From: a virus
Direction: 5' to 3' (one strand)
Virus record (IMG/VR): IMGVR_UViG_3300048691_000142
Location: 1 to 27,599 of that record
Length of the DNA stretch: 27,599 bases
Made by a program: the position numbers and the translations under genes. This document shows, in pieces, positions 1 through 27,599 of the stretch; positions within the stretch are counted from its first letter, which is position 1; every line of letters begins with the position of its first letter. Under the pieces are notes generated by a model that saw nothing but the letters and a program-made list of their open reading frames with translations, did not search any database and was not told where the DNA came from.

Positions 1-470
1 GTCTTTGCATTGACCCGCCCGACAATATCCAACGCCACCGCGCGCGGTCTGCGCTTACCCTCTATGCCTCTCGCGATAACTTCCCGCACCATCGCCTTTT
101 GATCATCAACAATATCCGTCACCATGCGGGCGGAATTGCGGCGCGCCCACTCCTGCGCAGTTAGAGCGCGCAAGTCAAACCCCACCGCCGCGCCGCCATT
201 ACGCTTGCGCCGTAATGCAGTCGCAACACCAACGCCGCCCTGCACATAGGTGGCCAGCACAGCCGCATCCAGCCCCGCCAGAAGTGACGCATCAAAGCGC
301 AGAGCGGCAATCGCCCCGTCAATATCGCCCGCATCAATCATCTTGGCCAACTCGGCATGGTTTGAAAAATCCCGCATGTCAGCAATTGCGGCAAGAAACG
401 CCTTGCGCACTTGCGGCTCTAACTTCGCAACCGCCTCCGCAACATCCCTTGGCAAGCGCGCGGCGGTCAT
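1..470 (-). CDS. phage head morphogenesis (minor head) protein, Mu F / SPP1 gp7-like, 3' truncated by window edge
   Basis: This frame is open from an ATG at 470 to the left edge, giving 156 codons with no stop. The ATG overlaps the stop of the upstream gene by 4 nt (ATGA), as is usual in this operon. The N-terminal half is alanine-rich and helical. Around residue 120 the pattern ARRNSARMVTDIVDDQ, followed by a helix with a basic segment ending near VALDIVGRV, resembles the N-terminal side of Mu F/SPP1 gp7 head morphogenesis domains. Such proteins are minor head components near the portal. The position after the connector genes fits a head or connector role. The catalytic or core region lies outside the window, so the family call is an inference from partial sequence. 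Confidence 0.55.
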   Translation of the reverse strand, partial: MTAARLPRDVAEAVAKLEPQVRKAFLAAIADMRDFSNHAELAKMIDAGDIDGAIAALRFDASLLAGLDAAVLATYVQGGVGVATALRRKRNGGAAVGFDLRALTAQEWARRNSARMVTDIVDDQKAMVREVIARGIEGKRRPRAVALDIVGRVNAK

Positions 471-835
471 CGCGCCAACGTGACTTTATACATCAGATCA
501 ACGCCAGCGGGCGCAATCGTTTCAACATATGCAATGCTATGGCAAACGCCCCGCACAGTGATCCAGTCGCCCGTTTGCGGCACAACCCCAGACGCTTCAA
601 CAAGCAATCGCCGCGTGATTTCGCCAGTCAAATTGCCCGCCATATCTTTTTCTTTGATATTTGAATCAATCACCACAACATCATAGGTTGCAGGCCAGCC
701 AGCGACAGGCGCATACTCAGGCCCAGACCCAATGCCGCGCCGTGAAATAGTTGCAACCAGTGGCCCAGCGCCCGTTGCAATACCTGCTTCCCGCAAGCCC
801 GCCGCAATCTGTGCAGCAATATCTAGGCCATTCAT
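467..835 (-). CDS. putative head-tail connector / head closure protein
   Basis: This 122-aa protein starts at ATG 835, which overlaps the previous stop (ATGA). It ends by overlapping the next start, so the operon is translationally coupled. It has a helical N-terminus (NGLDIAAQIAAGLREAGI) followed by beta-rich sequence. That pattern matches the small head closure or stopper proteins that sit between the DnaT-like connector gene and later head-tail genes in many siphoviruses. I see no catalytic motif. The role is inferred mainly from length, fold pattern and gene order. Confidence 0.5.
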   Translation of the reverse strand: MNGLDIAAQIAAGLREAGIATGAGPLVATISRRGIGSGPEYAPVAGWPATYDVVVIDSNIKEKDMAGNLTGEITRRLLVEASGVVPQTGDWITVRGVCHSIAYVETIAPAGVDLMYKVTLAR

Positions 836-1305
836 GCCAGCATAATCCCCGTTGTGCCGCCGCCTGAACCAGACGGGTTATAGTCAAGCCATGGCTTTAA
901 AAAATCAAATCCCGCCGTTACAATAGGGCGGCTATTGGCAACAGTTGCATCGCCGCCAAGAACTTGCCATTTGATCGAGTCCACGCCAACCAGAGCCTTT
1001 TGCCCTGTAAGCGTCACGGATGGCGATAGCGCCCCAATGGCCGCAGATTCCGCGCGCGCAAAAACCGCTTGCGCGCGCTTCACGTCATCAGGGATAGCGC
1101 CGCCGAACAAAGGCCAGTAGCCAGTAGCCCAACTCAATGACTTCATATAATAAAACGCGCGACGCAAAGCGGCTTCGTTCAATGCGGCAACGCCCCCAAA
1201 GAAACTTGCCCCGAACAGCGCCACCGCAATCACATCGCATTCCGCCAAGCTGATAAATGTATCAGCCCCCGTGACGCCAGTTCCATCTTCAATAACAAGC
1301 GACAT
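832..1305 (-). CDS. DnaT-like / head-tail adaptor protein
   Basis: This 157-aa protein starts at MSLVIEDGTGV. The ATG at 1305 has a GGGGAA Shine-Dalgarno 7 nt upstream, whereas the ATG at 1317 has none. The opening (VIEDGTG..GADTFISL) and the helical segment ALRRAFYYMKSL are typical of the phage family often labelled DnaT-like ssDNA-binding protein. Members of this family sit right after the capsid gene and are thought to act as head-tail adaptors. The C-terminus is glycine-rich (PSGSGGGTTG). Gene order (capsid, small protein, this gene, head closure) supports a structural role over a replication role. Confidence 0.6.
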   Translation of the reverse strand: MSLVIEDGTGVTGADTFISLAECDVIAVALFGASFFGGVAALNEAALRRAFYYMKSLSWATGYWPLFGGAIPDDVKRAQAVFARAESAAIGALSPSVTLTGQKALVGVDSIKWQVLGGDATVANSRPIVTAGFDFLKPWLDYNPSGSGGGTTGIMLA

Positions 1306-1356
1306 GCCGTTCCCCATAATTGCAAAAGGCGGGCTATCAACCCGCCTTCCACTGTA

Positions 1357-1545
1357 TTATTTTTTACCGCTGTTTTCAACAGGCTTTGGCGGCGCGACCG
1401 TGACAGGCTCTAACCAGCCCGCATTGATCCAAATAGACACGCCAAGATTGCCAGTGTCGACAACCGTGCATTCCGCGCGGTCCTCGACTTGCGACCCGTC
1501 TGGCAGGACAAGACGCCCGCCAGACTTGTTGATATAAACCGCCAT
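1357..1545 (-). CDS. small structural-cluster protein of unknown function
   Basis: This 62-aa protein begins 2 nt after the capsid gene stop and is followed by a 51-nt gap before the next gene. It is beta-rich (AVYINKSGGRLVLPDGSQV) with a WINAGWLEPV motif and a charged tail ending in SGKK. No TM segment or catalytic motif is visible. Its place between the capsid and adaptor genes suggests a minor head or head-fibre-type component. I do not recognise the family with certainty. Confidence 0.6.
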   Translation of the reverse strand: MAVYINKSGGRLVLPDGSQVEDRAECTVVDTGNLGVSIWINAGWLEPVTVAPPKPVENSGKK

Positions 1546-1547
1546 GA

Positions 1548-2441
1548 TTAAATGCCAGTCAGATAGCGGATGGTTTTCAACTTGCGGATGTTAAGAGCGG
1601 AAAAGCGATACACGCCGATCATTTTGATTTGCAGATTTGTCGCCTCTGGCGGCAAGAACCGCAAAGACATCGGAATGTGCAACTTCAAAGCATCTGGGCT
1701 GCGCTTATAAACAACAGCCTTAGACGTCAAACGATAATCGCTTTCAATCGAAATAGGTTTACCCATCAACGCAGACAGGTTTTTGCGCAAATATTCCGCA
1801 ATGGTAACGCCACCCTCGACGCCGAAAGCCGTGGTTTCGATCAACGTATGCTGCGCAATGGGCAGGATCAGCGTGTCGGCGGTGTCGATATCCAAGGTGT
1901 CAGTGCGGATTGCCGAAAACAGGCCAGTAACCTGATCAACAATCGCCTTGCTTGTCGCGCCTGCCCATACTGCCGCCGCCGCCGTCGAAGTGACGCCAGT
2001 TGTGTTGAAAAGGCCCTCAACGCTTGCCGTGGAGTTGCCGATGAATGCAATATCATCAATCATACGCTCGTACATTGCCCGCGCCGCGTCCAGATCGTCA
2101 GTTTGCAGATTCATGCCCATTTGACGGGCTGCCCCGATTTCAAAAATAGACCACGCCGCGGCGATAGCGCCGTCCATGATGCTGAATTCGTGCTTGCTCA
2201 GCGTGTTACTCACAAACGGAATATCATCGCCCTTGGCATTGATGATCTTTGCCGCGCCGACAGTGTCACGCGAAAAGAACGTTACACTTGAAGCGTATTC
2301 ATTTGCCGAAAAGTCCAGCGGGATCAGGCGCGCATACTTGAACTCGGGGTATGGCTTTTGCATAACCTCGCGCTCAATGTGCGTCCGCTGCGAAAGCACG
2401 TGGCCCAAAGCGATAGGCGCGTCAATCATGGTCATTGTCAT
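1548..2441 (-). CDS. major capsid protein (DUF2184 family)
   Basis: This 297-aa protein has an ATG at 2441 preceded by an AAGGAGG ribosome site 9 nt upstream, the strongest in this operon and fitting for the most abundant product. The sequence contains features of the DUF2184 capsid family: an early REVMQKPYPEFKYARLIPL segment, a QMGMNLQTDDLDAARAMYER helix, the loop FIGNSTASVEGLFNTTGV, and a C-terminal region beginning IPMSLRFLPPE. DUF2184 capsids have an HK97-type fold. Here they follow a DUF1073 portal, a DUF2213 protease/scaffold and a cement protein, which is the standard order of this head module. Confidence 0.85.
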   Translation of the reverse strand: MTMTMIDAPIALGHVLSQRTHIEREVMQKPYPEFKYARLIPLDFSANEYASSVTFFSRDTVGAAKIINAKGDDIPFVSNTLSKHEFSIMDGAIAAAWSIFEIGAARQMGMNLQTDDLDAARAMYERMIDDIAFIGNSTASVEGLFNTTGVTSTAAAAVWAGATSKAIVDQVTGLFSAIRTDTLDIDTADTLILPIAQHTLIETTAFGVEGGVTIAEYLRKNLSALMGKPISIESDYRLTSKAVVYKRSPDALKLHIPMSLRFLPPEATNLQIKMIGVYRFSALNIRKLKTIRYLTGI

Positions 2442-2455
2442 ATCAAACGGCCTCC

Positions 2456-2887
2456 TTAGCCCAGATACACGCGGGCAAGATTGCCAGCAGTTGCGGTGGT
2501 TTCAAACTTCGCGTCAGCTACGGTTGTCGCCAATCCCGCGCCAATAACACCAGTTGCGGCGGTGAACGTGACGGGCGTTGCGGGCGTGACGTTTGTCGAA
2601 ACAACCACCCAAACCGTGCCCTTGCGGATTACGCCTGCAACCTCGCCAACCACATACAGGTCTGCGGTGCGGGTTTTATCGGCAACAGAAATGCCCGCGA
2701 AGCCAGCGCCGTCTAGCTTAACAGAGTTATCAGCCGCTCCAGCGCCAACAGCAAGACCAAACGCGACAGAAGCGGTTTCAACAACCTTGGACGCCACATC
2801 CTTGAACGCTTGGCTTTCCGCGATCATGCCCGCATAACCAACGGCAGGCGCGCTTGTGTAGGTCCCTACAAAATCAGTAACTGGCAT
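2456..2887 (-). CDS. structural cement / decoration protein (Gp24-like)
   Basis: This 143-aa protein starts at MPVTDF (ATG 2887), overlapping the upstream stop by 1 nt (TAATG) and with AAGGGG upstream. The sequence is rich in A, V, T and G and beta-strand forming. A repeated pattern of the type GEVAGVIRKGTVWVVV and a TPATPVTFTAATGVIG segment match the small cement proteins that stabilise capsids in DUF2184/DUF1073 head modules. It lies immediately upstream of the major capsid gene, the usual place for this protein. No enzymatic role is expected. Confidence 0.65.
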   Translation of the reverse strand: MPVTDFVGTYTSAPAVGYAGMIAESQAFKDVASKVVETASVAFGLAVGAGAADNSVKLDGAGFAGISVADKTRTADLYVVGEVAGVIRKGTVWVVVSTNVTPATPVTFTAATGVIGAGLATTVADAKFETTATAGNLARVYLG

Positions 2888-3411
2888 TATACTGCCCCTT
2901 TCCATGCGTCAGACATTTTCTTATCACGTTCAGCGTAAAATGCATCCAAGGAGTCCGCCGATTTGGACACGACCTTCACGCCGTCAAGGATATCGCTATC
3001 GGCAAGAATATCAAACCGCGCGTCAATATACGCGTCCGACTTGCCCGCGATAACCGCGTCACCCAGAACAGCAACCACAGCCGCTTTGCGAATGGCCGCA
3101 TCCGACAGGCCTGATGGGTTGAACCCCTTGGTAATCAGCGCCACCTTCGCCAACAATTCAGCGCGATCCGCAACGAGCTTATCAAGCGCCGCATCGGTCA
3201 GCTTGTCGGCATCTGCCTTTGCAATCGCCGCGTCTTTTTTTGCCATTTCAGCCTCAAGATCGGCCTTTTCTTTTGCCGCCTTCAATTCCGCAGCGCTCAA
3301 TTTCGCCTCGGAATCAGCAAGCGCCTTGGTCAGCTTTTCAATAGCTGCCGCGCCTGCGTCGGTCGTAGGGACCTGCAAGCCGTCAACCAGAATCGTGCGT
3401 AAATCAGCCAT
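2887..3411 (-). CDS. C-terminal scaffold-like part of DUF2213 protein (downstream of in-frame TAA)
   Basis: This frame continues the DUF2213 gene after the in-frame stop at 3583-3585. The best internal start is ATG 3411 (MADLRTILVDG), with AGGGGG 5 nt upstream, giving 174 aa. Residues about 20-85 form a long charged coiled coil (KALADSEAKLSAAELKAA and following), typical of capsid scaffolds. The C-terminus (DAFYAERDKKMSDAWKGA) matches the end of DUF2213 proteins. Even with the upstream stop, the internal site could yield a free scaffold domain, as happens in many phages with nested protease-scaffold genes. Whether this start is used is inference. Confidence 0.6.
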   Translation of the reverse strand: MADLRTILVDGLQVPTTDAGAAAIEKLTKALADSEAKLSAAELKAAKEKADLEAEMAKKDAAIAKADADKLTDAALDKLVADRAELLAKVALITKGFNPSGLSDAAIRKAAVVAVLGDAVIAGKSDAYIDARFDILADSDILDGVKVVSKSADSLDAFYAERDKKMSDAWKGAV

Positions 3412-3582
3412 TTGGCCCCCTTTTACAGTTACAGGACTTGCGCCCCAGTTGGTCGCACCGTCACCAATGCGCAGTTTCTCGCCACCGCGCGCTTTTGGCA
3501 CGATTGCTAGATGGTTAATTTTAATCGGCCCAACCTGCGTGGCCTGATATGCGGTTCCGTCGGGGGCAATACCGTCACCGAT

Positions 3583-3984
3583 TTAAATGGCGGTCGTATA
3601 TCCCATGCTGATTTCGCGGGTGCCGTCATTTACCGCCGCAATCGCCGCCGCGTCCATTAGCGCGATTGATACCCGAACAAACTCGCCATCACGCGCGACG
3701 CCCTCGCCAACCGTCCCGGCCGCGTGATCCTTCCAGCTATCAGCTGTAACAGATTCATGCGGGTGCCCTAGCGTAACAGGCTTTCCAGCGTATGTTGCAA
3801 GGCTCGCGCGGTCAAAAACCACATCAGCGGGCCGATACACGGTGACAACGCCACTGCCGTCAAGGCCAACCTCGGACGCCATATAATCTTGGCAGCCAGT
3901 GCGAGCGCAAAGAACCTCGCCCGCCAAATAACCATCACTGGTTTTGCGAAAGCCTGAAATAACGGCGCGGTCACTGAATTGCAT
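3583..3984 (-). pseudogene. N-terminal prohead protease-like part of DUF2213 protein, ended by premature TAA
   Basis: The start MQFSDRAVISG (ATG 3984) is chosen over the ATG at 3996 because a GGGGG site lies just upstream of it. The protein is 133 aa and ends GTREISMGYTTAI before TAA. REISMGY is the well-conserved DUF2213 signature, and in intact homologues the chain continues through an APDGTAYQATQ-like segment to NHLAIV. Exactly this continues here in the same frame after the stop (codons 3582-3502). The intact protein would be 365 residues, so this is an interrupted gene, a readthrough gene or a sequence error. DUF2213 proteins occupy the prohead protease/scaffold position between portal and capsid. 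Confidence 0.7.
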
Positions 3985-4023
3985 AAAAGCCCCCATGTTG
4001 TGCAGTCATACCACAATAACACA

Positions 4024-5331
4024 TCATTCTGCAAGCTCGTCTAAATCGTCAGGCGCGCCGAACTCTTTTACCGCCGCTTCAAGCCCTGAAAATGCCCCGC
4101 TTTCAGTCAGAGCTGAGACCGCGACTTGGCTTATCGCCTCGCTCGAAATAACGTCCATGGCATCTAGGGCCGAAAGGGCATCAACCAGCAGCTTACCCAC
4201 CTCCGCGCGCTCTTTCGCCGTTTGCTGCCACAACGGACGCCAGTTGAAAAACACATCGGCAGGGCGCTTTCCCAGTGCGGACCAAATCAGGCATTCATCC
4301 AAAATGTTCATTGCGGGTTCAACTGACATTGTTTGCTGCACACGAACGCGGTCATAATACGCGCGCGCATCCCCCGCACCTGTGGCGTTTAGCCCGCTTG
4401 CGGAATCGCCGAAAAGCAACGTCATCGGGATACCATGCGCCGCCGACACAAGCTGCATAAACCTATCAATGATTGCATCAAGCCCGCCAAATGACGCGGT
4501 TTTTTGATCGTATCCCTCAAGCGCGTCTTTAATGATTGTGCCGTTAATCCCCTTGCCAGTTGCGACTAAAGATACGCGCTGCAAAACAGCCGCCGCATAT
4601 TTATCGCCCCCTTCTCGCAGATTTAACGTGAAGTCGGGAATGCTGATAACATCAACCTTGGCTTCATAAACTAGGCTGTTTGTGTTTTTCGCAACCGCCT
4701 CAAGCCGCGTGATACTCTCCATGCCGCCCAGCAGCACGGATTCGCCCCACCCCGTATAGCCGCCCGTGTCGTATTGCCCAAGAGGCTCAATGCCGTGAAA
4801 AATCGCCAAACGCGACGGGTGCAGACGAACCCCAGCGCCTGTGGCCGTGTTTAGCGTCCAATGCTCAGGCATTCCAAACCGCCCGCTGGTCAAGTCGGTT
4901 GATAGTGGCCCGCTGGTCAAGTCGCGCATTGTCAGCAGTGTGACATATTTCAGCCCGCCGCGGCCAATTCGGGCGGGATCAATAGGCGTGGTTAAATCAC
5001 GCGCCCCATCGCCAATAAGCAATGCAGCGCCACCAAACAGCCGTGCAAAAATCTGCGCCTTTAGAAGCTTTCCTTGCAAACCATGGCGCTTTTCCTCAGC
5101 CTCAATTGCGGAAACATCGGCGGATTCGCCAGACCATTCACGCCATTCTCGAACAGCGTCCTGCGCGGGCATGTCCACAACCCGCCGCGCCAATGGGCTG
5201 GATTTATAAACCGCAGAATATTCTGCATCACTCCGATATGCGACCGACCAAACCTCTTGCCCGCCCTTGTCGCGAGCCGTCCCCATCCCTGAAACTAGGT
5301 TGATCAAGCCGTCAGATACGGTTGCGGTCAT
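4024..5331 (-). CDS. phage portal protein (DUF1073 family)
   Basis: This 435-aa protein starts at MTATVSDGLINL (ATG 5331), whose A is shared with the terminase stop (TGATGA). Diagnostic DUF1073 portal features include SPLARRVVDMPAQDAVREW near residue 45, KAQIFARLFGGAALLIGDG near 85, and LHPSRLAIFHG. Also present are SAAHGIPMTLLFGDSASGLNATG near residue 290 and a C-terminal helical region after FFNWRPLW. The portal forms the dodecameric DNA entry ring of the head. Database names for this family sometimes mention anti-CBASS Acb1. That reflects a domain found in some members, and no such enzymatic motif is visible here. Confidence 0.88.
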   Translation of the reverse strand: MTATVSDGLINLVSGMGTARDKGGQEVWSVAYRSDAEYSAVYKSSPLARRVVDMPAQDAVREWREWSGESADVSAIEAEEKRHGLQGKLLKAQIFARLFGGAALLIGDGARDLTTPIDPARIGRGGLKYVTLLTMRDLTSGPLSTDLTSGRFGMPEHWTLNTATGAGVRLHPSRLAIFHGIEPLGQYDTGGYTGWGESVLLGGMESITRLEAVAKNTNSLVYEAKVDVISIPDFTLNLREGGDKYAAAVLQRVSLVATGKGINGTIIKDALEGYDQKTASFGGLDAIIDRFMQLVSAAHGIPMTLLFGDSASGLNATGAGDARAYYDRVRVQQTMSVEPAMNILDECLIWSALGKRPADVFFNWRPLWQQTAKERAEVGKLLVDALSALDAMDVISSEAISQVAVSALTESGAFSGLEAAVKEFGAPDDLDELAE

Positions 5332-6977
5332 CAGAAAATCCCCGATAGGCTGTAGGTTTTGACGGTAACAGGCCAAAACGCCATGACAACCGCATCCGCA
5401 AGGTTCGGCGACTTGGTGCCTGATGGTGACTTATCGACCGACAATTTCAATGCCCCCGTTGTTTTGCTTACTGTAGCCTGCGCAAGCTCTTTTTGCAACT
5501 GCCGCAATTTCGGCATGTCAGACGGCAGGCTGATCAGGTCATCTGGGTTGAATTGCAGACCCTCGGTGATAGCCCTATGTGTTCGCTCAAACCGCAGCCG
5601 CAACTGCCACCACGCTTGCGCCTTGAGGTTGGCAAAATAGTCCTTGTTCAGCGGCGTGTCGGGATCCTGCGGGACAATCCGCTTGTCGGGGTTTAACACC
5701 CCCGCGCCTGCGGACCAAGCCGTGTATGTGATAGACGCGGGCATTTCACCAGCTTGCGCCAAGCGGTTAGCCTCGGACTTAACCCCCGCGCCCACGCCCA
5801 CGCTGTCATATTGCAGCGATACAGGCCCAAGGCTGGAAAGTGCCATGACTGCCCGTCTTGTGGTGTAACCCGTGTCACCCTCAGCCCAGTCGTCGCACGA
5901 TAGCAGGGAAGGCCCCTTGCGTATGGCTAGCGCGTTGTGGTCGCCGCCTTCATCTGCCACGTCCAGCGCCGCAATAATTCCGCCTGTTGCTTCAAAACCC
6001 AGCTTTGCCGCCGCATCAATGGCCGATGCAATCCAGTCAGACGGGATGATAACCCCATCAACCGACGCGGCATAGTTCCGCCCAACTTCCTGCTCGAAAA
6101 CATGCAGCAAGCCGTCAGACACAGCCTTTGCGCGGCGGGCGTTATACCACGCCTGATCCTTAGCGGGGTGGTCGCTCCAGTCCATCACAAAGACGTTGGT
6201 TTTGCCCTTGGCTATTTGGCCTTGCCATTCAATGCCCGATTCACGGCGGCGGTGAAACACATTCCCAAGGCCGTTTACCGATGAAATATCAATCTGCACC
6301 CGCGTGTTGTCCGCAAGCGCCGCCTCGATCTTTTCTGGCCGTTCATAGTGAGCCGCTTCATCCTTGAAATAAATCAGCTTTCGCCCACCGCGCCCGATGT
6401 TATCGCCAGCCTCTCCCGTGATGGTGCTGCCATTCTCGGGGTTGATGATCCGCATAAACGGCATGTGGTCGGCTTCACTAAAGCCGACTGGCCAGAACTC
6501 GCGCGGCAATCGCCTAATCAAAACGCGCATTTTCTCGAATATGCTATCAGAGTCGCCTAGCTTATCAACAAGCTGCTCCTTGCGACTGCCCCATCCAACC
6601 GCAGCGCCTGGATAAAACCGCCAAAGCCAAACCGACACGGCGCAGCAAACCCACGTTGCGCCCATATCGCGGGCCTTTTCAACAAGCCCGTTTTCCTCGC
6701 CTTCAATCATCGCCACCAGAAAGCGCACAAACTCGGCCTGCCGATCGAACATGATAAACGGCATGAATGCAGGCGTTCCCCGCCCTGCGTTGCGCGGGTC
6801 GTAGGTGTCGCACCAGTCATTGATAAAATCAACGGGCCGCGTCCGATAGTATTCCAGCGCGCCCATAAGCAAAACAGGATTGCCGCGCATCGCAAGCAAC
6901 TGCTTTTGACGCCGCGCCCATACGCTTACATAATCAGGGGGCCAGTTAACCTTTGTCTGGGTTAAGGGTTGCGGCAT
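5331..6977 (-). CDS. terL: terminase large subunit
   Basis: This 548-aa protein starts at ATG 6977, overlapping the small subunit gene by 32 nt. The ATPase domain shows a Walker A-like EKARDMGATWV (residues about 103-113), the packaging-type P-loop with R/A substitutions, and DEAAHYE (about 215) as Walker B. The nuclease domain begins ALDVADEGGDHNAL (about 340), giving the first acidic metal ligand. The last is in SPNLADAVVMAFW near the C-terminus. It powers DNA packaging and cuts the concatemer. The gene order small terminase, large terminase, portal confirms it. Confidence 0.93.
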   Translation of the reverse strand: MPQPLTQTKVNWPPDYVSVWARRQKQLLAMRGNPVLLMGALEYYRTRPVDFINDWCDTYDPRNAGRGTPAFMPFIMFDRQAEFVRFLVAMIEGEENGLVEKARDMGATWVCCAVSVWLWRFYPGAAVGWGSRKEQLVDKLGDSDSIFEKMRVLIRRLPREFWPVGFSEADHMPFMRIINPENGSTITGEAGDNIGRGGRKLIYFKDEAAHYERPEKIEAALADNTRVQIDISSVNGLGNVFHRRRESGIEWQGQIAKGKTNVFVMDWSDHPAKDQAWYNARRAKAVSDGLLHVFEQEVGRNYAASVDGVIIPSDWIASAIDAAAKLGFEATGGIIAALDVADEGGDHNALAIRKGPSLLSCDDWAEGDTGYTTRRAVMALSSLGPVSLQYDSVGVGAGVKSEANRLAQAGEMPASITYTAWSAGAGVLNPDKRIVPQDPDTPLNKDYFANLKAQAWWQLRLRFERTHRAITEGLQFNPDDLISLPSDMPKLRQLQKELAQATVSKTTGALKLSVDKSPSGTKSPNLADAVVMAFWPVTVKTYSLSGIF

Positions 6978-7434
6978 AGGCCTCGGCTGCCTCCTGCGGC
7001 GTCATGGTGGCAATGATGGTCTTATGCTGCGGCAATGGGTTTTCTGGGTCACTGCCGTGCAAAATCTTATCGCCGTATTTCTTGGGCTGCATTTTCCCCA
7101 GCATCCATTTGCGCGTATCAATCATCAGCTTATTTCTGGCAATTACATTGTGATCAATCACGTCCACGCCATCAACTGTAACAACATCAGCGCCTTGGCG
7201 GTCAGCTATTTCTTTGCACTCTTCAAAAATCACGTCGGCCCGATCCTCGCGCGCGCGGGCGTATTTCGCCGCCAAATCATCATCCGCATCACACCATCTG
7301 CGGAACGTTGTTTCACTCGGAACCCAATCATCGCCATTGCTGCAAGCTGCCAGCAGACTTTTGCCCCCCGCCACTCGCACAAGGATTTCCGCGCTTGCTG
7401 TTGCCTTTTCGGCGGCTGACCATGTTCTACCCAT
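6946..7434 (-). CDS. terS: terminase small subunit
   Basis: This 162-aa protein starts at MGRTWSAAEKA (ATG 7434, AGGTAA upstream); a GTG at 7440 is an alternative. The N-terminal helix-turn-helix (SLLAACSNG....SETTFRRWCDAD) would bind the packaging site. The following pattern KYARAREDRADVIFEECKEIAD and LMIDTRKWMLGKMQPKKYGDK is the hallmark of Sf6-like small terminases (oligomerisation region). It sits directly before and overlaps the large subunit gene, so the two are coupled. Confidence 0.88.
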   Translation of the reverse strand: MGRTWSAAEKATASAEILVRVAGGKSLLAACSNGDDWVPSETTFRRWCDADDDLAAKYARAREDRADVIFEECKEIADRQGADVVTVDGVDVIDHNVIARNKLMIDTRKWMLGKMQPKKYGDKILHGSDPENPLPQHKTIIATMTPQEAAEAYAATLNPDKG

Positions 7435-7440
7435 GCGCAC

Positions 7441-7686
7441 TTACCTATGTTGTCCCCGTGTTTTCGTCAAGTCGCACTGCCTTGGGGCGGAATCGCACAA
7501 GGCCGTGCCATACTCGCAAAGCCCCGCCCGCAACGCGCTACAGGCTAAAGCTACCTTGCGGGGTATAGGGGCTCTCCCGTGGCGGTAAGAGCGCTCTTGC
7601 GGCTCCGAAATGCCGACATAGGCGGCCAGCTCCGTCCAGCCTAACCCGCTTGACGCGGCGAAGCTGGCCCAGTCTGCGGGGGTCAA
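7441..7686 (-). CDS. Cro-like helix-turn-helix DNA-binding protein
   Basis: This protein of about 81 aa probably starts at TTG 7686, which overlaps the upstream stop in a TTGA pattern with GGGTGA upstream; GTG 7698 is an alternative. Residues 3-55 (TPADWASFAASSGLGWTELAAYVGI followed by SEPQERSYRHGRAPIPRKV) match the short HTH used by phage and alphaproteobacterial Cro/XRE-like proteins: helix 2 at ELAAYVGI, recognition helix near ERSYRHG, then the P-IP-V segment. The tail is cysteine-containing and unstructured. It lies just before the terminase genes and may control late transcription, which is inference. Confidence 0.6.
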   Translation of the reverse strand: MTPADWASFAASSGLGWTELAAYVGISEPQERSYRHGRAPIPRKVALACSALRAGLCEYGTALCDSAPRQCDLTKTRGQHR

Positions 7687-7850
7687 TTCATCACCCACAA
7701 AGCGAGCGCCACACGAAAACAATTATGACCTTCCAGCCAAGCCAACCTTAGATTCGCGTCACGCTCTGCAAAATAAGGGTTTAAATCGGCTGCAACCCCA
7801 GCCCGCGCCGATCTAGCCCCGGCAGCATGGGCGCGATCAATATCGCTCAT
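7683..7850 (-). CDS. ribosome modulation factor (Rmf/CrpP)-like small protein
   Basis: This 55-aa protein starts at MSDIDRAHAAG (ATG 7850), overlapping the upstream stop (ATGA). It follows the Rmf/CrpP small-protein pattern: AHAAGARSARAGVAADLNPY, then LRLAWLEGHNCFRVA. The glycine after the first helix, the NPY/CPY-like motif and the aWLeGh motif are the conserved features. RMF binds 30S/70S ribosomes and drives 100S dimer formation; CrpP-like relatives occur on phages and plasmids with uncertain roles. The last residues (LALWVMN) are hydrophobic. The family match is visible by eye; function in the phage is unknown. Confidence 0.6.
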   Translation of the reverse strand: MSDIDRAHAAGARSARAGVAADLNPYFAERDANLRLAWLEGHNCFRVALALWVMN

Positions 7851-8008
7851 GCTGAAAAATACTTTGCAACGGCACAATCAGCAGAGGCTTGGGTTTTGTA
7901 ATTCTTGGTGCGCCGATCATTCTCAAAAAACACACGGACAGAACCATCAGCGGACATATTGCGAACGATTGCGGTTTTTCCATTTTTTTCAATTGTGTTC
8001 ATTTTCAT
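7847..8008 (-). CDS. small hypothetical protein
   Basis: This protein of about 53 aa starts at MKMNTIEKNGK (ATG 8008) or at the second ATG at 8002. A single GGGG site lies 3 or 9 nt upstream of these, so the second start may be favoured. The sequence is beta-strand then helix (TAIVRNMSADGSVRVFFEND, then a helix with AVAKYFSA). It follows the predicted promoter at 8042-8070 and is coupled to the Rmf-like gene. No known family is recognised. Confidence 0.6.
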   Translation of the reverse strand: MKMNTIEKNGKTAIVRNMSADGSVRVFFENDRRTKNYKTQASADCAVAKYFSA

Positions 8009-8041
8009 TTTCCCCTTTAGCTTTTGCCGTTTCGCTACCCT

Positions 8042-8070
8042 CTTATAGTAAATAATTACGCCCGCCGCAA
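8042..8070 (-). promoter_or_regulatory. candidate sigma70-type promoter reading leftward
   Basis: On the minus strand, TTGCGG (8070-8065) and TATAAG (8047-8042) are separated by exactly 17 nt in an AT-rich stretch. The start of transcription would fall near 8035, about 27 nt before the first ATG of the small gene at 8008. It could drive the Rmf-like, HTH and terminase/head genes. The prediction rests only on consensus matching (4/6 and 5/6). Confidence 0.4.
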
Positions 8071-8128
8071 GCGTTATTTTCACTCACCGCAGAAAAAGTT
8101 TTATAGCCTGTCATAACTTAACTTGCGG

Positions 8129-8356
8129 TCATCCCGCCATCTCTTTTGTAATGCGCCATGCCTTAACGATAGGATGCGAAATCATATAAGCAACCCCTGC
8201 AGTCGTGGCCCCGCATCCCCACGCAAGGTATACGTCATCAACGTGACTGAATAGAAAAAACCGCGCAAAGGCAATAAGGGACGCAATGATCGCATACCCA
8301 CCCAGCAAGGTCCCGATGAAAAAACCGATTTTCGTTTTGACTGTTTTTTTCTGCAT
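8129..8356 (-). CDS. small two-TM inner membrane protein
   Basis: This 75-aa protein starts at ATG 8356 with GGGTGGA 4 nt upstream. A basic N-terminus (MQKKTVKTK) precedes a first hydrophobic segment (residues about 10-33, ending FARFFLF). A second segment is WGCGATTAGVAYMISHPIV, and the C-terminus is charged. The topology suggests both ends in the cytoplasm. No family is recognised; holin-like or superinfection roles are possible but not supported by context. Confidence 0.6.
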   Translation of the reverse strand: MQKKTVKTKIGFFIGTLLGGYAIIASLIAFARFFLFSHVDDVYLAWGCGATTAGVAYMISHPIVKAWRITKEMAG

Positions 8357-8382
8357 TTATCCACCCACTTTTTTGATAAACT

Positions 8383-8636
8383 TCATTCTATTAGCCCCTC
8401 AATTACATCACGCAACACTTCCCCGCGCGGGGCCGAACCGCCAAACCGCCCAGAGCCGTATCCATCCATCGTGGCCGACCGAAAGCGTGTCAGCCTGGCG
8501 GGGGAATGCAACGTGTGACACGGGCCGTCGTTAGACCTAGATCCGCGGCGCACTCGGATATGGTTGTATTCCAGCCGAGCTTGTCGCAATGCGCCCATAC
8601 GCGGAAACGGATTGCCTGTGTCGATGGGGAAATCAT
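8383..8636 (-). pseudogene. frameshifted winged-helix/HTH-like small gene
   Basis: The start ATG 8636 has AGAAGGGA upstream and overlaps the previous stop (ATGA). The first 44 codons read as a good HTH-type N-terminus (QAIRFRVWAHCDKLGWNTT, then ISECAADLGLTTARVTRCI) and then hit TGA at 8492-8490. Just before that stop lies a run of five C. Adding one base there joins the frame to RLTRFRSATMDGYGSGRF and on to a stop at 8385-8383, giving a plausible 84-aa protein. The 254-nt span is one base short of a whole number of codons. The gene is either mutated or the sequence has a homopolymer error. Confidence 0.4.
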
Positions 8637-8818
8637 GGCTGTCCCTTCTTGCGAAACCCACCGCGCGACAGGGGCGTTGTCATTGCGGCCTCCACCTCGT
8701 CAGCATGGACGGAGATCAGGTCGACAACAACAACGGCGGCGGCGGCGGGAAACCATCCCGAAATATACCGAAATCCCGCTGTGTTTGCGCGCTCGCGCCT
8801 TGTGCGATCTGGCGTCAT
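8633..8818 (-). CDS. small hypothetical protein
   Basis: This 61-aa protein starts at ATG 8818, overlapping the stop of the preceding 36-aa gene (ATGA), and its own stop overlaps the next start in the same way. It has a basic N-terminus (TPDRTRRERANTAGFR), a hydrophobic stretch GWFPAAAAVVVVDLIS and a basic C-terminus (SRGGFRKKGQP). An internal ATG would give only MTTPLSRGGFRKKGQP. It is unrecognised, and support comes mainly from the tight coupling on both sides. Confidence 0.45.
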   Translation of the reverse strand: MTPDRTRRERANTAGFRYISGWFPAAAAVVVVDLISVHADEVEAAMTTPLSRGGFRKKGQP

Positions 8819-8925
8819 GATGCACCCCCAATGATGTAACCCGCTGCGATTGTCAGCGCGGCAATGATGATACCCGTGGCGATACCGTCAAGGTATGCGC
8901 GGCGGCGAATGTGTGAGATGATCAT
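8815..8925 (-). CDS. 36-aa single-pass membrane protein
   Basis: The ATG at 8925 is coupled to the stop of the preceding gene (ATGA at 8925-8922) and has an AAAGGG site upstream. The protein begins MIISHIRRRAYLDGIA, then forms one transmembrane helix (TGIIIAALTIAAGYIIGGA). Its own stop overlaps the next start. The gene's reality rests on RBS and overlap evidence; function is unknown. Confidence 0.55.
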   Translation of the reverse strand: MIISHIRRRAYLDGIATGIIIAALTIAAGYIIGGAS

Positions 8926-9113
8926 TCTGTGCCCTTTGCGATGGCGGCATTGATTGCATCGGCCACGGCTTGGCCTGTGCTTGGCGGCAGGAAAATATTC
9001 ACCTCCGCCCCGCCAGAGATAATCTTGACCGAATCAAACCAACCAGCGCCATCGGATTCAAAATGCATTACAGGGCGAACCTTAGTGATTTGCTGCACAT
9101 TCACGGTAATCAT
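8922..9113 (-). CDS. small hypothetical protein
   Basis: This 63-aa protein starts at MITVNVQQ (ATG 9113, AGGA about 8 nt upstream), which overlaps the previous stop. Residues 1-40 are alternating hydrophobic beta-strand sequence (TKVRPVMHFESDGAGWFDSV), and a C-terminal amphipathic helix follows (TGQAVADAINAAIAKG). It resembles single-domain alpha/beta phage proteins of unknown function. No catalytic motif is visible. Confidence 0.6.
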   Translation of the reverse strand: MITVNVQQITKVRPVMHFESDGAGWFDSVKIISGGAEVNIFLPPSTGQAVADAINAAIAKGTE

Positions 9114-9199
9114 AGGTCGTCCTCCCAATCTGCTGCGTCGTCGTGAAACCATAACGCTGCAACCGCGCCGATGATGGTGCCTGCGATAAATGATAGCAT
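9110..9199 (-). CDS. 29-aa membrane miniprotein
   Basis: The ATG at 9199 shares one base with the stop of the upstream repeat protein (TGATG), and the gene's stop overlaps the next start. The product is one TM helix followed by an acidic tail: MLSFIAGTIIGAVAALWF, then HDDAADWEDDL. Such miniproteins are usually missed by annotation. Coupling on both ends supports translation; the role is unknown. Confidence 0.5.
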   Translation of the reverse strand: MLSFIAGTIIGAVAALWFHDDAADWEDDL

Positions 9200-9879
9200 C
9201 ACACAGCCTCCGCAATTAGGCGAAGGATTGCGTCGCGTTGGCGCAGCACGACGGCATAGGCGGCATAGACGGCATAGGCGGCATCGACGGCATAGGCGGC
9301 ATAGGCGGCATCGACGGCATAGGCGGCGGCATAGGCGGCATCGGCGGCATCGACGGCATCGACGGCATAGGCGGCATAGGCGGCATAGGCGGCATCGACG
9401 GCATCGACGGCATCGACGGCATAGGCGGCGGCATAGGCGGCATAGGCGGCATCGGCGATCCACTCAAGTCCCTGCGCTTTCAAATCCATACCAGCGATCA
9501 CTGGGTCAATAACCGCCTGAATATGCGCGGGTTGCGCGGGCAGTGCGCGCAATTCAGACGCAAGAAACGCCCAGCCAACCCGCGTCAAATCTTTCCCATC
9601 GCGGCCAACTGCCAGTGGGATGGCGGCGTGGAATGCAATGCCATCCGCATCTGACAGCCGTTCAAAAATGCTCTCGCAAATCCGCGTCAGCATCAGCGGA
9701 AAGCCGTATTTTTCTTCAAGCCACAGCGGGTTATTACCGCCAGCGTGACAGCCGATAAAACAAGCCTGTCCCTGTTCGTTTTTTACGTAATGCCCTTTTT
9801 GCACCAAATCCATATCAACGTGCCGCTGAGCCTCAGCAATGAATGCGGCGGTGTTTTTCGTTAGCATGATATTCTCCAT
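9199..9879 (-). CDS. phage protein with N-terminal conserved domain and Ala-Tyr-Ala / Val-Asp-Ala tandem repeat
   Basis: The start is either ATG 9879 (MENIMLTK; AGGGA 9 nt upstream) or ATG 9867 (MLTKNTAAF; GGAG 6 nt upstream, the better site). Residues up to about 140 form a conserved-looking domain (QACFIGCHAGGNNPLWLEEKYG; then AVGRDGKDLTRVGWAFLASE; then IQAVIDPVIAGMDL). Then come about 65 residues of three-residue units, mainly AYA and VDA, ending in a basic helix RQRDAILRLIAEA. Regularly spaced alanine suggests a long helix or solenoid-like packing with Tyr and Asp at fixed faces. Similar repeat-tailed proteins are seen in other phages; function is unknown. Confidence 0.75.
   Translation of the reverse strand: MENIMLTKNTAAFIAEAQRHVDMDLVQKGHYVKNEQGQACFIGCHAGGNNPLWLEEKYGFPLMLTRICESIFERLSDADGIAFHAAIPLAVGRDGKDLTRVGWAFLASELRALPAQPAHIQAVIDPVIAGMDLKAQGLEWIADAAYAAYAAAYAVDAVDAVDAAYAAYAAYAVDAVDAADAAYAAAYAVDAAYAAYAVDAAYAVYAAYAVVLRQRDAILRLIAEAV
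9248..9458. repeat. 9-bp tandem repeat tract (GGCATAGGC / GGCATCGAC variants)
   Basis: About 210 bp consist of interleaved 9-mers built from GGCATAGGC, GGCGGCATA and GGCATCGAC. Because 9 is a multiple of 3, slippage changes the number of AYA/VDA units without breaking the frame of the minus-strand gene at 9199-9879. Spurious ORFs appear on both strands and in other frames for the same reason. The order of the two unit types is irregular, suggesting repeated expansion and contraction. Confidence 0.85.
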
Positions 9880-9923
9880 TATTGCGCTTCCCTGCAACCC
9901 ATATACGCGCCCGCGCGGCGGAT

Positions 9924-10002
9924 TGCAACGGTTATTTTAAAAGGTTGCAAGATTTTCCAAACTGCAACAGGAATGCAACCGCGATTGCAACCCGTTTGCA
10001 AC
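9924..10002. repeat. helically phased TGCAAC iteron-like repeats
   Basis: TGCAAC occurs at 9924-9929, in reverse orientation at 9944-9949, and then directly at 9963, 9974, 9986 and 9997. The last four are spaced 11, 12 and 11 bp, about one helix turn, so a bound protein would stack on one face. Further single copies occur at 10157 and 10262. Most copies are preceded by T or A and followed by C. This arrangement is expected of iterons or cooperative operators. Confidence 0.6.
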
Positions 10003-10197
10003 CACTAAGTCACTGTTCTATATATATATTAATAAAAAGTAGTAATATATATATATATAAGAGACTCTATGAAGAGGTCTATCTCTATGGGTGTGTCTGT
10101 CAATACGATTTACAACGCATTCTATCTCTACCTATGCCTCTCTTATCTCGCAAAAATGCAACTTTTCAGTTTTATTGTTTAATATCAATAACTTAGT

Positions 10198-10228
10198 GGT
10201 TGTAAACTGGTTGTAAACTGGTTGTTTT
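10198..10228. repeat. 11-bp direct repeat GGTTGTAAACT, 2.5 copies
   Basis: GGTTGTAAACT is present at 10198-10208 and 10209-10219, followed by a partial GGTTGTTTT. The period of 11 bp again matches one helix turn. On the opposite strand the unit reads AGTTTACAACC, sharing TTTACA with the palindromes described elsewhere in this annotation. Confidence 0.6.
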
Positions 10229-10316
10229 GGCCTGTTTTCGAGTTGTAACGCGCCACCGAAATGCAACCAAATAGGCCTTTTTTGCCCAAAATTGCCTTGG
10301 CGAAAAGTAGATCAGG

Positions 10317-10380
10317 CCACCGTCAATACGTATTGACAATGTAAAACTAAAAACGCAAAGTGAAATCGTATTGACGGTGG
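10317..10380. promoter_or_regulatory. operator-like inverted repeat with 16-bp perfect palindrome overlapping the primase ribosome site
   Basis: CCACCGTCAATACG (10317-10330) and its exact reverse complement (10367-10380) flank 36 bp. Inside the left part, GTCAATACGTATTGAC (10322-10337) is itself a perfect palindrome. The half-site GTATTGAC thus occurs three times here, plus a fourth copy at 10099-10106. The right arm covers GGTGGAG, the Shine-Dalgarno of the gene at 10389, so protein binding or an RNA stem could control both transcription and translation. TTGACA at 10334-10339 could be a -35 element, but a good -10 is not evident. Confidence 0.6.
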
Positions 10381-10388
10381 AGCCTACC

Positions 10389-13055
10389 ATGACAGACCCG
10401 ATTTCCGCGTTTATTGACCACATGCGAGAGGTGGGATGCGCGCCAAGCGGGTGCGAAATTGTCCCCGATGATAAGCCGCACCGATACCATGTGGACGGCG
10501 ACGCACCCCGCACCAAGAACGGCAGTTACAAGGTAAAGGTCGAGGCTGACGGGTTTGCGGTCGGCTGGTGTATGAGTTTCCGCGAGGGGATCACGCATTC
10601 TTGGCACATCAAAGCAACGAAAAAATACAGCGAAGAAGACCGCGCCGCATTCAAGGCGAAGGCTCAAGCAGCGAAAGAAAAGCGCCAGCAAGAGGCGGAT
10701 GCGGATGCGGCATCGGCGGCTGATAAGGCGCGACGGCTATGGAAAAGCGCTGATCAGTCGGGCGATGCTGGATATATTTCTCGCAAGTCTTTGCCGCAAT
10801 TGTTCGGGGCGAAGGTATCGCGCGGCATGGTTGTTGTTCCATGTTGGACGGCTGATGGCCTATCAAGCCTGCAATTTATCGCAGCGGATGGGCAAAAGCG
10901 GTTCCTGCGAGGCGGGTCAATGATCGGTGCATATCATGCCATTCCAAGCCCAGACGCGACAGCGCCAATGGTTATTTGCGAGGGATACGCGACAGGGTGC
11001 AAAATACATATGGCAACGGGATACGCAGTGATATGTGCGTTCAATGCCAGTAACCTAAAGCCCGTCACAGTGGCGATGCGCAAGAAATACCCTGCGCGCG
11101 TGATTATGATCGGCGCGGATAACGACCAATGGACAGTGCGGCCAGATGGAGCCGCATACAACGCGGGGATGGAGGGTGCGAAAGCTGCGGCCGTTGCTAT
11201 CGGTGGGGCGATGGTTGTAGCGCCGCAAGTGCCATTGAGCGATCCAGCGCGCCGCACAGACTGGGATGATGTTTATGACAGTGACGGCGCGGTGGTGGTG
11301 ACAGACGCGTTCCTGCATGCCACGCCGCCCGCGGCAGACTATGACGGCCCCGTGCATGAATACGACCATGACGGGCGCGACTACGGCGATCTGCAAATCC
11401 ACGATGCTGCGCCTGTATATGATGGAATGCCAGTTCGATGCATGGGGCGCGACGGGAATAAATACGTTCTGTTTGCCAAGCGTTCGGGAGCGCTATTCCG
11501 TATGACGGCCAGCGAGTTGTGCAGTGTTCCAGGCTTATCGAGAATCGCCATGATCGAGGTGTGGCGGTCAGCGCTGGGCGACGCGAAGGCGGGCGCTAAG
11601 GATGTTGCGGCAATGGCTGGGGCGGCGCTGTTAGCGGCGAGTGACGCGGCTGGGGTGTGGAGTGATGATAAGGTGCGCGGCATTGGCCTATGGATGGATG
11701 CTGGGCGGCGTGTGGCGCATTTGGGCGACTCTCTGGTGATAGATGGCTCAGACGTGCGGCCATATGATCAGAATGGGCGCTATGTATATGAAGCGGGGCA
11801 ACGGGCTATCAACTTGGGGCATGATGGGCTGACCAACACATGCGCGGCTAAATTGCGTGAAATATGCCGTATGCCGTCATGGGAAAACCATTTGAGCGGC
11901 GATATTTTGGCGGGTCATTTGGTGGCGAGTATTGCTTGCGCGGCCCTGCATTGGCGACCGCATTTGTGGATCACCGGTGATAGCGGTTCTGGTAAAACAA
12001 CCGTTATGGACAGTATCATCAAGGCTATTCTAGCAGGCATGGCAATTGAGGGCAGCGGCATGACGACCGAGGCAGGCTTGCGGCAGGAAATGAAGCGATC
12101 AGCGCGGCCTGTTATTTTTGACGAGGCCGAGTCCGAGGGTGCGGCGGCAAAAATGCGCATGGAGAATGTGCTGCAATTGGCCCGCCTATCATCATCGGGC
12201 GGCAAGGTTACAAAGGGCACGGCAGGGGGCGAGGGCAGTATTTCATTCACCGCGCGATCGACATTTGTTTTTGCGGCGATCAATCCCAGTATTAAAAACC
12301 TTGCAGATGAAAACCGCATTACGGTCCTAACATTGGTGCGGGATAAAAAAGATGGGGCTGACGAACGGTTTAGCGCGCTGATGAAAATGATTGCTGAAAC
12401 GATCACGCCTGAATATTCGGCGGGTTTGGCGCGTCGGGTTTATGACAATTTGAACGTTCTGCTGGCGAATATCGGCATATTCCGTCGCGCGTTGCTAGGC
12501 GTTCTGAAAGTCGCGCGGGATTGTGATCAGTTGGCCCCAATGCTGGCTGGTGTGTTTTTGCTGACAAGCGACAAGGAAATTGATTTTGAACGGGCGCGGG
12601 ACTGGTGCGAAAGGAACGCCAGCGGGCTAATCCGATACACGCAACCCGTCGAAGTTAGCGATCAGTCGCGCCTATTAACGCGGATCATGACATATGTGAC
12701 GCGGGTTACAGGTCTTGCCACAACGAAAGAGGACACTGTTGGCAATTTGATTGCGCGGGCGGCAAGTGCCGAGGGGGATGGCGCTGCAAAGAAACACCTT
12801 GGGACAATGGGTATTCGTGTTTTTGATGGTCATATCATCATTGCGAACAAATCCCCCGCGATCAGTCGCATATTGGCGGAAACCGAGTGGACGGACTGGA
12901 AACGCCCGCTGCTTGGGTTGGACGGCGCGGAACCGACAAAGTTCACGCACTTTGCGGCTGGGTTTAAGGCGTATGGAGTTAGCATCCCATTATCGCATGT
13001 TTTGGATGATGTTGCGCCAGAACAAGAGTTGTCTTTTGATATGGAGCGTTTCTGA
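10389..13055 (+). CDS. phage primase-helicase (TOPRIM domain plus C-terminal AAA-type helicase)
   Basis: This 888-aa protein starts at MTDPISAFIDHM (ATG 10389, GGAG 7 nt upstream). Residues about 1-100 contain a beta-rich region with SWHIKATKKYSEEDRA, then a charged helix. A TOPRIM-like domain spans about 150-300 (MVICEGYATG near 194; VIMIGADND near 240). A middle domain is followed by an ATPase: Walker A GDSGSGKTT near 530, FDEAESEG as Walker B near 577, and a sensor-like FAAINPS near 630. The combination resembles P4 alpha-type or DUF927-type primase-helicases that initiate and unwind at a phage origin. It lies directly downstream of the iteron-bearing region, which fits an origin-recognition role. 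No separate DNA polymerase is seen. Confidence 0.85.
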   Translation: MTDPISAFIDHMREVGCAPSGCEIVPDDKPHRYHVDGDAPRTKNGSYKVKVEADGFAVGWCMSFREGITHSWHIKATKKYSEEDRAAFKAKAQAAKEKRQQEADADAASAADKARRLWKSADQSGDAGYISRKSLPQLFGAKVSRGMVVVPCWTADGLSSLQFIAADGQKRFLRGGSMIGAYHAIPSPDATAPMVICEGYATGCKIHMATGYAVICAFNASNLKPVTVAMRKKYPARVIMIGADNDQWTVRPDGAAYNAGMEGAKAAAVAIGGAMVVAPQVPLSDPARRTDWDDVYDSDGAVVVTDAFLHATPPAADYDGPVHEYDHDGRDYGDLQIHDAAPVYDGMPVRCMGRDGNKYVLFAKRSGALFRMTASELCSVPGLSRIAMIEVWRSALGDAKAGAKDVAAMAGAALLAASDAAGVWSDDKVRGIGLWMDAGRRVAHLGDSLVIDGSDVRPYDQNGRYVYEAGQRAINLGHDGLTNTCAAKLREICRMPSWENHLSGDILAGHLVASIACAALHWRPHLWITGDSGSGKTTVMDSIIKAILAGMAIEGSGMTTEAGLRQEMKRSARPVIFDEAESEGAAAKMRMENVLQLARLSSSGGKVTKGTAGGEGSISFTARSTFVFAAINPSIKNLADENRITVLTLVRDKKDGADERFSALMKMIAETITPEYSAGLARRVYDNLNVLLANIGIFRRALLGVLKVARDCDQLAPMLAGVFLLTSDKEIDFERARDWCERNASGLIRYTQPVEVSDQSRLLTRIMTYVTRVTGLATTKEDTVGNLIARAASAEGDGAAKKHLGTMGIRVFDGHIIIANKSPAISRILAETEWTDWKRPLLGLDGAEPTKFTHFAAGFKAYGVSIPLSHVLDDVAPEQELSFDMERF

Positions 13056-14452
13056 TGCTTTACCCTGATCAGGCCGAATTGGTGGGGCGGGTGCGCCATG
13101 CCATGCGGCACAATAAGGCGGTTTTGATGCAGTCTGCCACGGGCAGCGGCAAAACCCGTATGGCCCTTGATATGATTGCAGGCGCGCATAGCAAAGGAAA
13201 TAGCTGCGTATTCACTGTCCCGCGTAAAGAGCTGTTGGCGCAAACTATCGAGACAATCGAAGGATACGGGATCCCGTATGGCGTGATCAGCCCAGACTAT
13301 ACGCCTAACCCATTTGCAACAGTGCAGGTTGCGATGGTGCAAACTTTATCGCGCCGCCTGCATAGGACGCCGCCCCCGCGCGTATTGTTTGTGGACGAGG
13401 CGCACTATGGCGGGGCTGAATTAGACCGCGTTATTGAGTGGTCACGGGCGGGCGGCGGGTGGCGTGTTGGCCTATCTGCCACCCCGATGAAAACAAACGG
13501 CAAGGCAATGGCTGATCATTATGATCATATGGAAAAAGGCTTGCCAGTTGCGGACCTGATCCAAATGAAGCGCCTGTCAGACTTTCGATATTTCGCGCCG
13601 CGCTCGCCAGACCTAAGCGCGGTCAAGGTGTCGAATGGTGAATACGTTCAATCGCAACTTGCCAGCTTCATGGAGGCTGATCGGGCGATCATTGGTGATG
13701 CGTTGAAAACCTATCGTGATTTGGCGCTTGGCAGGCTTAACATTGTTTTTGCCACCAGCCGCAAGCATGGCGGGATCATTGCTGACACGTTCAAGGCTGC
13801 GGGCATAACGGCGATGATGATCGACGGCACCATGGGGCCAGAGGAACGCAAGCGGATCATCATGGGCTTTGCGCGTCGCGAGTTTACTGTTTTGGTATCG
13901 GTTGCGCTTCTGACATTTGGGTTTGACCTAGCTGCGGCGGCAGGCATGGATGTGACGGTTGAAAGCATGTCAGACTTATGCCCGCGCAAAAGCCTGCCCA
14001 TGCAGATGCAGGTATGGGGGCGCGTATTGCGCATGAAAGATCAGGCGGCGATCATTATGGATCATGTTGCGAATTGGCAAAATCACGGCTTTCCAGATGA
14101 TCCGCGGGCTTGGTCACTGGACGGCAAGGCAAAACGGGCAGGGGCAGAGGAACGCGCTGAACCAGCACGGCAATGCCCGATTGATGATGACGGTTGCGGG
14201 TTTGTGCATCGGCCCGCGCCATGTTGTCCGAATTGTGGGCGGGTCTATCCAATTGCCAGCCGTATCATTGATGAGGTCGAGGGTGACTTGGCGGAAATTG
14301 ATCGCGCAGCGATGGTTAAGGAGCGCAAGCAGACACAGGGTCGGGCGGAAACTTTGGAAGATTTAATTGTGTTGGGCGAGAAACTTGGGCGCAAGCCTGG
14401 ATGGGCGCGTCATGTTTTTGCGGCGCGTCAGGCAAAGAAGGTTGCGGCATGA
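13055..14452 (+). CDS. SF2 DEAD/DEAH-box helicase with C-terminal zinc finger
   Basis: This 465-aa protein starts at ATG 13055, sharing the A of the previous stop (TGATG). Helicase motifs in order are: Q-like LYPDQAELV; motif I SATGSGKT (about 28-35); motif Ia VPRKELLAQT; motif II VDEAHYGG (about 113); motif III SATPMKT (about 139); motif IV FATSRKHG; motif V-like LTFGFDL; and motif VI QVWGRVLRM (about 320). A four-cysteine cluster follows (CPIDDDGCGF....CCPNCGR, about 374-395). It is similar to phage SSL2/UvsW-like helicases used in replication restart and recombination. Confidence 0.88.
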   Translation: MLYPDQAELVGRVRHAMRHNKAVLMQSATGSGKTRMALDMIAGAHSKGNSCVFTVPRKELLAQTIETIEGYGIPYGVISPDYTPNPFATVQVAMVQTLSRRLHRTPPPRVLFVDEAHYGGAELDRVIEWSRAGGGWRVGLSATPMKTNGKAMADHYDHMEKGLPVADLIQMKRLSDFRYFAPRSPDLSAVKVSNGEYVQSQLASFMEADRAIIGDALKTYRDLALGRLNIVFATSRKHGGIIADTFKAAGITAMMIDGTMGPEERKRIIMGFARREFTVLVSVALLTFGFDLAAAAGMDVTVESMSDLCPRKSLPMQMQVWGRVLRMKDQAAIIMDHVANWQNHGFPDDPRAWSLDGKAKRAGAEERAEPARQCPIDDDGCGFVHRPAPCCPNCGRVYPIASRIIDEVEGDLAEIDRAAMVKERKQTQGRAETLEDLIVLGEKLGRKPGWARHVFAARQAKKVAA

Positions 14453-15165
14453 CACAGTGGTCCAGCGGTCAGACGGAGGCGCTAAATCGCGCTGGTGCGT
14501 GGTTGCGGCAATGCAAGTCAGAGGGGGGCGGCAACCTATCACAGCCTATTTTTAGGCTGTTTGGATATGCGGGAACGGGCAAGACCACGCTTGCCAAACA
14601 TTTGGCGCAAAGCTGCAATGCTGTGGCGTATGCGGCCTACACTGGTAAGGCGGCGCTGATGATGCAGCGCAACGGGTGCCCCGAGGCAAGCACAATCCAT
14701 GGTTTGATTTACATGGTGCATGAAGATGATGAAGGCTTGATCACATTTCAGTTGGACGTTGAAAGCGGTGCGGCCCATGCTGATTTGATTGTGATTGATG
14801 AATGTTCAATGGTTGGGCCTGATATTGGCAACGACCTGCTTTCGTATGGAAAGCCGATTTTGGTATTGGGCGACCCCGCCCAGTTGCCGCCAGTTGGTGG
14901 TGATGGATTTTTCACGGCCCAGCGCCCCGACTTTCTGCTGACCGAGATTCACCGCCAAGCGGCTGAAAACCCGATAATTCACATGGCAACAGAATTGCGC
15001 AACCAGCGCATGATCGGGTTGGGGGAGTATGGCGCAAGCCGAGTTGTTGCGCGAGGGACGCTATCTGGCAGTGACTTGGTTGCGGCTGATCAGGTTTTGG
15101 TTGGAAAGAATGCAACTCGCCAGCAGTTTAACCGCCGCATGCGCAGGGTAACGGTTGTGTTGTGA
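14449..15165 (+). CDS. RecD-like SF1 helicase/ATPase, C-terminally short
   Basis: This 238-aa protein starts at ATG 14449, overlapping the upstream stop (ATGA). It shows Walker A GYAGTGKTTLAKHL (about 40), motif Ia-like AYTGKAALMMQRNG, Walker B VIDECSMVG (about 117), motif III LGDPAQLPPVGGDGFF (about 140) and motif IV-like LTEIHRQAAENPI. The chain stops shortly after LVGKNATRQQFNRRMR, where family members continue with the UvrD_C_2-like region containing motifs V and VI. No remnant of that domain is found downstream; the next gene begins at the stop codon. It may be a reduced ATPase or act with another subunit. Confidence 0.75.
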   Translation: MTQWSSGQTEALNRAGAWLRQCKSEGGGNLSQPIFRLFGYAGTGKTTLAKHLAQSCNAVAYAAYTGKAALMMQRNGCPEASTIHGLIYMVHEDDEGLITFQLDVESGAAHADLIVIDECSMVGPDIGNDLLSYGKPILVLGDPAQLPPVGGDGFFTAQRPDFLLTEIHRQAAENPIIHMATELRNQRMIGLGEYGASRVVARGTLSGSDLVAADQVLVGKNATRQQFNRRMRRVTVVL

Positions 15166-15332
15166 TGGTGATATTCGCAACCTGCCCCGATGATGATCAG
15201 GGCGTGTCTGATGCGCGGGCATGGATTAAGGCGCATGGCATAACGCCAGACGGGGCGCGGCTGGTAAAGCGCGATGGTTTGGTTTTGGTGATAGACAAGG
15301 GGGATACATGGCGGCGGCTGAAACAAATATAA
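15165..15332 (+). CDS. 55-aa hypothetical protein
   Basis: This is a short gene whose ATG at 15165 uses the last base of the helicase stop (TGATG). It overlaps the start of the VRR-NUC gene by 25 nt. The product begins MVIFATCPDDDQG, has a helix SDARAWIKAHGI and a strand pair LVKRDGLVLVIDKG, and ends TWRRLKQI. This is a compact alpha/beta pattern with normal codon use. No family is recognised, and the role in the recombination module is unknown. Confidence 0.65.
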   Translation: MVIFATCPDDDQGVSDARAWIKAHGITPDGARLVKRDGLVLVIDKGDTWRRLKQI

Positions 15333-15637
15333 TGAATGCCTGCCTGATTGCGTTATCGCAAGCTGGTTGTTTGGTTTGGCGCAACAACACGGGGCAACTG
15401 CCAGACAGGCAGGGGCGAATGATTAAGTTTGGCCTTTGCACGGGCAGCGCGGATATTATCGGCATTGCCCGTGACGGCAGGTTTTTGGCGGTTGAGGTCA
15501 AGACGGCAATGGGCCAGCCTACAGATGCGCAGCTTGCGTTTATAGCGGCGGTTGTTCGGGCTGGAGGTCGGGCTGGGATTGCGCGATCTGGTCTAGACGC
15601 TGTTTCGATTGCCCAAGCACCACGTCCCGAACCATAG
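15308..15637 (+). CDS. VRR-NUC domain nuclease
   Basis: This 109-aa protein has ATG 15308 with AGGGGG 5 nt upstream. It shows the compact VRR-NUC fold: WRNNTGQ, GSADIIGIARDGRFLAVEVKTAMGQ (residues about 56-80) and TDAQLAFIAAV. The catalytic D (DII), E and K (EVK), and downstream Q fit the PD-(D/E)XK pattern. Standalone phage VRR-NUC proteins are structure-specific or Holliday-junction-type nucleases, suitable for resolving replication intermediates. The last 98 nt are overlapped on the opposite strand by a ribbon-helix-helix gene. Confidence 0.88.
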   Translation: MAAAETNIMNACLIALSQAGCLVWRNNTGQLPDRQGRMIKFGLCTGSADIIGIARDGRFLAVEVKTAMGQPTDAQLAFIAAVVRAGGRAGIARSGLDAVSIAQAPRPEP

Positions 15638-15734
15638 CGGATATGTCGCCGCCCCAAGCTGATTCCGCCTTTTCTTTAAACGCAAGCTGCTGTTTTTGAT
15701 CAACTCGGATCATGACGTATTTCATCTTTGCCAT
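15540..15734 (-). CDS. ribbon-helix-helix (Arc/CopG-like) protein, antisense within the plus operon
   Basis: This 64-aa protein starts at ATG 15734 or ATG 15725 (MKYVMIRVD). It begins with the ribbon strand KYVMIRVD, followed by helix A (QKQQLAFKEKAESAW), the GGDIS turn and helix B (AMVRDVVLGQ). That is the layout of RHH transcription factors and antitoxins. The C-terminal tail (QPDLQPEQPPL) is proline/glutamine-rich. It is the only minus-strand gene within 10389-17580 and overlaps the VRR-NUC gene tail to tail. Between it and the YqaJ gene lies a palindrome, 21 nt upstream of its ATG, that may be its operator. Confidence 0.6.
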   Translation of the reverse strand: MAKMKYVMIRVDQKQQLAFKEKAESAWGGDISAMVRDVVLGQSKQRLDQIAQSQPDLQPEQPPL

Positions 15735-15754
15735 TGCCAGCCCCGCAAATGTGT

Positions 15755-15767
15755 TTTACAATGTAAA
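15755..15767. promoter_or_regulatory. palindrome TTTACAATGTAAA between divergent RHH and YqaJ genes
   Basis: This near-perfect 13-bp palindrome (6-bp arms, one central base) lies 21 nt from the RHH ATG on the left and 23 nt from the YqaJ ATG on the right. Its placement over the likely promoter or start region of both genes fits an autoregulatory operator. Related sequences occur at 10334-10346 (TTGACAATGTAAA) and 21339-21350 (TTTACATGTAAA). Confidence 0.5.
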
Positions 15768-15790
15768 TACGATAAACCAAGGGGAACAAG

Positions 15791-16486
15791 ATGACAACCA
15801 CATATCACAATGAAATTGTGCAAGGCACCGATGAATGGCATGCGGCACGGTGCGGGATTTTGACGGCCAGTCAGGTTAAGCTGATTTTGACGCCAACACT
15901 GAAAGTCGCGAACAACGAAAAAACCCGCGCGCATGTTTATGAATTGGCGGCGCAACGGATCAGCCAATACACCGAGCCAAGCTATATTGGTGACGATATG
16001 CTGCGCGGCATGGAAGATGAATACTTGGCGCGCGCCCTTTATTCCGCAACCTATGCGCCCGTTGCAGAGGTTGGCTTTGTCACAAATGAAGATCATGGGT
16101 TTGTGCTGGGCTATAGTCCAGATGGGCTGGTTGGCGATGATGGCCTGATCGAGATCAAAAGCCGCAAGCAGAAATTGCAGGTTCAGACCATTGCGGCGGG
16201 TGAAGTGCCAGACGAGCATGTCATGCAGTTACAGGCTGGCTTGCTTGCTACTGGGCGCGCATGGATCGACTATATCAGCTATTCAAGTGGCCTGCCCATG
16301 GCGACTATTCGTGTCTATCCAGACGCAGACATTCAAGCAGCAATTATCTCGGCGGGCATTGGGTTTGAAGCGCAAGTGCAGGCTGTTGTGGACGCATTTT
16401 TTGCAGCGGTCGCAAACCCAGACCGCCGCCATATCGCCACCGAGTGCCGCATTGAATCAATGATGCAGGATGGGGAGTATGAATGA
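15791..16486 (+). CDS. YqaJ-type (lambda exonuclease-like) recombination nuclease
   Basis: This 231-aa protein has ATG 15791 with AAGGGGA about 6 nt upstream. It shows the YqaJ pattern: IVQGTDEWHAARCGILTAS (residues about 8-26), an acidic helix GMEDEYLARALYS, and the catalytic core GYSPDGLVGDDGLIEIKSRK (about 103-122; D and ExK metal ligands). EHVMQLQAGLLATG follows (about 138). The family degrades one strand of dsDNA ends to provide 3' tails for annealing. It is followed directly by a protein that may be its single-strand-binding or annealing partner. Confidence 0.9.
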   Translation: MTTTYHNEIVQGTDEWHAARCGILTASQVKLILTPTLKVANNEKTRAHVYELAAQRISQYTEPSYIGDDMLRGMEDEYLARALYSATYAPVAEVGFVTNEDHGFVLGYSPDGLVGDDGLIEIKSRKQKLQVQTIAAGEVPDEHVMQLQAGLLATGRAWIDYISYSSGLPMATIRVYPDADIQAAIISAGIGFEAQVQAVVDAFFAAVANPDRRHIATECRIESMMQDGEYE

Positions 16487-17082
16487 TGAATGACTTTGCG
16501 CAGACGCTGGCGGCGAAATCAGACCAGATTAACAACACCGACCTTTCTGGCGGTTCGCAAACAATTACGATCACGCGGGTGGTGGTTAAGACCAACGAAG
16601 ATCAGCCCGTTTCGCTTGGCTTTCATGGCAGTGATAAAGTCTATCGCCCGTGTAAAGGAATGCGGCGGGTCATTGCTCAAGTTTGGGGTGATGATCCTAC
16701 CGCATATATCGGGCGCAGCTTAACGCTGTATCGCGACCCAGAGGTTCGGTTCGGGGCTGATACAACGGGCGGAACGCGCATTAGCCATATGAGCCATATT
16801 GATGGTCAGAAAAAGGCAACCGTTCCACTGTCCCGCGGAAAGGTTAAGCAATACACGATTAACCCGATTTCCGCCCCTGCCGTGCAAACCCGTCAAGAAC
16901 CACCAAGCAATGCCCTTGACCTTGCGAAAGCTGCGGCAGGAGGCGGAACTGCGTCATTCCGCGAATGGTGGACAAGCGACGCTGGCAAGTCATGCCGTTC
17001 AGTCATTGAGCCAGACATGAATGACTTGAAGCGCATTGCGGCAGAAGCTGATGGCCCGCGCAATGACGAACCGCCAATGTGA
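16483..17082 (+). CDS. candidate recombination partner / ssDNA-binding protein next to YqaJ
   Basis: This 199-aa protein starts MMNDFAQT (ATG 16483 overlaps the YqaJ stop). The N-terminal 130 residues are beta-rich (SQTITITRVVVKTNED; YRPCKGMRRVIAQVWG; YIGRSLTLYRDPEVRFGADT; GGTRISHMSHID). The pattern could be an OB-like fold. A linker with PAVQTRQEPPSN and a helical C-terminus (REWWTSDAGKSCRSVIEPDM) follow. I do not match it to RecT, Bet, ERF or classical SSB. Tight coupling to the exonuclease is the main reason to suspect an SSB or annealing role. Confidence 0.6.
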   Translation: MMNDFAQTLAAKSDQINNTDLSGGSQTITITRVVVKTNEDQPVSLGFHGSDKVYRPCKGMRRVIAQVWGDDPTAYIGRSLTLYRDPEVRFGADTTGGTRISHMSHIDGQKKATVPLSRGKVKQYTINPISAPAVQTRQEPPSNALDLAKAAAGGGTASFREWWTSDAGKSCRSVIEPDMNDLKRIAAEADGPRNDEPPM

Positions 17083-17087
17083 TCTCT

Positions 17088-17354
17088 ATGAAACACAAAA
17101 ACGACATCTTGGCATACACGACAGCGATATTCATGGCCAGTAGCTTTGCGGAATTGGGCAAGGTGCTTGGAGTAACAGAGAGCACCGCGCGGCGGTATGT
17201 TTACGAGAACCGACCACGGTTTAAGGCCCTGCCAAAATGGGCGCGGGTCATGCCAAGGTCGAAAACCCGCCTTGTGCCATCCGACCATATCCCCGTGGTG
17301 GCGCATAACAGGATCAGCTTATCCGTGCCGCCATGGGAGGCTGAATGGCCATGA
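17088..17354 (+). CDS. small helix-turn-helix protein
   Basis: This 88-aa protein starts at ATG 17088 (MKHKNDILAYTTAIF); a GTG at 17079 overlapping the upstream stop would add three residues. A clear HTH is seen: SFAELGKVLGVTESTARRYVYE (about 19-40), with recognition helix TESTARRYVYEN. The C-terminal half carries PSDHIPVVAHNRISLSV. It may be a regulator or DNA-binding accessory of the replication operon. Its stop overlaps the following broken gene. Confidence 0.65.
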   Translation: MKHKNDILAYTTAIFMASSFAELGKVLGVTESTARRYVYENRPRFKALPKWARVMPRSKTRLVPSDHIPVVAHNRISLSVPPWEAEWP

Positions 17355-17580
17355 CGTTGCTTTCAAAGCCATGGGTTGCGCTTTCAGTTAGGCATAAAGC
17401 GAGTGGGGATGGATCATCCCAAGCGGTCATGCGGCGGCAGAGGAACGTCATGTTGTTTTGGTTTTTGCCCGCTCAAGGCCATACCGTATCGGATACAACG
17501 CAGCCAAGGCCAAGATAGATGATATGGTCGCGGCGGGCGTTGCAAAGTGGATTCAGGTGACGCTGGTTGAAGCTGAATAA
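17351..17580 (+). pseudogene. frameshifted small gene at the end of the replication operon
   Basis: The ATG at 17351 overlaps the upstream stop (ATGA) and reads MTLLSKPWVALSVRHKASG before losing protein-like character. In the -1 frame, after a GGGG run at 17403-17406, a strongly protein-like stretch appears (EERHVVLVFARSRPYRIGYN, then DDMVAAGVAKWIQVTLVEAE). It ends at TAA 17578-17580, right before the terminator. That stretch has no usable start of its own and a TAA just upstream. One extra G in the run would give a single protein of about 76 aa, so a 1-nt loss, sequence error or frameshifting is likely. Confidence 0.45.
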
Positions 17581-17616
17581 AAAAGCGGGCAGGGGTTAAA
17601 TCCTGCCCGCTTTTTT
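17579..17616. terminator. bidirectional intrinsic terminator between convergent operons
   Basis: GCGGGCAGG (17585-17593) pairs perfectly with CCTGCCCGC (17602-17610) around an 8-nt loop. The stem is flanked by six A on the left and six T on the right, so it works in both directions. It lies between the plus operon ending at 17580 and the methyltransferase stop at 17620. Confidence 0.9.
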
Positions 17617-17619
17617 GCA

Positions 17620-18312
17620 TCATCCCCCATACCCTTCATAATCGCTTGCCCGCTCTAGTCGTTTGCGACAGGGCGGGATCCAGTCGGTAAGGGTTTTCTT
17701 GGCAGGATAATCCCCGAAAACAACCCAGCTATAAGAGGTTGCTGTGCTGGGTTTTCGCATCACCCATTCGTTTTTGTTTTTGTCCCAGTGTTTAATTGGG
17801 ACATCTGGGTCTAGCATCTTGCCTTTATGAATCACCACGCGCTCGGCAAAGTGCAAGATATTCATGGGGCGATGCTTTAAGAACAGATTGTTGCAGCGAT
17901 CTTGGCCCTCAAGAAAAGAGGTGCGAACAAATACTGCCGTAATATCGCTGCATTGAACACTGCGCGCGATAAATTGCTCTGCCAGCCGAAAGGGTGGGTT
18001 CATAACCGTCCAATTGGTGCGCTCTGGAATTGGCCCAAAAAGATAATCCTGCACGGCAAATCCGCAGCCATAGTCAAAAACATCGCTGGCCAAAACACTG
18101 GCAAATCGCTCTTTCAGTGGGCGCACCATATAGCCCCGATTTGCGCAGGGTTCCCGCACCGATCTGGTGGAGGTCTGCAGCGACCACTCGCCTTCGGGGC
18201 CCTCAAACAGCGCGCGGGTGGCCCACGGCGGCGTTGGAAAATCATCCAGGCTGTTGTGCGGCTCGGTGCGCTGCTGCATCACGGCGGATGAACGGTTTTG
18301 GGTGGTGGTCAT
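17620..18312 (-). CDS. phage DNA N6-adenine-type methyltransferase
   Basis: This 230-aa protein starts at ATG 18312; TTG 18321 overlapping the upstream stop is an alternative. The opening LDDFPTPPWATRAL, the SAM-binding motif region REPCANRGYMVRPL (about 53-66), VLASDVFDYG, the catalytic NPPF (105-108) with RLAEQFIARS, FVRTSFLEGQ, and the end WIPPCRKRLER identify the phage MTase family. NPPF places it with N6-adenine methylases. Motif I reads EPCANRG, where the usual form is EPACGxG, so SAM binding may be altered or family-specific. No cognate restriction gene is seen; it may protect phage DNA or regulate it. Confidence 0.8.
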   Translation of the reverse strand: MTTTQNRSSAVMQQRTEPHNSLDDFPTPPWATRALFEGPEGEWSLQTSTRSVREPCANRGYMVRPLKERFASVLASDVFDYGCGFAVQDYLFGPIPERTNWTVMNPPFRLAEQFIARSVQCSDITAVFVRTSFLEGQDRCNNLFLKHRPMNILHFAERVVIHKGKMLDPDVPIKHWDKNKNEWVMRKPSTATSYSWVVFGDYPAKKTLTDWIPPCRKRLERASDYEGYGG

Positions 18313-18317
18313 TGTGG

Positions 18318-18608
18318 TCAATCCCGTGGCTTTGCTTGATGTGTGTTGCCCGATGAGCTGACTAGGGCCTGTTTATCGTTCCCGCGCGGTTTCACGGGGC
18401 TGCCAATCCCATCAATGCTGCGCACGGCCACAAGATACAGCCTAACACCATTGAATATTTGTTTTGCAATCGCTGCGCGCGCAATGGCGTCGGCGGCGCT
18501 AATTTGACCTTCACGTAAATCTGCGAGGTCATTCGCGAGGCCACTGATAATCCCGCGCAATCCTAAAATGTCGGATATAGGACTCGCGGCGTAATCGCGT
18601 TCGGTCAT
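18318..18608 (-). CDS. small helical protein of unknown function
   Basis: This 96-aa protein has ATG 18608 overlapping the upstream stop (ATGA). It has a helical core (GLRGIISGLANDLADLREGQ; SAADAIARAAIAKQIFNGVR; LYLVAVRSIDGIG) and a polar, probably disordered tail. Small proteins of this type are common in alphaproteobacterial phage accessory operons. No known domain is recognised; a two-helix oligomerising protein is plausible. Confidence 0.6.
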   Translation of the reverse strand: MTERDYAASPISDILGLRGIISGLANDLADLREGQISAADAIARAAIAKQIFNGVRLYLVAVRSIDGIGSPVKPRGNDKQALVSSSGNTHQAKPRD

Positions 18609-18838
18609 ATTGGATATTCCTTCCTGTATGCCTCGCCACTGATGGCGTTTGCGAGGGCGTTTATCTGTGTTGCGAGGCGGTCATCCATCGCGGCAGGGTA
18701 ACCGCCGCCCCAGCTGCGTTCGCAGCGGTAACAGATTGGGGCCACAGTCTTGCGCGTCATGGCGTCCCATCGCGGAGGGCTTGGGTTGCAACAAATTGCG
18801 CAAGTGAACGGTGCTGCGGGGGCGGGGTAAATGGTCAC
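18605..18838 (-). CDS. small zinc-ribbon-like protein
   Basis: This 77-aa protein probably starts at GTG 18838, which overlaps the stop of the preceding membrane gene (GTGA). Two cysteine pairs, CAIC (about 14-17) and CYRC (about 39-42), are separated by 21 residues, a zinc-ribbon layout. A helical C-terminus follows (MDDRLATQINALANAISGEA). It may bind nucleic acid or protein. The alternative upstream ATG at 18904 would overlap the membrane gene extensively and is less likely. Confidence 0.6.
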   Translation of the reverse strand: MTIYPAPAAPFTCAICCNPSPPRWDAMTRKTVAPICYRCERSWGGGYPAAMDDRLATQINALANAISGEAYRKEYPI

Positions 18839-19011
18839 ACCAGCACCGCCCAAACCAGCCATGCAGTCAGGCTGACAATGGTTGCCGCAGCTGCCATGAT
18901 CCATGCGAGCAGCCAGTCATATCCGTCTTTGAACGTCACAACGTATGCGTAAGAAAACGCCACGCAGGTGATGCAAAACGGGATCGTCCACAGACCAATG
19001 ATTTCAGTCAT
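18835..19011 (-). CDS. 58-aa two-TM membrane protein
   Basis: The ATG at 19011 shares one base with the ASCH gene stop, and the gene's stop overlaps the next start. The product begins MTEIIGLWTIPFCITCVAFS, then has a short charged loop TFKDGYDW and a second TM helix (AWIMAAAATIVSLTAWLVWA). Function is unknown; two short TMs with a cytoplasmic loop resemble many phage membrane miniproteins. Confidence 0.65.
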   Translation of the reverse strand: MTEIIGLWTIPFCITCVAFSYAYVVTFKDGYDWLLAWIMAAAATIVSLTAWLVWAVLV

Positions 19012-19538
19012 CACACACCGCCGATCTGGTCAATATTGCCGCGCGCGACGGTGAACGTGTATGCGGCAACCCATGGGTTTTCATCCCATTGATCGCCACT
19101 GATACCAGCCCAGAGCCACCGGTATGCTTGCGCGGCAGTTGGCCCCCAATGCAGCCCCTCGGTCGCCCAGCCCTCTGCGTATGGCGTTACACCCTCTGCC
19201 ATCGCATCATCATCGGTTATATCCTGCAACCGCTGCACCCTCACGTCTGCGGCGGTTAGGGTCAGGCGACTGGCCCAGCGTGGCATGTGCATAGCCTGCC
19301 GATAGCGGCTGTCCCACGGCAACAGGGGGCTATCCGCAACGAATTGCAGGTCTATCCCATGTGGCAAATCACGTGGGGCAATGGCGTCATATTCAGCGTG
19401 GCACCGCCATGCCTCGCGCACCCATAAGCGGTCACCGATGCCGTGCTTTTGTGCACCAAGCCGCCGCGTCTGGGTTTTGTTTCCCGCCAGCAATGCGCGC
19501 ACCATTGGCGCGGAGAATAGGATTGGTTTATCAGCCAT
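19011..19538 (-). CDS. ASCH-domain-like protein
   Basis: This 175-aa protein starts at MADKPILFSAPMVRALLAG (ATG 19538, GAGG upstream, overlapping the previous stop). The pattern PILFSAPMVRALLAGNKTQTRR at the N-terminus, followed by GDRLWVREAW (about 57) and ADVRVQRLQDITDDDAMAEG (about 106), is characteristic of phage ASCH-like proteins. ASCH is a PUA-like fold that binds RNA or modified bases; some members hydrolyse N4-acyl-cytidine. Whether this protein acts on nucleosides, RNA or DNA is unknown. Confidence 0.75.
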   Translation of the reverse strand: MADKPILFSAPMVRALLAGNKTQTRRLGAQKHGIGDRLWVREAWRCHAEYDAIAPRDLPHGIDLQFVADSPLLPWDSRYRQAMHMPRWASRLTLTAADVRVQRLQDITDDDAMAEGVTPYAEGWATEGLHWGPTAAQAYRWLWAGISGDQWDENPWVAAYTFTVARGNIDQIGGV

Positions 19539-19962
19539 ATGTGGCCTCAACGATCTCGCAGCGCGGTGGGTTTGCACGATAGGTGACGGTGACATTTGGT
19601 GTTTCGGTGGTGATAAACACCACAAACGTGTCAGCATCGCCGTCCATTGTGTCCAGAATTGCAGTTATTTCGGCGCGGTCATTGGCCATCTCGTCAATAT
19701 CGTAGCCCCCGTGCCTGCCCCATGGTGCGATGGCGATGAATTGCCAGCCGTGCCCGGGGTCTGGGAACACCCACTCGCCCGAGTCATTCTTGGACGCAGG
19801 TTCATAACGCAATTTATAGGTGTATGCGGCCAATACTGCCCCGTCAAAATCCGCATCATCCATTTCAAAAATGTAATCTGCCCAACCTGCGAGAGTGTTT
19901 GGGCTACTTTCATCCACAAACTCGGTCAGTATGTAAAATGGTCCGTCGATGTTATCAGCCAT
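19531..19962 (-). CDS. hypothetical acidic phage protein
   Basis: This 143-aa protein has ATG 19962 with a perfect AGGAGG 6 nt upstream, overlapping the fusion gene stop by 8 nt. The sequence is acidic (FEMDDADFDGAV; MANDRAEITAILDTMDGDAD) with aromatic beta-like stretches (WQFIAIAPWG; TFVVFITTE). It has no TM, HTH or catalytic signature. The high acidity would be compatible with a DNA mimic, but this is speculation. No family is recognised. Confidence 0.65.
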   Translation of the reverse strand: MADNIDGPFYILTEFVDESSPNTLAGWADYIFEMDDADFDGAVLAAYTYKLRYEPASKNDSGEWVFPDPGHGWQFIAIAPWGRHGGYDIDEMANDRAEITAILDTMDGDADTFVVFITTETPNVTVTYRANPPRCEIVEATYG

Positions 19963-21109
19963 TTGCGGCCTCCTTTTTGATCGTGCGGGCTAGGTGTTCT
20001 AGCCGGGTCGTTACCATGATGGTGGGTTTCAACTCTGCTGGGGCGGTGTCATAGCCGCGCCCGTGTTTTCCGTTCAGGCGCGGGCCCATGGCGATGGGGA
20101 TGCAGGCCCAATTGTCCGGGGTGGTGTTGGATTTGTCGCCGTCTAGGCATTTCAGTCGGTGGCCTGCAGGGATTGGACCATGTGCCGCCTGCCAGTTGAT
20201 CCTGTGGACAGCGGCCCAGCGGTTTTTCAGGGGTAAATCATCGTTGACCTTGTGCTCGACGTAGCCGTCGATTGTCACGCGTTCGGTGCCGATCGGTTTA
20301 TATAGTTTGGCCGCAATCCCGCCACGCACGCCCTGTTTGAACCAGCCCTTTTCGCAGCCAGGGGCGCAGCTACCCTTGCGACCCTTGTTGTGGGACACAT
20401 TACCGGGCGCAAATTGCCCTGTGCGGCCCTTGGCCTCGGCCATCACCTCTTTGGCCTGCTCGGCAAGATCGCGATTTTCAGCGTCCAGATGTTCAATCCG
20501 TTCAATGAACTGGCGCAGCTCGTCAGCGGTCACGTTATAGGCGTGTTGATTGTGTTTTTTGAAATCGGCGTCGGGTTTCATTGGATCACGGTTTGGGCGC
20601 GCGGCTGCTTCGACGGCTGCATTAATAGCTGGATCGCCCTGATCGAGTAGGGCTGGGCCCTTGAAATTGATCTTGCCACCCGTGCGCATGCTGGCGATGT
20701 CCGACAGGCGCGCGTGAGTTGGGTCTGCATCCTCAACCGGATTTAACGTTGATTTAAGGAGCGCTGCGCAGTCATCTGAGGTGCTGTTGGCAAGATCGTC
20801 CCAAATTGGCACAAGTGCAGCCCAATAAGCGTTCAGATTGGCCATATTTGGTAGCAAGGCGCGCAATTCAGGATATGCGCACTTTGCAGTATGCGATACA
20901 TCCCCAATTCCAGATTCACCCGCGTCATGGTTTAACACGGCGAACAATTTCTCAGCGGTGAAATCAGGCCAAAGCGCGGCGTATAAATCAGCGCAACGCT
21001 TCTGGTGCTTATGGATCGTATCTCCCGATTCACGCAACTGCCAATGCGGGGATAAATGCCAGCGCGCAACGTCGCCATGCCATAAATCAATTGACTGTTG
21101 TGGCGTCAT
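19955..21109 (-). CDS. fusion protein: HD phosphohydrolase (YfbR-like) - GapR-like (DUF2312) segment - HNH endonuclease
   Basis: This 384-aa protein has ATG 21109 overlapping the YdaS-like stop (ATGA). Residues 1-90 look like an HD nucleotidase: WHLSPHWQLRESGDTIHKHQ, then the metal-binding LNHDAGESGIGDVSHTAK (H61, D62, and E/D downstream). Residues about 192-229 (NVTADELRQFIERIEHLDAE, then QAKEVMAEAKGR) match the N-terminal helices of GapR, an alphaproteobacterial DNA-topology protein. At residue 230 the GapR motif switches to an HNH module: FAPGNVSHNKGRKG, CAPGCEKGWF, H302 in AVHRINW, LKCLDGDKSNTTPDNW, and a C-terminal APAELKPTIM helix. An HNH insertion into a gapR-type gene is a likely origin. 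Each module match is my own recognition; the fusion is read directly. Confidence 0.7.
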   Translation of the reverse strand: MTPQQSIDLWHGDVARWHLSPHWQLRESGDTIHKHQKRCADLYAALWPDFTAEKLFAVLNHDAGESGIGDVSHTAKCAYPELRALLPNMANLNAYWAALVPIWDDLANSTSDDCAALLKSTLNPVEDADPTHARLSDIASMRTGGKINFKGPALLDQGDPAINAAVEAAARPNRDPMKPDADFKKHNQHAYNVTADELRQFIERIEHLDAENRDLAEQAKEVMAEAKGRTGQFAPGNVSHNKGRKGSCAPGCEKGWFKQGVRGGIAAKLYKPIGTERVTIDGYVEHKVNDDLPLKNRWAAVHRINWQAAHGPIPAGHRLKCLDGDKSNTTPDNWACIPIAMGPRLNGKHGRGYDTAPAELKPTIMVTTRLEHLARTIKKEAANG

Positions 21110-21321
21110 TTCACACCCCCGACTTTCCATTCCATCAGCATTTTTTTGGTAACCGCCCGCCGCGTATACGTGACGATGCGCTCTATTTCCTCGGGTTTGA
21201 TTTTGCGTTTGCCGCGATACAGGTTTTGCATGGAAACATAACCCATGCCCAATTCCGCCGCGACATAAACGCCAACGCGCCCGTTCTCTATGACCCAAGC
21301 CTTTAGTGGGTGATCATTCAT
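21106..21321 (-). CDS. YdaS/Cro-like HTH regulator
   Basis: This 71-aa protein has ATG 21321 with AAAGGG upstream. MNDHPLKAWVIENGRVGVYV, an AAELGMGYVSMQNLYRGKRKI recognition region, then PEEIERIVTYTRRAVTKKML correspond to YdaS/Cro-like phage regulators (short HTH followed by EIE..T....VT). It is the first gene of the minus operon 17620-21321 and is divergent from the small-gene operon at 21473. Palindromes in between are likely its operators or those of a partner. Confidence 0.7.
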   Translation of the reverse strand: MNDHPLKAWVIENGRVGVYVAAELGMGYVSMQNLYRGKRKIKPEEIERIVTYTRRAVTKKMLMEWKVGGVK

Positions 21322-21338
21322 TGTGCGCCCTTTATTAA

Positions 21339-21350
21339 TTTACATGTAAA
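21339..21350. promoter_or_regulatory. 12-bp perfect palindrome TTTACATGTAAA upstream of the YdaS-like gene
   Basis: This palindrome lies 18 nt before the ATG of the HTH gene (minus strand), in the position of the transcription start or -10 region. It matches the palindromes near 10334 and 15755 apart from one central base. It is probably a repressor site for the leftward promoter. Confidence 0.5.
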
Positions 21351-21374
21351 CCCATACCGCCCAGGCGGGCCGAT

Positions 21375-21418
21375 TGCAACAACTATTATTGCCCATTTAT
21401 ACAAAAATAGTTGTTGCA
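21375..21418. promoter_or_regulatory. 13-bp inverted repeat TGCAACAACTATT in the divergent intergenic region
   Basis: TGCAACAACTATT (21375-21387) and its exact reverse complement (21406-21418) flank 18 AT-rich nt. They lie midway between the leftward HTH gene and the rightward gene at 21473. The arms begin with TGCAAC, the same hexamer repeated in the 9924-10002 region. Centre-to-centre spacing of the arms is about three helix turns, suggesting a dimer or looped operator. The intervening AT-rich sequence probably contains promoter elements. Confidence 0.6.
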
Positions 21419-21472
21419 TTGACCGGCTTATCCCCGTATACGGATTGCAGGGAAAACGAGAGGACGGACAAA

Positions 21473-21667
21473 ATGGAAACCAATTACCCAGTTATCGGCG
21501 AAATAAAACGGGCGGAGCAAACCCGCCGTTTGCGCCAGATCGTACGGGAATCGCAGCCGCAAGACTTGATCGACGCAATTGTCGCGGAATGGCCGTCGCG
21601 GTTCGGGCAGGCCGCTTCGGCAGCACGGCTTTATGCAGCGGCGCAGGCCGTGGAGGAATTGAAATGA
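21473..21667 (+). CDS. small helical hypothetical protein
   Basis: This 64-aa protein has ATG 21473 with GAGAGGA upstream. Residues METNYPVIGEIKRAEQTRRL are followed by helices RQIVRESQPQDLIDAIVAEW and AASAARLYAAAQAVEELK. It is the first gene of the rightward small-gene operon and so probably among the first expressed. A helical bundle or DNA-binding role is possible; no family is recognised. Confidence 0.6.
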   Translation: METNYPVIGEIKRAEQTRRLRQIVRESQPQDLIDAIVAEWPSRFGQAASAARLYAAAQAVEELK

Positions 21668-21858
21668 ACAATCATCGCGATATTCATGATTATATTCACT
21701 GGAGCTTGTATGACGTGGCGAATGAAAAAGATCGCCTGTCGGTCCTACAGCAAAAGGCACTTTCTGGGGATTTAGATGCCCTTAAAGAGTGCATGGATTA
21801 CGCTTATGATGCTGGGATTTCACTCGAAGCTGAATGTAATGCCGGGGCGGATTTGTGA
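21664..21858 (+). CDS. small acidic hypothetical protein
   Basis: This 64-aa protein has ATG 21664 overlapping the previous stop (ATGA). It is almost entirely helical with acidic character (DYIHWSLYDVANEKDRL; ALSGDLDALKECMDYAYDAG) and has a YDAG/ECNAGADL tail. No domain is recognised. Coupling on both sides supports translation. Confidence 0.55.
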   Translation: MNNHRDIHDYIHWSLYDVANEKDRLSVLQQKALSGDLDALKECMDYAYDAGISLEAECNAGADL

Positions 21859-22043
21859 TGAAAGTGTATGATCCCCGCCGCGCGGATGATCGCTGCATTG
21901 AGGATAAGGCGCTGGGCTTGCTTTTTTCCATGGATGATGCCGCCGCCGATAATTTGCACCAGACACTGCTGCGCATGTCGCAAGGCAAGGGTGCGGGAGC
22001 AGGTCGTGCCAAGATGTTTTTGGGGGCGAAAAGTGAGCCATAA
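21858..22043 (+). CDS. small hypothetical protein
   Basis: This 61-aa protein has ATG 21858 sharing a base with the previous stop. The sequence MKVYDPRRADDRCIEDKALG, then a helical LLFSMDDAAADNLHQTLLRM, ends in a basic glycine-rich segment GKGAGAGRAKMFLG. It overlaps the next gene by 11 nt. Unrecognised. Confidence 0.5.
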   Translation: MKVYDPRRADDRCIEDKALGLLFSMDDAAADNLHQTLLRMSQGKGAGAGRAKMFLGAKSEP

Positions 22044-22251
22044 AGTTTCAGCGAAATACAGCGGCGACCAGATTGAGGTTTGGTTTTCTGGCGACTACAG
22101 CCATGATGATGATAGTGGCATGACTGATATTGATAACGTTGCAATTGATCGGCTTGAGTTGCTGGGCTGTGATTTGGAATTGGGGACGCTATCGAAAGAC
22201 CTGCTTTCGGCGATTATGGGTTTATCGGACAATTTGGATTGGAGTGAATGA
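22033..22251 (+). CDS. small acidic hypothetical protein (GTG start)
   Basis: This 72-aa protein probably starts at GTG 22033 (VSHKVSAKYSGDQIEVWF), with GGGGGCG about 7 nt upstream; no ATG is available nearby. It has two beta strands, then an acidic loop (GDYSHDDDSGMTDIDNVAID), then a helix with LSKDLLSAIMGLSDNLDW. Function is unknown. Confidence 0.55.
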   Translation: MSHKVSAKYSGDQIEVWFSGDYSHDDDSGMTDIDNVAIDRLELLGCDLELGTLSKDLLSAIMGLSDNLDWSE

Positions 22252-22661
22252 TGGGCGATTGGATTGAATGGAATGGCGGCAAGTGCCCGATTAAGTCGGA
22301 TAAGACGGTGTTTCAGATGAAATTCCGCTGCGAGATCGATAGTCAAAACTTCTTCACCTTGGCTATGGGTCACGACCTAGAGTGGGGGCACAGACTATGT
22401 TTTGACGACATCATCGCATACCGCATTGTCGAGGATCACGAGCCTAAGGATGAGCCTGTCGTGTCGCGCGCGGAAATCGAGGCTGAAATCGCAAAGCTGC
22501 AAGCCAAGCTGGACGTGATGCCTATTGTGGACGTGATGTATTGGAACGGTTCAAGCGTAAGTTTTGACGCCTTCCCGTATAGCTCTCACACATTCGACAT
22601 CATCACCATCAACGGTGTTCCCCACATTAACGGCGTGGCAATGAAGGTGATTGAGAAATAA
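22248..22661 (+). CDS. WIEWNGG-type phage protein of unknown function
   Basis: This 137-aa protein starts at ATG 22248/22251, overlapping the previous stop. The N-terminal domain DWIEWNGGKCPIKSDKTVFQ, followed by RCEIDS and DDIIAYRIVEDHEP, is a widespread small phage module of unknown function (WIEW-GG-CP...V.V.FR....DIIAYR). A short coiled coil (SRAEIEAEIAKLQAKLDV) and a C-terminal beta-rich stretch follow. Confidence 0.65.
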   Translation: MMGDWIEWNGGKCPIKSDKTVFQMKFRCEIDSQNFFTLAMGHDLEWGHRLCFDDIIAYRIVEDHEPKDEPVVSRAEIEAEIAKLQAKLDVMPIVDVMYWNGSSVSFDAFPYSSHTFDIITINGVPHINGVAMKVIEK

Positions 22662-22703
22662 TCCGCGCGCAGCGGTTCTGCGTATGTAAACAGAGAGTGT
22701 AAA

Positions 22704-22775
22704 ATGAATATTGATGATTTGACGATTGGTGAGACGCGCGAGCTGGTGGCTATGGCCATGGCGATTGAGAAATGA
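22704..22775 (+). CDS. 23-aa leader-like or truncated protein
   Basis: This is a short gene MNIDDLTIGETRELVAMAMA ending IEK, with a GAGAG site upstream and the stop overlapping the next ATG (ATGA). The opening MNIDDLTIGE resembles the start of a common small phage protein that is normally two to three times longer, so this may be a truncated copy. Coupling to the next gene supports translation. Confidence 0.4.
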   Translation: MNIDDLTIGETRELVAMAMAIEK

Positions 22776-22984
22776 ACCGTTCAGATGATTTTTCGGAAAA
22801 ACAAGGCTTCTATCAAATATGCCGACATTTTGGACCGCCCGCCATGTATGCGGTCACACACCATCACGGCGCGCGCGGGTCGCTATCACATAGACAGGGT
22901 GATTTTGGCAAAACAGTGGCCCAATTTGATACGATTGAAGATGCTGAAATATTTATGTCAAAAATGAATGGGCTTGAGAAATGA
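22772..22984 (+). CDS. small hypothetical protein
   Basis: This 70-aa protein has ATG 22772 overlapping the previous stop. It is histidine-rich (ICRHFGPPAMYAVTHHHGAR) and ends with a helix FDTIEDAEIFMSKMNGLEK. An alpha/beta pattern with a KTVAQFDTIEDAEIF motif (strand then helix) resembles small phage proteins carrying a DUF-type domain. No function can be assigned. Confidence 0.55.
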   Translation: MNRSDDFSEKQGFYQICRHFGPPAMYAVTHHHGARGSLSHRQGDFGKTVAQFDTIEDAEIFMSKMNGLEK

Positions 22985-23148
22985 CCGCAACCGCCCCACT
23001 TGTAGTGGTCCTGCGCAAGACCAACGCATATCGGATCGAGGTGTGCAAGTCTGGCAACGCGGCACCGGAACGAACGTGGGGCGCTTTAGAGGATTACATA
23101 ACGTGGCTGTATCCAGTTGGGCGCGCTGTTGAAAAGGACAAGGAATGA
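22981..23148 (+). CDS. 55-aa hypothetical protein
   Basis: The ATG at 22981 overlaps the previous stop, and the stop overlaps the next start. The product MTATAPLVVVLRKTNAYRIE, then ERTWGALEDYITWLYPVG, has an ordered alpha/beta look and normal codon use. No family is recognised. Confidence 0.55.
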   Translation: MTATAPLVVVLRKTNAYRIEVCKSGNAAPERTWGALEDYITWLYPVGRAVEKDKE

Positions 23149-23411
23149 AAATTAATCTGATCTATCTATCGCCCATCATTGCACCTGCTGCGGTCATCGC
23201 GGTTGCGCGCGGCATTGTGTGGGGATGCGGTCTTGAGTGGGACAGTGAGGTGGCGGGCATGACTGCGTTTATGGCGTCAATTAGCCTATATGTGGCTCTT
23301 GCTGGGGTTTCCTATGTGGCCCTTATCGGGGTCGGCATGAGCCCAAAGGGTGCAGGGTATGCGGATAAGTATGTAGCCAATCTGAAATTGACTTGGGGGA
23401 ATGTGGAATGA
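23145..23411 (+). CDS. small multi-pass membrane protein
   Basis: This 88-aa protein has ATG 23145 (AAGGA upstream). Two to three hydrophobic helices are present: IYLSPIIAPAAVIAVARGIV (residues about 6-25), then MTAFMASISLYVALAGVSYV and ALIGVGMS. A hydrophilic C-terminus KGAGYADKYVANLKLTWG follows. It precedes another membrane protein and the secreted hydrolase, and may belong to an envelope-acting subcluster. Confidence 0.6.
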   Translation: MKINLIYLSPIIAPAAVIAVARGIVWGCGLEWDSEVAGMTAFMASISLYVALAGVSYVALIGVGMSPKGAGYADKYVANLKLTWGNVE

Positions 23412-23563
23412 AAAACAACATATTGGCGTTCGCCGTGGTATTAATGTTCTATGGTGTTGGGGCACTTATAGCATGGCTATTTGCTGTGCCTTTTCACCAT
23501 GCCGTCCTGTATCTTGTTCTTGGCGCTGTTTCGGCAATGATATCGGATTGGCCAACGAAATGA
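23408..23563 (+). CDS. 51-aa two-TM membrane protein
   Basis: The ATG at 23408 overlaps the previous stop (ATGA) and the stop overlaps the hydrolase start. The product MKNNILAFAVVLMFYGVGAL, then LFAVPFHHAVLYLVLGAVSA with a short tail, has two TM helices. Its position immediately before a secreted cell wall hydrolase would suit a holin-like role, but nothing in the sequence proves it. Confidence 0.55.
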   Translation: MKNNILAFAVVLMFYGVGALIAWLFAVPFHHAVLYLVLGAVSAMISDWPTK

Positions 23564-23964
23564 TCCGCGCCATAGCCCTGATAGCGTTCGCCGCGTCACC
23601 TGCCGTTGCGGACAGCGCCGTGAATTGTATGGCGCAGGCCATCTACCACGAAGCCAACACGGAAAGCCTACAAGGGCAGTTGGCCGTTGCACGGGTTGTT
23701 ATGAACCGCTCCAATGGTGACATGTCGCAGGTTTGCCGCGCGGTCTATGCCAGGGGGCAGTTTTCGCCGCATATCAAACGGCCAGCGCTGGATACGCAGG
23801 CATATGACACGGCGTTGCTGTTTCTGGCGGGCGAATTGACCGAACCTGATTGCGCGGAACGTGCCACGCATTTTCACACCACTGCCGTTCGCCCGTCATG
23901 GGCTGGGGCGTTTACCAAACTGTGCCGCATTGGCGCGCATGTGTTTTATTTGGGGGATAAGTGA
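23560..23964 (+). CDS. secreted cell wall hydrolase, SleB/Hydrolase_2 family
   Basis: This 134-aa protein has ATG 23560 overlapping the previous stop. MIRAIALIAFAASPAVA is a Sec signal peptide with an AVA-D cleavage site. The mature part shows the SleB catalytic pattern: CMAQAIYHEANTESLQGQLA (catalytic Glu in YHEA), VARVVMNRSNG, VCRAVYARGQFSP, and a C-terminal AGAFTKLCRIGAHVFY. The family cleaves peptidoglycan glycan strands. With its own signal peptide it would act in the periplasm without a holin. It is separate from the amidase at 26162. Confidence 0.85.
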   Translation: MIRAIALIAFAASPAVADSAVNCMAQAIYHEANTESLQGQLAVARVVMNRSNGDMSQVCRAVYARGQFSPHIKRPALDTQAYDTALLFLAGELTEPDCAERATHFHTTAVRPSWAGAFTKLCRIGAHVFYLGDK

Positions 23965-24354
23965 ATGAGTGATAACGATTCGATACGGCGCGGGGATGCG
24001 CTGGCAGCAGTTTTGCACGGTCCAACCGACAAGGACGACAATCGGATTTGGGAAGATGAACGGTCATATGTTTGCGAAAAAACTGCTTACCGTGCAATCA
24101 GAGGCCTGCCCAAAGTCCAGCATCCGTATTCCTACATCGGCAAAGACAACAAGCCCATCTTGGCCCGCGATTTAGAGGATCAGCGCGATGCTGCATTGGC
24201 GCGGGTTGCGGAGTTGGAGGCGGCCTGTGCGCTTTCAGGCGTTACGCTTCTAGTTGAGACATTGAAATACTGCGCGCGTGATGATGGAACTCCCCCTGAA
24301 AACCGCAAGCGAGCCGCAAAGGATGCACTCGCAACACTGAAAAGCGGTGCGTGA
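23965..24354 (+). CDS. hypothetical protein with C-terminal coiled coil
   Basis: This 129-aa protein has ATG 23965 immediately after the hydrolase stop. The N-terminal half is polar (SDNDSIRRGDALAAVLHGPT; IWEDERSYVCEKTAYRAIRG). A helix with LEDQRDAALARVAELEAACA then follows, and finally ENRKRAAKDALATLKSGA. This layout resembles phage proteins with an Ead/Ea22-like helical region. No enzymatic motif. Confidence 0.6.
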   Translation: MSDNDSIRRGDALAAVLHGPTDKDDNRIWEDERSYVCEKTAYRAIRGLPKVQHPYSYIGKDNKPILARDLEDQRDAALARVAELEAACALSGVTLLVETLKYCARDDGTPPENRKRAAKDALATLKSGA

Positions 24355-24554
24355 TGACACTCGACAAAACACACCCGCTTTATTGGGACTTGATACAGTT
24401 TGACCACACGGGATCACTGCGCACAAAATCGCCATTCATTAAGGCTAAGTGGCGCAAACTGCATGAGCGCGGGCTGATCCAAAAGGCGATTAAATACAAT
24501 GGCGCTTTTGAAATATCGCAAAAAGGACGCGATGCACTGAAAGGCGGTGAATGA
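24354..24554 (+). CDS. small winged-helix-like protein
   Basis: This 66-aa protein starts at ATG 24354 (MTLDKTHPLYWDLIQF), sharing the A of the previous stop. Residues KSPFIKAKWRKLHERGLIQK, then AFEISQKGRDALKGG, look like a small winged helix: a recognition helix, a beta hairpin and a terminal helix ending GRDAL, a frequent ending in wHTH proteins. Probably DNA-binding, by inference. Confidence 0.55.
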   Translation: MTLDKTHPLYWDLIQFDHTGSLRTKSPFIKAKWRKLHERGLIQKAIKYNGAFEISQKGRDALKGGE

Positions 24555-24763
24555 TGCTTTTTGGCAAAAAAGACACTGACGAGTTGCCGCCTGCACAGTT
24601 TTGGCTCGCATGGTATCCTGTCACGCTTAAGGATGGTCGTGTTGCATGGCTGCATAACGTTTGGTGTTACCCACATCATGCTCATTCACGGAATGCGTCC
24701 ACTGGGCGTCTCATGCCGTGCGTTGTGTGGCAATATGCTGAAAACAACGGAGAACAAAAATGA
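24551..24763 (+). CDS. small hypothetical protein
   Basis: This 70-aa protein has ATG 24551 or 24554, overlapping the previous stop. The beta-rich sequence FWLAWYPVTLKDGRVAWLHN, then VWCYPHH, is of a type common in phage accessory genes (W.P..L.DGR.AWL..V). It ends VVWQYAENNGEQK. Unassigned. Confidence 0.6.
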   Translation: MMLFGKKDTDELPPAQFWLAWYPVTLKDGRVAWLHNVWCYPHHAHSRNASTGRLMPCVVWQYAENNGEQK

Positions 24764-25155
24764 CATTTGACCCAATGACAAACCGCATTCCGTGGGGAAT
24801 GCTGACTGATGATGAAAAGACGGTGTTAAAGGGCTGCGGCGGGCCGTGGGTGGTGTTTAACCAATTGGAAGGGTGGCATCCTTGCAACCCATACTGGGAT
24901 AGCTACGCCGTTTACCGCCAAGCCATACCCGCCATCATCCCCGCGTCGGTCAACTGGTCCTGTTTCGGGCCTGATATTGTTGCAGTTGCGGCTGACTATG
25001 ATGGTGATGTTTACGCATATGTGGGGAACCCGCATATTCTCAGATATGCGTGGGGCGTTGACGGTGAAGGATGTTACCCGATTAGTTTATTCTCGCCCCA
25101 CGCATACGTTCGCGGCACGGATATCTGGCAAAACTCGCTGGTGGTGCTGCCATGA
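24760..25155 (+). CDS. hypothetical phage protein
   Basis: This 131-aa protein has ATG 24760 overlapping the previous stop. The helical N-terminus MTFDPMTNRIPWGMLTDDEK continues with VLKGCGGPWVVFN. A beta-rich C-terminus with aromatic repeats follows (NWSCFGPDIVAVAADYDGDV; AWGVDGEGCYPISLF). The pattern PWG.LTDEEK...K..GG.W resembles small phage proteins of unknown function. No TM segments. Confidence 0.6.
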   Translation: MTFDPMTNRIPWGMLTDDEKTVLKGCGGPWVVFNQLEGWHPCNPYWDSYAVYRQAIPAIIPASVNWSCFGPDIVAVAADYDGDVYAYVGNPHILRYAWGVDGEGCYPISLFSPHAYVRGTDIWQNSLVVLP

Positions 25156-25322
25156 TCCTACATATGATTGCGGGCGTTTTGTGGTTTCTGGCTTTAGCGT
25201 TTGCAGGTGTCGTTGGGCTTTCTGCGAAGGATAAAGATCAATCAGTTAAAAATAATGCATTTATACTTATGACGGTGCTTGCTGGGCTGGCATTTATGTT
25301 GCAGGTGCTGGCATGCCCCTAA
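25152..25322 (+). CDS. 56-aa two-TM membrane protein
   Basis: The ATG at 25152 overlaps the previous stop (ATGA). The product MILHMIAGVLWFLALAFAGV ... AKDKDQSVKN ... FILMTVLAGLAFMLQVLACP has two TM helices with a short charged loop between. It overlaps the next gene by 10 nt. Function is unknown. Confidence 0.6.
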   Translation: MILHMIAGVLWFLALAFAGVVGLSAKDKDQSVKNNAFILMTVLAGLAFMLQVLACP

Positions 25323-25495
25323 CGCTTAAAGAAGAGCGGCGGCGCGATAGACGGGATTTTCTAATCCTGAAAGATATTGATTTGGGCCATAAGATTCGCA
25401 CGGTTGCGTTTAACCATGGGGTCACGTCAAAAACCATTGACAGGCTTCGGCTCGAAATCGCAGTTGACATTCAGGCCAACCCGCGCGAAGGTTAA
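25313..25495 (+). CDS. small HTH-like protein, last gene of the operon
   Basis: This 60-aa protein has ATG 25313. The basic N-terminus (LTLKEERRRDRRDFLILKDI) is followed by an HTH-like segment HKIRTVAFNHGVTSKTIDRL, with VAFNHGV as helix 2 and SKTIDRLRLE as recognition helix. A terminator hairpin follows within 35 nt. A regulatory role is plausible. Confidence 0.55.
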   Translation: MPLTLKEERRRDRRDFLILKDIDLGHKIRTVAFNHGVTSKTIDRLRLEIAVDIQANPREG

Positions 25496-25525
25496 GACGT
25501 CCTTCTTCCCTAGGATGTTTCCCCG

Positions 25526-25556
25526 AAAAGCCGTGGCGTAAAAGCTGCGGCTTTTT
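25526..25556 (+). terminator. intrinsic terminator of the rightward operon
   Basis: AAAAGCCG (25526-25533) pairs with CGGCTTTT (25548-25555), with a 14-nt loop that can pair further (GGC/GCT). The T tract follows directly. It lies 30 nt after the last plus-strand gene. The loop is longer than usual, so strength is uncertain. Confidence 0.65.
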
Positions 25557-25567
25557 GCTATGGAAAG

Positions 25568-25593
25568 GCCCGCCAGATTTTACACTGGCGGGC
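25568..25593 (-). terminator. hairpin terminator for the leftward lysis operon
   Basis: GCCCGCCAG (25568-25576) pairs perfectly with CTGGCGGGC (25585-25593) around an 8-nt loop. Reading leftward, the stem is followed by a short T run (CCTTTCC). It lies 30 nt after the o-spanin stop, back to back with the terminator of the convergent operon. Confidence 0.6.
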
Positions 25594-25623
25594 AGGGCAG
25601 CTTCATACGACCGCGCATTCAAT

Positions 25624-25836
25624 CTAACCTGCCACACAACCCGCGTCAATCTGATCAATCAACAGCGCGCCCGTGCGCATGACGGCTTCATCTGCGGTGC
25701 GGGCAAGTGTGGCGGCATGTGCAGCGCGCGCGGCCCTTGTGCCGTCACAGCCCGCGCTATGGGGTGTCAGTGCGGCGGGTGTGCAGGCGGCGGCGAATAG
25801 CGTCATCACTATCCCCAGCATGGCGTTGCGTTGCAT
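25624..25836 (-). CDS. putative o-spanin (Rz1-like lipoprotein)
   Basis: This 70-aa protein starts at MQRNAMLGIVMTLFAAACT (ATG 25836). A short hydrophobic signal is followed by Cys18 in a lipoprotein-like context (FAAAC, a weak lipobox). The mature part is small (PAALTPHSAGCDGTRAA, a helix RAAHAATLARTADEAV, and LLIDQIDAGC). The gene starts inside the i-spanin gene in a different frame (80-nt overlap), the classic nested Rz/Rz1 arrangement. Outer-membrane anchoring is inferred from these features. Confidence 0.6.
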   Translation of the reverse strand: MQRNAMLGIVMTLFAAACTPAALTPHSAGCDGTRAARAAHAATLARTADEAVMRTGALLIDQIDAGCVAG

Positions 25837-25984
25837 CGGCGATCCTTTCACGGGTTTCCGCGCCCGCGATTGCGGATGCTGTTTTGGCGTCGCTGCGGGC
25901 TTTTTTTGCCCCTGATTTCTTGGCCATGAATAGCGCGGCGATGAATGCACCGACTGCGGCGATAGCTGCGTATAGGCGCGTCAT
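25757..25984 (-). CDS. putative i-spanin (Rz-like)
   Basis: This 75-aa protein starts at MTRLYAAIAAVGAFIAALFM (ATG 25984), overlapping the holin stop (ATGA). One N-terminal TM helix is followed by a charged helix with AKKARSDAKTASAIAGAETR and RERIADATQRHAGDSDDAIR. The order holin, i-spanin, nested o-spanin supports the call. The DDAIRRRL ending is typical of short spanins in alphaproteobacterial phages. Confidence 0.65.
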   Translation of the reverse strand: MTRLYAAIAAVGAFIAALFMAKKSGAKKARSDAKTASAIAGAETRERIADATQRHAGDSDDAIRRRLHTRRTDTP

Positions 25985-26157
25985 TTGCGCTTCACATCGC
26001 GGGCCTTGGAAAACCCATATGCCGATAGCGCCACCATGGCGGTGACAAGCAGGTCGGTGAGAGGCCCGCCGACCTCGGGCGGAATGTAGCCCTTTGCCAC
26101 CAGCCACGTCGCAATGACAGGGCCGAAGTGGCGCAAGACGCGGTTAAACTCTTCCAT
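25981..26157 (-). CDS. putative holin (Pam3-gp28-like)
   Basis: This 58-aa protein has ATG 26157 in the gap 4 nt after the amidase stop. MEEFNRVLRHFGPVIATWLV, then AKGYIPPEVGGPLTDLL, then VTAMVALSAYGFSKARDVKR match the short phage holin family known as Pam3-gp28. It has an amphipathic N-terminus, two short hydrophobic helices and a basic tail. It overlaps the spanin start and lies just after the amidase, as expected in a lysis cassette. Confidence 0.7.
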   Translation of the reverse strand: MEEFNRVLRHFGPVIATWLVAKGYIPPEVGGPLTDLLVTAMVALSAYGFSKARDVKRK

Positions 26158-26161
26158 TGGT

Positions 26162-26707
26162 CTATCCTTTCAGCATGGCCGCAATGGCCTGAAATATCGC
26201 CGCCCATGGGCTTTGCGTGGTTTTGGCGATAGGGGTGGCGGGTAATGGCTTAGGCGCTGCCTGTGCGGTGTATTTTGCGGGCCGATACCATGCAGGCACG
26301 TCAAAGCATGGGCAGGCCTTTGCCGCGTACTGGTTATGCCCTGAAATTGCCAACTTGCCGTATTGGCCGTGCAGCTTTGCAATCAATGCAATCAATGCGG
26401 ATTCTTGCGCTGCCGTGAAGTTATCCATGAATTGGTCCGTTGCCGCACCGCCATGCCCGCCGAATAACGATATGCCGATGGTGCCCGCGTTATGGCCTTG
26501 AACGTGCGCGCCAACTTTTTCGATTGCCCTGCCCGTTGCAACCGTGCCGTCGCGGTCAATTAGGAAGTGATACCCAATTTCAGACCAGCCCCTATCGCGG
26601 GTATGCCAAAGCGCAATTTCTTTGACCTTGGCCGATGTTGGCTTTCCCGCCATCCAGTTTGCGCGGGTGGCCGTGCAGTGCAGGATGATCCCATGAAGCG
26701 GCATCAT
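26162..26707 (-). CDS. N-acetylmuramoyl-L-alanine amidase (Amidase_2/T7 lysozyme-like endolysin)
   Basis: This 181-aa protein starts at ATG 26707 or 26704, both overlapping the upstream stop. The zinc amidase signature is seen: GIILHCTATRANW (first His ligand), VKEIALWHTRDRGWSEIGYH (about 29-48), VGAHVQGHNAGTIGISL (second His region) and ISGHNQYAAKACPCFDVPAW (about 128-147, replacing the usual C-PGF). The C-terminus after residue 150 is a Pro/Ala linker with a hydrophobic helix (PWAAIFQAIAAMLKG). It cuts the peptide from muramic acid during lysis. No signal peptide, so it needs a holin. Confidence 0.85.
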   Translation of the reverse strand: MMPLHGIILHCTATRANWMAGKPTSAKVKEIALWHTRDRGWSEIGYHFLIDRDGTVATGRAIEKVGAHVQGHNAGTIGISLFGGHGGAATDQFMDNFTAAQESALIALIAKLHGQYGKLAISGHNQYAAKACPCFDVPAWYRPAKYTAQAAPKPLPATPIAKTTQSPWAAIFQAIAAMLKG

Positions 26708-26808
26708 CGCCGCGCCTCTTGGTGTGTTACGGCCGATACAATGGCATCGGCCATGCTGTTGACCGAAAGCGCCCCCATTAATGCCAGCGCGGCCAGTTTC
26801 GTCGTCAT
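26704..26808 (-). CDS. 34-aa secreted or membrane-tethered miniprotein
   Basis: The ATG at 26808 overlaps the previous stop (AATGA) and the stop overlaps the amidase start. MTTKLAALALMGALSVNSMA looks like a signal peptide or TM, followed by DAIVSAVTHQEARR. It lies in the lysis cluster between the XhlA-like gene and the amidase. Function is unknown. Confidence 0.5.
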   Translation of the reverse strand: MTTKLAALALMGALSVNSMADAIVSAVTHQEARR

Positions 26809-26999
26809 TTGAACGCCTCCCAAACCCGCTTGAGCGGTTCAAGAATAATAAACCCCGCAACAGCAAGCGCGCTGATAATCACGGACCTGATATGCCCGTC
26901 ATATTTTGCTTCAAGGTCATTCACGCGGTTGTGAAGCGCGTCTAGCTTTTCAATCGCATGGATTAGCTGGACTTCCAGAACGTCGTTACTCGGTGCCAT
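26805..26999 (-). CDS. XhlA-like hemolysin/holin-associated protein
   Basis: This 64-aa protein has ATG 26999, whose start abuts the preceding small gene. An N-terminal coiled coil (LIHAIEKLDALHNRVNDLEA) is followed by a TM helix VIISALAVAGFIILEPL and a short tail. This is the layout of XhlA proteins, which assist holin-mediated lysis in other phages. The context next to amidase and holin supports it. Confidence 0.65.
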   Translation of the reverse strand: MAPSNDVLEVQLIHAIEKLDALHNRVNDLEAKYDGHIRSVIISALAVAGFIILEPLKRVWEAFK

Positions 27000-27462
27000 T
27001 TAACCAGCCATTATTTTTGTTATGTATGCCCAAATCGCGCCCAGCGTTAAACCGCTGCGATACAGGAAATACACCGCGATTCCAGCGTCCAACAGCACCG
27101 CCAAAGGCACGACGTATTTTCCTAATTCCATGGTCTGCGCCTCCCAATACTGCCAGCATAAACCAGCCCATTGGGTCGAGTATCGCATAGGTTGCGCCTA
27201 AAGGCCACGCGCCAAGATGCCCCAAGGCATTGATTGCCGCCATTAATGCAAAAATACCCGCGATAACTTTACCGCGCGGCCCCATGCTGATCATGACAGC
27301 GGCGCAAACCAAGTCAGCCGCGCCGACAATCCCTATTTGTGCGGGGAATAGAAACGTAACCGCGAAATTAACCGCGATTAGCCCTGCCATGCGATGATCA
27401 GCCCTGCCCGCAATGACGGCCACAATCCAACCAGCAACAAATATGGATTGCCAGATACTCAC
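26986..27462 (-). CDS. multi-TM membrane protein with doubtful C-terminal extension
   Basis: This frame has 158 codons from GTG 27462, which overlaps the upstream stop (GTGA). The first 110 residues contain about four hydrophobic helices (IFVAGWIVAVIAG; LIAVNFAVTFLFPAQIGIVG; VIAGIFALMAAINALG; AILDPMGWFMLAVLGG) and are convincing. The last 45 residues (arginine/glycine/asparagine-rich) completely overlap the well-supported 43-aa gene in another frame and look like shadow sequence. The normal stop may have been lost, or the real C-terminus may lie near 27130. Confidence 0.55.
   Translation of the reverse strand: MSIWQSIFVAGWIVAVIAGRADHRMAGLIAVNFAVTFLFPAQIGIVGAADLVCAAVMISMGPRGKVIAGIFALMAAINALGHLGAWPLGATYAILDPMGWFMLAVLGGADHGIRKIRRAFGGAVGRWNRGVFPVSQRFNAGRDLGIHNKNNGWLNGTE
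27000..27131 (-). CDS. 43-aa membrane protein
   Basis: The ATG at 27131 has GGGAGG 8 nt upstream. MELGKYVVPLAVLLDAGIAV, then YFLYRSGLTLGAIWAYITKI has one to two TM helices. It overlaps the 3' end of the longer upstream reading frame. The excellent ribosome site and TM pattern make this gene likely; role unknown, perhaps in lysis. Confidence 0.6.
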   Translation of the reverse strand: MELGKYVVPLAVLLDAGIAVYFLYRSGLTLGAIWAYITKIMAG

Positions 27463-27599
27463 CGACCGCCCGCGCCGTATGCGACAATTTCGCCGCCGTT
27501 ATCCCGCGCGGCAATCAACACGTCGCTTGCCTCGGCATGGCCCGCCGTCAAAACGCCCAGGGCGGCGTATGCCACAGACTCGGCGCGCATTGCTGCATT
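27459..27599 (-). CDS. 3' end of a gene entering from the right edge
   Basis: Forty-six codons are open from the right edge to TGA at 27461-27459, which overlaps the next start (GTGA). The visible sequence (MRAESVAYAALGVLTAGHAE, then SDVLIAARDNGGEIVAYGAG) is helix then strand. The product cannot be identified from this fragment. It belongs to the operon leading to the lysis genes. Confidence 0.5.
   Translation of the reverse strand, partial: NAAMRAESVAYAALGVLTAGHAEASDVLIAARDNGGEIVAYGAGGR

Follow-up and report, generated by a model that had tools for sequence, protein, structure and literature searches.

The window analysed here, i.e., the whole stretch of DNA under consideration, is a 27.6 kb contig of a tailed phage that is present as an IMG/VR virus record. 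Its leftward genes encode the major head protein, the head protease, the portal as well as the large and the small terminase, and its rightward genes encode a primase-helicase, an SF2 helicase, a Dda-like helicase, an endonuclease-like protein and a YqaJ/RecE-like exonuclease. Both groups are separated by a gap of 509 bp, with the leftward genes running from 9879 and the primase-helicase gene starting at 10389 (Table 1), so that the primase-helicase indeed lies just downstream in a divergent gap, as had been stated in an earlier note on this DNA. No supported gene is located inside 9880-10388, in line with the statement of the same note that no protein gene explains the region. The head maturation protease (phrog_530) is present in two ORFs on the minus strand, 3583-3996 and 2887-3501, within 2887-3996; both match consecutive parts of one family, which can be due to a frameshift, an assembly error or a real split. 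Moreover, the leftward gene adjoining the gap contains a 9-bp tandem array with 22 copies (CGGCATAGG) at 9252-9457, which encodes AYA/VDA repeats, has several open frames and is without a PHROG match.

Table 1. Features of the divergent gap and of the adjoining primase-helicase gene (positions in the window).
Feature	Position	Strand	Remarks
Divergent intergenic gap, proposed replication origin (iterons, A/T core, iterons)	9880-10388	.	Flanked by leftward and rightward genes
Outer left iterons	9893-9949	.	TGCAAC direct at 9893 and 9924; GGTTGCAA inverted at 9943
Left phased array	9963-10003	-	Four TTGCAACC-type iterons, starts 9963, 9974, 9986, 9997; spacing 11, 12, 11 bp
A/T core, proposed unwinding element	10019-10060	.	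TATATATATAT - TAATAAAAAGTAGTA - (AT)n; two microsatellite arms
Single right-hand iteron copies	10111-10268	.	10111, 10157, 10242 (GTTGTA), 10262; motif count
Right phased array	10197-10227	+	GGTTGTAA at 10198 and 10209, GGTTGTTT at 10220; 11-bp tandem
Primase-helicase, proposed initiator	10389-13055	+	888 aa; PF13362 Toprim_3 6e-10; phrog_35358 DNA primase 3e-128; fold matches
Primase-helicase domains	residues ~92-309, ~470-756, ~756-872		TOPRIM; AAA+ MCM/Cch-like helicase; C-terminal DNA-binding-like
C-terminal domain, proposed iteron reader	12654-13004	+	Residues 756-872; weak SaPIbov1 Rep fold match; divergence tracks iteron identity

The gap contains 13 copies of the motif GTTGYA, compared to a mean of 0.84 and a maximum of 7 in 2000 dinucleotide shuffles of the gap, and other 509-bp stretches of the window have at most five copies each. 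The copies flank the A/T tract 10019-10060 on the left as well as on the right. On the left, the four direct TGCAAC copies reported earlier are present with exactly the spacing that had been given (Table 1), which corresponds to about one helical turn. Of the additional left copies, the direct one at 9924 and the inverted one at 9944 had been recognized, but another direct copy at 9893 had been overlooked. Similarly, the array beside the A/T tract is real on the left, but the entire right-hand array had been missed, and the view of a single array was therefore too narrow. This right array is a perfect 11-bp repeat of GGTTGTAA at 10197-10225, contains two perfect TGGTTGTAAAC units and is inverted relative to the left one, with 17-nt arms (9988-10004 and 10208-10224) that are 88% complementary. 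The tract described before as nearly pure A/T at 10020-10060 is confirmed, as the 40 bp starting at 10019 are 95% A+T, and it represents the least stable 30 bp in the entire window. DnaA boxes (TTWTNCACA with one mismatch) are at chance level, with only two one-mismatch matches in the gap.

Besides the iterons, a second motif, CGTATTGAC, has all four of its exact window copies inside the gap (10099-10107, 10322-10337, and 10367-10375). These include a perfect palindrome, GTCAATACGTATTGAC, just upstream of the primase gene, where also a 21-nt inverted repeat (10317-10337 and 10360-10380) is located. The palindrome or the inverted repeat is probably an operator, and operators for the divergent promoters may overlap the proposed origin. 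Scans of the gap for sigma-70 promoters and terminators gave sites that are no more numerous than in shuffles. The cumulative GC-skew, which had been suggested as a check, has its minimum in the interval 9501-10500. However, the gene direction switches at the same place, and therefore the minimum is weak evidence for an origin.

The primase-helicase was modeled with AlphaFold (pLDDT 86.5). For the whole model, the best Foldseek match is the SCCmec helicase Cch (5dgk, E 7.5e-11), and the matches listed also include the SaPI5 helicase (7ola, 7.9e-6) and the PriRep1 helicase. Using VIA-align, residues 92-309 match the T7 primase with Z 15.8 (T7/DnaG-type TOPRIM), residues 470-756 match MCM with Z about 15, and residues 349-870 match Cch 5dgk with Z 14.8 over 409 residues. 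Judged by the fold of the model, the helicase half is a member of the self-loading Rep/Cch class. When the C-terminal domain was modeled alone, the top VIA-align row was SaPIbov1 Rep 452-556, a weak match with Z 5.9 (below 8), and the next rows were other DNA-binding domains and the C-terminus of Cch. Foldseek on this domain alone gave no significant match, Pfam no convincing domain, and the sequence profile of the region no solved relative. The fold likeness of the C-terminal domain to the C-terminus of SaPIbov1 Rep is thus suggestive only.

Near-identical DNA relatives of the window were found neither in the phage collection nor in a single-sequence scan of viral contigs, and a scan of genome contigs gave one MAG contig, labeled Cypionkella. 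Profile searches were needed, and the primase profile led to a near-relative set of about 25 loci with proteins that are 37-47% identical. Across the relatives the neighboring genes for the primase, the SF2 helicase and the endonuclease-like protein are conserved. The divergent gaps of these loci have almost no sequence in common with the window, yet most of them repeat its plan, which consists of a central A-tract, microsatellite arms, and a locus-specific word repeated on both sides. The edges of the core often carry C-runs on the left and G-runs on the right. Among the iteron words are ATAACC, CTAACG, GGTAAC, TGGCAGA, ACGCAG, GTTCTAC, CGTGAC and others, and the arms consist of units like (TA)n, (CTT)n, (TAG)n or (GTAA)n. 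A single iteron sequence common to the relatives was therefore rejected, as each locus has its own word. The earlier note had regarded repeats that are not conserved in relatives as an argument against an origin, which applies to the letters but not to the layout. Conservation of the letters was a badly posed demand, because private iterons are expected for an origin of the SaPI/PICI type. An inverted orientation of left and right iterons is found in some loci, e.g., L115, but was rejected as a general rule with 151 same versus 151 opposite pairs, a count in which the window is underrepresented. A hairpin with paired arms across the core was rejected as well, because arms other than (TA)n lack complementarity, for example where (CTT)n faces (TA)n.

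In 26 of 27 near-relative loci, the lowest stability over 30 bp is found in the A/T core. The density of microsatellites is 13.9 per kb in the core versus 0.15 per kb elsewhere (~90-fold), an enrichment that is partly selected because the cores had initially been picked out visually and by their A/T content. The flank repeats reach p ≤ 0.05 against shuffles in 20 of 22 near loci and stand out against other segments of the same loci (Fisher 7e-12); in L093, L098, and L100 the iterons are weak or not clear. In the close pairs L110/L152 and L017/L100 the flanks, the position, the length and the low-stability skeleton are kept, and the microsatellite unit is swapped. From the comparison of these sequences it appears that the physical profile of the core is conserved, and not its sequence.

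To guard against circularity, a blind test was performed on 85 more distant loci, in which the least stable 30 bp were chosen without repeat information and the flanks were scored against other segments of the same locus (cut-off p ≤ 0.05). Iterons were found at the least stable site in 34 of the 85 loci (binomial 3e-22). The other 51 stayed below the cut-off, part of them probably because the contig does not contain the region, and a further source of non-scoring loci is that the core does not coincide with the site of lowest stability in every case. In the controls T7, P2, Mu, lambda, SIO1, SP6, P22, and P4, one of 21 least stable sites passed. This sole passing control site lies at about 440 in T7 (L169), close to phiOL, a promoter at the left genome end. 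The words in the distant loci comprise GGTAAC, CGTGAC, GCAGCA, GTTCTA, TGGCAGA, ACGCAG, GCCACC and others, and L046 uses the window's own GTTGCA. Very strong private arrays near the primase gene are present in eight loci (L112, L115, L116, L133, L138, L148, L063, and L046), where as many as 11 copies surround an A/T microsatellite core within about 450 bp, either upstream or downstream of the gene. The primase ORF is no more than 700 bp away from 21 of the 34 iteron-bearing sites, compared to 3.7 expected, and such primase-proximal sites are usually located 90-300 bp downstream of the ORF. Thus, the element is upstream of the primase in the clade of the window and downstream in other clades, and as it is mostly downstream in the distant loci, it follows the initiator gene and not a divergent promoter. 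The layout is also present in the sequenced phages Bdellovibrio phi1422, Serratia MQ-4, and Synechococcus S-H1. Furthermore, phage pairs that share an iteron have a C-terminal identity above the one predicted from TOPRIM and AAA+ (p = 0.007 with classes assigned by hand, p = 0.0006 with automatic words), an effect that is small with about 0.04 identity and for which the permutation test controls shared ancestry only partly.

A comparable organization is known from mobile elements. SaPI Rep recognizes its iterons through the C-terminal domain, seemingly as two hexamers, and Cch2 binds direct repeats beside its gene via its C-terminal domain (PMC7581432). In PICI origins, an A/T-rich region is invariably framed by two sets of iterons, and these origins support the replication of a plasmid (PMC6092414); one paper ascribes the two-sided organization to PICIs and “no other known bacterial replicon.” Similar to the window, the SaPI/PICI elements (SaPIbov1, SaPI5, and E. 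coli PICIs like EcCICFT073) have two element-specific iteron sets that flank an A/T-rich region, an origin adjoining the initiator gene, and an AAA+ helicase of the Rep/Cch type that carries a DNA-binding domain at its C-terminus; in the window, the helicase type is assigned by fold only and the C-terminal domain is DNA-binding-like. However, the primase is AEP-type in SaPI but TOPRIM-type in the phage, the core arms are microsatellites here, and the origin is located 3' of rep, whereas it is 5' in the divergent gap in the window clade and 3' in many distant relatives. That the window is a PICI itself was rejected, since it encodes the major head protein, the portal, and the large and small terminase. 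The α protein of P4 is also a TOPRIM primase fused to a helicase and shares 31% identity over 212 aa with the window protein, but the similarity is confined to the primase half, with only the P-loop in the helicase half detected by BLAST. The P4 ori has 8-bp GGTGAACA iterons 10-11 bp apart on both sides of an A/T stretch and, according to the annotated sequence, lies in a divergent region upstream of the α operon. In contrast to the window, P4 contains the second cis element crr with the same iterons; a crr-like second cluster was not found in the window (at most five GTTGYA per other 509 bp), which may be due to an incomplete contig. SCCmec Cch, the best fold match of the whole protein, and Cch2 differ in that they are without a fused TOPRIM primase, belong to a non-phage element and have few iterons.

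The earlier note had assigned the region to the classical layout of iterons plus unwinding element known from lambda and iteron plasmids. This assignment does not hold, as that layout is one-sided, whereas the window is two-sided like SaPI/PICI and P4. The lambda-type ori shares phased iterons next to an A/T tract, but lies inside the initiator gene and is read by O, which recruits DnaB; the iterons of the window are intergenic and flank the tract from either side, and no O-like protein was found among the window proteins scanned. In several relatives the order of G-rich, TAG-repeat and A-rich parts, read outward from the core, presumably recalls the DnaA-trio repeats of the oriC basal unwinding system. 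It is a resemblance only, as the units here also have 2 and 4 nt, and a literal DnaA-trio mechanism was rejected because DnaA boxes are not enriched and the units are not only triplets.

A candidate replication origin, as initially proposed, is the best-supported reading of the predicted element and now has comparative evidence from the relatives. With the observed layout, iteron enrichment, location by the primase gene and helicase fold match, the gap 9880-10388 is very probably a two-sided origin of the SaPI/PICI and P4 kind, predicted to be bound by the primase-helicase via its C-terminal domain. By analogy with these systems we infer binding, melting, hexamer number, direction, and priming as follows. 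The 888-aa protein, perhaps with one hexamer per side, would read the GGTTGYAA iterons by its C-terminal domain, and the helically phased left and right arrays would keep two rings in place around the weak A/T core. This core would then melt through a distortion driven by ATP, each helicase ring would travel outward from it, and the fused TOPRIM domain would prime both forks, leading to bidirectional synthesis.

It is unlikely, but has to be considered, that the gap is an origin in which a different protein, of the phage or of the host, reads the iterons, with the primase-helicase being loaded secondarily as lambda O loads DnaB. The weak fold similarity and the statistics on which C-terminal recognition rests would leave room for such a reader, and small genes are present between the element and the primase in L005, L096, and L110. 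However, among the relatives no small gene for a DNA-binding protein was observed to be conserved together with the element, the helicase falls into the self-loading class by fold, and the iteron identity tracks the C-terminal domain. Quite improbable is a divergent promoter/operator region, in which GTTGYA would be the operators of a phage regulator that controls the leftward structural and the rightward replication operons, and the A/T tract would be an UP-element or a spacer. The position between divergent operons and the operator-like CGTATTGAC motif, restricted to the gap and with its palindrome upstream of the primase, would fit this explanation. However, the element of many relatives, being 90-300 bp downstream of the primase ORF, cannot be its promoter, the iterons flank the low-stability core on both sides in these downstream variants too, and sigma-70 and terminator sites do not exceed the shuffles. 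That the microsatellite core is a slippage by-product in a non-coding gap next to unrelated binding sites, without any origin, is hardly credible. The repeat units change freely in the two close pairs as expected from slippage, yet position, length and low-stability skeleton stay, microsatellites hardly occur elsewhere in the loci, and in the blind test iterons were found together with the core.

For the two-sided layout in tailed phages no description was found in the open-access literature searched, although it may still have been reported. If the predicted origins are correct, an organization claimed for PICIs alone recurs here in tailed phages. Since the layout is found beside a TOPRIM and Cch-like primase-helicase in many tailed phages, it suggests one origin type common to satellites and phages, and PICI replicons could have originated from phages, or phage replicons from PICIs. 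For dozens of uncultured phages, the data indicate where the origin would lie and which iteron word it would use. The same loci form a natural series from which one could learn how iterons are recognized by a C-terminal domain and how cores of very different sequence are melted by an initiator. Tentatively, and with more doubt than confidence, the origin can be regarded as a layout-conserved but sequence-free element. The interchangeable di-, tri-, and tetranucleotide arms and the C-run/G-run edges would then be retained in dozens of phages for their melting profile and the asymmetry of the two strands, and they may serve as a helicase loading track like a two-sided DnaA-trio. The docking word would be recoded by each phage jointly with the C-terminal domain of its primase-helicase. 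If this is true, replication incompatibility groups would be a private code among related phages. In L029/L134 and L099, the core is adjoined on its right by long tracts of alternating CA/CACG/CATG, which possibly form Z-DNA, and L013 and L017 carry CGCGCGCACACA-like tracts at the same place.
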